Source: Clostridiales bacterium
GTDB taxonomy: Bacteria > Bacillota > Clostridia > Christensenellales > Pumilibacteraceae
Assembly (NCBI GenBank): GCA_022508505.1
Contig: JAFLVC010000013.1
Location: 1-51,788 of the forward strand
DNA: 51,788 bases
Direction: 5' to 3'
Under the pieces are notes generated by a model that saw nothing but the letters and a program-made list of their open reading frames with translations, was not told where the DNA came from and did no database searches. The position numbers were made by a program, and so were the translations under genes. Shown in pieces: positions 1 to 51,788 of this stretch; the stretch's first letter is position 1, and each line of letters opens with the position of its first letter.

Positions 1-1
1 T

Positions 2-661
2 CCGTCGATGTGCGAAATATTCATCGTCGAGGGCGACAGCGCGGGCGGCACGGCAAAGCAGGGCAGAGACCGCAGGTTCCAGGCGATTCTGCCTCTCCGC
101 GGCAAGATACTCAACGTCGAAAAGGCGAGGATCAACCACGTTCTCGAAAACGCCGAGATCAAGGCGATGATTACGGCGTTCGGCTGCGGCATAGGCGACG
201 ACTTCGACGAGAGCAAGCTGCGCTACGACAAGATAATCTGCATGACCGACGCGGACGTAGACGGCAGCCATATAAGGATACTTCTTTTGACATTCTTTTT
301 CCGCTTCATGCGCCCGCTCATTGAGCACGGACACGTGTACGCGGCGCTCCCGCCTCTTTACAAGGTGGCAAAGGGCAAGAAGGAAATATACTGCTACGAC
401 GACAAAGAGCGCGAGGACGCGCTCGACCAGCTCGGCAGAAAGGGCTGCGAGCTGCAGCGCTACAAAGGTCTCGGCGAGATGAACGCCGAGCAGTTGTGGG
501 ACACGACCATGAGCCCCGAGCGCCGCACGCTAAAGCGTATAACGATGGAGGACGCCTTCGAGGCGGACGAGATTTTCAGCGTGCTCATGGGCGACATGCC
601 CGAGCTCCGTCGGCAGTTCATCGAGCAAAACGCAAAGCTCGTTTCCGAGCTCGATATATAA
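2..661 (+). CDS. gyrB: DNA gyrase subunit B, C-terminal part (5' end outside window)
   Basis: Subunit B of DNA gyrase, the ATP-driven type II topoisomerase that introduces negative supercoils. Only the C-terminal ~219 residues are present; the frame is open to the first base. The TOPRIM domain is clear: the visible segment opens on [11 protein letters not shown] (metal-binding Glu), followed by [13 protein letters not shown] and the acidic triad in [11 protein letters not shown]. The gyrase tail follows ([15 protein letters not shown], then [11 protein letters not shown]) and the protein ends [10 protein letters not shown]. ParE is the alternative, but the immediately downstream gyrA and the close match of the tail to GyrB favour gyrase. 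The gene ends at TAA 659-661, 115 bases before gyrA, in the common gyrB-gyrA order. Confidence 0.96.
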
Positions 662-692
662 GCTAAATTAAGTGTAACGCCGAGTACGCGTA

Positions 693-767
693 GCGTTGAG
701 AAATTACTAACGAAACGAAGCTACTCGAGTGTAACAACCAAAAAATAAAGGCAGTCCATGTACGAGG
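693..767 (+). repeat. Degenerate copy of the CGTCGGGTGTA hairpin repeat family (copy A)
   Basis: Between gyrB and gyrA lies a diverged copy of a dispersed repeat: GCGTTGAG, an AAATTACTAACGA segment, CTACTCGAGTGTAAC, a spacer, and a TGTACGA end. It aligns along its length with the better copies at 20725 and 23104. The terminal stem is poorly kept here. It sits just upstream of the gyrA ribosome binding site (GAGGG, 764-768). Confidence 0.5.
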
Positions 768-776
768 GTTATAAAA

Positions 777-3314
777 ATGGCTAAGAGAAGTGTTAAATTG
801 CCGGGCGCGGGAAAGGGCGACAGCGGCAAGGAATGGATAGATAACACCAAGATAATTCAAACCCAGGTCGTTGACGAGATGAAGCAGTGCTTTATCGCGT
901 ACGCGATGGCGGTCAACGTTTCGCGCGCCATACCGGACGTGCGCGACGGACTAAAGCCCGTTCACCGCCGCATAATCTATGCGATGGGCGAGCTGGGCTT
1001 GCGCTCCGACAAGCCGTACAGAAAGTGCGCGCGCGTAGTCGGCGACGTTTTGGGTAAGTACCACCCGCACGGCGACTCGTCGGTGTACGACGCGCTCGTC
1101 AGGTTTGCGCAGGACTTTTCCATGCGCTATCCGTTAGTCGACGGCCACGGCAACTTCGGCTCGGTTGACGGCGATCCTCCCGCGGCCATGCGTTACACGG
1201 AAGCGAGGCTCGCCAAGATTGCCGACGAACTGCTGCGCGACATCGACAAGGAAACGGTCGACTGGACGAACAACTTCGACGACAGCCTGCAAGAGCCGAC
1301 GGTGCTCCCGTCGCGATTCCCCAACCTGTTGGTGAACGGTGCGGACGGCATAGCGGTCGGCATGGCGACGAACATTCCGCCGCACAACCTCGGCGAGGTT
1401 ATAAGCGCGGTCGACGCGCTCATTGACAATCCCGAGATCACGATTGACGAGCTCATGCGCTACTTGCCTGCGCCCGATTTCCCGACGGGCGGCCTCATCA
1501 TGGGCAGGGCGAACATAAAGCGCGCCTACAAGACGGGCAAGGGCGGCGTGGTCATTCGCGCCAAGGCGGAGATCGAGGAATATCCGGTGCGCGAAGGAAG
1601 CGACCTCATGCGTCAGCGCATAGTCGTCACCGAGCTCCCGTACCAGGTAAATAAGGAAAAGCTGATTGTTCAAATAGCCGACCTCGTCAAGGACAAGCGC
1701 ATAGAGGGCATTTCGGACATAAGGGAAGAATCCGACCGTTCGGGCATGCGCATAGTCATAGAGGTCAAGCGCGACGCGCAGGCGCAGGTCGTTCTCAACA
1801 CGCTGTACAAGCACACCAACCTCCAAATCTCGCAGGGCATAACCTTCCTCGCGCTCGCGGACGGCGAGCCCAAGGTGCTTAACCTCAAAGAGATGCTGGA
1901 ATACTACCTCCTGCACCAAAAGGACGTAATCGTAAGGCGCACCAAGCACGACCTCGCGGCGGCGCAGGAGCGCGCGCACATCGTCGAAGGTCTCGTCAAG
2001 GCGCAGGCCAACATCGACAAGGTAATCAAGATTATCAAGACCAGCCGCGACAATGTCGAGGCCGCCGAAAGATTGATGGCGGAGTTCTATCTCTCCGACA
2101 AGCAGGCGAACGCCATTCTCGAAATGAAGCTCCGCCGCTTGACCAGCCTCGAAATAGACGCGTTGCAGACCGAGCTCCAAAACCTCATCGACAAGATTGC
2201 CGACTTCAAGAGCATACTCGCCAACCCCAAGCGCATAACCGACATCATTCGCGACGAGCTCAACACCATCAAGGAAGAGTACGACAATCCTCGCCGCAGC
2301 GAGCTCGTAATCGACTACGACGAGCTCGACATAGGCGATCTCATCGACCGCGAGGACGTCGTCATTTCCATGACGCACTACGGCTACATCAAGCGCCTGC
2401 CGACCACAGAGTACAAGACTCAGCACCGCGGCGGCAAGGGCATTACGGCGCACCGTCCCAAGGAAGAGGACTTCGTCGAAAAGATGTTCGTAACCTGTAC
2501 GCACGACACGCTGTTGTACTTTACCAACTACGGCAGAGTGTACGGCGCAAAGGCGTACGAAGTGCCGGAGGCCGAGCGCACGGCAAGGGGCAGGGCGATC
2601 GTCAATCTTCTGCAGCTCGCGGAAGGAGAAAAGGTCAGCGCGATTATTCCGATCAAGGACGACGAATACAAGGGCAACCTCGTCATGGCGACCAAGCGCG
2701 GCATGATCAAAAAGACCGAGCTCACCGAGTTCAGACAGATCCGCAAGGTCGGCAAGGTCGCAATCAAGCTCAACGAGGGCGACGAGCTCATTTCCGTCCA
2801 GCACTCGTGCGGAATCGACGAGATACTGATTGCAAGCCAGACCGGCAAGTGCATAAGGTTCTCCGAGGAAAACGTCCGCCCGATGGGCAGAGACACGCAG
2901 GGCGTTCGCGCAATGAAGCTTGACAGCACCGACAACGTCGTCGACATGTCGATAGTTCGCCCCGACTGCGACGTCCTCACCGTCAGCGAAAACGGCTACG
3001 GCAAGCGCGTCGACATCGAGGAGTTCAGACTGCAGTCGCGTGCAGGCAAGGGCATCAAGGCGGGCACGTTCAACCAAAAGACGGGACGGCTCGTCAACAT
3101 GAAGCTCGTCGACCCCGAGGACGACGTCATGGTCATCTCCGACAACGGCACGATAATAAGAATGCTCGTCAAGGAGATTTCCAAGATAGGCAGAGACACG
3201 CAGGGCGTTCGCATGATGCGCGTCAAGAACCAGGGGCAAGTCGTTTGCGTCGCAACCGCGCCGCACCAAGAGATAATCGAGGACGAGGGGGGCGAAACCC
3301 CTTCCGCGGAGTAA
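777..3314 (+). CDS. gyrA: DNA gyrase subunit A
   Basis: Breakage-reunion subunit of DNA gyrase, 845 residues, about the usual length. The start ATG 777 has a GAGGG element 8 bases upstream. The catalytic tyrosine is Tyr140 in MRYTEARL. The quinolone-resistance-determining region reads [12 protein letters not shown], keeping the Ser (101) and Asp (105) that correspond to E. coli Ser83 and Asp87, so no classical fluoroquinolone-resistance substitution is seen. The C-terminal domain contains the GyrA box as QHRGGKG (about residue 540), which is diagnostic for gyrase against ParC, and two GRDTQGVR blade motifs. The acidic tail ends GGETPSAE. A 751-residue reading frame on the opposite strand is a codon-bias shadow. 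Confidence 0.97.
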
Positions 3315-3421
3315 AACCGCTGTTTGTTGGCTGTCGAAAAGCTCGAAAAGAACGGCAATCCAAGAAGTAAAAAAAGGGAAAAGGCGCACTTGCCGCGAGG
3401 TGAGCGCGCTTTTCTAAAAAC

Positions 3422-3790
3422 ATGAAAGACGATAAAAACGACAACATCGAAATAACCGACGACGATATAATCGCGGCGTACAACAGTCCTAAGGAGAGCG
3501 CGGAAGAGAGTGCGCCAGAAGCCGCCGCCGAGAGCGAGACGGGTGAAGGTTCCGACGCGCCCAAAAAGAAAAAGCGCGGCATAGAGCGGCACTTGTATCC
3601 CTGCCCGCACTGCGGCGAAAAGGTGCTCGACCACTTTACCGAGTGTCCCAAGTGCGGCGGCGAGCTCAAGCCGCGCGGTTACCACGTCGACGAGCAAAAG
3701 CGCGGTAAGGTGGTGCGCGCGTTCGAGATTGCGGGCGCTGTCGTTTCTGTCGGGCTTGTGATATTGTTGACTATTTTATTAAACAGGTAG
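3422..3790 (+). CDS. Zinc-ribbon protein with C-terminal membrane anchor
   Basis: A 122-residue protein not matched to a named family. Residues 1-55 are acidic and low complexity and end in a KKKKR stretch. Residues about 60-82 form a zinc ribbon, with CPHCG and CPKCG as the two knuckles. Residues about 98-121 are one hydrophobic segment ending in Asn-Arg, so this looks like a tail-anchored protein with a cytoplasmic zinc ribbon. No good ribosome binding site is visible: the nearest purine run, GAGGTG at 3397-3402, is 19 bases from the ATG. The stop overlaps the likely ribosome binding site of the next gene (AGGTAG 3785-3790), suggesting joint translation. Function unknown. Confidence 0.75.
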   Translation: MKDDKNDNIEITDDDIIAAYNSPKESAEESAPEAAAESETGEGSDAPKKKKRGIERHLYPCPHCGEKVLDHFTECPKCGGELKPRGYHVDEQKRGKVVRAFEIAGAVVSVGLVILLTILLNR

Positions 3791-3797
3791 AATAACC

Positions 3798-4055
3798 ATG
3801 ATACATTCTATGAGCGGCGGCATACTGTCCGACTACGGCACGTACACTTTTGTAAAGGTGGCTTTCGAGGGCGAACCCGCGCCGCGCTGGTATATATCGG
3901 AGTTTGACGTCGAGGAAGGCGACAAGGTGCGCGCGCCGTTCGGCAGGATCGACGCCGAAAGAGTGGGGACGGTCGTCAAGGTCGAGCGCAACGTAAGCGG
4001 TCAGGTTACGCCGGTGCCGCTTAAAAGCGCGAAAAGATTGATAGGCAAAGCGTGA
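3798..4055 (+). CDS. Small protein resembling the N-terminal 3'BD domain of PriA
   Basis: An 85-residue protein, MIHSMSGG..., in short spacing after the zinc-ribbon gene with AGGTAG seven bases upstream of its ATG. The segment from YTFVKVAFEG to AKRLIGKA reads like the small beta-barrel at the start of PriA helicases: short strands, EFDVEEGDKVRAPFGR (compare the PriA pattern 'L..GD.V.VPFG.R...G.V'), then GTVVKVERNV. No helicase domain follows, so it would be a stand-alone barrel. This similarity is by eye and is an inference; an SH3-like or OB-like barrel of another family is possible. A second in-frame ATG at 3810 could be the true start. Confidence 0.65.
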   Translation: MIHSMSGGILSDYGTYTFVKVAFEGEPAPRWYISEFDVEEGDKVRAPFGRIDAERVGTVVKVERNVSGQVTPVPLKSAKRLIGKA

Positions 4056-4081
4056 GCATCGCTATTATTTCGTCAAATAAC

Positions 4082-4110
4082 TTTACATTTTGATATCGCA
4101 ATGCTAAAAT
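4082..4110 (+). promoter_or_regulatory. Sigma-A-type promoter for the PfkB-like gene
   Basis: TTTACA (4082-4087), 17-bp spacer, TAAAAT (4105-4110), with an extended -10 TGC directly before the -10 box. It lies 61 bases upstream of the GTG start at 4172 in an otherwise featureless gap. Confidence 0.65.
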
Positions 4111-4171
4111 ATAGAACGGTAATATTAAACGCAACGCGGGACTACCTAAAAATTTACGCAAGAGGTACAAC

Positions 4172-5071
4172 GTGAAGATTTTTATATCCGGAGTATCGGA
4201 GATAGAAACGACGCTCGACGTGCGCGGTTTTCCGGTCACATACTATCCCGTCGATTTTCCGTTTTTCGGCATAAACACCGAAGTGGCGGGCTCGGGCTAC
4301 CGTACGGCGCTCACCGCCGTCGCGCTCGGCGACGAGGTCGAGCTCATGACGCTCATCGGCGACGATTTCCACGGCAAGCACGTCGTAGAGGGAATACTGA
4401 AAGCCGGCATATCCGACAAGTACGTGTTTACGGCGCTAAAGAGCACCGCGCAATCGGTGGTGCTTCAAGAGGTGCCGTTCGGTCGCCGTCAGGTCTATTC
4501 CGACTTGAAGGACGCGCAGGACGTGTCCGTCGACGCCGAGAAAATGCGAGGCGCAATTGAGCGCGCAGACGTCTGCGCTCTTTTGAACGTCAATTTCAGC
4601 CGCGCGTTTATTCCCGTAGCGAAGAGCTTGGGCAAAAAGATTGCGACCGACGTTCAGCTGCTGTCCGACGTATACGACGAGTTCAACGCCGAGTTCATAG
4701 AAAACGCCGACATTCTGTTCCTGTCCGACGAGGGCATTTCCACCTCGCGCGAGGAATTTATGGAAAAGCTAAAGACGCGCACACACGCGGAGGTCATCGT
4801 CATGGGGCTCGGCGAGGAGGGCGTTTTGTACTGCGAGCGCGGCGGCGAGCTCAAAAGGCTTAAGGCGGTGTCCGACGGTGACGTACTTACGGCGGGCGCG
4901 GGCGCGGCGCTGTTTACCGGATTTTTGCACTATTACGGAAAGTACGATTGCACCGAGGCGTTGAAGCGCGCCGAGGTGTGCGCGGCGCTCAAGCTGTCCG
5001 AAAACTCCAAATCGGGCGAGTACCCGACCGAGCAAGACGTCGAGAAAAAGCTTTCCTCCGTCGTTTTTTGA
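4172..5071 (+). CDS. PfkB/ribokinase-family sugar kinase homologue lacking the catalytic Asp
   Basis: A 299-residue protein of the ribokinase/PfkB fold, whose members phosphorylate sugars or nucleosides. The start is GTG 4172 with AGAGGT five bases upstream. The N-terminal PfkB pattern is recognisable (GSGYRTALTAVALGDEVEL, then LIGDDFHGKHVVEGILKAGI). The C-terminal signature, normally DTxGAGDxF with the last Asp as catalytic base, reads LTAGAGAALFTGF: the anion-hole GAG is kept but both acidic positions are replaced. It may therefore be an inactive or repurposed kinase, for instance a binding or regulatory protein. Substrate unknown. It has its own promoter and no obvious pathway partner beside it. 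Confidence 0.8.
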   Translation: MKIFISGVSEIETTLDVRGFPVTYYPVDFPFFGINTEVAGSGYRTALTAVALGDEVELMTLIGDDFHGKHVVEGILKAGISDKYVFTALKSTAQSVVLQEVPFGRRQVYSDLKDAQDVSVDAEKMRGAIERADVCALLNVNFSRAFIPVAKSLGKKIATDVQLLSDVYDEFNAEFIENADILFLSDEGISTSREEFMEKLKTRTHAEVIVMGLGEEGVLYCERGGELKRLKAVSDGDVLTAGAGAALFTGFLHYYGKYDCTEALKRAEVCAALKLSENSKSGEYPTEQDVEKKLSSVVF

Positions 5072-5155
5072 TACATTTTGCCTTTTAGTGTAGTATGGGC
5101 GTAGCCCACGGGATATTAAAATCATATTAAAAACACGTCTATCGCAAAAAAACAG

Positions 5156-5184
5156 TTGTACATTTTTGGCGAACGTGTTATACT
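5156..5184 (+). promoter_or_regulatory. Promoter for ftsH
   Basis: TTGTAC (5156-5161), exactly 17 bp, then TATACT (5179-5184). The transcript would start near 5191, giving a leader of about 50 bases before the TTG start at 5240. Confidence 0.7.
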
Positions 5185-5239
5185 AATGCTGTCGTATTAG
5201 ACTTTGTGTAAGTCCGATGCGGCGCATGGAGGGACTTTT

Positions 5240-7444
5240 TTGAAAACAAGCACCAAAGTCTTAATAGTTGTTATAAGCGTTATTCTCATAGGAGTAATCA
5301 TCGGCGTCATCGTGTATGCTACGACGGGGCTTGACGAAAAGAGCTACTCCTACGTCTATAACGATCTCGTCCGTGAGGATAACGTCGCCGAGGTTTACTT
5401 TGAAAACGACACCGTTTACGTGCGCAACCGCAACGACATGGATTGGTCGTACAAGGCGTTCATCCACTCGGAAGAGCAGAGCGAGCTCACCAATTATATC
5501 AACGATTACAACAACAAGCTCAATCTCGACGACCGCAACGAAAAGAAGCTTTTGATAGAGGTCACGTACAACAACCGTTATGCGACTGACTTTACCGATT
5601 ATATAATCCCTGCGCTCGGGCTTGTGCTCCTCGTCGTCCTCATGGTGTTCATGTTCAGGGCGATGAGCAACAGCAACAAGCAGACCATGGATTTCGGCAA
5701 GACCAAGAACAACGTGCAAGGTCAGGTCAAGGTCAGGTTTACCGACGTCGCCGGCGCGGAGGAGGAAAAAGAGGAGCTCAAAGAGATCGTCGAGTTTCTC
5801 AAAAGCCCGCAAAAGTTTACCTCGGTCGGCGCGCGTGTGCCGCACGGCGTGCTCTTAGTCGGCCCGCCCGGAACAGGTAAAACGCTGTTCGCAAAGGCTG
5901 TGGCGGGCGAGGCCAACGTGCCCTTCTTCTCCAAGTCGGGCTCCGATTTTGTCGAGATGTTCGTCGGCGTGGGCGCGTCGCGCGTTCGCGACCTGTTCGA
6001 CCAGGCCAAAAAGAACTCGCCTTGCATAGTGTTTATCGACGAGATAGACGCGGTCGGCCGTCAGCGCGGCGCAGGCATGGGCGGCGGCAACGACGAGCGC
6101 GAGCAGACGCTCAACCAGCTGCTCGTATTGATGGACGGCTTCGAGTCGGACGAGCACATAATCGTAATGGCGGCGACAAACCGCGCGGACGTTCTCGACC
6201 CCGCGCTGCTGCGCCCCGGCCGATTCGACAGACAGATTTACGTCCACCTTCCCGACGTTCGCGGCAGGGAAGCGATACTCAAGGTGCATGCGAGAAACAA
6301 ACCGCTCGCATCCGACGTCGATTTCCAGACGCTCGCGAGGATCACGAGCGGGTTCTCGGGCGCAGACCTCGAAAATCTACTCAACGAGGCGGCAATCCTC
6401 ACGGCGCGCGACAACCGCACGCGCATTTCGATGGAGGATCTGTTTGAGGGCATCGACAAGGTAATCATGGGCCCGCAGAAGAAGTCTCGGCTCGTCACCC
6501 CCGTCGATCAGCGCATAACGGCGTATCACGAGGCGGGGCATGCGATAGTCGCGTGCTGTATCAAGGCGTGCGATCCCGTGCAAGAGGTTTCGATCATTCC
6601 TCGCGGTCAGGCGGCGGGCTACACAATGTACCGTCCCGACAACGACAACAACCACATGCCGTACAGCAAGCTACTCGGCACGCTCGCGCAGGCAATGGGC
6701 GGACGCTCTGCCGAAGAGCTCGTCATAGAGGACTACACGACGGGCGCAATCGGCGACATTCAGCAGGCGACCAACCTCGCGCGTAAGATGGTCACCGAGT
6801 GGGGCATGTCCGACAAGATCGGTCCCGTGTACTACGGCGGCAGTCAAGAGGTTTTCCTCGGCAGGGACTACCAAACCCAGCATTCGTATTCCGAAAAGGT
6901 CGCCGCAGAAATCGACGCGGAGGTCAAGCGCCTCGTCGACGAAGCGCACGCGACGGCGGTCAAGATACTTTCCGAAAAGCGCAAGGTCATGGAGAACATG
7001 GCGCGAGTGCTACTCGAGTGCGAAACCATTTACACCGAAGAGGTCGAAATGCTGATGAACGGCGCGTCGCCCGAGGAAGTCAAGCAAGAGCTCAAAGAGC
7101 GGCTTAGCCACAAGGAAGAGCACCGCAAAGATATGGAAAAGGCGCCTATCAAAAAGCTTTCGGACATCGAGCCGATAGTCGTCGAAAAGGTGAAGCCCGA
7201 TCCGTTTGACTTAGGCGCCGAGCCGCCCAAAGCGGAACCGAAGGTAAAGGCTTCCGACAAGGCGGAAGAAGAAAAGCCGAAGCAGGACGAAAAACCCGAC
7301 AAGGCGGAGGCGGCTGAACCCACCGAAAGCGGCGAGAGCGATGAAGCCAAAAAGCCGACGGCGAAAAAGCCGATAAAGCGCAAGAGCGCGAGCGATAAAA
7401 CTGAAACAAATGACGACGGCGATAACAGCGGTCACAAGCAATAA
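5240..7444 (+). CDS. ftsH: ATP-dependent zinc metalloprotease FtsH
   Basis: Membrane-bound AAA+ protease that degrades misfolded membrane proteins and regulators. The start is taken as TTG 5240 because GGAGGG (5228-5233) is six bases upstream and the protein then begins MKTSTKV directly before the first membrane helix; a TTG at 5204 would add 12 unlikely residues. That gives 734 residues: helix 1 about 8-28, an extracytoplasmic domain, helix 2 about 118-140, Walker A GPPGTGKT (208-215), Walker B IVFIDEID, the second region of homology with [19 protein letters not shown], the zinc site HEAGH (430-434), and the acidic ligand region TTGAIGD. The last ~100 residues are a charged Lys/Glu/Pro tail, longer than in many homologues. 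Confidence 0.96.
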
Positions 7445-7465
7445 AAAATTCGGACGGAAGAAATC

Positions 7466-8161
7466 ATGGCAAACACAAAGAACAAAAGCGTAACAGTGGT
7501 CAAGTCGAGGCGCACGGCAAACATTATAATGTTCGTCGTTATAGGCATAGCCGCGTTTGTGCTCGTTGCGATTGCGGTGCTCAGCTTGATAAGCGTCGAT
7601 CCAATGAGCGACATCAAGCGTCCCGAAAGGTACGAGTTTTACGGCGCAGACAGCACCAATCTTCTCCCCGCAGACGAGAAGAGCGCACAGAGCGGTATCT
7701 ATGCGGCGCTCGACGGCATGGACTTTACCGTCATGACCGGCATACTTCAAGGCAAGTGGGATTATTCGTACAGCTTTATACGCAATAAGTCCAACAAGAA
7801 GATAAAGGTCGCCGCTTCCGATATAACCGGACTTCGCGCAAAGGAAAACGGATTTATGATAGAGTTCGTATATCCGCAAATCCCCGTTGTCAACGGCAAG
7901 CTCGACTATAAGAAGGCGCAGAAGATAGTGGTTGACGGTCAAACGGTGTACTACGACAGAATCAAGATGTTCGTCACCGATTCGGAAGGCGAGGTGGGAA
8001 CGCTCAGGTTCTATCCGTACATCTACGCGCGCCTCGACAACAAGGCTATCGAAAACGACGAGCTTTCGTCCGAGACGTACTCCATAACCGGCATAACGGT
8101 TAGGGCGAACACGACCGACGCATACTCGGCGCTCAAAAAGCTCGAAGAAAAGCTCAAATAA
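7466..8161 (+). CDS. Single-pass membrane protein, unknown function
   Basis: 231 residues, not recognised. A basic N-terminus (MANTKNKSVTVVKSRR) is followed by one hydrophobic helix at about 18-43, consistent with a signal anchor and the rest outside the membrane. The outer part is rich in beta-strand-like segments (DFTVMTGILQGKWDYSYSF, GFMIEFVYPQIPVVNGKLDY) and ends in a short helix, ALKKLEEKLK. It starts 21 bases after ftsH with GGAAG five bases before its ATG and is followed by a terminator, so it is probably the second gene of the ftsH transcript. Confidence 0.8.
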   Translation: MANTKNKSVTVVKSRRTANIIMFVVIGIAAFVLVAIAVLSLISVDPMSDIKRPERYEFYGADSTNLLPADEKSAQSGIYAALDGMDFTVMTGILQGKWDYSYSFIRNKSNKKIKVAASDITGLRAKENGFMIEFVYPQIPVVNGKLDYKKAQKIVVDGQTVYYDRIKMFVTDSEGEVGTLRFYPYIYARLDNKAIENDELSSETYSITGITVRANTTDAYSALKKLEEKLK

Positions 8162-8175
8162 TTATTAAAATGCAG

Positions 8176-8200
8176 GCCCGACGTCAGTCGGGCTTTTTGT
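8176..8200 (+). terminator. Rho-independent terminator after the ftsH unit
   Basis: Seven-base-pair stem GCCCGAC / GTCGGGC with a GTCA loop, followed at once by TTTTTGTT. It ends the ftsH-7466 transcript, directly before the ychF promoter. Confidence 0.88.
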
Positions 8201-8228
8201 TGACAAAAACTTATAATTGTGTTATATA
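8200..8228 (+). promoter_or_regulatory. Promoter for ychF
   Basis: TTGACA (8200-8205), 17 bp, TATATA (8223-8228). It abuts the preceding terminator and gives a leader of about 59 bases. Confidence 0.75.
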
Positions 8229-8293
8229 TTGTTTCAAGGAAGCAACCTTGTTTGTTTGCCGAATTTGTCAACTACGGTAGGAGAAAAAGCTAC

Positions 8294-9385
8294 ATGAAAA
8301 TCGGTGTTGTCGGACTTCCGAATGTCGGAAAGAGCACGCTTTTCAACGCCATTACGGAAGCGGGCGCGGAGTGTGCCAACTATCCGTTCTGCACTATTGA
8401 GCCCAACGTCGGCGTGGTCGCAGTGCCCGACGAGCGGCTTTCCGTTCTCGAAAAGCTGTACAATTCGCGGCGCGTCGTGCCCGCCACAATCGAGTTTGTC
8501 GACATTGCGGGGCTTGTCAAGGGCGCGAGCCACGGCGAGGGCCTCGGCAACAAGTTCCTCTCGCACATACGCGAGGTGGACGCGATAATAATGGTGCTGC
8601 GCTGCTTCGACGACGAAAACATAATCAACGTGTTGGACACAGTCGACCCAGTGCGCGACGCGGACACAGTCAACACAGAGCTAATGCTCGCCGACCTCGA
8701 GAGCATAGAAAAGCGCCGTGCGCGGTTTGAAAAGGTGGTAAAGAGCGGCGATCCCAAAGCGGTCGAGGCGCTTTCAATACTCGACAAAATGACCGAGTGC
8801 ATAAACGCCGGAAAATCACTCAGGACGCTCAAGCTCGACTTTGAACAGCTTTCTCTCGTCGACGGGCAGTTCCTGCTCTCCGTCAAGCCGATAATATACT
8901 GCGCCAACATCTCCGAAAGTGATATCGGGAAGGGCGACAACAAGTACGTCGCGGCGTTAAGGGAATATGCGAAAGCCGACGGCGCGGCGACTGTAGATAT
9001 CTGCGCCAAGGTCGAACAGGAGATTTCTGCATTGCCTGTCGAGGAGCGCGCCGAATACCTTGAAGCGCTCGGGCTCGAAAAGTCGGGCTTGGAACGAATA
9101 ATAACTTCGTGCTACAGCCTTTTGGGGCTTATGAGCTATCTGACGGCGGGCGAAAAAGAGGTGCGCGCCTGGACGATAGAGCGCGGCACGACTGCCCCCA
9201 AGGCGGCGGGAAAAATCCACACCGATTTTGAACGCGGCTTTATCCGCGCCGAAATAGTGTCCTACGACGACCTCGTTTCCTGCGGCTCGGTCGCGGCCGT
9301 CAAAGCGGCGGGCAAGCTTAGGAGCGAAGGTAAGGACTACGTTATGAGAGACGGAGACGTGGTCGAGTTTAAGTTTAATGTATAA
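8294..9385 (+). CDS. ychF: Redox-regulated ribosome-binding ATPase YchF (Obg family)
   Basis: TRAFAC-class P-loop NTPase of the Obg/YchF family that binds ribosomes and prefers ATP. The start is ATG 8294 (MKIGVVGLPNVGKST), with AGGAG at 8279-8283; an upstream in-frame start would add an unrelated extension. The product is 363 residues, the family's usual size. Walker A is GLPNVGKST; the switch/G3 region is FVDIAGLVKGASHGEGLGNKF, where the residue before GLVKGA is not Gln, as in this family. The G4 position is CANISESD instead of NKxD, which explains relaxed guanine specificity. The C-terminal TGS domain is present (ERGFIRAEIVSYDDLV to GDVVEFKFNV). Confidence 0.96.
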   Translation: MKIGVVGLPNVGKSTLFNAITEAGAECANYPFCTIEPNVGVVAVPDERLSVLEKLYNSRRVVPATIEFVDIAGLVKGASHGEGLGNKFLSHIREVDAIIMVLRCFDDENIINVLDTVDPVRDADTVNTELMLADLESIEKRRARFEKVVKSGDPKAVEALSILDKMTECINAGKSLRTLKLDFEQLSLVDGQFLLSVKPIIYCANISESDIGKGDNKYVAALREYAKADGAATVDICAKVEQEISALPVEERAEYLEALGLEKSGLERIITSCYSLLGLMSYLTAGEKEVRAWTIERGTTAPKAAGKIHTDFERGFIRAEIVSYDDLVSCGSVAAVKAAGKLRSEGKDYVMRDGDVVEFKFNV

Positions 9386-9399
9386 TTTAGACCTTATCC

Positions 9400-9451
9400 G
9401 GCTCCCCTTAATAAGTGGAGCTGTCGCCGTAGGCGGCTGAGGGGATGTGAA
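9400..9451 (-). repeat. P1 dispersed double-hairpin repeat, reverse orientation
   Basis: Read on the minus strand: TTCACATCCCCTCAG, a first hairpin (GCCgcctacGGC type), ACAGCTCC, then the AAGGGGAGCC end. The CCCCTTAATAAGTGG hairpin carries one mismatch. It fills the ychF-argS gap. Other copies are at 20431, 20624, 22866 and 44117. Confidence 0.8.
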
Positions 9452-9476
9452 CTCAAATTAAATAAGGACATTTATA

Positions 9477-11144
9477 ATGACAGATTACAAATCGAAAATA
9501 TACGAAGCGGCGAAGGCTGTTCTGCCCGAGCTCGAAAAGGGCGACGTCGCGCCCGCAGATGCATTCTGCGACTACTGCGTGCCGTGCTTTAAGTTTGCCA
9601 AGGTTTACCGCAAAAGCCCCATGGTGATAGCGCAGGAGGCGGCGGCAAAGCTCAAGGTCGACGGTATGACGGTGGAGGCGCTCAACGGCTACCTCAACTT
9701 TACCATTGCGCGTGAGGCGGTCGTCGCCGACGTGTTCTCGTCAAAGCCCGGTGAGTACAAGCCCCTTTCCGACAAGACGGTGTGCATAGACTATTCGTCG
9801 GTCAATATCGCAAAGCCCTTCCATATCGGGCACTTGATGACGACGGTTATCGGCGGAGCTCTCTACAAGATGTACCGCGCTCTCGGCGCGTACGTTGTCG
9901 GCATAAACCACCTCGGCGATTTCGGCACGCAGTTCGGCGGGCTGATTTCGGCGTTTCGAAGGTGGGGAAGCGACGAAAAACTAAAAGAGCGTGGGCTGGA
10001 CGAGCTTTTGGAGCTTTACGTCAGGTACAACAAGGAAGCGGAAAACGACGAGGAGATAGCCAAAGAAGCGCGCGCCTGGTCGAACAAGATAGAAAGCGGC
10101 GATCCTTATGCGGTCGGGCTTTTCGAGCGGTTTAAGTCGATCACGCTCGAGCAGGCGAAAAAGGTTTACGACAGGCTCAACATCGAGTTCGACAGCTACC
10201 TCGGCGAGAGCTTTTACGTAGACAAGGTTGCGCCCGTCGAAGATAAGCTCAAGGCAAAGAATTTGCTCAAAATAAGCGACGGCGCCGAAATCGTCGAGCT
10301 TGAAAACAGCGAGGAAAGCGGCGAAAAAATGCCGCCCGCGCTTATAAGAAGAAGCGACGGCGCGTCGCTGTACATCGCGCGCGACCTTGCCGCGGCGTAC
10401 TACCGCCACGAAAATTACGGCTTTGACAAGTGCTTGTACGTCGTCGCAAGCCACCAAGCTCTGCACTTCAAACAGCTTTTCAAGGTGCTCGACCTTCTCG
10501 GCGAACCGTGGGCGAAGGACATGGTGCACGTCAGCTACGGCATGGTGTCAGTCGAGGGCATGGCGCTTTCCACGCGGCACGGCAACGTCCTTTTCCTAAA
10601 CGACGTTCTAAACGCCGCCGTCGAAAAAGCGCTCACCATAATAGAAGAGCGCAATCCCGCGTTAAATGACAAGGCTACGGTCGCAGAAAGCGTTGGCGTG
10701 GGCGCGGTCGTGTTCGACGCGCTGTACGACGGGCGGCTAAAGGACAAAAACTTCTCGCTCCAAGACGCTCTCAACTTCGACGGCGAGACAGGCCCGTACG
10801 TTCAGTACACGTACGCGCGCTGTAAGTCCGTTCTCGCGAAAGCGGGAAAGAGCGGCGGCAAGTTCGACAACAAAGAGCTCACCGACGACGCGGCGTACGA
10901 GGTGGCAAAGCTCATAGCCGACTTCGACGATGTCGTTTATAATGCGGCGGTCAAGTACGAACCGTCGTTTGTGTCGAGACGGCTTGTCAAAATCTGTCAG
11001 GCGTTTAACAGGTTCTACAACGCCGACAGAATAATGTGCGGCGGCTCGTTGCAGAGCGCACGGCTCGCCCTCACTTCGCGCGTCGCGGAAACCCTAAAGT
11101 ACGGTTTATCTCTCATACTTCTCGACGCGCCCGAGAGAATGTAA
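9477..11144 (+). CDS. argS: Arginyl-tRNA synthetase
   Basis: Class I aminoacyl-tRNA synthetase that charges tRNA-Arg; 555 residues, with AAGGA nine bases upstream of ATG 9477. The N-terminal Add1-type domain occupies about 1-95, followed by FHIGHLMTT, the HIGH motif. INHLGDFGTQFG and LYIARDLAAAYYR are typical ArgRS blocks. The KMSKS-equivalent loop reads GMALSTRHGNVLFL; many bacterial ArgRSs have MSTRKGN here, so the Lys after Arg is replaced by His. The DALR anticodon-binding domain ends in the usual DAPERM. The neighbouring genes are unrelated housekeeping genes; no T-box leader was seen upstream. Confidence 0.96.
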   Translation: MTDYKSKIYEAAKAVLPELEKGDVAPADAFCDYCVPCFKFAKVYRKSPMVIAQEAAAKLKVDGMTVEALNGYLNFTIAREAVVADVFSSKPGEYKPLSDKTVCIDYSSVNIAKPFHIGHLMTTVIGGALYKMYRALGAYVVGINHLGDFGTQFGGLISAFRRWGSDEKLKERGLDELLELYVRYNKEAENDEEIAKEARAWSNKIESGDPYAVGLFERFKSITLEQAKKVYDRLNIEFDSYLGESFYVDKVAPVEDKLKAKNLLKISDGAEIVELENSEESGEKMPPALIRRSDGASLYIARDLAAAYYRHENYGFDKCLYVVASHQALHFKQLFKVLDLLGEPWAKDMVHVSYGMVSVEGMALSTRHGNVLFLNDVLNAAVEKALTIIEERNPALNDKATVAESVGVGAVVFDALYDGRLKDKNFSLQDALNFDGETGPYVQYTYARCKSVLAKAGKSGGKFDNKELTDDAAYEVAKLIADFDDVVYNAAVKYEPSFVSRRLVKICQAFNRFYNADRIMCGGSLQSARLALTSRVAETLKYGLSLILLDAPERM

Positions 11145-11174
11145 AAAGAAATAACACTCACAAAAGGAGATGTC

Positions 11175-12239
11175 ATGAAAGTAGGAATACTGACTTCGGG
11201 CGGGGACTGCCCGGGACTTAACGCCGTCATTCGCGGCATAGGCAAGAGCATTTTCGAAAACGTAAAAAACGTCGAGCTCATAGGTATTGCCGACGGCTAC
11301 GGCGGTCTCATTCGCGGCGAGTGCCGCAAGATGGAAAAAACCGACTTTACGGGCATACTGACGCTCGGCGGCACAATACTCGGCACAAGCCGTCAGCCGT
11401 TCAAGCTGATGACCGTCGAGGACGAGAACAGTGTGTCAAGGCTCGATCTCATGAAGCAGAACTACAAAAAGATGGGGCTTGACTGCCTTTTGACTTTGGG
11501 CGGCGCGGGCACGCACAAGACGGCGGCGCTTCTCTCCGCCGAGGGCTGCAACGTCATAGGCTTGCCCAAGACGATAGACAACGACATCTGGGGCACGGAC
11601 GTCACGTTCGGCTTCCACACCGCGGTCGATATCGCGACGGAGTGCATAGACAGGCTGCACTCGACGGCGGCAAGCCACGGCAGGACGATGGTCGTCGAGA
11701 TCATGGGCAACAAGGCTGGGTGGCTCACGCTGTATTCGGGACTTGCGGGCGGCGCGGACGTCATACTTCTTCCCGAGATTCCGTTCTCGATCGAAAAGGT
11801 AGCAAAAGCTATAGAGCGCCGCGCAAAATCGGGCAAGGCGTTTAGCATAGTCGCCGTCGCAGAGGGCGCCATGACAATCGAAGAGTCCAAGATGAAAAAG
11901 AAGGAACGCGCCGAAAAGCGCGGCGCCGATACGACTATAACCAACCGTCTCGCAAAGGCGATAGCGGAAAAGGCGGGCGTCGAAACGCGCGTCGTCGTGC
12001 CCGGGCACATTCAGCGCGGCGGAAGTCCCTCCGCTTACGACAGGGTGCTTTCCACCGAGTTCGGAAGCTTTGCGGGCAAGCTCGTAAAAGACGGCAGGTT
12101 CGGCGTTACGGTCGCCATGGTAAAGGGCGAGGTCACATACAACGCGCTTGCGGACATTGCGGGAAAAGCTAAGCTCGTTCCCGACGGCTGTCAAGAGATA
12201 AAGACGGCGGAGAGTATAGGCATCTGCCTCGGACGGTAA
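11175..12239 (+). CDS. 6-phosphofructokinase family (PFK-A clade), atypical active site
   Basis: Phosphofructokinase homologue, 354 residues, with a strong AAAGGAG before ATG 11175. PFK landmarks: LTSGGDCPGLNAVIRG, GGTILGTSR, PKTIDNDIWGTD (catalytic Asp in TIDND kept), VVEIMGNKAGW and HIQRGGSP. At the phosphoryl-donor site, E. coli PFK has GGDGS with the Mg-binding Asp103; here it is GGAGT, so that Asp is Ala. The Gly after it suggests ATP, while Lys in PKTIDND is the residue associated with pyrophosphate-dependent enzymes. Donor specificity therefore cannot be read from sequence, and activity as a classical PFK is not certain. It is followed four bases later by ppx, suggesting one operon with polyphosphate genes. 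Confidence 0.88.
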   Translation: MKVGILTSGGDCPGLNAVIRGIGKSIFENVKNVELIGIADGYGGLIRGECRKMEKTDFTGILTLGGTILGTSRQPFKLMTVEDENSVSRLDLMKQNYKKMGLDCLLTLGGAGTHKTAALLSAEGCNVIGLPKTIDNDIWGTDVTFGFHTAVDIATECIDRLHSTAASHGRTMVVEIMGNKAGWLTLYSGLAGGADVILLPEIPFSIEKVAKAIERRAKSGKAFSIVAVAEGAMTIEESKMKKKERAEKRGADTTITNRLAKAIAEKAGVETRVVVPGHIQRGGSPSAYDRVLSTEFGSFAGKLVKDGRFGVTVAMVKGEVTYNALADIAGKAKLVPDGCQEIKTAESIGICLGR

Positions 12240-12243
12240 GATT

Positions 12244-13254
12244 ATGAAATACGCAGTTATTGATTTGAGCTCGACTGGAGTGTCGATGATTATCGCCGAG
12301 GGCGACAAAGAGGTCGGCATATTCGAAACGATTTACAAGGACCGCACGAATATAGCCATATTCGATTATCTCGACGGCAAGAGCATTTCGGCGCGCGGGA
12401 TAGACAAGCTTATCGACGCGCTTATTTCGGCGCGGTCGACGGCAAAGGCTATGGGCGCGTCCGAGTGCTACGTCGTGTCGACGGCGGTGCTTCGTCACGT
12501 CGACAACATCGAGGAAGTCGCCGAAAAGATACGCATTCGTACCGGCATGGTGATTAACCACCTCGACGGCAAAACCGAGGCGTACTGCGATCTCGTTTCC
12601 AACAGCAAGTATGCTGCGTACGACAAGGCGGTGCTCATAGATATCGGCGGCGGCAGCGTCGAGCTGTGCGACCTCAAAAAGGCGGAAAAAAGCGAAATGG
12701 TCTGCCTCGAATTCGGCCCTATTAAGCTTCGCAACAAGTACGTAAGCGACATCTATCCCACCGAGGACGAGGCGAAGAGCATACGAAAGTTCTTGCGCAA
12801 AAAGTCGGACGAGGCGGGGCTGCCGGGCAAGGGCAAGTTCCGCACGGTCGTGCTTGTCGGCTCGATAAACGATGCGGTGTGCGCCGTTTACCGCGAGTAC
12901 TGCGAAAAGAAAAAAATAGGCACCGAATTCACGTACGACAAATATAAAAAGTTTGTCGACATGCTAATCGAGTCGCCCGACCGCACCCGCCTTATCATGA
13001 AGGTCGCGCCCGAAAAGATACACGTTCTGCCCGTCGCGGCGGTCATACTCAAAGAGCTTTTAAAACGGTTCAAGCCCGAGGAAGTCGTCATAAGCGACTG
13101 CGGCGTCAAGGAAGGATATCTCGAGCTCGTCGCGACCGGCAGGGAAAATGGCGCGTTTATCGACCTTACGGCGCCCATTCCGACCTACGAACCGACCGAG
13201 CCGCCCAAGAAAAAGAAGACGGCGGTCAAAGAAAAAAAGAAAGAAAATAAATAA
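12244..13254 (+). CDS. Ppx/GppA-family exopolyphosphatase
   Basis: Member of the Ppx/GppA (ASKHA-fold) phosphatases, which remove terminal phosphate from polyphosphate or pppGpp. 336 residues. The N-terminus MKYAVIDLSSTGVSMIIAE is the first phosphate-binding loop; CYVVSTAVLRHVDN matches the family 'A.ST.A.R...N' region; LIDIGGGSVEL is the second phosphate loop. The shorter length, without the HD-type C-terminal domain of E. coli Ppx, is common in Firmicutes. The tail is Pro/Lys rich (PPKKKKTAVKEKKKENK). It lies four bases after the PFK gene and ten bases before ppk1, so the synthesising and degrading enzymes of polyphosphate are probably co-transcribed. Confidence 0.9.
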   Translation: MKYAVIDLSSTGVSMIIAEGDKEVGIFETIYKDRTNIAIFDYLDGKSISARGIDKLIDALISARSTAKAMGASECYVVSTAVLRHVDNIEEVAEKIRIRTGMVINHLDGKTEAYCDLVSNSKYAAYDKAVLIDIGGGSVELCDLKKAEKSEMVCLEFGPIKLRNKYVSDIYPTEDEAKSIRKFLRKKSDEAGLPGKGKFRTVVLVGSINDAVCAVYREYCEKKKIGTEFTYDKYKKFVDMLIESPDRTRLIMKVAPEKIHVLPVAAVILKELLKRFKPEEVVISDCGVKEGYLELVATGRENGAFIDLTAPIPTYEPTEPPKKKKTAVKEKKKENK

Positions 13255-13264
13255 GAGTAGAGAA

Positions 13265-15325
13265 ATGTCAGACAAGAAAATCAAATTCATAAAGGACATA
13301 TACGTCAACCGCGAGCACAGCTGGATGATGTTCAACAAGCGCGTTCTCGACCAAGCGACGGACAACACCAATCCGCTACTCGAGCGCTGCAAGTTTTTAT
13401 CGATATTCCACTCCAACTTCGACGAGTTTTTCATGGTGCGCGTCGGAAGCCTGATGAACGACTCCAAGCTCGATCCGTCGGCAAAGGACAACAAAACCCT
13501 TTTAACAGCCAAAGAACAGATCGACGGAATACTTTCCGAAGCGCGGCACTACTACCGCGCCGCAGACGGCGTGTACGTCAAGCTCAAAAACGAGCTTTCT
13601 AAAAACGGACTGAAAATCAAGACGGGCGCGGAGCTTTCTTCCAAGCAGCGTCAAAAATGCAAGGCGTACTTTGAAGCGCATATCTTACCGCTCCTGTCGC
13701 CCATGGTGTTAGACGCTAAGCACCCCATGATTAGGTTCGAGAGCATGAACTGCTACATGATGTTCGAGCTGACGAAGTCGGACAGGACGATGTACGGCGT
13801 CATGGCGATAAGCCCCAAGCTTCCGCGCGTCTACAAAATCGACGGCGGCAAGAAGATAAACATAATCACCGTCGAGGAGCTGATAAGGACTTTCGGCGGC
13901 GCGGCGTTCGACGGCTACGCGATAAAGAGTCAAGCTATGCTTCGCGTCACGCGCAACGCCGATTTCGACGCGAGCGTGGACGACGCGGACGTCGAGCGCG
14001 ACTTTGATTTTTCAAAGTTCCTAAAGCAAAAGGTGGAGCTTCGCGGAACGCAGGACGCAGTGCGGCTTCAGATAGACGGCGACGCCGACGGAATACGCTC
14101 CTTTGTTTTGAAGCTTTTGGGGCTCAAGAAGTCGCACAGCTTCGAGGTCAAGCATTGCTTCGACTACAAGTTTTTGATGTCGCTCGGTAGCTTCATGTCG
14201 CCCGACGCGCTGCCCGCGCTAAAGTATAAGCCCGCGCGGCCGCTCACGCCGCCCGTGCCCGAGGGCGCGTCCGTTTTGGAAGCGGCGCTCTCCGGCGATA
14301 TCTTCCTCGCGTACCCATTCGACAGCATGGATACCTTGGTGCGCCTTCTCGACGAGTGCGCGGAAGACAGCCGCGTCGCGGCAATAAAGATAACAATTTA
14401 CCGCCTCGACCACCGCTCGCGCATAGTGGAAGCGTTAAAGCGGGCGAGCGAGAACGGCAAGGAGGTTACCGTCGTAATCGAGCTTTGCGCGAGGTTTGAC
14501 GAGGAGAACAACCTGCATTTTTCAGAAGTGCTGAAAGAGGCGGGCTGCACGATTATATACGGCATGGGCAATTACAAGGTCCATTCCAAGATAATCTCGA
14601 TAGTGCTTGCCGACGGCGAGGATATTCGCTACGTAACCCACCTCGGCACGGGCAACTACAACGAGCAGACCTCCAAGCTGTACACCGACCTCAACATCAT
14701 AACGAGCGACGACGCGATAGGTCGCGACGCTGTGGCGTTTTTCCGCAATATCGCGATTTGCAATACAGAGCACGAGTACGAAAGGCTTCTCATCGCGCCC
14801 AAGTATCTAAAGCGCGGAATTATCTCGTATATCGAGCGCGAAACCGAAAAAGCAAAGAAAGGAAAGCCTGCGAGCATTTCCGCCAAGATGAACAGCTTGA
14901 CCGACCGCACGATAATCGACAAGCTGATTGCGGCGGGCAAGGCGGGCGTAAAGATAAGGCTCGTCGTTCGCGGCATTTGCTGTCTTCTTCCCGAGGTTCC
15001 CGGCAAGACCGACAACATATCCGTAATCGGCATAGTGGGGCGGTTTTTGGAGCACTCGAGAATATACTGTTTCGGCGAGGGCGACGACCGCGTGATGTTC
15101 ATTTCGTCCGCCGACCTCATGACGCGAAACACAGATAAGCGCGTCGAGATAGCGACGCCCGTCCTCGACAAGACAAACGCCGACAGGATTTACGGCATGC
15201 TAAACGTCATGCTTTCCGACAACGTCAAGGCGCGGCGGCTGACCTCGAGCGGCGAATACGTTATGCCTGATATGAGTGGCGACGCCGTCAACAGCCAAGA
15301 GCTGTTCCTACAAGGAAAGTTTTAA
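13265..15325 (+). CDS. ppk1: Polyphosphate kinase 1
   Basis: Makes inorganic polyphosphate reversibly from ATP. The start is ATG 13265 (MSDKKIKFIKDIYVNRE), giving 686 residues, the family norm; a longer frame opening at 13148 overlaps the previous gene and is not credible. The N-domain has NREHSWMMFNKRVLDQA and FFMVRVGSL. The two phospholipase-D-like catalytic halves are visible: KVHSKI carries the phosphohistidine (E. coli His435 equivalent), THLGTGNYNEQTSKLYTDL is the classic PPK block, and IVGRFLEHSRIYCF contains the second conserved His (E. coli His592). RGICCLLP precedes it. The gene ends the PFK-ppx-ppk1 cluster; a terminator follows. Confidence 0.95.
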   Translation: MSDKKIKFIKDIYVNREHSWMMFNKRVLDQATDNTNPLLERCKFLSIFHSNFDEFFMVRVGSLMNDSKLDPSAKDNKTLLTAKEQIDGILSEARHYYRAADGVYVKLKNELSKNGLKIKTGAELSSKQRQKCKAYFEAHILPLLSPMVLDAKHPMIRFESMNCYMMFELTKSDRTMYGVMAISPKLPRVYKIDGGKKINIITVEELIRTFGGAAFDGYAIKSQAMLRVTRNADFDASVDDADVERDFDFSKFLKQKVELRGTQDAVRLQIDGDADGIRSFVLKLLGLKKSHSFEVKHCFDYKFLMSLGSFMSPDALPALKYKPARPLTPPVPEGASVLEAALSGDIFLAYPFDSMDTLVRLLDECAEDSRVAAIKITIYRLDHRSRIVEALKRASENGKEVTVVIELCARFDEENNLHFSEVLKEAGCTIIYGMGNYKVHSKIISIVLADGEDIRYVTHLGTGNYNEQTSKLYTDLNIITSDDAIGRDAVAFFRNIAICNTEHEYERLLIAPKYLKRGIISYIERETEKAKKGKPASISAKMNSLTDRTIIDKLIAAGKAGVKIRLVVRGICCLLPEVPGKTDNISVIGIVGRFLEHSRIYCFGEGDDRVMFISSADLMTRNTDKRVEIATPVLDKTNADRIYGMLNVMLSDNVKARRLTSSGEYVMPDMSGDAVNSQELFLQGKF

Positions 15326-15342
15326 CTGAAAATACTTTTATA

Positions 15343-15378
15343 AAGAGCAACGGGAATTTAACCGTTGCTCTTGTTTTT
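15343..15378 (+). terminator. Terminator after ppk1
   Basis: Ten-base-pair perfect stem AGAGCAACGG / CCGTTGCTCT with an eight-base AT-rich loop, followed by TGTTTTT. Confidence 0.88.
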
Positions 15379-15399
15379 CTCGTTACTTTGTGCTAAAAT
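15371..15399 (+). promoter_or_regulatory. Promoter for the SGNH lipoprotein pair
   Basis: TTGTTT (15371-15376), 17 bp, TAAAAT (15394-15399), with extended -10 TGC. The -35 overlaps the T run of the ppk1 terminator. Confidence 0.6.
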
Positions 15400-15434
15400 G
15401 GTTGTACAATACAATTACAATAACAGGAGAATGT

Positions 15435-16808
15435 ATGAGACTCAAAAAGTTTATTGCGTGCTTTTTGTCCGCAGTCATGTTTGCGGCGGTTTGCGTGTGT
15501 ATAGCCGCATGCGGCGACGGGAAAGAACCGCCGAAAAAAGAGCCGCCCAAGCGCGAGATTCCGTACAACGCTTTCTACGACGCTACGCTGTGGGAGTACA
15601 TGACAAACAACTCGGGCGCGTCGCTCGACACCGGCGAGAAGCCCGTTTCGCTTGCTGACGGCTCCATTCGGTTTTACCGCGCCAATCAGGCGTACGAGCT
15701 GGGCGACATGACAAACGACACGATTTCCTTTATGCTGAAGGGAACGAACGATTGGAGTATTTGGCTCAATTCGAGCTCCAAGGACAATACGAAAAACAAC
15801 AGCTATCGGCTGGTGCGCACGGGCGGCGAGCTTCGCCTCGTCATTTCGAGCAGTCCCAATCAGGCGGCGGCGGCAGTCGTTTCCACATACGAGACGGGCG
15901 AATGGAATCGGTTTGACGTCGAGTTCTCGACAGACGAGGACGCCACGCGGATAGAGATTTTCGTAAACGGCGAGCGCGCGGAGCTAAAGGCGAGGGAGAA
16001 CAAGACGGACGTAAGATTAGAGGACGACGCGCTGTATCACTATGCGCCCGAAAGCTTTACGACGGGCGGTTGGTTTGTCGTCAAGGTTTGGTACGCAAAC
16101 GACTACGTTCAGCTAAAGCCCGTGGAGCTCGACGACGTGGACGACGTTCCCGTCATAGCGGCGATAGGCGACTCCATAACGTACGGTTCGACGGCGGGCA
16201 ACGTCTATACGGAAAGCTACCCCGCGCAAATGCAGACCATGCTCGGCAAGGATTACAATGTAGTCAACTTCGGCATGAGCGGCCGCACGGCGCGCACCGA
16301 CCTTCCCGCCGACGGCGGCAATCCCGTGGGCTGGATTGACAATCTTCAGTGGAAGGGCGTACAGGCGATTGTTCCCGACATCGCAATCGTAAAGCTCGGC
16401 ACCAACGATTCCAAGACCGGACTCAAGACCGCGACGACTAAGGAAAACTTCAGAGCCGCCTTTGAGCGCATTCTCGACGAGCTTGTCGAAGTCAATCCCG
16501 ACATGAAAATTTATATCTGCACTTCCGCGCAGGCATATTCGTCATCTTGGACAATCAACAACGGCAACATCACAAATATCATTGTGCCCGTGCAGCGCCA
16601 GGTCGCCGAGGAGCGCGGCTTGCCGATTATAGACCTCAACGAGATTACAAAGAATAAATCGAAGTTGTTTTCGGACGGCATACATCCGAGCACAAAAGGT
16701 TACACGATGCTTGCCGAAGTGATTTCGACGGTGATTACGAAAGGTGTGGACGGTCTCACGGCGGACTATCTCAGCGATATCGACGCGCGCTATAACGACG
16801 TGAAATAA
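15435..16808 (+). CDS. SGNH/GDSL-hydrolase lipoprotein with N-terminal beta-domain
   Basis: Predicted extracytoplasmic esterase of the SGNH hydrolase superfamily, perhaps a glycan O-deacetylase. The start is ATG 15435, with CAGGAGA just upstream. The signal peptide MRLKKFIACFLSAVMFAAV leads into the lipobox IAAC, so Cys at about residue 26 would carry lipid. Residues about 35-235 look like a beta-sandwich (GSIRFYRANQAYELGD, WSIWLNSSS, RFDVEFSTDEDATRIEIFVNG), resembling LamG/CBM-type folds. The catalytic domain follows: block I GDSITYGS (Ser nucleophile), block II GMSGRTA, block III GTNDS, block V SDGIHPS (Asp and His). 457 residues. Paired with a shorter paralogue 21 bases downstream. Confidence 0.88.
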   Translation: MRLKKFIACFLSAVMFAAVCVCIAACGDGKEPPKKEPPKREIPYNAFYDATLWEYMTNNSGASLDTGEKPVSLADGSIRFYRANQAYELGDMTNDTISFMLKGTNDWSIWLNSSSKDNTKNNSYRLVRTGGELRLVISSSPNQAAAAVVSTYETGEWNRFDVEFSTDEDATRIEIFVNGERAELKARENKTDVRLEDDALYHYAPESFTTGGWFVVKVWYANDYVQLKPVELDDVDDVPVIAAIGDSITYGSTAGNVYTESYPAQMQTMLGKDYNVVNFGMSGRTARTDLPADGGNPVGWIDNLQWKGVQAIVPDIAIVKLGTNDSKTGLKTATTKENFRAAFERILDELVEVNPDMKIYICTSAQAYSSSWTINNGNITNIIVPVQRQVAEERGLPIIDLNEITKNKSKLFSDGIHPSTKGYTMLAEVISTVITKGVDGLTADYLSDIDARYNDVK

Positions 16809-16829
16809 ACCGATTGAAGGAGAATGGAA

Positions 16830-17774
16830 GTGAAACGGCTTTTATGCTTTATCGTAATTGCGGCGCTCCTCGGATTTAGCACGGCTTGCGGCGGCGAGAC
16901 CGCAAAGCAAAAGAGCGACGGCGCAGATTTTACGAAGGGGTATTTTGCGGGGCTTGCCGACGAAAACACCGTCGCCGTCGATTTAAGGGATTACGTCGAC
17001 GCAAACGGCACGAAGATTACATATACCGTGCGGAGCGACAACGAGGACGTCGTCACCGCGGAAGTGAAAGGCGACACTCTTACCGCGACGGTGAACGGCG
17101 CGGAGGGCAGTGCGTGTATTACCGTGGGCGTCAAGTCGAACGGAAAGAAGGCGTTTGATCTGTTCTTTACGTTTACGGCAAACGTCTACGAGCGCGTCGC
17201 GTGCATAGGCGACAGCTTGACATACGGGCACGCCTGGCACGACCAATCGTACCCCGTGTATTTGCAAGAGCTTTTGGGCGACATCGAGGTGAAAAACTTC
17301 GGCTATAACGGTGCGTCCGTCACCGACCGCAGTACCAATTACAACCTCAAATACAGCAAACTGAAGGAGTATGCGGACAGCCTCGCATTTAAGCCCGACA
17401 TAGCGGTCATCATGCTCGGCAGTAACGACGGCTGGGCGTGGAAGGGCTCCGAGCCGACATTCGAGAGGGAATACAAAAAGCTGATAGATGCGTATTTTGA
17501 AGCGGGCGCAAAGGAAGTCTTTTTGCTGACCGCGCCGCCCACCTTAGACGGAAACGCCTTCGACATTCCCAACGATATACTCGTCTCGGAAGTGTGCCCG
17601 ACACAGCGCCGAATTGCGGATGAATACGGTTTGCCACTCGTCGACGTGCGCGAGGCGTTCGAGGCGCAAGAGGATTTGAACTCGCTTTTCCGCCCGGGCG
17701 ACGGCGTACACTTTTCTGTAGACGGCGCAAAGCTCGTCGCAAGCCTCGTCAAAGACGCTTTGGTTAAGTTATAG
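16830..17774 (+). CDS. SGNH/GDSL-hydrolase lipoprotein
   Basis: Second SGNH hydrolase lipoprotein, 314 residues. The start is set at GTG 16830 because AAGGAG (16817-16822) is seven bases upstream; the ATG at 16824 lies one base from that element and is too close. Signal peptide VKRLLCFIVIAALLGF and lipobox STAC. After a short Ig-like N-terminal region (YTVRSDNEDVVTAEVKGDTLTATV) comes the catalytic domain: GDSLTYGH (Ser), YNGASV (block II), LGSNDGW (block III) and GDGVHFS (Asp/His). It differs from the upstream paralogue in lacking the large N-terminal beta-domain. Likely acts on a cell-surface or dietary glycan ester; substrate unknown. Confidence 0.88.
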   Translation: MKRLLCFIVIAALLGFSTACGGETAKQKSDGADFTKGYFAGLADENTVAVDLRDYVDANGTKITYTVRSDNEDVVTAEVKGDTLTATVNGAEGSACITVGVKSNGKKAFDLFFTFTANVYERVACIGDSLTYGHAWHDQSYPVYLQELLGDIEVKNFGYNGASVTDRSTNYNLKYSKLKEYADSLAFKPDIAVIMLGSNDGWAWKGSEPTFEREYKKLIDAYFEAGAKEVFLLTAPPTLDGNAFDIPNDILVSEVCPTQRRIADEYGLPLVDVREAFEAQEDLNSLFRPGDGVHFSVDGAKLVASLVKDALVKL

Positions 17775-17784
17775 GGGATAAGAT

Positions 17785-18369
17785 ATGGAGAGGTGTCCGT
17801 GGTGCTTGATGAACGAGCGCGAGACAAAGTATCATGACGAGGAATGGGGCGTTCCCGTTCACGACGACGTAAAGCAATTCGAATATCTGATGCTTGAAGT
17901 GATGCAATGCGGACTGAGCTGGGACACCGTTCTCAAAAAACGCGAGGCTTTCCGTTCTTGCTTTGACGGCTTCGACTATGATAAAATAGCAGGGTACTCC
18001 GAGCGCGACGTAGAGCGAATTATGAACGCCGAAGGCGTCATACGCTCGCGGAAAAAGATAGAAGCGGTCATAAACAACGCGAGAATATTTCAAGAGATAC
18101 GAGGGGAGTTCGGCTCCTTTTCGGAATATCTTTGGGGCTTTACAGGCGGCAAAACGCTGTTATACAACGGACACGAGCTCGGCAATATTCCGGCTTCCAA
18201 CGAGCTGTCCGATAAGATAGCCGCCGACCTTAAAAAGCGCGGAATGAAGTTTCTCGGCACGATAACGGTCTATGCCCACTTGCAGGCGAGCGGCGTAATC
18301 AACGACCACTTAAAAGACTGTCATCGGTATAAGCAGTTGATTGAAAAATATCCGACTTTATCGGTATAA
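17785..18369 (+). CDS. tag: DNA-3-methyladenine glycosylase I
   Basis: Base-excision repair glycosylase that removes 3-methyladenine from alkylated DNA. 194 residues, the family length. The zinc-snap ligands are in place: Cys4 (MERCPWC), His17 in KYHDEEWG, and the His and Cys of NDHLKDCHRY. EEWGVPVHDD, GLSWDTVLKKREAFR and the C-terminal GSFSEYLWGF region are hallmark Tag blocks. It begins ten bases after the SGNH gene with GGGGA before the ATG, so it may ride on that transcript. A bidirectional terminator separates it from the convergent AlkZ-related gene, another likely DNA-repair protein. Confidence 0.95.
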   Translation: MERCPWCLMNERETKYHDEEWGVPVHDDVKQFEYLMLEVMQCGLSWDTVLKKREAFRSCFDGFDYDKIAGYSERDVERIMNAEGVIRSRKKIEAVINNARIFQEIRGEFGSFSEYLWGFTGGKTLLYNGHELGNIPASNELSDKIAADLKKRGMKFLGTITVYAHLQASGVINDHLKDCHRYKQLIEKYPTLSV

Positions 18370-18373
18370 GCAA

Positions 18374-18402
18374 AAAGCCCGACTGTTCGGTCGGGCTTTT
18401 TT
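18374..18402. terminator. Bidirectional terminator between tag and the AlkZ-related gene
   Basis: Stem AGCCCGAC / GTCGGGCT with a TGTTCG loop, A run on the left and T run on the right, placed between two convergent genes so it can serve both strands. Confidence 0.88.
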
Positions 18403-18415
18403 CGTGGTTTATAAT

Positions 18416-19036
18416 TTAATGAACGGCGGGGGAAAGAAGCTTGTTGAGCGTTTTTTCGTCGAAGGCGGTGAGCCCCTTTGCCGCGCGGCGCTTTATTTCC
18501 TTGGCGCATTCTTCGGGCGACAAATTGTACTTTGAGCGCACGTAGTCGTAGCCGAAGATCGTTTCGGGCTTTGAAAGCAGTGCCGTTCCCATCATGCTCT
18601 TTTTGAATGTCAGGCACAGATATGTCTTGTTTTGGAGCGAGGTCGATGCGGCGTCGAACCCCTTTATGCCGAGCGATTTACCGAGTGCGTACGACGGTTC
18701 CGTCCCGTCGCCGACTGCGTTCATGATGAGCGTTTCGCGGTTGGGAGCAAGCCCCTCGTCGCTCAATGAGTCGAAGTCGTAGCCGTCCCGCCTGAGAGCA
18801 GCGAGATATGGGAACACGTCGCGCGAGACGAAGGTCGCCTTTTTGTCGGCGTACTTTCCGTACACGACCGCCTTTGAGTTTACAAGATTCTCGCGTATGC
18901 TCCACAGCGTGTTGAAGTTGACGCCCGACAGCGTCCACGCCGATAAGCGCTCTTCCGACCAGAATTGAAGTATGCCGTACTCCTCGACGGCGGCGAGCAG
19001 ATCTTCTTGGGAATGAATCTTTTGCATTGAACCCAT
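18416..19036 (-). CDS. AlkZ-related protein (probable DNA-repair family)
   Basis: 206 residues on the minus strand. The blocks WSIRENLVNSKAVVYGK, DKKATFVSRDVFPYLAALRR and DGYDFDSLSDEG resemble the Firmicutes family annotated as 'AlkZ-related', whose namesake AlkZ/YcaQ is a glycosylase that unhooks interstrand crosslinks. The assignment is from memory of the family pattern, and catalytic function in this branch is not established. The start may be MGSM at 19036 or the internal Met at 19027; neither has a clear ribosome binding site on this strand. Its 3' end faces tag, which removes alkylated adenine, so both may relate to alkylation damage. Confidence 0.72.
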   Translation of the reverse strand: MGSMQKIHSQEDLLAAVEEYGILQFWSEERLSAWTLSGVNFNTLWSIRENLVNSKAVVYGKYADKKATFVSRDVFPYLAALRRDGYDFDSLSDEGLAPNRETLIMNAVGDGTEPSYALGKSLGIKGFDAASTSLQNKTYLCLTFKKSMMGTALLSKPETIFGYDYVRSKYNLSPEECAKEIKRRAAKGLTAFDEKTLNKLLSPAVH

Positions 19037-19052
19037 GTAATTTATTCAAGGA

Positions 19053-19178
19053 GTAAATTTGCTTGCTTGCAATGGCAAATTTACAACGACGACAAATTCG
19101 GTATAATATCTCGCTGCTTGCAGCGGAACTCGCGCTTTGGTGTGCGCGAGTCCGGAGCTTGCTCCGGGATATAATACC
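19053..19178. repeat. Multi-hairpin intergenic element
   Basis: The 346-base gap 19037-19382 starts with dense secondary structure: a perfect 10-bp inverted repeat GTAAATTTGC (19053-19062) / GCAAATTTAC (19075-19084), then GCTGC-tt-GCAGC (19113-19124), then a ~10-bp stem from GGAACTCGCGC to GCGCGAGTCC (19125-19153), then CCGGAGC-tt-GCTCCGG (19152-19167). The last three are bracketed by GGTATAATATC and GATATAATACC, an imperfect inverted pair. No convincing gene lies here; a 63-codon frame across it reads as chance. It could be a small miniature element or a structured RNA. Confidence 0.55.
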
Positions 19179-19250
19179 TAATTTATTTTACGCAATTACA
19201 GCCGCGATGTCAAACATTTTTTCGGGCGAGGAATATCGACACGATGTGCC

Positions 19251-19280
19251 TTGACAAAACCGATTTCGCGGTGATATAAT
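19251..19280 (+). promoter_or_regulatory. Near-consensus sigma-A promoter for the metal permease
   Basis: TTGACA (19251-19256), 18 bp, TATAAT (19275-19280): both hexamers are perfect consensus. Transcription would begin near 19287, where an ATG opens a 31-codon leader frame. Confidence 0.88.
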
Positions 19281-19286
19281 TTCGGC

Positions 19287-19382
19287 ATGTCCGATTTTTC
19301 AGCCCACACCGCAATATTCGAGCTTAAACGCGCGGCAAGAACGCGCGCCTATTTAATTGCGTCTTTTTCGGAGGCGAGATAG
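19287..19382 (+). CDS. Possible 31-codon leader ORF before the permease
   Basis: The ATG at 19287 coincides with the predicted first transcribed base. The frame MSDFSAHTAIFELK... runs 31 codons and stops with TAG 19380-19382, directly abutting the permease ATG 19383. The permease ribosome binding site (GGAGG 19370-19374) lies inside it, so translating ribosomes would cover and then release that site. It also contains a CGCGCGG / CGCGCG hairpin (about 19330-19348). The coding potential itself is unproven. Confidence 0.3.
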   Translation: MSDFSAHTAIFELKRAARTRAYLIASFSEAR

Positions 19383-20387
19383 ATGGGCGAGGTGTTTTTA
19401 GACGCGTTTTTGGATACGTTGTGGGTGCTGCCGTTTTTGCTCGTCATGAACTTTTTGATCGAGCTCGTCGAGTACGGCACCAAGGGGCTCAAGGCGAACA
19501 GGATTTTGAAAGGCCCCGTCGCGCCGCTCATCGGGACGGCGGTGGGCGTCGTTCCGCAGTGCGGGTTTTCGGTCGTAGCGACCGAGCTGTACTCCAAGCG
19601 GAAGATAGCGCTCGGCACCCTTCTTGCAGTATACCTTGCGACGAGCGACGAGGCGCTTCCCATCATGCTGTCGAGCGTTACGAGCGCGGAAAGCTTTTTA
19701 AAGATTTTGCCCGTTCTCATAATCAAAGTGTGCTTTGCGCTTGTCGTCGGTTATCTCGTGTTCGGCGTGGAAAAGATAATGGCTCGGAAAAAATCGCATG
19801 GCGAGCCGACGCAACTGCAAGAAGTCGCGCATGACGATGCCGCCCAACAATCGGAACATGAACACAGGCACGAACACGAGCACGATCACGACGAAGACGT
19901 AGACGTGCACATACACGGCTGTCATCACCACGCGCTCGAAGAGAAAGACGAGCTCAGCGAGGGCGCGACCAAAAGGCAAAAGGCGGCGCACGTTTGGAAC
20001 GTATATCTAAAGCACCCGTTGCTTCACACCGCGACCGTCATTCTCTACATATTTATAGTCAACGTAATCTTCGGCGTTATCGTGTATTACGTCGGCGAAA
20101 AGCGGCTTGCGGAGTTTATAAGCTCGACGGGATATTTGCAACCCGTGCTCGCGGCGCTCGTGGGGCTCGTTCCAAACTGTGCAGGCTCTGTCGTCATAAC
20201 CGAGATGTACGTCGTCGGCGGGCTCAACCTCGGCGGCACGGTCGCGGGGCTGTGCGTTTCGGCGGGCATTGGGTATGCCGTGCTCGCCAAGCAGAACAGA
20301 CCGATACGGAACACCGTGATTATAATTGCCGTCATGTACGTTATTTCGGTGGCGCTGGGAGTGTGTATTACGGCGATTGGGTACTGA
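19383..20387 (+). CDS. Putative heavy-metal/manganese permease (ArsP_2-like), His-rich loop
   Basis: A 334-residue polytopic membrane protein resembling the 'putative 10TM heavy-metal exporter' family, sometimes annotated as manganese transporter or arsenic efflux protein. It has two halves with related motifs: PQCGFSVVATELYSKRKIALGT and PNCAGSVVITEMY...LGGTVAG, an internal duplication with conserved Pro-x-Cys in helix breaks. Between the halves, residues about 155-185 form a cytoplasmic-type loop packed with His, Asp and Glu (HEHRHEHEHDHDEDVDVHIH), likely metal binding. The start ATG 19383 has GGAGG eight bases before it. Transported ion unknown; the strong promoter suggests high expression. 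Confidence 0.78.
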   Translation: MGEVFLDAFLDTLWVLPFLLVMNFLIELVEYGTKGLKANRILKGPVAPLIGTAVGVVPQCGFSVVATELYSKRKIALGTLLAVYLATSDEALPIMLSSVTSAESFLKILPVLIIKVCFALVVGYLVFGVEKIMARKKSHGEPTQLQEVAHDDAAQQSEHEHRHEHEHDHDEDVDVHIHGCHHHALEEKDELSEGATKRQKAAHVWNVYLKHPLLHTATVILYIFIVNVIFGVIVYYVGEKRLAEFISSTGYLQPVLAALVGLVPNCAGSVVITEMYVVGGLNLGGTVAGLCVSAGIGYAVLAKQNRPIRNTVIIIAVMYVISVALGVCITAIGY

Positions 20388-20419
20388 GCGCAGTAAAGCG
20401 CGGTGCGCTTTATTGCTCA
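20385..20419 (+). terminator. Hairpin at the permease stop codon
   Basis: Nested stems TGAGC/GCTCA and TAAAGCGC/GCGCTTTA with a GGT loop, beginning in the stop codon. There is no T run after it, so it is a weak terminator candidate or an mRNA 3'-end stabiliser. Confidence 0.4.
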
Positions 20420-20430
20420 GATAAGAGATA

Positions 20431-20540
20431 TTTCACATCCCCTCAGTCAGCTACGCTGACAGCTCCCCTTATTAAGGGGAGCCTGACAGTCCCTCAGTCT
20501 GCCGCAAGCGGCAGCCAGGTCTTACACAGGGGAGCCGAAT
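20431..20540 (+). repeat. P1 plus P2 dispersed double-hairpin repeats
   Basis: P1 (20431-20483): TTTCACATCCCCTCAGTC, hairpin AGC-tac-GCT, GACAGCTCCCCTT-att-AAGGGGAGCC. P2 (20485-20540): GACAGTCCCTCAG, hairpin CTGCCG-caag-CGGCAG, then the CTTACACAGGGGAGCCGAAT end. The stretch 20541-20623 holds two more small hairpins (CGCGCGGAGCGCG and GCGGC-gaa-GCCGC) and nothing coding. Together with the next entries this fills the 493-base gap before dnaX. Confidence 0.85.
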
Positions 20541-20623
20541 AGTGGTCGCGCGGAGCGCGAGAAATAAATAATGCGGCGAAGCCGCGACCGCAATTTTCAC
20601 TATTATCTATTCATTATTCATTT

Positions 20624-20683
20624 ATTTCACATCCCCTCAGTCGGCGCCTTCGTCGCCGACAGCTCCCCTTATTAAGGGGAGCC
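20624..20683 (+). repeat. P1 dispersed double-hairpin repeat
   Basis: Same frame as the other P1 copies, but the first stem is replaced by CGGCG-ccttcg-CGCCG type sequence with complementarity kept. It ends AAGGGGAGCC and is followed by GAATAGTGGTCGCGCG, shared with the end of the preceding P2 copy. Confidence 0.82.
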
Positions 20684-20724
20684 GAATAGTGGTCGCGCGA
20701 AGCACGCGTTCCCGTCCCTCTGCA

Positions 20725-20812
20725 AGAGTGGCGTTTAGCAATTTCTAACGACACGCAACTCGTCGGGCGTAACGCACAATTACCGACGGTAGCACATACA
20801 CGAAGGTTAAAA
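20725..20812 (+). repeat. CGTCGGGTGTA hairpin-family repeat (copy B)
   Basis: GTGGCGTTTAGCAATTTC, TAACGACACGCA, ACTCGTCGGGCGTAAC, spacer, CACATACACGA and GGTTAAAAA. It aligns with copies at 22989, 23104, 44464 and 49956; the closing stem is weaker here. It lies directly upstream of the dnaX promoter. Confidence 0.7.
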
Positions 20813-20820
20813 ATTTCTTG

Positions 20821-20845
20821 CCTACTTCTTTTCAAAAGAAGTAGG
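20821..20845. promoter_or_regulatory. 25-bp palindrome abutting the dnaX -35 box
   Basis: Perfect 12-bp arms CCTACTTCTTTT and AAAAGAAGTAGG around one central C. The last base touches the TTGACA of the dnaX promoter, so it could be an operator; alternatively it is part of the dispersed repeat cluster. Confidence 0.5.
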
Positions 20846-20874
20846 TTGACAAGAGAGAAATAAAAGGCTATACT
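20846..20874 (+). promoter_or_regulatory. dnaX promoter placing the start point on the ATG
   Basis: TTGACA (20846-20851), 17 bp, TATACT (20869-20874). The ATG of dnaX begins six bases later, where transcription normally starts, and there is no ribosome binding site. Confidence 0.82.
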
Positions 20875-20880
20875 TTAAGC

Positions 20881-22629
20881 ATGGCAACGCTATATAGAAA
20901 ATACAGAAGCAAGACATTCGACGACGTAATCGGACAGGACCCGATTGTGACGACGCTGACCAACCAGATAAAGCTGGGCAGGATCGGGCATGCGTATCTG
21001 TTTTCGGGCAGCCGCGGCATAGGCAAAACATCGTGCGCGAGGATATTCGCGCGCGCGGTCAACTGTCTGCACCCGATAAACGGCAGTCCGTGCGGCGAGT
21101 GCGAGGTGTGCAAAAAGCTGGACGCGCCCGACAACGTAGATATAATCGAGCTCGACGCGGCGAGCAACAACGGCGTGGACGACGCGCGGGATATCCGCGA
21201 AAAGGTCAAGTATCTGCCCGTCTGCGGCAAGTACAAGGTGTACATCATCGACGAGGTGCACATGCTGACCGGCGGCGCGTTTAACGCGCTGCTCAAGACC
21301 ATCGAGGAGCCGCCCGAGCACGTCATATTCATTCTCGCGACGACCGAGCCGCAAAAGCTTCCGCAGACCATACTCTCGCGGTGCGTGCGGTTCGACTTCC
21401 GGCTCGTTCCGACCGACGTGCTTTCAAAGCATATTCAAAAGGTGTACGACGCGGAAGGCATCAAGTACACCAAAGACGCCGCGGACGAAATAGCTCGGCT
21501 CGGCGAGGGCAGTGTGCGCGACGCGCTCTCCATTGCCGACACGCTCGGCTCGGCGGCGGACGTCGTAACGCCCGAGATCGTGCTGGCGCTGACAGGCGCG
21601 GGCGACTCGACGGCGATATCCGAACTGTTCGACAGGGCGTCGGCGCGCGACATAGCGGGGTGTCTTAACGCGGTAGACACGCTCGCAAAAAGCGGAAAGT
21701 CAATGAGCGCAGTCGTTCGCCAGCTCGAAACGTATGCGAGGAACGCGCTCGTTATCAAGTCGGTAGGATACGACAAGGCGCTGTCGTCGGGGCTACTCAA
21801 CGTCGACCGCACACAGGCGGAACGGCTCAAAAAGTCGTGCGAGACGTGCGACATTGCGACGTGCGCCAAGCTTCTCGAAAGCTTTTCGGAAGCTGAGAAC
21901 GGCCTCAAATACTCGGTGAGCCCGCGGCTGTACCTCGAAACGTCGCTCGTAAAACTGACCTGCGACGACGCCGACGACCTGAGAAAGCGCGTAGCCGCGC
22001 TCGAAAAACGCCTCTCCGCAACGCCCGTTGCGGAGCAAAAAAAAAATATAGATAGCGCGCCGCAAAAAAGCGCGCCCATACCTCCGAAGAGCATTCCGCA
22101 AGAGTACGACTACGAGCCCCCGCCCGAGCCCGACGCTTACGCGCGTAGGATTGAAAAACCGACGCCGACCAAAGTGCAGAGCACACCGCCTAAAGCGCAG
22201 AGTGTGCCGCGCTCGGCGGAAGTCAAGTACACGCCTGTCGAGATTCCCAAGACCATGCCCAAAAAAGCGGACGAGGGCGAGTTCATGCACGTTCGAAGCG
22301 ACTCGGTGTCCGGCTTGGAGCTTCTCGGAAAAATCGCCACGTACCTTCGAAAGAGCGGCGACGGCGAGGCGGCGCGCGTGCGCGAGCTACTCTCGCGCGG
22401 CGTCGCGGTAAAAGAGCGCGAGGACGTCACGGCGTTCGTCGTGCCCGACGACAGCTTTCTATTGATGAGCGAAAAGCACGTGGTCGGCATACTCGACGAA
22501 GCGCTCAAAGCCGTCGGAGTGACAAAGCCCGCGAGCATAGAAAAGACGGACGAGGACCTGTACGCCGACGACCTCGCACGCGCTCGAGAGCTGTTTGGGC
22601 GGGACAATGTAGTGGGTAGGAATAGATAA
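20881..22629 (+). CDS. dnaX: DNA polymerase III subunits gamma/tau
   Basis: Clamp-loader ATPase and organiser of the replicative polymerase. Full-length tau is 582 residues. AAA+ features: YRKYRSKTFDDVIGQD at the start, Walker A GSRGIGKTS (43-51), a four-Cys zinc module (CLHP...CGECEVC), Walker B IIDEVHML, sensor ATTEPQKLP and the arginine finger in LSRC. Domain III ends near 375. A poly-A run at codons 386-389, framed by two hairpins, can shift the frame to an immediate stop and yield a gamma-like ~390-residue protein (see separate entry). Beyond it comes a Pro-rich linker and a short C-terminal domain (about 470-560) of tau type. The mRNA appears leaderless. recR is not found just downstream. 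Confidence 0.95.
   Translation: MATLYRKYRSKTFDDVIGQDPIVTTLTNQIKLGRIGHAYLFSGSRGIGKTSCARIFARAVNCLHPINGSPCGECEVCKKLDAPDNVDIIELDAASNNGVDDARDIREKVKYLPVCGKYKVYIIDEVHMLTGGAFNALLKTIEEPPEHVIFILATTEPQKLPQTILSRCVRFDFRLVPTDVLSKHIQKVYDAEGIKYTKDAADEIARLGEGSVRDALSIADTLGSAADVVTPEIVLALTGAGDSTAISELFDRASARDIAGCLNAVDTLAKSGKSMSAVVRQLETYARNALVIKSVGYDKALSSGLLNVDRTQAERLKKSCETCDIATCAKLLESFSEAENGLKYSVSPRLYLETSLVKLTCDDADDLRKRVAALEKRLSATPVAEQKKNIDSAPQKSAPIPPKSIPQEYDYEPPPEPDAYARRIEKPTPTKVQSTPPKAQSVPRSAEVKYTPVEIPKTMPKKADEGEFMHVRSDSVSGLELLGKIATYLRKSGDGEAARVRELLSRGVAVKEREDVTAFVVPDDSFLLMSEKHVVGILDEALKAVGVTKPASIEKTDEDLYADDLARARELFGRDNVVGRNR
22014..22075 (+). other. dnaX slippage site: hairpin, A10, hairpin
   Basis: A perfect 9-bp stem CTCCGCAAC (22014-22022) / GTTGCGGAG (22027-22035) with a GCCC loop, one C, then ten A (22037-22046), then eight bases later a GCGCGC (22055-22060) / GCGCGC (22070-22075) stem. 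In frame zero the run reads CAA AAA AAA AAT. A -1 shift or one added A reads into TAT AGA TAG (stop 22053-22055); one lost A reads ATA TAG (stop 22049-22051). Either gives a product truncated just after domain III, as gamma is in E. coli (ribosomal frameshift) and Thermus (transcriptional slippage). Confidence 0.75.
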
Positions 22630-22640
22630 GAGATAAGAGG

Positions 22641-22764
22641 GACAGTCCCTCAGTCTGCCGCAAGCGGCAGCCAGCTCCCCTTACACAGGGGAGCCGAATA
22701 AAGATGAAGCGCGGGATTGAATGCCCGCGCTTTTCAGATTCCTCGACAAGCTCGGAATGACACA
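22641..22764 (+). repeat. Composite 3'-end block, copy 1 (P2 + terminator hairpin + tail)
   Basis: Starts 11 bases after the dnaX stop. P2-type opening GACAGTCCCTCAG with first stem CTGCCG/CGGCAG and CTCCCCTTACACAGGGGAG; then GAATAAAGATG; then AAGCGCGGG-attgaatg-CCCGCGCTTTT, a terminator-like hairpin; then CAGATTCCTCGACAAGCTCGG and AATGACACA. Copies 2 and 3 are at 33729 and 49808, each just after a stop codon. It probably terminates dnaX transcription. Confidence 0.8.
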
Positions 22765-22865
22765 GTAAAAGCAATTCCTCATTGAAAAGAAGAGCCGTAA
22801 AAAAATGCGCTGTTGTACTAACGGTGTCATTCTGAGCGGAGCGATAGCGCAGTCGAAGAATCTGT

Positions 22866-22973
22866 TTTCACATCCCCTCAGTCAGCTTCGCTGACAGCTC
22901 CCCTTATTAAGGGGAGCCTGAACAGTCCCTCAGTCTGCCGCAAGCGGCAGACAGGTCTTGCACAGGGGAGCCT
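22866..22973 (+). repeat. P1 plus P2 dispersed repeats
   Basis: P1 (22866-22918) with first stem CAGC-ttc-GCTG, directly followed by P2 (22919-22973) with stem CTGCCG-caag-CGGCAG, the same order as at 20431. The stretch 22765-22865 between the composite block and this pair holds GTCATTCTGAGCGGAGCG and GTCGAAGAATCTG, pieces of another dispersed sequence also at 33915 and 50026. Confidence 0.82.
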
Positions 22974-22988
22974 GATAGGGGGTGCGCA

Positions 22989-23190
22989 AAAACGCTCTAC
23001 TGCCGTCATTCACGACAGAGAGGCGTTTTTTCTTTCTAACGATACGCACCTCGTCGGGTGAAACCTCGTATCACTCTCGCAGCAAACACACGACGGTTAA
23101 AAAAGTGGCGTTGAGTAATTTTTAACGATACGCATCTCGTCGGGTGTAACAAAGAACAAACCACCCAAGTCTACACACGACGGTTAAAAA
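22989..23190 (+). repeat. Tandem CGTCGGGTGTA hairpin-family repeats (copies C and D)
   Basis: Copy C (22989-23100) pairs CGTCGGGTG (23052-23060) with CACACGACG (23087-23095). Copy D (23104-23190) pairs CGTCGGGTGTA (23138-23148) with TACACACGACG (23172-23182): 10 of 11 pairs, 23-base loop. Both end GGTTAAAAA. Copy C also shares its upstream part (GTCATTCACGACAGA) with copy G at 44464. Nothing coding was seen in 22630-23259. Confidence 0.78.
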
Positions 23191-23239
23191 AATTTAATGA
23201 AATTTTAATGATAGTTGAATATTTTGCTAATGATAGCGG

Positions 23240-23248
23240 TGGTATAAT
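23240..23248 (+). promoter_or_regulatory. Extended -10 promoter of the TIR gene
   Basis: TGG-TATAAT with a consensus -10 (23243-23248); no good -35 at 17 bp. Transcription would start near 23255, leaving only about five bases before the ATG at 23260 and no ribosome binding site. Confidence 0.6.
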
Positions 23249-23259
23249 GTACACGTAAA

Positions 23260-25722
23260 ATGCTACAGGTACGGTGCACAAATTGCGGTTATGCCGCCAT
23301 AGTTCCCGACGAGACGGGGGAGTTTTGCAAGTGCGAGGCGTGCGGGAGCACGTTTTTGGTCAAGAAGGCGACAGCGTTTTCCAAGGTCGAGCTTGACCAC
23401 ACGCACGACGTTCGCGCGTGGCGCGAGTATCTTGCAAAACAGCTCCGACTGCAGCAGGAGAGCAGCAAGGCGCGCGATTACGGCGGCGTCAAGCTGTTCG
23501 CGCAAAAAATCCTGTCGGTACTGCCCGACGATTTCTGCGCGATGTACTACCTCGCGCTCGCCGAGCGCTACAGCGACAACGATACGGCGTTCGTACACTT
23601 TTTGAGCAGCGCCAATCTGTCCGACGCGACGACCGACGAGATAAAAGAGGTTACCGATTCCGTCGTTGCGACGGTCGAGCCCAAGTACCTCGACGACGTC
23701 AAGGCTTTTCTCGTGCGCGCACACGGCGCGGGGGCTTCGGCTTTCGACGCGGCGCTCGAGCGCAACGTCAAAAGCCATATACAAAAGCTGCGGCTCGCCG
23801 CGCAAAACGAGCGCGACGTGTTTATATGCCACCGCACTGCCGCACCGGATCAGGATATTGCGGACGCAATATGCACGCGGCTCGAAGAGCGGGGCTTAAG
23901 GTGCTGGATTGCGCCGCGCAACATTCTCGCCGGCTCGCAGAACTACGACCGCGACATAATAAAGGGCGTCGAAAACTGCCGGCTGTTCCTCTTTGTTTCG
24001 AGCTTCAAGTCGATATACTCGGAGGACTGCGAGACCGAGCTTCGCGCGGCGGTGCTCGCCGACAAGGTGCTGTACAGCTACCGCATAGACGACACGGAGT
24101 ACGACGGCGCGTCGAGAAAGGCGCTGTCGTCGGTGCAGTGGCTGGACGCGATCGACGACCCGTACGCGCACCTCGAGCAGCTCGTAATAGACATCAAGGG
24201 CATGCTCGCCGAGGACGAGCGCGAAAAGGCGATACTCGAAGAAAAGCGGCTCGCCGCGCGCGAGCTCGAACGCCGCCGTGCCGAAGAGCAGCGGTCGCGC
24301 GACAAGGAACGGCTCGAGCGGCTCGAGAAGATGGTTTCCGGCGAAACGCACGCGGCCCCTACATACAATTACCGCGCAAAACTCAAGCGCGCCGAAATAG
24401 AAGTGGAATCGGGCAACTATTCCCGCGCCGAGGACATGCTCGACGGCGTGCTCGACTGCGATCCCGAAAACGCGCTCGCTTGGTGGTTGCTCATGCTGTG
24501 CGACTACCGCGTGAAAAACGACGCGGAGCTAGTCGCGCTCAACAGGGATTTTACGGTCAACGCCAATTACAAGAACGCGGTGCGGTTTGCCGACCCCGCC
24601 ATTCGGCGCAGAATAGACCGCGCGACAAACGACTACGACGTTCGCGCCATAAAAACGGTCAACGAGGCGCTCGACGAGGCGGAAAGATACTACAAGTTCG
24701 AGGATTTCACGTCGGTAAACAGAACGCTCGACAAGTGCAAGGGCGCGTTCGAGGATGAGGACGGAATAATATTTTCGCGGTTCCCCGACGTCGCGAGCAG
24801 GTACTATTGGCTTAGGCTGTGGGCCAAGTACGGACAGACGCCGCTCGTCTGCGTGGAGGACATAACGCGCGAGCGCGAATACAAGGCGGCGGTCAAGTAC
24901 GCCTCGCCCGCGCAGGCGGCGGAGTACGAAAAGGCGAGGGCGACTGTGTCCAAGAACGCGCAGCTCTTCCTGAGAGAACGCAGCAAGAACAGATCGAACG
25001 ACGGCAAGCTCGTCGACTACCTGGTCGACAACAAGAACATTCTGCCGATCGAAATATACAATTACTACTCGTCGCTGCTGTACTTCCGTAAGATGCTCAA
25101 AGGTCTCAATATGACCGAAGCGCAGTTAAAAGCGTCCGCGATTGACATATCGACCAACGAGTACTTCATGCTCGCGCAGTCTCTGGCGACGCCCGAACAA
25201 AAGATTGCGTACGACGAGCTCGCGGCGACGCTCGACGCAAACCGCGAGAACAGGCGAAGGTGCGACGCCGAAGCGCGCGCCAAACGCGAGAGCGGGCAAG
25301 CTCAAATCGACGCGCCGCCCAAGCCGAGCGCGGCAAAAACGGCAGTGATGTGGATAGTGTCGCTTGTGTCGTACGTGCTGTTTATCTCCGGCATTGTCAC
25401 GTTTGCGACGGGCATTTCCAAGTTCGACTATATGACGATAAGCGGTATTGTCATATACGACCGAAGCGACGCGCTGACGTCGGCATGCGTGCTGTTTATC
25501 GTGTCGGCGGTGTTTCGCATAGTGAGCGGAAGCCTCAAGCCGCCGATCGCAATTGCGGTCATCAACCTGGCGCTCTGCGGAATAGCCTTTCCCATTCTGT
25601 TGGTTATAGGCAGTTATACATATTTTGTGGGCGAGGTTATAGGCGCGCTCATTTTAACAATCGTCGCTTTTGTGCTCGGCATTACGGCGATAACCAAAAA
25701 CAAAAACAATAAAAAGAGGTGA
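23260..25722 (+). CDS. Zinc-ribbon / TIR-domain / four-helix membrane protein
   Basis: 820 residues. N-terminal zinc ribbon with Cys6, Cys9, Cys25 and Cys28. A helical segment (40-180) is followed by a TIR domain (about 186-318): DVFICHR opens strand A, and the helix CETELRAA carries Glu260 at the position of the catalytic Glu in NAD-cleaving TIRs. Then come a charged coiled coil (316-358), a long helical TPR-like region (370-690) and about four membrane helices (693-815). TIR proteins act as NADases or signalling scaffolds in bacterial defence and elsewhere; enzymatic activity here is inference. The stop is five bases before the SPFH gene, so the two are probably co-translated. The 5' side is repeat-rich and the mRNA nearly leaderless. 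Confidence 0.85.
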   Translation: MLQVRCTNCGYAAIVPDETGEFCKCEACGSTFLVKKATAFSKVELDHTHDVRAWREYLAKQLRLQQESSKARDYGGVKLFAQKILSVLPDDFCAMYYLALAERYSDNDTAFVHFLSSANLSDATTDEIKEVTDSVVATVEPKYLDDVKAFLVRAHGAGASAFDAALERNVKSHIQKLRLAAQNERDVFICHRTAAPDQDIADAICTRLEERGLRCWIAPRNILAGSQNYDRDIIKGVENCRLFLFVSSFKSIYSEDCETELRAAVLADKVLYSYRIDDTEYDGASRKALSSVQWLDAIDDPYAHLEQLVIDIKGMLAEDEREKAILEEKRLAARELERRRAEEQRSRDKERLERLEKMVSGETHAAPTYNYRAKLKRAEIEVESGNYSRAEDMLDGVLDCDPENALAWWLLMLCDYRVKNDAELVALNRDFTVNANYKNAVRFADPAIRRRIDRATNDYDVRAIKTVNEALDEAERYYKFEDFTSVNRTLDKCKGAFEDEDGIIFSRFPDVASRYYWLRLWAKYGQTPLVCVEDITREREYKAAVKYASPAQAAEYEKARATVSKNAQLFLRERSKNRSNDGKLVDYLVDNKNILPIEIYNYYSSLLYFRKMLKGLNMTEAQLKASAIDISTNEYFMLAQSLATPEQKIAYDELAATLDANRENRRRCDAEARAKRESGQAQIDAPPKPSAAKTAVMWIVSLVSYVLFISGIVTFATGISKFDYMTISGIVIYDRSDALTSACVLFIVSAVFRIVSGSLKPPIAIAVINLALCGIAFPILLVIGSYTYFVGEVIGALILTIVAFVLGITAITKNKNNKKR

Positions 25723-25727
25723 ATATT

Positions 25728-26564
25728 ATGTCTGAAATTGTCAAGTTCACAGGAAACAACTCGGAGCTGTTTTGCCGCGAGTGCGCGGACTCGCTCCACG
25801 CAAAGGCGCAGGTCATTGTGCCCGAAACGCACACCGTGCTTTTGATAAAGGACGGCGTGGTCTCCGAAGCCCTGCAGCCCGGCAGGCACGATATTTTCGA
25901 CACCGAGAACGGACTGTTCAGGCTCAAAAAGGACAGCGACTGCGCAACCGTCGATTTCGTGTTCGTGTCAAAAACGGCAAAGCTCCAAATGCTGTGGGGG
26001 ACGAGCTCGCCCATAAAGACGCGCGACCCCATGACCGGCGTTCCCGTCTCGATAGGCGTAAACGGCGAGCTCGAATTCCGCGTCAAAACGCCCAAAAAGT
26101 TCTATCTCGAGCTCGTCGGCGCGGACACCGAGTACAGCGTCGACAAGCTCAAAAAGCGCATACTCTCGCGGCTGATGAGCGTGATCGAGCCGGCGATTGC
26201 CAAGTCCATGCGCGAGCAGAAGATAAGCTATACCGAGTTTTCGGAGAACAAGTCCACTCTTTCCGAAAGCATCAAGTCGCAGATAAGCGAGCTGTTCGCC
26301 ACCGAGTACGGTTTGGAGCTTTGCTCGTTCATGGTAATGGGCGCCATCATCTCCGACGCAGACATCATGGCAATCGAAAGAAAGCGCGACGAAATCAACC
26401 GTAACGGCAGGACGTGTCCCGTCTGCGGTACGTCGATCGCCGCAAACGCCAAGTTCTGCCCCGAATGCGGAAGCTCGCTCGCCGACGTGTTCTGCCCGCA
26501 CTGCGGACATAAGCTCGGCGCCGCCGATAAGTTCTGCGCCAACTGCGGCAAACCAAAGGTTTGA
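25728..26564 (+). CDS. SPFH/Band-7-like protein with C-terminal double zinc ribbon
   Basis: 278 residues. The start is ATG 25728 with AGAGGTG before it; this element overlaps the TIR stop codon. Residues about 15-210 match the YdjI-type SPFH family (sometimes called virion-core-like): VIVPETHTVLLIKDGVVSEAL, QPGRHDIF, VSIGVNGELEFRVKTPKKF, and the ISYTEFSENKSTLSESIKSQI helix. The C-terminus holds two zinc ribbons: CPVCG...CPECG and CPHCG...CANCG. SPFH proteins scaffold membrane microdomains; no membrane helix is visible here, so it may dock on the TIR protein, which has membrane helices and its own ribbon. That partnership is inferred from coupling only. Confidence 0.85.
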   Translation: MSEIVKFTGNNSELFCRECADSLHAKAQVIVPETHTVLLIKDGVVSEALQPGRHDIFDTENGLFRLKKDSDCATVDFVFVSKTAKLQMLWGTSSPIKTRDPMTGVPVSIGVNGELEFRVKTPKKFYLELVGADTEYSVDKLKKRILSRLMSVIEPAIAKSMREQKISYTEFSENKSTLSESIKSQISELFATEYGLELCSFMVMGAIISDADIMAIERKRDEINRNGRTCPVCGTSIAANAKFCPECGSSLADVFCPHCGHKLGAADKFCANCGKPKV

Positions 26565-26568
26565 TTTA

Positions 26569-26645
26569 TGTCGTGTGTTTACAGCCGTTATTCGTTCATT
26601 GTTTCACCCGAGGAGTTGCGCGGCGTTAGAAATGTCTCGACGCCA
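26569..26645 (-). repeat. CGTCGGGTGTA hairpin-family repeat, reverse orientation (copy E)
   Basis: On the minus strand: TGGCGTCGAGACATTTC, TAACGCCGCGCA, ACTCCTCGGGTGAAAC, spacer, GTAAACACACGACA. Same order of blocks as copies B and D. It separates the SPFH gene from the small gene at 26724. Confidence 0.7.
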
Positions 26646-26723
26646 TTCTTACAATAGGTGCGGGGCGAAAGGCTTTGACGCCGTTCTCTACAAAAAATAA
26701 AAATAAATTAAGGAGTACATATC

Positions 26724-27053
26724 ATGGGATTTTGTTTTTCGTCACCCGACAAAAAGGATTTACTTGCGGACAGCCGCGAATACGTCGAGAGCAACGCGCG
26801 CGTTCTTTCGGTGTGCGTCGAGCTTGCGGAAGGCGAGCTCAAAGAGGAAGTGGAGCGCGCGTACGATTCGGTCAGGTACATGACGCCCACCGCCGCCGCC
26901 GGAGCTACGCAGGTCGATAAAAAGATTGGTGCGCTCGCGGGCGACCTCAAGATTGCGCTTACAAAGGGCAAGGACAGCTCGCTCGCCAAGGCGGAGGATA
27001 TTTTAAAGAACCTGAACATCGCAATAGCCGAGCGCAATTCGTACACTAAGTAA
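26724..27053 (+). CDS. Small alpha-helical protein, unknown function
   Basis: 109 residues with AGGAG eight bases before the ATG. MGFCFSSPDKKDLL at the start places a Gly2-Phe-Cys near the N-terminus; the rest alternates helical segments (LLADSREYVESNARVLSVCVELAEGEL, KIGALAGDLKIALTKG, LAKAEDILKNLNIAIAER). No family recognised, no membrane helix. It follows the TIR-SPFH pair on the same strand, separated by a repeat, and a terminator follows, so it may be the last gene of that locus. Confidence 0.7.
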   Translation: MGFCFSSPDKKDLLADSREYVESNARVLSVCVELAEGELKEEVERAYDSVRYMTPTAAAGATQVDKKIGALAGDLKIALTKGKDSSLAKAEDILKNLNIAIAERNSYTK

Positions 27054-27067
27054 ATATCGGCTAAATA

Positions 27068-27098
27068 GCGGCGTCGCGTAAAAAGCGGCGCCGTTTTC
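27068..27098 (+). terminator. Terminator after the TIR-SPFH locus
   Basis: GGCGTCGC (27070-27077) / GCGGCGCC (27085-27092), eight pairs including one G-T, loop GTAAAAA, then GTTTT. Confidence 0.75.
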
Positions 27099-27138
27099 AT
27101 ATATAAAAGGCGAGCAGTCCAATTTGTTTCCAAAATGC

Positions 27139-27167
27139 TTGATTTGCCTTCCGATATATGCTATACT
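27139..27167 (+). promoter_or_regulatory. Promoter of the aminotransferase gene
   Basis: TTGATT (27139-27144), 17 bp, TATACT (27162-27167), extended -10 TGC. The leader is about 17 bases with CGGAG eight bases before the ATG. Confidence 0.7.
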
Positions 27168-27190
27168 ATGAGGTGAACGGAGAATACATC

Positions 27191-28387
27191 ATGGACATAG
27201 CAAAAAGAGCAAAACAGATTGCGCCGTCGCTCACTCTCGAAATAACGGCGCGCGCAAAGAAGATGAAAGCGGACGGCATCAAGGTCGTTTCGTTCGCGGC
27301 GGGCGAGCCCGATTTCAACACGCCCGAATACATAATCGAGGCGGGGCACAAGGCGCTCGAGCTCGGCATGACCAAGTACACGCCCGCGGGCGGCATTATC
27401 GAGCTTCGCGAGGCGATCTGCCAAAAGCTCAAAAGCGACAACGCGCTCGACTACAAGCCGTCGCAGATCGTCGTCAGCAACGGCGGTAAGCACGCGCTTT
27501 TCAACGCGTTTATGGCTATACTCAACCCCGGCGACGAGGTAATTATTCCCGCGCCGTACTGGCTTAGCTATCCCGAAATCGTAAAGATGGCGGGCGGCGT
27601 TCCCGTAATCGTCGACACCAAGGCGGAAAACAGGTTTAAGATAACCGCCGAAGAGCTTGAAAATGCGATAACGCCCAAGACCAAGGCATTCATACTGAAC
27701 AACCCCAACAACCCTACGGGCGCGGTGTATACGAGCAAGGATTTAAACGCGCTCGCCGCCGTCATAGAGCGGCACGAGGTGTACGTCATTTCGGACGAGA
27801 TATACGAAAAGCTCAACTACGAGCACATTCACCGCTCTATTGCGGCGTGCTCCGACCTACTGAAGGACAGGACCATTCTCATCAACGGCATGAGTAAGAC
27901 GTATTCCATGACGGGCTGGCGCGTCGGTTACGCCGCCGCCAACGAGAAGATCGCGTCCGCCATGGTCAGTCTGCAGAGCCACTCGACGTCCAACGTAAAC
28001 GCCGTCGCGCAGTACGCTTCGTACATCGCGCTTTCCGACAAGTACCACGGTGAAGCCTTCCTTGAGGACATGAAGGCGACCTTTGACGCGAGGCGCGCTC
28101 TCATGATGCTCAAGCTTTCGCGGCTCAACCTCGACTATATCGAGCCCAAGGGCGCGTTCTACATCATGGTATCGATCAAGCCGTTCGAGGGCAAGAGCTA
28201 CGACGGGCACGTCATCAAGACGGCGTACGACCTCGCTTCCGTTCTTCTCGAAAATGCGCAGGTCGCAGTCATTCCGTGCGAGAGCTTCGGTGCGCCCGAC
28301 TACATTCGCTTGTCGTACGCGGCGTCCGAAAAGGATATCGAGCGCGGGCTCGCAAAGATTGCCGACTTTATTTCTCAGCTAAAATAG
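27191..28387 (+). CDS. Aspartate-type aminotransferase (class I, PLP)
   Basis: PLP-dependent aminotransferase of fold type I, subgroup I-gamma like many Firmicutes AspC proteins; probably interconverts aspartate/oxaloacetate with glutamate/2-oxoglutarate, though aromatic or other substrates cannot be excluded. The start is ATG 27191 (MDIAKRAKQIAPS, typical opening); an upstream ATG at 27158 lies within the promoter. 398 residues. Motifs: FAAGEPDFNTPEYI, YTPAGGIIELREAI, NNPNNPTGAVY, ISDEIYEKLNY, the PLP lysine in GMSKTYSMTGWRVGY, and the C-terminal Arg in YIRLSYAAS that binds the substrate carboxylate. The next gene is 50 bases downstream. Confidence 0.9.
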   Translation: MDIAKRAKQIAPSLTLEITARAKKMKADGIKVVSFAAGEPDFNTPEYIIEAGHKALELGMTKYTPAGGIIELREAICQKLKSDNALDYKPSQIVVSNGGKHALFNAFMAILNPGDEVIIPAPYWLSYPEIVKMAGGVPVIVDTKAENRFKITAEELENAITPKTKAFILNNPNNPTGAVYTSKDLNALAAVIERHEVYVISDEIYEKLNYEHIHRSIAACSDLLKDRTILINGMSKTYSMTGWRVGYAAANEKIASAMVSLQSHSTSNVNAVAQYASYIALSDKYHGEAFLEDMKATFDARRALMMLKLSRLNLDYIEPKGAFYIMVSIKPFEGKSYDGHVIKTAYDLASVLLENAQVAVIPCESFGAPDYIRLSYAASEKDIERGLAKIADFISQLK

Positions 28388-28436
28388 TCAACACGCGGTT
28401 TAGCCGCAAATATATATCACGGACAAGGAGACAAAC

Positions 28437-28835
28437 ATGATTTCTGTCATCTACGGAGCAAAGGGCACGGGCAAAACCCAACGCATCAAGGACGCCGCCA
28501 ACGCGGCCGCCGAAAAGGCGACCGGCAAGGTCATCTACATAACGGACAACTCGCAGTCGCTCGGGATCGCAACGAACATAAGGTTTATCAACCTCAACGA
28601 GTACGCCATTTCGGGCGAGGAACAGCTCGTCGCCTTCCTCAAGGGCATGCTCGCCACCGACTTCGACATTCAGAGCGTATACATCGACGGAATCAGCCGC
28701 TTCGTGGGTCTTCCCGCCGAGGAGCTCAAGCCGGTGTTCGAGGCTATCGAAAAGGCTGCCGACAAGATCGACTTTGTCGTCACCGTTTCGACCGACACCC
28801 TTCCCAAGTACTTGAAGTCGTACGCGGCAAAGTAA
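28437..28835 (+). CDS. Small P-loop protein, unknown function
   Basis: 132 residues with AAGGAG six bases before the ATG. Walker A is GAKGTGKT at residues 7-14; a Walker-B-like strand, IQSVYIDGISRF, lies near residue 80. The rest is an alternating alpha/beta pattern with no extra domain, so it is a minimal nucleotide-binding fold. The family resembles small P-loop proteins of Clostridia without assigned function. It lies between the aminotransferase and thrC. Confidence 0.78.
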   Translation: MISVIYGAKGTGKTQRIKDAANAAAEKATGKVIYITDNSQSLGIATNIRFINLNEYAISGEEQLVAFLKGMLATDFDIQSVYIDGISRFVGLPAEELKPVFEAIEKAADKIDFVVTVSTDTLPKYLKSYAAK

Positions 28836-28914
28836 GTAGCGCGGCTTTCATTCGGCAGTACTCGCGGGCAAACGCGTGGCGACGTCGAAGCAAAAGCGCT
28901 TTTACGATATTCTC

Positions 28915-30384
28915 ATGAGTACAGGTATAAAATACATATCCACGCGCGGCGGAGCGGAAGCGTCCGCTTCCCGTGCCGTCATCGACGGCATAGCGCCGAA
29001 CGGCGGATTGTATGTTCCGACGGAATTTGTTAAGCTCGATTACAAGACGCTTTTCGGGCTCGATTATGCGGCGCGCTGCGACAGGGTTTTGCGCGCCTTT
29101 TTCGATTTCGATATCGAGGGGATAGCGGACGACGCGTACACCGACTTCGAGGACGGCGATCCTGCGCCCGCGGTCAAGCTCGATGACAAGCTGTTCGTGC
29201 TCGAGCTGTGGCACGGAAAGACGCACGCCTTTAAGGACATGGCGCTCTCCGTCTTGCCGCGACTTCTCTGCGCCGCCAAAAAGGCGGAGGGCGACGGCGA
29301 TAAAACTCTCGTCCTCGTCGCGACGAGCGGCGACACCGGCAAAGCGGCGCTCGAAGGATTTAAGGACGTCGAGGGGACGAGCGTGTGCGTGTTCTATCCG
29401 ACGGACGGCGTCAGCAGAGTGCAAAAGCTCGCCATGCAGACGCAGGCGGGCGACAACGTGAACGCCGTCGGCGTAGTCGGCAACTTCGACGACGCGCAGA
29501 GCGCGGTAAAAATCGCGTTTAGCGACGGCGCGCTTGGGGAAAAGTTAAAGGCGGCGGGAGTTAGGCTTTCGTCCGCTAACTCGATAAACATCGGGCGGCT
29601 CGTGCCGCAGGTTGCGTACTACTTTTCTACGTACTGCGATCTCGTAGACAGCGGCGAGATAAAGGCGGGCGAGAAAATCGACTTCGTCGTTCCGACGGGC
29701 AACTTCGGCAACATTCTCGCAGGCTACTATGCGCTGCGCATGGGACTCCCCGTAAACAAGCTCGTGTGCGCTTCCAACAAAAACAACGTTCTCTCCGACT
29801 TTGTGACGGGCGGAATTTACGACGCCAACCGCGAGTTCTTTAAGACGAGCAGTCCGTCAATGGATATTCTCGTGTCGAGCAATCTCGAGCGGCTGATCTT
29901 CGAGCTTTCGGGGCGGAACGCCGCTCTTACGGCAGAGCGCATGGCGGAGCTCAAGGCTACGGGGCGGTACGAGATTACGGCGGGCGAGCACGAAAAAATG
30001 CGCGAGGTCTTTGCCTGCGGCTATGCCGACGAAGGAGAGACCGAAACGGCGATTGCCGATATGTTCGACGAGTACGGCTACCTCATCGATCCGCACACGG
30101 CGGTCGCGTACTCGGTGGCGAAACGGCGCGGCTTTAGCCGCCCGACGGTGGTCGTGTCGACGGCAAACCCGTACAAGTTTGCGCCCGCGGTTTTAAAGGC
30201 GCTCGGCGAAAAGACGGCGGGTGACGCGAACGAAAAAATGCTTGAAAAGCTGTGCGACATCACGGCTATGGATATTCCCGAATCGCTTATCGGCGTATTC
30301 GGCGAGAAAATAAGGTTCAACGAGACGGTCGATTCAAAGGATATACTCGGATATATTACACGACGGTACAGCATGGACAGATAG
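28915..30384 (+). CDS. thrC: Threonine synthase
   Basis: PLP enzyme (fold type II) converting O-phosphohomoserine to threonine. The start is chosen as ATG 28915 (MSTGIKYISTRGG), because threonine synthases open with 'Y.STRG'; a GTG at 28876 would add 13 residues. No strong ribosome binding site is seen for either. 489 residues, matching the longer ThrC class. Landmarks: GGLYVP, LWHGKTHAFKDMALSVLP with the PLP lysine, LVATSGDTGKAAL, SANSINIGRLVPQ, VPTGNFGNILAGYYA, and the C-terminal DPHTAVAYSVA. A perfect palindrome, AAAAGCGCTTTT, sits at about 28892-28903 in its leader. trpS follows eight bases later. Confidence 0.92.
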   Translation: MSTGIKYISTRGGAEASASRAVIDGIAPNGGLYVPTEFVKLDYKTLFGLDYAARCDRVLRAFFDFDIEGIADDAYTDFEDGDPAPAVKLDDKLFVLELWHGKTHAFKDMALSVLPRLLCAAKKAEGDGDKTLVLVATSGDTGKAALEGFKDVEGTSVCVFYPTDGVSRVQKLAMQTQAGDNVNAVGVVGNFDDAQSAVKIAFSDGALGEKLKAAGVRLSSANSINIGRLVPQVAYYFSTYCDLVDSGEIKAGEKIDFVVPTGNFGNILAGYYALRMGLPVNKLVCASNKNNVLSDFVTGGIYDANREFFKTSSPSMDILVSSNLERLIFELSGRNAALTAERMAELKATGRYEITAGEHEKMREVFACGYADEGETETAIADMFDEYGYLIDPHTAVAYSVAKRRGFSRPTVVVSTANPYKFAPAVLKALGEKTAGDANEKMLEKLCDITAMDIPESLIGVFGEKIRFNETVDSKDILGYITRRYSMDR

Positions 30385-30392
30385 GCGAAAAT

Positions 30393-31397
30393 ATGGAAAC
30401 TATTGAACAAAAAAAGAGAGTGTTCTCGGCAATAAAGCCGACAGGCAATCCCACGCTCGGCAACTATATCGGCACGATGAGCCGTTGGGGCGGCATGTGC
30501 GACGAGTTCGACTGCCTGTTTTCGGTCGCGGATTTGCACGCGATAACCGTCGCCATCGAGCCCAAGGAGCTTCGCGAAAACACCAAGCGGCTTTTTGCGC
30601 TGCTCGTCGCGGTGGGCGTCGATCCCGACAAGAACGTCGTTTTCTTGCAGTCGCATGTAAGGGCGCATGCGGAGCTTTGCTGGCTTCTCAACAACTACAC
30701 TATGTTCGGAGAGGCGCGGCGCATGACGCAGTTCAAGGAAAAGAGCGAAAAAGCGCCCGAAAACGTCAACGTCGGGCTTTTCGACTATCCCGTGCTCATG
30801 GCCGCCGACATTCTGCTGTATCAGGCTGACTACGTTCCCGTAGGCGACGATCAGGTCCAGCACGTCGAGCTGTGCCGTAATATCGCCCAAAGGTTTAACG
30901 GCAGGTATTCTCCGACGTTTACAATCCCCGAGTGCAAGCTTGCAAAGACGGGCGCGAGGATATACTCGCTCGCAGACCCTACGGCGAAGATGGGCAAGTC
31001 GGACGGCGACGACAGCGGCACGGTGTACATTCTCGATAGACCGGATGACATCATGCGTAAGTTCAAGCGCGCGGTGACGGACAGCGACACGCACGTAATA
31101 GCTTCCGACGACAAACCCGGCATAACCAATCTTTTGACAATCTACGCCGCCGTCACCGATGCAACGGTGGAAAACGCCGAAAAAGAATTTTCCAATAGCA
31201 ATTACGCCGACTTTAAGCTTCGCGTGGGCGAGGCGGTAGTCGAAAGGCTGCGCCCTGTGCGCGAAAAGTACGAGGCGCTTCGCCGCGACGACGGGTCGCT
31301 CCTCGAGCTCATGCGTGCGGGTGCGCAAAAAGCGGAGCGCATAGCGGCGCGCACGCTCGAAAAGGTATATAAAAAGGTCGGGTTTGTAAGGCTGTAA
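30393..31397 (+). CDS. trpS: Tryptophanyl-tRNA synthetase
   Basis: Class I synthetase that charges tRNA-Trp; 334 residues, the usual size. The start is ATG 30393 (METIEQKKRVFSAIKPTG); a longer frame from 30252 overlaps thrC. AIKPTGNPTLGNYIG carries the HIGH-type motif as TLGN. DLHAIT and MAADILLYQADYVPVGDDQVQHVEL are the Trp-binding and dimer regions. The KMSKS loop reads AKMGKSDG, one substitution from consensus. The gene ends in TAATG with the next start, so DUF5685 translation is coupled to it. Confidence 0.95.
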   Translation: METIEQKKRVFSAIKPTGNPTLGNYIGTMSRWGGMCDEFDCLFSVADLHAITVAIEPKELRENTKRLFALLVAVGVDPDKNVVFLQSHVRAHAELCWLLNNYTMFGEARRMTQFKEKSEKAPENVNVGLFDYPVLMAADILLYQADYVPVGDDQVQHVELCRNIAQRFNGRYSPTFTIPECKLAKTGARIYSLADPTAKMGKSDGDDSGTVYILDRPDDIMRKFKRAVTDSDTHVIASDDKPGITNLLTIYAAVTDATVENAEKEFSNSNYADFKLRVGEAVVERLRPVREKYEALRRDDGSLLELMRAGAQKAERIAARTLEKVYKKVGFVRL

Positions 31398-32281
31398 TGT
31401 ACGGATACGTCGTTCCATACAAACAGACGCTTAGAGCGAGCGATTTCGTCTTATACCGCGCGTTCTACTGCGGGATATGCTGTCAGACCGGCAAGCTGTA
31501 CGGTCAGCTTCCGCGCTTTACGACAAACTACGATTTCGCGTTTTTGTCGGCGCTTCTTCACGACTATTCAAAGTCCGACCTCGTCATAGAAGAGCATATA
31601 TGCGTGCTCAATCCCGTCAGAAAAAAGGCGACGGTCATGCCAAACACATTGCTCGCAAGGCTCGCCGCCGCAAACATAATGCTCGCCTACCAAAAGGCGG
31701 ACGACGGGGTTATCGACGGCGACGGCTTCAAGTACAGAGTGGCGCGAAGAATGCTCAAGCGTTCCTTCCTGTCGGCTAAAAAGGCGTACGGTGATATTTG
31801 GGAGCGCATAAGCGAGGCGTACAAGGTGCAGCGCGAGGTCGAAAAATCGGGCGTTAAGTCGGTCGACCGCGCCGCCGACCCATTCGCAAGCCTCATGCGC
31901 GACCTTCCCGATTTGATATTGGGCGAAAAAACAGATGACAAGCTCAAAGCGTTGTGCTATAATATCGGCAAGTTCGTGTATATCGCCGACGCGCTCGACG
32001 ATATCGAGAGCGACGTAAAGAAAAACCGCTACAACCCTTTCGCCGCGGCGTATGCGATTACCAAAAAGAATTTCAAGGGCAGAAAAGAGTTTATAGCGGA
32101 GCATGCGGACGAGCTCGGGTTTTACCTTCGCTCGTGTTGCGGCAGAGCGGAGGAAGCGATGAGCGGCATGGTGTTTACTCAAAGCTTTTCGCTGATTAGC
32201 AACATCGTGTGCGACGGCATGACCCAAAAGACGGACGAGCTTTTGAAGTCGGTTAAAAAACTGCCTCCGCCGCGAATATGA
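31397..32281 (+). CDS. DUF5685-family protein
   Basis: 294 residues; the ATG overlaps the trpS stop by one base. The opening MYGYVVPYKQTLRASDFVLYRAFYCGIC matches the DUF5685 family (G-Y-V-x-P-Y-K, then YRA-YCG-C). Mostly helical with a conserved Cys pair near 29-33 (CGICC). The segment ADALDDIESDVKKNRYNPF has an Asp-rich DDxxxD pattern like that in isoprenoid-type helical bundles, but no enzyme activity is known to me for this family. The downstream J-domain-like gene is a frequent neighbour of DUF5685 genes in Clostridia (from memory), suggesting a joint role. Confidence 0.82.
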   Translation: MYGYVVPYKQTLRASDFVLYRAFYCGICCQTGKLYGQLPRFTTNYDFAFLSALLHDYSKSDLVIEEHICVLNPVRKKATVMPNTLLARLAAANIMLAYQKADDGVIDGDGFKYRVARRMLKRSFLSAKKAYGDIWERISEAYKVQREVEKSGVKSVDRAADPFASLMRDLPDLILGEKTDDKLKALCYNIGKFVYIADALDDIESDVKKNRYNPFAAAYAITKKNFKGRKEFIAEHADELGFYLRSCCGRAEEAMSGMVFTQSFSLISNIVCDGMTQKTDELLKSVKKLPPPRI

Positions 32282-32331
32282 TTCTTAACAAATTTTAATG
32301 ATTGTCATAACTTGCGTTAATGTTGATTGCG

Positions 32332-32337
32332 TATAAT
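32332..32337 (+). promoter_or_regulatory. Possible -10 box before the J-like gene
   Basis: A perfect TATAAT 37 bases before the ATG at 32374. The nearest -35-like hexamers (TTGCGT 32312, TTGTCA 32302) are at 14 and 24 bp, so spacing is poor and the call is weak. Confidence 0.3.
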
Positions 32338-32373
32338 ATATCCGTCTAAGTGGCAAGACAAAAAGGAGAGACT

Positions 32374-33015
32374 ATGAAAGATCCCTATTCCGTACTCGGG
32401 CTGAGCCGCGACTCGTCGCCCGAGCAGTTAAAAGCAAAATATAATGAACTGCACGACCTTTACGGCGAGCAGAGGTTTAAGTCGGGCGAAGAGGGCAACG
32501 AAGGCGCGCGCAAGCTTCAAGAGCTTGAAGAAGCGTGGGTGCTCATAAGCGCGAACATAGAAAAGACCGAAAAGACGACGGCGTTCGGCGGCGACTACAG
32601 CCAGATCGACGCGCTCATCCGCGCCGGAAAGTACAACGAGGCGCAGGATATGCTCGACACCATTACGGAACGCAAGGGCGAGTGGCACTACATGCAGGCG
32701 ATCGTCTTTTATAAGCGCGAATGGTTGACCGAGGCAAAGACCCAGCTCGAAATGGCGCTCAAAGATGACCCTAACAATCATAAGTACCGCTCCTCGCTCG
32801 ACAAACTGAATATGACTCTCGGCGGCGGACCTCGTCCCGCGCCGCAACCGCCGTACATGAATAACGGCGGCTACACCAACCAAAACGGTCCGTACAACAA
32901 CGGCGACTATCAGCCTCAGCCGTCGCAGGCCGACCAGATGGCAAACTGTCTTTCTTCGTGCTGCTGTGCGTACTGCTTGACCGACTGTCTGTGTAGTGCG
33001 ATGCGCTGTCTGTAG
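32374..33015 (+). CDS. Degenerate J-domain protein with Cys-rich tail
   Basis: 213 residues. The start is ATG 32374 with AAAGGAG upstream. Residues 1-60 follow the J-domain plan (MKDPYSVLGLSRDSSPEQLKAKY, then LQELEEAWVLIS), but the HPD tripeptide that triggers Hsp70 ATPase is absent: the position reads YNELHDLYGEQRF. A TPR-like helical pair follows (80-150), then a Pro/Asn/Gly/Tyr linker (155-195), then a hydrophobic Cys-rich end CLSSCCCAYCLTDCLCSAM. So it may bind membranes or metal through the tail and not act as a co-chaperone. Two bases separate it from the next gene. Confidence 0.8.
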   Translation: MKDPYSVLGLSRDSSPEQLKAKYNELHDLYGEQRFKSGEEGNEGARKLQELEEAWVLISANIEKTEKTTAFGGDYSQIDALIRAGKYNEAQDMLDTITERKGEWHYMQAIVFYKREWLTEAKTQLEMALKDDPNNHKYRSSLDKLNMTLGGGPRPAPQPPYMNNGGYTNQNGPYNNGDYQPQPSQADQMANCLSSCCCAYCLTDCLCSAMRCL

Positions 33016-33017
33016 AG

Positions 33018-33713
33018 ATGCGCGCTCAAACGGCAAAACTGACGACTGCGGCGGTATGCACCGCTCTCGCCGTCATAATGTGCTTGTTCACCGCATACCT
33101 GCCTTTTAGCTTTATGCCGCTTTACTTAGCGGCATTCTGTATATTTTTGGCATGCAAGCGCGGAAACCTTGCGTACGGCTCGCTGTGCGCTTTGGCTACC
33201 GTCGGCGTCATGTTTGCGCTGACAGGGCTTTCGGCGTCTTGGTTCATGCTGCTCTTCATGTTTGCGCCGTACGGGTTGCTCGCGTACTTCATGCAAAGGT
33301 TTACCTATTTCAGACCGAAAAGCGGAATTATTCGCGGGATAGTGATGGCGGCGTACTTCAACCTTACGATGTTCTTTTTGTACCTCGTCGCGACGCGCGT
33401 CGTAATAACCCTCGACATCCCGATCACGCAGTGGGTAAACCGCCTCGGCGGATATTGGGTTATAGCGATAATAGGCACGGTCGTGCTCGTTCCGCTCGAC
33501 GTCGTGCTGACAGCTATGTCGATTGTCATTCTCAAAAGACTGCCCGCGATAAGAGATGGCGGGCGAGTGGAAGTCGAGAGCAGGGAAGAAAAGCCCAAAG
33601 AAAAAAGCGAAACGTCGGGCAACCCGCTCGGCCTCCCCGACGAAAAAGAAGAAAAGAAGTACGACATCTTCGGTTATGAGATAATCGAGGAAGAGAATGA
33701 AGAGAAGAAATAA
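33018..33713 (+). CDS. Polytopic membrane protein with acidic cytoplasmic tail
   Basis: 231 residues. About five to six membrane helices fill residues 8-180 (for example AVCTALAVIMCLFTAYLPF, LCALATVGVMFALTGL, FMLLFMFAPYGLLAYF, VIAIIGTVVLVPLDVVLTA). The layout, with an N-terminal 'TTAAVCTALAVI', resembles ECF-transporter S components or YybS-type proteins, but no substrate motif is visible. Residues 190-231 are a Lys/Glu tail ending EIIEEENEEKK. It is coupled to the J-like gene by a two-base gap. A composite 3'-end repeat with a terminator hairpin follows. Confidence 0.75.
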   Translation: MRAQTAKLTTAAVCTALAVIMCLFTAYLPFSFMPLYLAAFCIFLACKRGNLAYGSLCALATVGVMFALTGLSASWFMLLFMFAPYGLLAYFMQRFTYFRPKSGIIRGIVMAAYFNLTMFFLYLVATRVVITLDIPITQWVNRLGGYWVIAIIGTVVLVPLDVVLTAMSIVILKRLPAIRDGGRVEVESREEKPKEKSETSGNPLGLPDEKEEKKYDIFGYEIIEEENEEKK

Positions 33714-33728
33714 GAAATAAGAATTGAG

Positions 33729-33846
33729 GACAGTCCCTCAGTCGCCTGACGGCGACAGGTCTTACACAGGGGAACCGAATAAAGAGGAAGCGCGGGCGAA
33801 ATGAGCCCGCGCTTTTCAGATTCCTCTATAAGCTCGGAATGACACA
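33729..33846 (+). repeat. Composite 3'-end block, copy 2
   Basis: Same order as copy 1: GACAGTCCCTCAG, first stem GTCGCC-tgac-GGCGAC (different bases, pairing kept), TTACACAGGGG, GAATAAAGAGG, AAGCGCGGG-cgaaatga-GCCCGCGCTTTT, then CAGATTCCTCTATAAGCTCGG and AATGACACA. It lies 16 bases after the stop at 33713 and is the likely terminator of the trpS-33018 unit. Confidence 0.8.
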
Positions 33847-33849
33847 ATA

Positions 33850-33965
33850 AGACGTGACTCGTCCGGTGTAACAAACAACGAATAACGGTAGTACACACAC
33901 GACAAAAATCAGGCTGTGCCTGTCATTTTGAGCGGAGCGCCGCTTGCGGCGCGGAGTCGAAAAAT
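33850..33965 (+). repeat. CGTCGGGTGTA family copy F plus a GTCATTTTGAGCGGAGC fragment
   Basis: Copy F (33850-33906): GACGTGACTCGTCCGGTGTAAC, spacer, GTACACACACGAC. It follows composite block 2 exactly as copy I follows block 3 at 49925. Then 33915-33965 holds the CATTTTGAGCGGAGCG...GGAGTCGAAAAATC sequence with a GCCGC-ttgc-GGCGC hairpin, related to 22829 and 50026. Confidence 0.65.
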
Positions 33966-33978
33966 CCGTATGCGCTTA

Positions 33979-34743
33979 TTATTGAAATATCTTATCCAAA
34001 AACTTGGTTGCGACGCCGAAGTGCTGTCCGATTTCGTCGGACTTGTGCGCGTCCGATCCGATCACGGGCCGCATGCCGCCCGCTTTTTTGTACGCTCTCA
34101 AAAAGTCGGCGCGGGGCAGGCGCATGACGCCGCCGGCGTTGGTGTTTTCCTCAAACCGTATGCCGCGCTCGACCGTCTTTTCGATTATCTCGTCCATGAG
34201 CGGCTTGAACAGTTTATATTCCATTTCGCGCTCGCCGATTGGGTATTTAACGTACCGCTCGGGAAAGCCGAGGTGGCCTATCGTCGTAAACGAGTACGGC
34301 GCGTCGAGTGACGCGAGCACGCATTGCAGATATCCCGCGAAAACGGACACGCGGCCGTTGTCGTTTTCGTCTAACCATTTCCAATAGTGAACGCTGTTTA
34401 TAACGTACTCGAGCGGGAGGGACTGAATGAGCTCGGCGGCTTGTTCTGCGGTCTCCTTTTCAAACCCTACCTCCATTCCTATATAAATAGTAAGGTCGGG
34501 GTTTTTGTCGCGCACCTCGTTCCAAACGTCGAAATATTCGTTAAACCGCGAAGTGTCGATGGACGGCCAATGCCCGATGTCGAGGTGGTCGGTGACGATA
34601 AAGCCGCGTAAGCCATGCGACCTCACGGTGTTTGCGATTTCGTCGGGGGAAGCCGCGCCGGCGCGGAGCGCGTCGACCGAAAAGCGGCTGTGGATATGAC
34701 AGTCTATTCCGTCGAGATTGACTTCCTTTCCGATAAGCTTCAT
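33979..34743 (-). CDS. PHP-domain phosphatase (histidinol-phosphatase-like)
   Basis: 254 residues, minus strand, ATG at 34743 with AGGAG nine bases upstream. PHP-superfamily metal ligands: DCHIHSRFS near residue 14, TDHLDIGHW near 51, GMEVGFE (Glu) near 90, NSVHYWKW near 116, and SDAHKSDEIG near 230. The order and length match the HisK class of histidinol phosphate phosphatase, last steps of histidine synthesis, but PHP enzymes with other phosphate substrates look alike and no his genes are nearby. It is transcribed divergently from the giant lipoprotein gene from a perfect-consensus promoter. Confidence 0.85.
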   Translation of the reverse strand: MKLIGKEVNLDGIDCHIHSRFSVDALRAGAASPDEIANTVRSHGLRGFIVTDHLDIGHWPSIDTSRFNEYFDVWNEVRDKNPDLTIYIGMEVGFEKETAEQAAELIQSLPLEYVINSVHYWKWLDENDNGRVSVFAGYLQCVLASLDAPYSFTTIGHLGFPERYVKYPIGEREMEYKLFKPLMDEIIEKTVERGIRFEENTNAGGVMRLPRADFLRAYKKAGGMRPVIGSDAHKSDEIGQHFGVATKFLDKIFQ

Positions 34744-34771
34744 AACGCCGTTCTCCTACAATATTATTAAA

Positions 34772-34800
34772 ATTATATCACTCCCGCGCCCAATTGTCAA
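34772..34800 (-). promoter_or_regulatory. Consensus promoter of the PHP gene
   Basis: On the minus strand TTGACA (34800-34795), 17 bp, TATAAT (34777-34772): both hexamers perfect, with TGA before the -10. The leader is about 22 bases. Confidence 0.88.
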
Positions 34801-34844
34801 TGAAAGGCGGGAGGCGGCGCGCTCCTAAAATTTTCGGTTGGGTA

Positions 34845-34873
34845 TTGACAACGCCGACATAAAGTAGTATCAT
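34845..34873 (+). promoter_or_regulatory. Promoter of the giant lipoprotein gene
   Basis: TTGACA (34845-34850), 17 bp, TATCAT (34868-34873). It is divergent from the PHP promoter, with the two -35 boxes 44 bp apart, and AGGGGAA precedes the ATG at 34929. Confidence 0.75.
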
Positions 34874-34928
34874 TACAGTATATCATTGAAAGCGTGGGTT
34901 TTACCGTGCTTGAAAATAGGGGAAAATA

Positions 34929-37900
34929 ATGATTAAAAAGCGGTTTTTGGTTGTTATTGCAGTGCTTATCATGTCGCTGTGCGGACTCGCGTTTGCGGCG
35001 TGCTCCGACACTGCGGGCAAAAAATACGTAGCGTCCTTCCACGCAAACGGCGGTGTTTTCGACTCCGGCGTCGTGACGGTGCGCGAAAAGGTCGATAAGG
35101 GCGGCTACGCCAAGGGCAACGAGATTCCCAACCATGAGGAGCTCGATTTCCTCGGCTGGTCGCTCAGCGCGAAGTCAAAGGATACCGTCAACCTCGCGCA
35201 GTATGCCATCAACAAGGATACCGACTTTTACGCCGTGTGGGGCACCGAAACCCCTGTCGGGCAGCACGCGGTCAAGTTCTACTATAACTACGAGGGCTCG
35301 CCGACGGCCCTGTTCAAAACGTCGTACGTCGACCACGGCGAGAAGGTGGCGGAGCCTACGCCCGCGCCCTCCCGCGGCTCATACGAGTTCGAGGGTTGGT
35401 TCGAACAGCCCGTGGGCGGCACTTCGTACAACTTTAACAGCGCGGTAACGAGCGACCTTTCGCTGTACGCGCATTGGAAGGAAGTCGACACCGAGCCTGT
35501 CATTACGGGCATCGAGGTTTACCAAGCGCCGACCAAGACGGAGTACGTTGTCGGTCAAGCATTCAGCGACGACGGACTCGTCGTCCGTGCGCTCTACAGC
35601 GGCGGCAAGCAACCCGAAACGCTCACAAAGGGCGTCGACTACACAGTGTCCGTTCCCGACATGACAAAGATCGGTCAGCAGGACGTAATCGTCACATACG
35701 TAACGGCGACGGGCACTCTCACCGACAAGTTTACGATTAACATCGTCGCAAAGGCGGTCGTAAGGTTAGAGATAGGCGGCGACCTTGTAAACGCGACGCA
35801 GGAAGTAGGCGCCAAGTTCGATCCGACGGGACTTACGTTTACCGCGGTCTACAACGACGGCGACAGAGCGGCGCTCAAGGTAGACGACGTCATCTTCTCG
35901 TCGCCGCTTCTGGAGGGCGGAAAGTTCACCGCCGAAGGCACCGCCGAAATAACCGTCAAGTACGGCGACGTTACGGCGGCGACCAAGCTTTCGGTAAAAG
36001 TCGTCGTGCCCGAAGATACCAAGTACGACGTCGAGTTCCACGCCAACAACGCGGCGTACGCCGAGTACATAACGGGCATGCCGCGTTCCCCGCAGCGCAT
36101 AGTCGAGGGCGAGACGATTGACGAGCCGCAGAACCCCGAGCTCGGCGGCTTCGTGTTCGGCGGCTGGTACACCGATGCGGCGTGCACAGACAAGTGGGAT
36201 TTCCAAACGGGCGTAACGGCCGACACCGAGCTCTACGCCAAGTGGACGGCGATAGTATACAATATAGAATACAAGCTGTACGACGGCGACAACGCCAACG
36301 GCAACAAGGCGACGTACACCGCGACGGACGGAGTGTTTGAGGAAGTCGAGCTTCTCGATCCGAGCAAAGGGCACAACACGTTCGGCGGTTGGTATCTCGA
36401 TTCTGCGTTCTCGACGGTTGTCAAAAAGCTGACGTACGCCGTTGTTACCGAGTATGCCGACGGCGACAACATCACGCTGTACGCAAAGTTCAATCCCGAA
36501 ACATACACGATAGAATACAAGTGGGGCAGCGGTCAGGGCACCGACTACAACGCGGCGTTTATAAGCGGCGCGGCAGTCCCCACCGAGTACGTTTACGGTA
36601 AGGGCGCGACGCTCCCCGCCGAAAAGAGCGTCTCTATAACCGTTCTCAAACAGGGCGAGGCGGTCGAGTTCCACTTCATGGGTTGGTATCTCGAAGGGCA
36701 GGAGTCCCGCATAGTCACCGCAGTTTCGGCTACCGACTACGGCAGCAAGGTGTTCGTCGCGAGGATAGTCGAGGCCGAGACGTGCGACGTAACGTTCGAT
36801 TACGGCTACGACGTCGATCCGACGGTCGTCAAGGTCATCAAGGGCGACAAGGCGCAGCCGCTTTCGCCCGATCCGACGCGCGACGGCTACACGTTCGACA
36901 ATTGGTACACGGCAAAAGACGGCGGCAGTGTGTTTGATTTCGACGGCACGGCGATTAACACCGATACCACCGTGTATGCGCATTGGACCGCGATTGAATA
37001 CACCGTAACCTACGTGGGGCTTCCGAGCGGCGCGACCAACCCCAATCCCGTCGCGTACAACGTGACGCAGAATGAGGTTTCACTCGTAGCTCTCACCGCC
37101 GAAAACCTTCCCATGGGCTACCGCTTCTTCGGCTTCTACAGTGATTCGGCGCACAAGACGGCTATAACGAAGATCACGCCCGCCGACATACAGAGAGCGG
37201 AAAAGAACGTAATAACAATTTACGTGAACAGCCACAACAAGTACACCGTCACGTTTGACGAAAACGTATCGGACGGCGAAGTCCTCGGCATGCCCAAGGA
37301 CATATCCAACGTCACCTACGGCAACGGCATAGCCCGTCCCGCAGAAGTTCCGACGCGCGAAAACTACACCTTTGTCGGCTGGTATGTCGATAGAAGCGGC
37401 GAGACCGCGTGGGTGTTTACGGGCGAGGGCGGCACGGCTACACCGGTTACCGCGGGCTTTGACGTCAACGCCGTGTGTGTGGTATACGCCAAGTGGGCCG
37501 AAAACCCCGACGACGGCGTCTACGTGTACGGCACTGTCAACGACAGGAATATGCACGCCGAAAACATCGCCGACTTTAAGGTCGAGGTCGTTTCCGAAAA
37601 CAGCTATCGGATAGAAGGGCTTGAGCTCGAAGCCAATGACACCTTCAAGCTCATCAACTACACCAAGTCGACGGGCAACTACGTATGGGTTGACGCCGCT
37701 ACGGAAATAAAGGTTCACCCGCAGGCGGGCATGACGGTAACCGTTGTCGGCGGCGATTACTCGATAGGCGCTATGACGCTCGAGAGCGCGACCTGGACGC
37801 TCGTAATTGCGGACGGCAAGGCCGACTTCGTTCTCGACAGAGAGGGCGGTTATATCGGGCTGTTGACGCCCGAGGGCGAGAGCGCCGACTACACCGAGAC

Positions 37901-40900
37901 CGAGAGCGCCGAGAGCGGCGTTTACATCGCGGGCAACTTCACCGCCGACTTCAAGCTGTACGACGAATGGTCGACCGAGGGCGACGTCATAACGACCGCC
38001 AAGGTGGGCAACAAGTACGTGTTTGAGGGCATAACGCTTCGCAAGTACGACGAGTTCAAGCTCGTTGCGGGCGACAAGAGCTCGGCGGTTCAGCTCGTCG
38101 CGCAAGCGGGCAAGTACAACATTGTTTACGACGCGGCGTACGGCACGGTCACCATGATCGAGAGCAAGCCGCTCACCGCTTCCGTCACCGGCACGGTGTA
38201 TGCGGGTAAAACCATTGAGCCCGAGCACCTCACAGTCAGCTACGACGGCGAGCAGCTCGAAGAGGGCGACTATATCATAATCGCCGACATTGCGGAAGAG
38301 GGCGAAAACGCCGTGACGATAGTCTACCTCGAAAAGGGCGCGATAGCGAAAATCACGTACACCGCTTTGGCGGACGCAATCGAAAGCATAGAGATTACGC
38401 ACGCGCCGTCGACTGTCGCTTACTACGTCGGAACGGCGTACGACTTTAGCGATATCGTGCTCACCGTTCGCTACGAGAGCGGCGACACGCTCGAGGTCAG
38501 CCTCGACAGCACCCCGCTTTGGGAGAGAATCAAGTTCGAGCTTGCCGAAGAATATTATGCGGACGGCGCGTTCTTAAGAGCGGGAAGCATTCGTGTTACG
38601 GTGCTGTTCGACGAGACGACGTTTGAAAACTGCAAGATTGACATAGAGATTTACAACGAGCTCACCTCGATAGTCATAGAAGGCCCCACCACGACGCAGT
38701 ACGTCAAGGGCGTCGACGAGGAGCTTGAGCTTGACGGGCTCGTCGTAACCGCTTACTACAACGGCACGACGGCGGACAGCGAAAATCCCGTCACGGCGGT
38801 CATAACGCTTGCGGAAGCGGAAAAGGCGGGCTACACGGTAAACGCCGACGCATATGATTACGAAATTGCGGGCAGCTACGAAATCATCATCACGTACACC
38901 GAGACCTTCGAGTCGCTCACGCGCACCGTTACCGGCAAGTTCACCGTTACGGTCGTCGAGCCGTACGTCGTCGAGATAGCGGGCTACGGCACGCCGACCA
39001 AAGCGATTCAGCTTATCGGCTCCGAGTTCGATTATACAGGCTTGACGTTTACGGGCAAGAAGAACGACTCGCACGGCTCGTCCGTCCAGATTTCTCCCGC
39101 CGACATGACGTACGAGATAACGGTTGACGGCGAGACAGCTACAAACGAGCGCGGCGAGCTCATAAAGAGCGGCACGGCGAAAGTCGTCGCCAAGTACGGC
39201 GACGTCACCGCGGTCTTTGCCGCAGACATAGAGATTGAGATAGCCGACAAGCTGTCGTCGATAGCGGCGACGTCGCCTACGACTTCGTCCTACCCGCAGC
39301 AGCTCGACGCCAAAAAGGCGCTTGAACTTCTCGACACGGCTGGCATGACCGTCACCGCGACGTACAACAGCGGCGTAGACGGCGCGACCGAGGGTACGGG
39401 CGGCGTCGAGCTCGGCAAGTGCAAGATAACTGTCGACCTTTCGACGGTCGGCGAGGGCAAGGGCGTAATTACCGTTTCGTACACCGAAAACGGCGTGACC
39501 GTCACGACGACGGTAAACGTCGACGTCACCGAGCCCGTCATAGTTTCGGTCGAAATCGACACGACGGGCGCGTACACGAACAAGTACTACGTCGGCGATA
39601 CATTCGACGGCACAGGGCTCAAGATAACCGCAACCTTGAACAACGGCGACACCAAGCCGCTTGCCGCTTCCGAGCTCACCTTTAACGGCGGCGAGGCGTT
39701 CTCCGCGGCGGGCGAAAGCGTAGCCGTAACCGCGGCGTACACTGCGGACGGCAATGTTACGGTCAGCGGCACGCTCACCGTCACCGTCTACGACAAGCTG
39801 ACGAAGATAGCCGTCACGACGGCGCCCACCGCGCCGCACGCCGCGGGCTGGGTTGTCGGCGACAAGCTCGAGCTCAAGGGCGTCGTCATAACCGCTTACT
39901 ACAACGGCGCGGAAGAAAACGGCAGGGCGGTTACCGTCTACACGACCAATGCCGCGACTATCGACATGGCGACGACGGGCACGAAAAAGATAACCGTAAC
40001 CTATATCGAAAACCTCGTTCGCGAAATAACCGTCACGTGCGAAATCGAGATAGAGGTTATCGCAAAGGCTATGACCGAGCTCGAGTACGAGGGCACGCCT
40101 ATCGAGCAGTATCTTAACAGGGCGTTCGACGCGCACGGCCTTACGTTCTACAAGGTGTTCAACAACGACACGCGCGAAAAGATAAGCGGCACGACAGGCA
40201 TAACGTTTACAGCTACCGACAACTGGTTAGTGAGCGGCACGTTTAGAAAGTACGGCGAAAATGCGCCTGTCAGCGCCAACTATATTGAAGGCGGCAAGAC
40301 TTTCTCGGTGGCTATTGAAAACATCACCGTCATCAACACGACGAGATACAAGGTATCTTACGAGGGCAATAACGGCGACTACGAGACGTACAATGTGCCC
40401 GACGAAACGTACTACGTATTTGAGAGCACGATTGCAACGCCCGCCGTTCCCGTCAGTTACGGCTTCACGTTTGTCGGCTGGTACACCGAGGCGGATTGCA
40501 CGACCGAGTGGATATTCTCGGACGACGCTTCGGGAAGAGCGGCGTCTCAAGTAATCGACGACACCGTGCTTTACGCCAAGTGGACGTCCAACGTTTACAT
40601 GGTTTCTTACGACGAAGGCACGTCGGCGGCGTCGTTTGACTATGCGGCTCAAAACAACATATTCCCTGCGCATCCTTTGGCAGAAGCGGACCAAGTAACA
40701 GGGTACACGTTCATAGGCTGGACATACTACGAGCTTGCAGAGCCCACCGCAGAGCACATCTTCAAAGAGCTCACGCAGGCGCGACTGCTCCCCGAATACA
40801 CGGCAAGCAGAGCCGGAAGCAAGCATTTGCTTACGCTCAAGCCGTGCTATGAGATAAACAAGTACACCGTGACGTTCGAGAGCGACGGCGGAAGCTATAT

Positions 40901-43900
40901 CGAGCCGCAGGAGGTCGAGTATAACGGACATGCGACCGAGCCGTTGACGCCGCCCGAAAAAGAACACTATACGTTTGTAGGCTGGTTTGCGCCTAACTCG
41001 GATACCGCGTTCGACTTCGAGGGCACAGCTATAACTGATCATATCACGCTGACCGCGCACTGGGCGCCCGTCAAGTACACCGTCACGTTCAATAGCGAGG
41101 GCGGCACCGCTGTCGACGAGCAAAAGGTTGACTACCTCGACCACGCGACAGAGCCTTTGACTCCGCCGACGAAGAATCACTACACCTTCAAGCATTGGTA
41201 CTTGACCGACGAAAATACGCCTTACGACTTCGGCACGGCAATTACCGGCGACATCACTCTCCACGCCAAGTGGGAGGAAATCCGTCATTCGGTGAAGTTC
41301 GAGCTTAACGGCGGAAGCGGCGAGGCGGCCGAGCAGAGCATATTCGACGGCGACCACGCCGAAAAGCCTGCCGATCCGACGCGCAAGCACTACACGTTCG
41401 CGGGCTGGTACGCTCCGAGCGCAGATACCGCGTTCGACTTTACGAACACGGAAATCACCGACGACATAACGCTCACCGCCAAGTGGAACGCGTACGTCTA
41501 CACCGTAATCTACGCCAACTGCGACGGCGAGGGCCGCACCGACGGCGGCAACCCGACAGAGTACAGGGTTACCGACAACGGCAACGGCATTGTCAAGCTC
41601 CTGCCCGCAACGACGACGGAAAGCAAGTACGTGTTCGTGCGCTGGACGGATGCGGCGAGCAAGCAGATAACCGAAATCACGCCCGATCTGTTCGACAACC
41701 TCGCAGGCAAGACTTCGATCACAATCTACGCGCAGTTCGACGAAAAGTCGACCGTGACGGTAGAGTTCGACGCGCAAGGCGGAAATCCCACGCCCAAGCC
41801 TCAAGAGGTGGAAAAGGGCGCCAAGGTCGAAAAGCCCGAAGAGCCGACGAGAGAAGGCTACACGTTCGGCGGCTGGTACAGGACGGCAACGCCGACCGCT
41901 TCCGACAAGGCTTGGAACTTTGAAACCGATACTGTCTCGACCAACATCACGCTGTATGCCGTGTGGTGCTATAAAGTGACGTTCGACAGCGACGGCGGCA
42001 CCGAGATAGCGGCTCAGCTTGTAATAGAAAACGGATACGCCACCGCGCCTACGCCTGCGCCCACGAGAGAACACTTTACGTTTGCGGGGTGGTTCTTAGG
42101 TAGCGCGGAAGAAGCGTTCGACTTTGCAAAGACCCCGATAACGGGCAACATCACGCTGACCGCGCATTGGAATCCGATAATGTACACCGTCACGTTCGAC
42201 ACCGCGGGCGGCGACACGACGGAAGAGCCGCAGCGCGTCCAAGAAGGTAGCTTTGCGACAGAGCCGAACGTTCCCCAAAAGAAAGGCTTCAAGTTCGTCG
42301 GCTGGTTCCTCGACGGTGCGGAAGAAGCGTTCGACTTCGAGCATACGCCGATTGAAGGCGACATTATTCTCACCGCGCATTGGGAAACCGCCGAGTACAC
42401 CGTCAAGTTCGACCTCAACTATACGGGCGCGGCTACGATTGCCGACCAGCAAATCACTCACGGCGGAACGGCGACGCAGCCCGAAACGCCCGTGCGCGAA
42501 GGCTACGGTTTTGACGGCTGGTATAAGTCCAAGACTCCTGCGGCAACCGATGTCGCGTTCGACTTCGGCACGGCAATAGAGGAGAGCTTCACTCTGTACG
42601 CCAAGTGGGCTTACAACGACGGTATTTGGCTGCTGAATACGACAAACAACAAGTACGAATGGCATAACGGCTTTGTACCGAGCGACGACAATCCTACTAT
42701 CGAAGTGGCGGCAAAAGGCGTTGTGCTTACAGCCGGTGACCAATTCAAGATGTACCGCAACGGCAATGCAGACAAGACGGCAGTCAAATCGGCTACGGCT
42801 GACAACACCTATCAGAATTACTTTAAGCTCAGCGGCACAATCTATACTGTTCAAACAGGCGGTAGCGGCGTATACAACCTCTACAATATGTTTAGCGGCA
42901 ATGATGCGGGCTTGTGGGTAGAGTACATTTGCTCAAAAGACCTATATGTCGAGCCCGACATTCAAGCCGGCGACGGTATTTATATCGGCAACGATAAAGT
43001 TGCGGATTGGGTTGTCAACTCCAACAGCTTTAACCAGATAATGGCAGAAGACGTAACTATCGGCGACGCTAATAATCCTCAAACAGTTACCGTTACGCTC
43101 AAATATAAAGGTACGACGGCAACTTTGGAAACGGTCAACTGCGCCGACGGTCTTGACGCTAAAAAAGGTACTGTAGCGGGAACATTCACTGTTACCGCAG
43201 GAAAGTACACCTTCTACTACAACTACGCAAAGCGTGCAAGCAATCCCGGGACCGATACCGATAAGTTTGCCAACAGACTGTGGGTAGCAGGCGCGAAGTT
43301 TGTCGTAGTAAAACCGTTGACAAGTACTTGGTATTATGTAGGCGCACTTACCGACTGGGGTAAGTCGGCGAGCTATAAGTTTGATACCGCCACGGCTTCC
43401 GTCACTCTCGATTTGCCTAAAAATACCACATTCAAGATTGTAAAATCCGGCACTTCCGATACTTGGTATGGATACAGCGGTACTAATAAAGTATCAATTA
43501 GCGTCGGTAGCAATTATGTACAAGAGGCTTCGACTGATCAGAACATTCAAATTAAGGAGTCCGGAAAATACAAGTTTGAGCTTTCCGAAACAGGCCCCAC
43601 GCTTTCGATTACTCGCGTAGGCGATTATGCAGGCGACCCGATAATTGAGCTCCCCGCCAACTCTGCGATATTCAAGTTTAATGACGGCATGTTCGTGCTC
43701 CAGCTTGGACATATGCCCGGATGGGGCGACGCCGGCACCGCGTTCGCTTACGACGGCGGCGATTGGGGTAGTAGATATTTGCTTAACGGCTCGACGTATA
43801 CAATCAATAAGAATAAGAGCGCGGTTTCCTTCATGGTAGGATTTATGCAAGGCTCAGCGGGAAAGAATACCGAAAGCATATCGTGTTCAAGGTTTACTAA

Positions 43901-44009
43901 CAATAAAGTAAACATTGTTACGAATAGCAAAGGTAAAGTAGATGACTTTGATTGGAATGGCGATAAGTGGAAGTACACTTTGACGACGACCGACATTACC
44001 TACGCATGA
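34929..44009 (+). CDS. Giant modular surface lipoprotein (InlB B-repeats, Ig-like and CBM-like modules)
   Basis: 3026 residues. Signal peptide MIKKRFLVVIAVLIMSLCG with lipobox FAAC (Cys26) and no LPxTG, so it is lipid-anchored. Modules by approximate residue: eight InlB B-repeats (30-860; for example GWYTDAACTDKWDF and LYAKW), with two Big_3-like Ig domains among them (195-360); two CBM-like beta-modules (861-1080; GVYVYGTV and GVYIAGNF); about eight Big_3-like Ig domains (1081-1804; YYVGTAYDF, YYVGDTFDGTGL); ten more B-repeats (1805-2560; GYTFGGWYRT, HYTFVGWF); and an unrecognised Tyr/Asn/Ser-rich C-terminal region (2561-3026) with three or so GxYxxG-type strands. Such repeats usually act as stalks or adhesins. 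Base composition falls in the last 1.4 kb. The four long antisense frames are shadows. Confidence 0.9.
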   Translation: MIKKRFLVVIAVLIMSLCGLAFAACSDTAGKKYVASFHANGGVFDSGVVTVREKVDKGGYAKGNEIPNHEELDFLGWSLSAKSKDTVNLAQYAINKDTDFYAVWGTETPVGQHAVKFYYNYEGSPTALFKTSYVDHGEKVAEPTPAPSRGSYEFEGWFEQPVGGTSYNFNSAVTSDLSLYAHWKEVDTEPVITGIEVYQAPTKTEYVVGQAFSDDGLVVRALYSGGKQPETLTKGVDYTVSVPDMTKIGQQDVIVTYVTATGTLTDKFTINIVAKAVVRLEIGGDLVNATQEVGAKFDPTGLTFTAVYNDGDRAALKVDDVIFSSPLLEGGKFTAEGTAEITVKYGDVTAATKLSVKVVVPEDTKYDVEFHANNAAYAEYITGMPRSPQRIVEGETIDEPQNPELGGFVFGGWYTDAACTDKWDFQTGVTADTELYAKWTAIVYNIEYKLYDGDNANGNKATYTATDGVFEEVELLDPSKGHNTFGGWYLDSAFSTVVKKLTYAVVTEYADGDNITLYAKFNPETYTIEYKWGSGQGTDYNAAFISGAAVPTEYVYGKGATLPAEKSVSITVLKQGEAVEFHFMGWYLEGQESRIVTAVSATDYGSKVFVARIVEAETCDVTFDYGYDVDPTVVKVIKGDKAQPLSPDPTRDGYTFDNWYTAKDGGSVFDFDGTAINTDTTVYAHWTAIEYTVTYVGLPSGATNPNPVAYNVTQNEVSLVALTAENLPMGYRFFGFYSDSAHKTAITKITPADIQRAEKNVITIYVNSHNKYTVTFDENVSDGEVLGMPKDISNVTYGNGIARPAEVPTRENYTFVGWYVDRSGETAWVFTGEGGTATPVTAGFDVNAVCVVYAKWAENPDDGVYVYGTVNDRNMHAENIADFKVEVVSENSYRIEGLELEANDTFKLINYTKSTGNYVWVDAATEIKVHPQAGMTVTVVGGDYSIGAMTLESATWTLVIADGKADFVLDREGGYIGLLTPEGESADYTETESAESGVYIAGNFTADFKLYDEWSTEGDVITTAKVGNKYVFEGITLRKYDEFKLVAGDKSSAVQLVAQAGKYNIVYDAAYGTVTMIESKPLTASVTGTVYAGKTIEPEHLTVSYDGEQLEEGDYIIIADIAEEGENAVTIVYLEKGAIAKITYTALADAIESIEITHAPSTVAYYVGTAYDFSDIVLTVRYESGDTLEVSLDSTPLWERIKFELAEEYYADGAFLRAGSIRVTVLFDETTFENCKIDIEIYNELTSIVIEGPTTTQYVKGVDEELELDGLVVTAYYNGTTADSENPVTAVITLAEAEKAGYTVNADAYDYEIAGSYEIIITYTETFESLTRTVTGKFTVTVVEPYVVEIAGYGTPTKAIQLIGSEFDYTGLTFTGKKNDSHGSSVQISPADMTYEITVDGETATNERGELIKSGTAKVVAKYGDVTAVFAADIEIEIADKLSSIAATSPTTSSYPQQLDAKKALELLDTAGMTVTATYNSGVDGATEGTGGVELGKCKITVDLSTVGEGKGVITVSYTENGVTVTTTVNVDVTEPVIVSVEIDTTGAYTNKYYVGDTFDGTGLKITATLNNGDTKPLAASELTFNGGEAFSAAGESVAVTAAYTADGNVTVSGTLTVTVYDKLTKIAVTTAPTAPHAAGWVVGDKLELKGVVITAYYNGAEENGRAVTVYTTNAATIDMATTGTKKITVTYIENLVREITVTCEIEIEVIAKAMTELEYEGTPIEQYLNRAFDAHGLTFYKVFNNDTREKISGTTGITFTATDNWLVSGTFRKYGENAPVSANYIEGGKTFSVAIENITVINTTRYKVSYEGNNGDYETYNVPDETYYVFESTIATPAVPVSYGFTFVGWYTEADCTTEWIFSDDASGRAASQVIDDTVLYAKWTSNVYMVSYDEGTSAASFDYAAQNNIFPAHPLAEADQVTGYTFIGWTYYELAEPTAEHIFKELTQARLLPEYTASRAGSKHLLTLKPCYEINKYTVTFESDGGSYIEPQEVEYNGHATEPLTPPEKEHYTFVGWFAPNSDTAFDFEGTAITDHITLTAHWAPVKYTVTFNSEGGTAVDEQKVDYLDHATEPLTPPTKNHYTFKHWYLTDENTPYDFGTAITGDITLHAKWEEIRHSVKFELNGGSGEAAEQSIFDGDHAEKPADPTRKHYTFAGWYAPSADTAFDFTNTEITDDITLTAKWNAYVYTVIYANCDGEGRTDGGNPTEYRVTDNGNGIVKLLPATTTESKYVFVRWTDAASKQITEITPDLFDNLAGKTSITIYAQFDEKSTVTVEFDAQGGNPTPKPQEVEKGAKVEKPEEPTREGYTFGGWYRTATPTASDKAWNFETDTVSTNITLYAVWCYKVTFDSDGGTEIAAQLVIENGYATAPTPAPTREHFTFAGWFLGSAEEAFDFAKTPITGNITLTAHWNPIMYTVTFDTAGGDTTEEPQRVQEGSFATEPNVPQKKGFKFVGWFLDGAEEAFDFEHTPIEGDIILTAHWETAEYTVKFDLNYTGAATIADQQITHGGTATQPETPVREGYGFDGWYKSKTPAATDVAFDFGTAIEESFTLYAKWAYNDGIWLLNTTNNKYEWHNGFVPSDDNPTIEVAAKGVVLTAGDQFKMYRNGNADKTAVKSATADNTYQNYFKLSGTIYTVQTGGSGVYNLYNMFSGNDAGLWVEYICSKDLYVEPDIQAGDGIYIGNDKVADWVVNSNSFNQIMAEDVTIGDANNPQTVTVTLKYKGTTATLETVNCADGLDAKKGTVAGTFTVTAGKYTFYYNYAKRASNPGTDTDKFANRLWVAGAKFVVVKPLTSTWYYVGALTDWGKSASYKFDTATASVTLDLPKNTTFKIVKSGTSDTWYGYSGTNKVSISVGSNYVQEASTDQNIQIKESGKYKFELSETGPTLSITRVGDYAGDPIIELPANSAIFKFNDGMFVLQLGHMPGWGDAGTAFAYDGGDWGSRYLLNGSTYTINKNKSAVSFMVGFMQGSAGKNTESISCSRFTNNKVNIVTNSKGKVDDFDWNGDKWKYTLTTTDITYA

Positions 44010-44029
44010 TTACTTAGCGGCTTTATCAC

Positions 44030-44064
44030 AAAAAGCAACCTCGAACTTTCGGGGTTGCTTTTTG
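44030..44064 (+). terminator. Strong terminator after the giant gene
   Basis: CAACCTCGAA-ct-TTCGGGGTTG, ten pairs with one G-T, extended by AAAAAG/CTTTTT, ending in a T run. Confidence 0.92.
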
Positions 44065-44116
44065 CGTGCGCGATTTGAGTGATAGATTCTTCGTTTCGCA
44101 CAGGACACATGGGAAT

Positions 44117-44220
44117 ATTTCACATCCCCTCAGTCTGCGAGCAATCTCGCAGCCAGCTCCCCTTGTTAAGGGGAGCCTGAACATCCCCTCAGTCGCCGTT
44201 AGGCGACTGAGGGGATGTGA
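44117..44220 (+). repeat. P1 repeat followed by a 17-bp-stem palindrome
   Basis: P1 (44117-44177) with first stem TGCGAG-caat-CTCGCA and CTCCCCTT-gtt-AAGGGGAG. Then 44181-44220, ACATCCCCTCAGTCGCC-gtta-GGCGACTGAGGGGATGT: a perfect 17-bp stem that equals two P1 left halves fused head to head. The 640-base gap 44010-44649 contains repeats only. Confidence 0.82.
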
Positions 44221-44235
44221 AGACAAATAGATCCA

Positions 44236-44348
44236 TCGACTTCGCTTGCGACGCTAACGCGCCACCGCTCGGCGTAGCCTCGCTCGGCTCTCGCGGCAAA
44301 CAGCCCACAGGGCTGTTTGCTTTCCGCTCGATTGCTCAGGATGACACA
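44236..44348 (-). repeat. 113-bp long inverted repeat, left copy
   Basis: Reverse complement of 50026-50138 with about two mismatches. Contents on the minus strand: TGTCATCCTGAGCAATCGAG, GGAAAGCAAACAGCCC, the GCAAACAGCCC-tgt-GGGCTGTTTGC hairpin, GAGCGAGGCTACGCCGAGCGG, then CGCGTTAGCGTCGCAAGC. Together the copies flank rsmA, pckA, malQ and veg. Confidence 0.85.
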
Positions 44349-44398
44349 GCAGTTTCATGTCTCCATTGAATAGTCGCGTCTAAAAGAACGGCTTTGTT

Positions 44399-44608
44399 GT
44401 ATTGTGTCATTCCGAGCTTGTCGAGGAATCTGAAAAGCGCTCTATTATCGTCATTCACGACAGAATGGCGTTTATTATTTTCCAACGCCAAGCCCCTCGA
44501 CGGGTGTAACCGCAAACGAACAACGGCAGTAAACACACGACATAAATCCAACCTGTGGTTGGTCGGGTGAAACAAAGAACTAATCACCTAAGTCCGCACA
44601 CGACATAA
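44399..44608. repeat. Reverse fragment of the composite block, then hairpin-family copies G and H
   Basis: 44399-44440 is the minus-strand version of the CAGATTCCTCGACAAGCTCGGAATGACA tail. Copy G (44464-44545) has CTCGACGGGTGTAAC and AAACACACGAC; copy H (44546-44608) pairs GTCGGGTG (44562-44569) with CACACGAC (44597-44604). As at 23017-23190, two copies stand in tandem directly before a nearly leaderless gene. Confidence 0.7.
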
Positions 44609-44614
44609 AAATAT

Positions 44615-44643
44615 TTGCCTTTTTTGTGCGGTTGTGGTATACT
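44615..44643 (+). promoter_or_regulatory. rsmA promoter placing the start point on the ATG
   Basis: TTGCCT (44615-44620), 17 bp, TATACT (44638-44643), extended -10 TGG. The ATG starts six bases after the -10; no ribosome binding site is present. Confidence 0.75.
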
Positions 44644-44649
44644 TAAAAC

Positions 44650-45459
44650 ATGGTCGATTACGAGAGCGTACTCATAAAACATAAGTTCAAGTTCAAGAAA
44701 TCGCTCGGTCAGAATTTTATCTACGACGACGAGCTTTTGGACGAGATAGCCGCCGCAGGCGGGGCGGATAACGCTACCGTGGTCGAGATAGGTGCGGGCG
44801 CGGGTACGCTTTCCCGCGCGATTGCAAAACGCGCAAAAAAGCTCAATTCGTTCGAGATAGACGAGACGCTTTTCCCCGTGCTCGAGGAAACGCTCGAAGG
44901 TCTCGACAACGTCCAGCTTTTCAGCAACAACGTCTTGGAGCTCGGCATCGAAACGGTCGACACGCTTATCGGCGAGCCGTACATAGTAATCGCCAATCTT
45001 CCTTACTACATAACGACGCCCTTGATATTTTTCTTTTTGAGAAGCGAGCTGTGCGGCTCGATAACCTGTCTCGTGCAAAAGGAAGTAGCGGAGCGTATTT
45101 GTTCATATGGCGGTGGCGACTTCGGCGCGCTTTCGGCGTCGGTGCAGGCGGTAGCGGAGCCGAAGATAGTGCGCATAATTAAGTCGTGGGACTTCAACCC
45201 GCAGCCCGAAGTGGACAGCGCGCTCATTCGCCTCGACAGAAAGTCGGGCACGGCGTTTTCGGACGCGCTCGACAAGTTCTTTAAAGACTGCTTCGCGCAA
45301 AAGCGAAAAACTCTCGTAAACAACCTCACTGCGGCGGGAATTGCCAAGCCCGACATAACGGCCGCGCTTGAAAAACTCGGCTTTGCGCCGACGGCACGGG
45401 CGGAGGAGCTCGGCGCGGACGGGCTGATGAAGCTCGGGAAAGAGCTCGGCAGGGTGTAA
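44650..45459 (+). CDS. rsmA: 16S rRNA dimethyladenosine transferase (KsgA)
   Basis: Dimethylates the two adjacent adenines near the 3' end of 16S rRNA during small-subunit maturation. 269 residues, typical. KFKKSLGQNFIYDDELLDEI is the family opening; VVEIGAGAGTLSRAIAKRA is SAM-binding motif I; FEIDETLFPVL is motif II; NNVLEL is motif III; IANLPYYITTPLI is the NLPY catalytic motif IV; QKEVAERI and FNPQPEVDSALIRL close the core. The C-terminal small helical domain ends KELGRV. It has its own promoter and appears leaderless. Proximity to veg and a SPOCS/LysM gene echoes the Firmicutes ksgA-veg neighbourhood, here with pckA and malQ between. Confidence 0.96.
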   Translation: MVDYESVLIKHKFKFKKSLGQNFIYDDELLDEIAAAGGADNATVVEIGAGAGTLSRAIAKRAKKLNSFEIDETLFPVLEETLEGLDNVQLFSNNVLELGIETVDTLIGEPYIVIANLPYYITTPLIFFFLRSELCGSITCLVQKEVAERICSYGGGDFGALSASVQAVAEPKIVRIIKSWDFNPQPEVDSALIRLDRKSGTAFSDALDKFFKDCFAQKRKTLVNNLTAAGIAKPDITAALEKLGFAPTARAEELGADGLMKLGKELGRV

Positions 45460-45517
45460 GCGGCAAACTAAAGTTCGGCGCAAAACAGTTAATAACGCAA
45501 TATATATAGTCGTGTAG

Positions 45518-45531
45518 GCGCATATATGCGC
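45518..45531. promoter_or_regulatory. 14-bp palindrome in the pckA leader
   Basis: GCGCATATATGCGC, a perfect palindrome 10 bases before the AAAGGAG of pckA. It could be an operator or a small leader hairpin. The AT run at 45501-45510 may be the -10 of pckA, but no -35 is convincing. Confidence 0.4.
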
Positions 45532-45553
45532 ACGCGGCAAAAGGAGATAAAAA

Positions 45554-47131
45554 ATGCAAACCTACGGAATCGAAAAGTACGGCATCAAAGGCCCCAAAAA
45601 GGTCGACCGCAACCACAGCCCCGCGGTGCTTACCGAAGAGGCGCTCAAGACCGAGCCTTGCCGGCTCATGGATACCGGCGCGCTTCTCGTCGAGACGGGC
45701 GCGTACACCGGCCGCAGCCCCAAGGACAGGTTCATAGTCGACGAGCCCGCAGTGTCCGCCAAAATCGGCTGGGGAACCGAGAACAAAAAGTTCCCGCTCG
45801 ACAAGTTTGAGCTCATCTACAAAAAGGTGGGCGAGTACCTGTCCGGCAAGAACATCTATATCTTCGACGGCTTTGCCGGCGCAGACCCCAAGTACCGTGT
45901 TTCCGTCCGCGTCATCAACGAGTACGCGAGCGAAAACCTGTTCATGAACAACATGCTCATTCGCCCGACCGAGGCGGAACTCAAGGCGTTCAAAGAGGAC
46001 TACGTGCTCATCGCCGCGCCCGGACTCAAGCTCGATCCCAAGGAGTGCGGCACCAACAGCGAGGCGGCAATATTGCTGTGCCTCGAAAAGAAGATAATCC
46101 TCGTCGTCGGTTCCAAGTACGCGGGCGAGATGAAAAAGTCGGTGTTCTCGCTGATGAACTACCTGCTTCCGCAAAAGGGCGTACTCGGCATGCACTGCTC
46201 GGCTAACATGGCGCTCGACGGCAGCGGCGACACCGCGCTGTTCTTCGGGCTTTCGGGCACCGGCAAAACGACGCTTTCCGCAGATCCCAAGCGCGGGCTC
46301 ATCGGCGACGACGAGCACGGCTGGTCGGACGACGGCATATTCAACATCGAGGGCGGTTGCTACGCTAAGTGCATAGACCTCAGCAAAGAGCACGAGCCCG
46401 AAATCTACGGCGCAATCAAGTTCGGCGCGCTCGTCGAAAACGTCGTAATAGACGACGAAACCCGCGCGCCCGACTACAAGGACCGCTCTCTCACCGAGAA
46501 CACGCGCGTATCGTATCCCATAGACTTCATTCCCAACAAGGTCGTGCCGTCCGTAGGCAAGCACCCCAAGACGGTCATATTCCTCACCGCCGACGCGTTC
46601 GGCGTATTGCCGCCCGTCGCAAAGCTCACAAAAGAGCAGGCGATGTTCTACTTCGTGTCCGGCTACACGAGTAAGGTCGCCGGCACCGAGCGCGGCATAA
46701 CCGATCCCGTCAGCACGTTCTCGACCTGCTTCGGCGCACCGTTCATGCCGCTTCCTTCGTCCGAGTATGCGACGCTCCTCGGCGAAAAGATCGAAAAGCA
46801 CGGCTCCGACGTCTACCTCATCAACACAGGCTGGACGGGTGGCGCGTACGGCGTGGGCAAGCGCATGAGCCTGCCCGCAACCCGCGCAATCGTAACTGCG
46901 GCGCTCGACGGCACGCTCGCAAAGCAGGAGTACGAGACCGAACCCTTCTTCGGGCTCGCAATCCCTAAGTCCTGCCCCAACGTCGACAGCAACATCCTCA
47001 ATCCCAAAAACGTGTGGAAGGACAAAAAGGAGTACGACCGCCTCGCCAAAAAGCTCGCCAAGGACTTTGCGGAGAACATCAAAAAGTACAACCTCGACGA
47101 GAAGATCGTCGCGGCCGGGCCCAAGGCGTAA
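45554..47131 (+). CDS. pckA: Phosphoenolpyruvate carboxykinase (ATP)
   Basis: Converts oxaloacetate plus ATP to phosphoenolpyruvate, CO2 and ADP; in anaerobes it may run in the carboxylating direction. 525 residues with AAAGGAG before ATG 45554. Active-site features: YTGRSPKDRF (substrate Arg), the kinase-1a loop GLSGTGKTT (232-240), GDDEHGWSDDGIFNIEGGCYAK (kinase-2 and metal ligands), ENTRVSYP, and LTADAFGVLPPV. The opening MQTYGIEKYGIKGPKK and the C-terminal end are standard. The gene follows rsmA after 94 bases and ends at a strong terminator. Confidence 0.96.
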   Translation: MQTYGIEKYGIKGPKKVDRNHSPAVLTEEALKTEPCRLMDTGALLVETGAYTGRSPKDRFIVDEPAVSAKIGWGTENKKFPLDKFELIYKKVGEYLSGKNIYIFDGFAGADPKYRVSVRVINEYASENLFMNNMLIRPTEAELKAFKEDYVLIAAPGLKLDPKECGTNSEAAILLCLEKKIILVVGSKYAGEMKKSVFSLMNYLLPQKGVLGMHCSANMALDGSGDTALFFGLSGTGKTTLSADPKRGLIGDDEHGWSDDGIFNIEGGCYAKCIDLSKEHEPEIYGAIKFGALVENVVIDDETRAPDYKDRSLTENTRVSYPIDFIPNKVVPSVGKHPKTVIFLTADAFGVLPPVAKLTKEQAMFYFVSGYTSKVAGTERGITDPVSTFSTCFGAPFMPLPSSEYATLLGEKIEKHGSDVYLINTGWTGGAYGVGKRMSLPATRAIVTAALDGTLAKQEYETEPFFGLAIPKSCPNVDSNILNPKNVWKDKKEYDRLAKKLAKDFAENIKKYNLDEKIVAAGPKA

Positions 47132-47157
47132 CACAATTTAAATAACGTAACGCATTT

Positions 47158-47206
47158 AAAATCCGCGCAGTCGCTTTAAGACGCTTCCGCGCGGATTTTG
47201 CTTTTA
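47158..47206 (+). terminator. Terminator after pckA
   Basis: AAAATCCGCGC (47158-47168) / GCGCGGATTTT (47189-47199), an 11-bp perfect stem, followed by GCTTTTAA. Confidence 0.85.
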
Positions 47207-47248
47207 ATCAATATCGCAAAATTTCGCATTAAATTTTTTGTATTGTAT

Positions 47249-47277
47249 TGTATTTCGCTTTTCGACATGATATAATC
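47249..47277 (+). promoter_or_regulatory. Promoter of malQ
   Basis: TTGTAT (47249-47254), 17 bp, TATAAT (47272-47277), extended -10 TGA. It gives a leader of about 57 bases. Confidence 0.82.
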
Positions 47278-47279
47278 TA

Positions 47280-47321
47280 TTTCGCGCATAATAAATATGT
47301 AAAATAATTTTTCGCGCATAC
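47280..47321 (+). promoter_or_regulatory. Direct repeats in the malQ leader, possible operator
   Basis: TTTCGCGCATA occurs at 47280-47290 and again at 47310-47320, spaced exactly 30 bp, about three helical turns. The first overlaps the transcription start, a position suited to repression. Confidence 0.45.
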
Positions 47322-47340
47322 TATATTTTCGGAGTTGTAT

Positions 47341-48783
47341 ATGGAAAGGAAAGCCGGCGTGTTAATGCATATATCTTCGCTGCCCAACGAGCGCGGCATC
47401 GGTTCGATGGGGAAATCGGCATTCGAGTTTGTCGATTTCCTCGCAAAAGCCAAGCTGGGCTTATGGCAGGTACTCCCGCTCTGCCCGACGTCGTACGGCG
47501 ATTCGCCGTACCAGTCGCCGTCGGCGCTCGCGGGCAATCCGTACTTTATCGATTTGGACATTCTCGCAGAGGACAAGCTGTTAAAGTCGGAGGAGCTTCC
47601 CGTTTATAAAATCGGGCCGATTGACTACGCGGCGGTGTACTACGAAAGATACGAAACGCTCAAAAAGGCGTTCAAGCGTTTCATTAAAAAACCGCCCGAG
47701 GACTACGCCGAGTTCAAAGAGGAAAACGCATTCTGGTTAGACGACTACGCGCTTTTCATGGCTATAAAAGAGGCGCACGGAATGCAGGCGTGGGAGACGT
47801 GGGAGGACGCGTACAAGTACCGTTCCGCCGATATGAAAAAATTTGAAAGAGCGGCTGAGTTCCACAAGTTCTTGCAGTACGAGTTCTTCAAGCAGTGGGC
47901 GGCGCTTAAAAAGTACGCCAACGAAAAGGGAATCAAGATAGTGGGCGATATGCCTATCTATGTAGCATACGACTCGGTCGAGGTGTGGGGCAATCCCAAG
48001 CAGTTCCTTTTAAACGACGACCTGTCGAGAAAGGTTGTTGCCGGAGTCCCGCCCGACTATTTCTCGGCGGACGGTCAGCTTTGGGGCAATCCCATTTACG
48101 ATTGGGACTACATGAAAAGCACGCGCTACGATTGGTGGGTTACGCGTATGCGCATGGCGCTTAAACTGTATGACATAGTGCGTATCGATCACTTCCGCGC
48201 GTTTGCCGACTATTACGTCATTCCCGCAAGCCGCACCGACGCGCGCGTGGGCGAGTGGCGGCCCGGCCCCGGCATGGAGCTTTTCGACGTCATAAACCGT
48301 GAGCTGAATAACCCTGCCATCATTGCGGAGGACCTCGGCGAACTTCACGATTGCGTGCGCGAGCTCGTGAGAAACACCGGCTATCCCGGCATGAAAATCA
48401 TGCAGTTCTCGTTCGACGGCAATCCGTACAACGATTTCTACTACACCAATTATAAGCCCAACTGCGTCGCGTACCCCGGCACGCACGACAACGATACGAC
48501 GCGCGGCTGGTTCGATGCGCAGGACGACAGCGTGAAAATGCTCGTTCGCCGCACGCTCGGCTATTACGGCGACGACGTTTGCGGCGAGATAGTAGAACGG
48601 CTGTACTCGTCCGCTGCCGACACCGTCATTATTCCCATGCAGGATTTTCTCGGCCTTCCGACAAAGGCGCGCATGAACATTCCGTCTACGCTCGGCGGAA
48701 ACTGGGCGTGGCGCTCCAAGCCGGTCTGGGAAAAGAAGGCGGCGGCGATAAGAAAGCTCGCCGAAAAGTACAATAGAGCTTAA
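47341..48783 (+). CDS. malQ: 4-alpha-glucanotransferase (amylomaltase)
   Basis: GH77 enzyme that transfers maltooligosaccharide units between glucans, for maltodextrin or glycogen metabolism. The start is ATG 47341 with GGAG six bases upstream; a TTG at 47335 is less likely. 480 residues, slightly shorter than many. GH77 blocks: GVLMHISSLPNERGIGSMG, LWQVLPLCPTSYGDSPYQS, GDMPIYVAYDSVEVW, GVPPDYFSADGQLWGNPIYDW, VRIDHFRAF with nucleophile Asp283, IIAEDLG with acid/base Glu330, and YPGTHDNDTTRGW. It is a single-gene unit with its own promoter, possible operator and bidirectional terminator. Confidence 0.96.
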   Translation: MERKAGVLMHISSLPNERGIGSMGKSAFEFVDFLAKAKLGLWQVLPLCPTSYGDSPYQSPSALAGNPYFIDLDILAEDKLLKSEELPVYKIGPIDYAAVYYERYETLKKAFKRFIKKPPEDYAEFKEENAFWLDDYALFMAIKEAHGMQAWETWEDAYKYRSADMKKFERAAEFHKFLQYEFFKQWAALKKYANEKGIKIVGDMPIYVAYDSVEVWGNPKQFLLNDDLSRKVVAGVPPDYFSADGQLWGNPIYDWDYMKSTRYDWWVTRMRMALKLYDIVRIDHFRAFADYYVIPASRTDARVGEWRPGPGMELFDVINRELNNPAIIAEDLGELHDCVRELVRNTGYPGMKIMQFSFDGNPYNDFYYTNYKPNCVAYPGTHDNDTTRGWFDAQDDSVKMLVRRTLGYYGDDVCGEIVERLYSSAADTVIIPMQDFLGLPTKARMNIPSTLGGNWAWRSKPVWEKKAAAIRKLAEKYNRA

Positions 48784-48790
48784 AACGATA

Positions 48791-48822
48791 ATAAAGCCGT
48801 TTTGTCCGAACGGCTTTTATTA
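48791..48822. terminator. Bidirectional terminator between malQ and veg
   Basis: AAAGCCGTT (48793-48801) / AACGGCTTT (48809-48817) with a TTGTCCG-type loop, T run on the right and A run on the left, between convergent genes. Confidence 0.85.
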
Positions 48823-48857
48823 CGATCGAGGCGAAGAATTTAATTATTATCCGATTT

Positions 48858-49082
48858 TTATGCGCGGATGACGATGTCGCCGCATATAACGTCGGAGTAG
48901 GAGAACGACACCAGCTCGTCGCCTGCGCGGAAGGTGAACACCGACGGGAACACGTCGGCGATAAACCCGTCGAGGTCGACCGTCTTTTTCCTGCCCTTAT
49001 TGACGGACACCGAAAGCGCTTTGCCTTTAAGACCGGCTATGCGGGCCTTTACTTCATCGATATTTTTCGTGCAAGCTCTCAC
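48858..49082 (-). CDS. veg: Veg-family protein
   Basis: 74 residues on the minus strand. The start is GTG at 49082, set by a strong AAAAGGAGG (forward CCTCCTTTT, 49089-49097) seven bases upstream. The pattern K.I.EVK..I..L.GK.L...N.GRKK....DG.I.D.FPSVF.......E..SFSYSD matches the Firmicutes Veg family, small SH3/Sm-like proteins; in Bacillus subtilis Veg influences biofilm formation and the gene neighbours ksgA/yabG. It is about ten residues shorter than B. subtilis Veg. Confidence 0.88.
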   Translation of the reverse strand: MRACTKNIDEVKARIAGLKGKALSVSVNKGRKKTVDLDGFIADVFPSVFTFRAGDELVSFSYSDVICGDIVIRA

Positions 49083-49193
49083 GACAATCCTCCTTTTCGG
49101 CTCGTTATTGCCTAATTATCGACAGCGAAGGTAGATTTAATCCCGACCCACGCAAAAAAATACTAAAATGTTGCAAAAGGGGCTGTCAAACAG

Positions 49194-49222
49194 TTTACAA
49201 ACCACAACAAAACGCATATAAT
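49194..49222 (+). promoter_or_regulatory. Promoter of the acidic zinc-ribbon gene
   Basis: TTTACA (49194-49199), 17 bp, TATAAT (49217-49222). Leader about 37 bases with CGGAG seven bases before ATG 49266. Confidence 0.78.
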
Positions 49223-49265
49223 AAGTGCGATTTAGCCCGTATGGGCAAGTGTTCGGAGAAAAGCC

Positions 49266-49772
49266 ATGAAAAAAACCGAAAAGAACGCCGCGCAGGACGC
49301 TCTCCCAGTCTACATTCTTTGCCCTCGCTGCGAGATCAATTATATAGATAAAAAGGAAAAGTATTGCGCGGTGTGCAAGGCCGAGCTCGGCATGGGCGAT
49401 CCGTCCATATTCCTGCCCGTCGACGAGGAGGAACAGGACGAGCGCGTTTGCCCCGTCTGCCGCGTCAACCTCTTGGCGGAGGACGAGGACATCTGCATCG
49501 AGTGCAGAAAGGAACGCGAGGAAAAGGAAAAGGAAGCGAGCGAGATATCCGACGACGAGGATAACCCCGCCGATTGGGAGCCGTTCGCGGACGACGCCGA
49601 GGAGGAAATCCCCGAGGGCATGCAGGAAATGCTCCTCGACGACGAGGAAGAGGAAGAAGAGGAGGAGGACGAGATCGTCGAGACCGTGTCCGACGAGCCC
49701 GACGACTTCGACTACAATATCGACCCCAACGATTTCGAGGACTACGACGAGGAAGAGGACGACGACCTGTAA
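49266..49772 (+). CDS. Acidic double zinc-ribbon protein
   Basis: 168 residues, no family recognised. Two zinc knuckle pairs: CPRCEINY with CAVCK (residues about 19-38), and CPVCRVN with CIECRKE (62-81). After a Lys/Glu helix the C-terminal half is almost entirely Asp and Glu (DDEEEEEEEEDE, DYDEEEDDDL), so the protein is very acidic and probably disordered there. The design resembles small ribbon proteins that bind nucleic-acid machinery, but no function can be assigned. It has its own promoter and is followed by composite repeat block 3. Confidence 0.78.
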   Translation: MKKTEKNAAQDALPVYILCPRCEINYIDKKEKYCAVCKAELGMGDPSIFLPVDEEEQDERVCPVCRVNLLAEDEDICIECRKEREEKEKEASEISDDEDNPADWEPFADDAEEEIPEGMQEMLLDDEEEEEEEEDEIVETVSDEPDDFDYNIDPNDFEDYDEEEDDDL

Positions 49773-49807
49773 TGCGGTGCTTCGCACCTAAGATAAGAGA
49801 TAAGAGG

Positions 49808-49925
49808 GACAGTCCCTCAGTCAGCCATTCGGCTGACAGCTCCCCTTACACAGGGGAGCCGAATAAAGAGGAAGCGCGGGATAGATATGCCCGCGCTTTT
49901 CAGATTCCTCGACAAGCTCGGAATA
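49808..49925 (+). repeat. Composite 3'-end block, copy 3
   Basis: GACAGTCCCTCAG, first stem GTCAGCC-attc-GGCTGAC, CTCCCCTTACACAGGGGAG, GAATAAAGAGG, AAGCGCGGG-atagatat-GCCCGCGCTTTT, CAGATTCCTCGACAAGCTCGG. It starts 36 bases after the stop at 49772. The upstream ATAAGAGATAAGAGG is shared with copy 1. With the following entries this fills the 540-base gap 49773-50312. Confidence 0.8.
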
Positions 49926-49955
49926 ACCTTCGGTTGCTTCGTAGGACATAGTAAT

Positions 49956-50015
49956 GGCGTGACTTGTCGGGTGTAGCGCAAGACAAATAACGGCAGTACA
50001 TACACGACAAAAATC
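49956..50015 (+). repeat. CGTCGGGTGTA hairpin-family repeat (copy I)
   Basis: GGCGTGAC, TTGTCGGGTGTA (49964-49975), spacer with ACGGCAGTACA, TACACGACAA (50001-50010). The ends pair with a two-base bulge. Confidence 0.68.
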
Positions 50016-50025
50016 AGGCTGTGCC

Positions 50026-50138
50026 TGTGTCATTCTGAGCAATCGAGCGGAAAGCAAACAGCCCTGTGGGCTGTTTGCCGCGAGAGCCGAGCGAGGCTAC
50101 GCCGAGCGGTGGCGCGTTAGCGTCGCAAGCGGAGTCGA
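50026..50138 (+). repeat. 113-bp long inverted repeat, right copy
   Basis: Near-identical inverse of 44236-44348, beginning TGTGTCATTCTGAGCAATCG and ending GTCGCAAGCGGAGTCGA. It contains the GCAAACAGCCC-tgt-GGGCTGTTTGC hairpin (about 50053-50078). Confidence 0.85.
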
Positions 50139-50175
50139 AGAATCTGTACGGTGCACATTGATTACGGTAACGTCT

Positions 50176-50246
50176 CGCTGTCCACTTTTCTCGCGTCAGC
50201 GGGTAAAGGGGAAAGTCCCCGCGGAGCGGGGGAAAGGGGTTTTTAA
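50176..50246 (+). repeat. GC-rich hairpin stretch before the SPOCS gene
   Basis: CTGTCCACTTTTCTCGCGTC, AGCGGGTAAAGGGGAAAG, then CCCCGC-ggag-CGGGG and GGAAAGGGGTTTTTAAAA. It looks like another dispersed hairpin; the final T run could terminate leftward-to-rightward readthrough. Only one copy is in this window. Confidence 0.35.
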
Positions 50247-50312
50247 AATATGTCATATTGTTCTACCGTGCCGAATAGGATAAGAGCGTAATTCTTTTCG
50301 TAGGAGGCTGAT

Positions 50313-51788
50313 ATGCCCGAAAACATCAGTATCAAAAGCGACGATCTTTCCGAGATAGCGCGCGGTCAAGCCGTTGTTGAGGCGCGGCAGGCGATAGAGG
50401 GCGAGTGCCGCGTTCTTTCAGTGTCCGCGGCGTGCTCGGTCGCGCCCGGCGACGTCTTTGCTGGCGAGGTGCGGTACAGCGGCAAGGTCAAGTTCGACTG
50501 TCTCATTATGCAGGACGGCAAGCTCGAGTGCATAACTGCGGTTGCCGAATTTTCGGACAAGATATCCTCGGCAGACATCACTTCCGGCATGAATCCGGTG
50601 ATAACCGCCGAGATCGTCAACACCGAAGCGAGCATCGAAAACGGCACGCTCAAGCTTACCGCGGTAGTCGACACGAGCGCGTACGCCGTAACGCACTGCG
50701 ACTTCACCTGTCTTTCCGAGCCGGAGGAAGGCGTATACGCGGAAAAGCAGACGATCGAGTATTGCACCGCCGTTTCCGAGCTGTCCGAAACGGCGTACAT
50801 CACCGATGGGCTGTCAAACGTCAAGGCAGACGAGGTTCTTTGCGCGTTTAGTTCCGTCGCAATCACGAGCGCCGAGTGCGGCGACGACGTCGTCAAGCTA
50901 TCGGGCGCGGTCTACACAACCGTCGTGGCGCGTACCGACGACGATCTTGCGACCTCGTACCGACTCGTCACGCCGTTCGTAAAAAACCTTTCGGCGCCCG
51001 GCGTCACCTCCGACAACACTGCGATAGCTACGGCGGCGGTTTCCGACACGGTCGCGACGCTGACCGTCGACGGCGACAGCAAGTCGATCGAGCTCGCAAT
51101 CACTCTCGCGCTTTCGGCGACCGTCGTCGAAAAGAACACCAAGTCGGTTGCCGTCGACGTTTTCTGCGCCGACAACGAACTCGAGGCTACGTTCGTCGAC
51201 GCCAAGCTGTGCCTCGTAGAGCCGCTCACCACGGTGACGGACAGCGTGGACGGTCAAGTCGCGCTCGGCGCGGACAGTCTTGCGGCGGACAACGTCATGT
51301 GCGTCATGAACACATTCTGCACTGTCACCAAGGCGGCGGTCGAGGATAAGCGAGTCAACATAGAGGGGCTTGTCGGCGGCGACATAGTCTACTACAATGC
51401 CGAAAAGAACGCCGTCGGTACGCTTGCATTCCGCCTGCCGTTCGCCATGCCGCTGTCGCTACACACGGAGTCGGAGTGCGTGAGCGTAACGGCGACCGTG
51501 ACCGACATAGGCGTAAAGATTCGCCGCGAATCGGTGTTCGACGTAAAAGCGGAGATAGCTTTCGCGGCACGGCTGACGTCGTGTAAGACTGTAAAAGCGG
51601 TGTGCTCCGTCAAGCTCGGCGCGCCCATCGAGCGCCCCAACGCCACCGTCATCGTCCATATCGCCAAGCCGGGCGAAACGCTGTGGCAGGCGGCGCGTGC
51701 GCTCTGCTGCTCGCCCGAAAGAGTAGTGGAGCAGAACGAGGCCAAGGCTCCGTATGCGGGCGGCGAGCGGCTGGTCAACGTTTGTGGG
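50313..51788 (+). CDS. DUF3794/SPOCS repeats plus LysM protein, SipL-like (3' end outside window)
   Basis: At least 492 residues, open at the window end; ATG 50313 has TAGGAGG five bases upstream. The N-terminal region MPENISIKSDDLSEIARGQ is followed by repeated beta-rich units of the SPOCS/DUF3794 type (for example KVKFDCLIMQDGKLECITAVAEF with SDKISSADITSGM, and TLAFRLPFAMPLS). The last visible part, VIVHIAKPGETLWQAARALCCSPERVVEQNEA, is a LysM domain. SPOCS plus LysM is the architecture of SipL, which links the spore coat base protein SpoIVA during clostridial sporulation. That role is inferred; no other sporulation gene is in the window, but veg lies 1.2 kb upstream. Confidence 0.85.
   Translation, partial: MPENISIKSDDLSEIARGQAVVEARQAIEGECRVLSVSAACSVAPGDVFAGEVRYSGKVKFDCLIMQDGKLECITAVAEFSDKISSADITSGMNPVITAEIVNTEASIENGTLKLTAVVDTSAYAVTHCDFTCLSEPEEGVYAEKQTIEYCTAVSELSETAYITDGLSNVKADEVLCAFSSVAITSAECGDDVVKLSGAVYTTVVARTDDDLATSYRLVTPFVKNLSAPGVTSDNTAIATAAVSDTVATLTVDGDSKSIELAITLALSATVVEKNTKSVAVDVFCADNELEATFVDAKLCLVEPLTTVTDSVDGQVALGADSLAADNVMCVMNTFCTVTKAAVEDKRVNIEGLVGGDIVYYNAEKNAVGTLAFRLPFAMPLSLHTESECVSVTATVTDIGVKIRRESVFDVKAEIAFAARLTSCKTVKAVCSVKLGAPIERPNATVIVHIAKPGETLWQAARALCCSPERVVEQNEAKAPYAGGERLVNVCG

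Follow-up and report, generated by a model that had tools for sequence, protein, structure and literature searches.

Background

Slippage on an A run in dnaX is known from Thermus, in which the run comprises nine A's (PMC5009743, PMC1088944), mRNAs with varying numbers of A are produced and tau and gamma are about equal in amount. In Escherichia coli, gamma is also made from the tau gene at an A run with an immediate stop, the signals being an A6G heptamer, a distant Shine-Dalgarno sequence and a downstream stem (PMC5009743, PMC3711429, PMC6321510). Transcriptional realignment has been proposed for nine two-ORF dnaX genes with 10 A in the GeneTack set, and the occurrence of two framings of one function at a homopolymer serves there as a criterion for it (PMC3711429). 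Outside dnaX, slippage in the Roseiflexus IS630 element is driven by an inverted repeat lying immediately 5' of a 10-nt motif, and the nascent stem, according to one proposal, melts the RNA-DNA hybrid at its upstream end (PMC5009743); transcriptional slippage has also been reported for IS1447 of Clostridium thermocellum, which has A9 with a predicted adjacent stem-loop (PMC6211511). In the accessible portions of the open literature, stem-loop-assisted slippage is described for insertion sequences.

The dnaX gene analyzed here lies on a stretch of 51,788 nucleotides (the window) from contig JAFLVC010000013.1 of the Clostridiales bacterium assembly GCA_022508505.1. It resembles Thermus thermophilus dnaX in the gene itself, the expected tau/gamma outcome, the A run in the sense strand and the presence of tau in one frame with stops in the other two; it differs in having A10 instead of A9 and a covarying hairpin that abuts the run, none being mentioned for Thermus in the available excerpts. 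An A10 in dnaX is shared with the two-ORF set, whose out-of-frame layout matches one relative (G004) and 14 loci of family f29; in contrast, the window and 17 relatives carry tau in frame, so that gamma would need a slip, and a hairpin is not described in the accessible part of that work (PMC3711429). Roseiflexus IS630 has in common with the present site a 5'-adjacent inverted repeat and a nascent RNA stem beside the hybrid, whereas its motif is T5C5, its slippage is by deletion only and it is an insertion sequence, compared with A10 in a housekeeping gene (PMC5009743, in part). IS1447, which is also from Firmicutes, combines an A run with an adjacent stem-loop, but lies in a transposase gene and its stem includes two A's of the run, whereas the dnaX stem stops 0-2 bases short (PMC6211511, in part). 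The open-licence literature, so far as accessible, yielded no dnaX with a hairpin abutting the A run, and other literature may contain one; dnaX A-run slippage is known and the covarying hairpin abutting the run in dnaX is apparently new.

Layout of the dnaX site

The full dnaX frame (tau, 582 aa) occupies positions 20881-22629 of the forward strand and its product scored above the curated cut-offs of the NCBIfam models TIGR02397 and NF004046. Pfam analysis identified DNA_pol3_delta2, AAA, DNAX_ATPase_lid and DNA_pol3_gamma3 (domain III), the last match ending at residue 361. After domain III the sense strand carries, as in Thermus, a run of at least nine A's: the candidate slippage run is A10 at 22037-22046 (+), read as CAA AAA AAA AAT and encoding residues 386-389. 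A transcript hairpin with a perfect 9-bp stem was predicted by RNAfold at 22014-22035 (+) and is also marked by covariation within the genus. It consists of the 5' arm CTCCGCAAC (22014-22022), the loop GCCC (22023-22026) and the 3' arm GTTGCGGAG (22027-22035), all on the forward strand, and is separated from the run by a lone C at 22036 (+) that is invariant in the alignment of 19 genus genes.

Both shifted frames close directly behind the run. The +1-frame TAG at 22049-22051 (+) would end the product of a 9-A transcript at 389 aa, and the -1-frame TAG at 22053-22055 (+) would end the product of an 11-A transcript, or of a -1 ribosomal shift, at 391 aa. Further downstream, RNAfold gave a 6-bp stem, GCGCGC/GCGCGC (22055-22060 with 22070-22075), at 22055-22075 (+). 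An earlier sequence-only reading had reported a 9-bp stem ending one base 5' of the A10, immediate stops at 22049 and 22053, a gamma-like product of about 390 aa that ends just past domain III, and a GCGCGC stem 3' of the run; all four were confirmed in the window's own sequence, with all coordinates exact.

Rarity of the run and choice of codons

Neither strand of the 1.89-Mb assembly (about 97% complete) has any A or T run of 10 or more besides the A10 in dnaX, compared with 16.7 such runs expected per genome under a first-order Markov model, which was derived from 442 kb of the same genome (the window plus fetched stretches, some of them picked for holding A9). Runs of A8 showed no excess over shuffles in the 52-kb window, the only sequence used for this comparison. 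Given the residues QKKN, the probability of CAA AAA AAA AAT under the genome's own codon use is 0.014. In the codon alignment of the 18 genus genes with A10, this is the only four-codon block that is identical throughout, and it is located in the otherwise variable dnaX linker. Among 230 degenerate columns whose residue is invariant in these genes, a single codon is used throughout in only 17, and the other 213 vary.

Conservation within the genus

The genus sample comprised 20 genomes including that of the window. A dnaX gene was found in all of them, and 19 were readable at the site, the contig of G017 ending inside dnaX before it. At the homologous codon the run is A10 in 18 of the 19 genes; the exception, G004 (locus L021), has A11, with which the zero frame encodes the gamma-length product and tau is shifted out of it. 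This A11 could be an assembly error, as it comes from a single assembly that is 94% complete with 7% contamination. The sequence GGAKCAAAAAAAAAAWA occurs once per genome, inside dnaX, in 18 of the 20 genomes, G004 and G017 being those that lack it. In 14 of 19 assemblies the dnaX run is the sole A or T run of 10 or more. The remaining five (G003, G006, G007, G015 and G018) have seven further such runs between them, taken from the A9 list; four of these were read: the one in G018 falls within the frame of a TIR-gene relative, and no long reading frame contains the other three.

The stops behind the run are kept as well. A +1-frame stop is present within 8 nt past the run in all 18 A10 genes, and 17 of them, all but L004 (69 nt), also have a -1-frame stop within 6 nt, so that tau in one frame and stops in the other two, the Thermus arrangement, is seen at 17 of the 18 sites and at L004 in one shifted frame only. 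Both shifted frames close as fast as in the window's dnaX at 0.75% of 114,170 background codon sites. The +1 stops are located 2, 5 or 8 nt past the run and may be TAG, TAA or TGA; since both the distances and the codons differ, this suggests that they have been remade more than once.

With respect to a Thermus-like argument from two lysine isoacceptors, a CUU tRNA-Lys was confirmed in all five relatives for which a candidate was fetched. None was found in the window's own genome by pattern, by DNA search or by ARAGORN on the matches.

Placement, strength and covariation of the upstream hairpin

Hairpins ending 1-2 nt before an anchor were scored at 1561 anchors along the 19 genus genes. The anchor at the run start ranked first of all 1561 by mean energy, with -12.4 kcal/mol compared with -1.9 over all anchors (sd 1.36), and at more than 6 nt from the run start the lowest mean was -8.6 kcal/mol. 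At the run start all 19 sequences have a hairpin of -8.0 kcal/mol or better, the weakest being L019 (-8.8) and L020 (-8.0 kcal/mol), whereas at no anchor more than 6 nt away do more than 14 of 19 reach even -6 kcal/mol. When the sequences were folded freely, the gap between stem and run was one base in 14 of 19 genes, two in L004, L017 and L020 and zero in L016 and L019; because of this range of 0-2 bases, the spacing is not rigid.

Pairing rather than sequence is kept in the stem, which, as in the IS630 element, stands directly 5' of the motif in 19 of 19 genes. Pairing holds for 84.5% of the 168 cells of the MAFFT alignment, compared with 34-55% when the partners are slid by 1-3 columns, and two-sided changes occur in six of the nine stem pairs. 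The covariation score was best at slide 0 and was reached by none of 500 shuffles, which ignore relatedness. Parsimony on the gene tree counted 11 two-sided pair-keeping changes, 5 one-sided changes and 20 breaks; the underlying alignment is imperfect, L019-L021 being shifted out of register. RNAalifold recovered only five of the nine stem pairs, with a covariation term of -0.18 kcal/mol. The hairpin energy is below the mean of synonymous recodings in 19 of 19 genes and beats 95% of the recodings in only six, and a 101-nt fold of the site has a z of -1.79. Hairpin strength alone is therefore unremarkable, and the evidence is taken from the exact placement and the covariation. An Rfam search of 301 bases, conducted for any known RNA element at the site, returned two unrelated matches at chance level (E up to 10), far below the cut-off.

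Sequences downstream of the run and the GGAG motif

A downstream stem common to the genus was not found: at any one spacer of 2-15 nt, start-anchored stems reach -6 kcal/mol in at most 7 of the 19 genes, and the 45-nt segments that follow the run have a mean energy weaker than that of 186 among 242 other offsets. The GCGCGC stem is private to the window sequence, without a counterpart common to the 19 genes, and probably lies outside the device. GGAG occurs just upstream of the run in 17 of 19 genes, ending 1 nt before it in 16 and 3 nt before it in L021; L017 and L020 lack it and both retain a stem. As the main signal, acting as a Shine-Dalgarno sequence, GGAG was rejected for its wrong spacing and for its absence from these two genes. 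GGGG is present 12-13 nt upstream of the run in only three of 19. Thus neither a conserved 3' stem-loop nor an internal Shine-Dalgarno sequence about 10 nt 5' of the heptamer, both of the E. coli type, was detected.

The expectation from the window alone had been that the A run, both stems and the flanking stops would persist in relatives while third positions vary. This held for the run, the upstream stem and the stops and failed for the downstream stem, and the proposal that paired upstream and downstream stems would allow either mechanism is unsupported because the downstream stem is not conserved. The central proposal, a recoding site with an upstream hairpin abutting a slippage-prone run, gained support from the conservation in the genus.

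Distribution beyond the genus

Most of the dnaX genes read outside the genus are without the run. Fifty loci from other genera of the family were read (L023-L072, among which L068 and L072 start late), and eight of these (L041, L053, L054, L055, L058, L063, L068 and L070) have A9 or A10 at positions matching residues 365-396 of the dnaX product in the window. The abutting hairpin is strong in the two loci of genus g11 (-13.4 and -14.9 kcal/mol), reaches -8.3 kcal/mol in L053 (g15) and is absent from the other five. In locus L068 (G071, g17) a single dnaX holds two A10 runs at a distance of 12 codons from each other, and both shifted frames close shortly after each of them.

Across the order, 211 of 217 genomes yielded a dnaX gene, and 40 of these loci were fetched, 18 from family f29 (most of them chosen for short reading frames) and 22 from other families. 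In f29, the zero frame of 14 of the 18 loci closes directly behind an A9 or A10 run (361-366 aa), tau (473-537 aa) being in the -1 frame; the third frame is also closed within a few codons. An abutting stem is lacking in 13 of the 14 and amounts to -3.8 kcal/mol in one. These f29 loci with the opposite framing (L199-L212, from G205, G217, G307, G249 and others) belong to genomes of 0.8-1.3 Mb, and their dnaX stretches have 31-43% GC. Among the 22 loci from other families, three (L221, L230 and L233) have A9 in the region, and no run reaches 8 in the other 19. Since runs occur in both framings within the order, the hairpin is an added layer in the genus and in g11.

Among 80 of 594 named relatives, at least five (L073, L075, L076, L099 and L151) have A9 or A10 in the region, and the closest dnaX among the same 80 is that of Candidatus Caccovivens faecavium (Clostridia), with 54% identity. 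L151, a Bacteroidetes MAG record, has A9 at residue 368 of dnaX with an abutting stem of -8.5 kcal/mol and stops within about 10 codons in both shifted frames.

A covariance model was searched against 396 genomes of the order, 19 of which gave a match at E<=0.01. Eight matches are strong and all lie in dnaX of the genus; eleven are weak (E 3e-5 to 0.009), compared with about four expected by chance. Of the weak matches seven lie on a different contig from dnaX, and four were not placed; six of the loci were read. The g11 genome G058 (dnaX site L054) was missed by the model and found by reading loci. Two weak matches outside dnaX, L165 (G028) and L164 (G075), have A10 behind a predicted hairpin in frames of 783 and 643 codons, respectively, from stop to stop; they may be chance matches or further slippage sites.

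Proposed mechanism and alternative explanations

From the layout of the site, its conservation, the covariation of the stem, the stops in both shifted frames and the rarity of the run, we infer that the run slips, probably during transcription and probably stimulated by the hairpin, and that the gamma so made would be used. Programmed, hairpin-assisted transcriptional slippage at the A10, making gamma from the tau gene, is in our judgement the likely explanation. Once the ten A's have been transcribed, weak rA:dT pairs would make up nearly the whole RNA-DNA hybrid (9-10 bp), and the 9-bp hairpin would just have formed behind the polymerase, one base upstream of the A-filled hybrid. The hairpin would tug at the upstream edge of the hybrid in the manner of an intrinsic terminator, with A in place of U, and the transcript could then realign to give mRNAs with 9, 11 or other numbers of A. 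An mRNA with A10 (or ten plus or minus three) would encode tau of 582 aa, and other counts would lead to a stop within three codons and hence to a gamma of about 390 aa that extends only a little beyond domain III. Several considerations count against this proposal: trailing ribosomes could prevent the hairpin from folding; the f29 runs, if they slip, would do so without such a hairpin; the hairpin energy stands out from synonymous recodings in only six of 19 genes, the stems of L019 and L020 are the weakest and the spacing is not rigid; the parsimony count includes 20 breaks and RNAalifold recovers only five pairs; and the A11 of G004 could be an error. With somewhat less assurance, we lean towards the view that a compensatorily kept nascent-RNA hairpin sets the rate of A10 slippage in dnaX, and hence the tau:gamma ratio, across the genus.

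Ribosomal -1 frameshifting in the style of E. coli dnaX, with a slip on A_AAA_AAA, GGAG as the Shine-Dalgarno sequence and help from the downstream stem, is unlikely. It would account for the A_AAA_AAA in the correct frame, for the -1 stop within 6 nt in 17 of 18 genes and for the GGAG just upstream in 17 of 19. However, the downstream stem is not conserved, the two genes without GGAG (L017 and L020) still have the stem, the +1 stop is kept too, G004 has A11, and the Rfam matches are unrelated and far below the cut-off. According to the accessible portion of PMC6321510, moreover, the stimulating spacing is 8-11 nt, whereas GGAG lies about 2 nt before the in-frame heptamer in 16 of 19 genes, and a duplex or hairpin adjacent to the E site attenuates -1 shifting in 70S extracts. 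The +1 stop would be superfluous at a site built purely for -1 ribosomal shifting. The A11 of G004 and the framing in f29 present two framings of one function, and on the published criterion, as given in the available part of PMC3711429, therefore point to transcriptional realignment. The evidence leans to transcriptional slippage rather than to the -1 shift because of the stops in both frames, the A11 of G004, the opposite framing in f29 and the position of the hairpin where attenuation of -1 shifting has been reported.

It is improbable that the hairpin serves RNA polymerase pausing, RNase cleavage or a slowing of the ribosome for domain folding while the A run slips alone. The f29 runs and most other A9 and A10 runs read outside the genus do have no abutting hairpin; yet within the genus each of the 19 genes has a stem that stops 0-2 nt short of the run, and the stem covaries, which would be expected if the distance between it and the hybrid were important.

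A ribosomal +1 frameshift that the hairpin next to the E site would promote, with termination at the conserved +1 stop, is very improbable. The +1 stop is the better kept of the two (18 of 18) and upstream hairpins can stimulate +1 shifting, but no +1 shifting was detected with a hairpin preceding A6G (both in the accessible part of PMC6321510), the A site holds neither a stop codon nor a known hungry codon, and the -1 stop is kept too in 17 of 18 genes. The same experiments, in which a hairpin next to the E site attenuated -1 shifting and +1 shifting on A6G went undetected, count against ribosomal readings in general.

We give equally little credence to phase variation at the DNA level, in which replication would expand or contract the run and the A11 of G004 would be a switched state. 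One A11 among 19 genes is what such a switch might leave, but the run is exactly A10 in the other 18 despite long branches in the tree, tau is generally essential, and a DNA switch does not need a conserved hairpin. Least credible is conservation by chance or at the level of the peptide, in which the EQKKN linker residues would be needed as protein and the run and hairpin would be by-products: QKKN is invariant as protein in 18 of 18 genes, with E or D preceding, and hairpins are common in this GC-rich dnaX gene, but the codons of the run are invariant while 213 of 230 other invariant residues vary theirs, the run is unique in the assembly and the stem covaries.

If hairpin-assisted transcriptional slippage is the correct explanation, bacteria would set replicase stoichiometry through an error of RNA polymerase that a nascent hairpin tunes, and the recoding signal of an essential housekeeping gene would be a terminator-like hairpin with a homopolymer. 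Hairpin-bearing dnaX would then coexist in one order with hairpin-free runs of the opposite framing, and gamma would, should the site function in this way, have been maintained by selection in the lineage. The genus with its hairpin and in-frame tau, f29 with neither the hairpin nor tau in frame, and the families without the run form a natural series in which the means and purpose of gamma production can be compared.

Neighborhood of dnaX

Several families of intergenic repeats flank dnaX in the window, at 20431-20813 and 22642-23190; they are 29-90 nt long and some are partly palindromic. Downstream of dnaX, positions 23260-25722 encode an 820-aa protein with a TIR_2 domain. In G018 (L196) a relative of this TIR gene adjoins dnaX, and an A11 lies inside its frame near the contig end.
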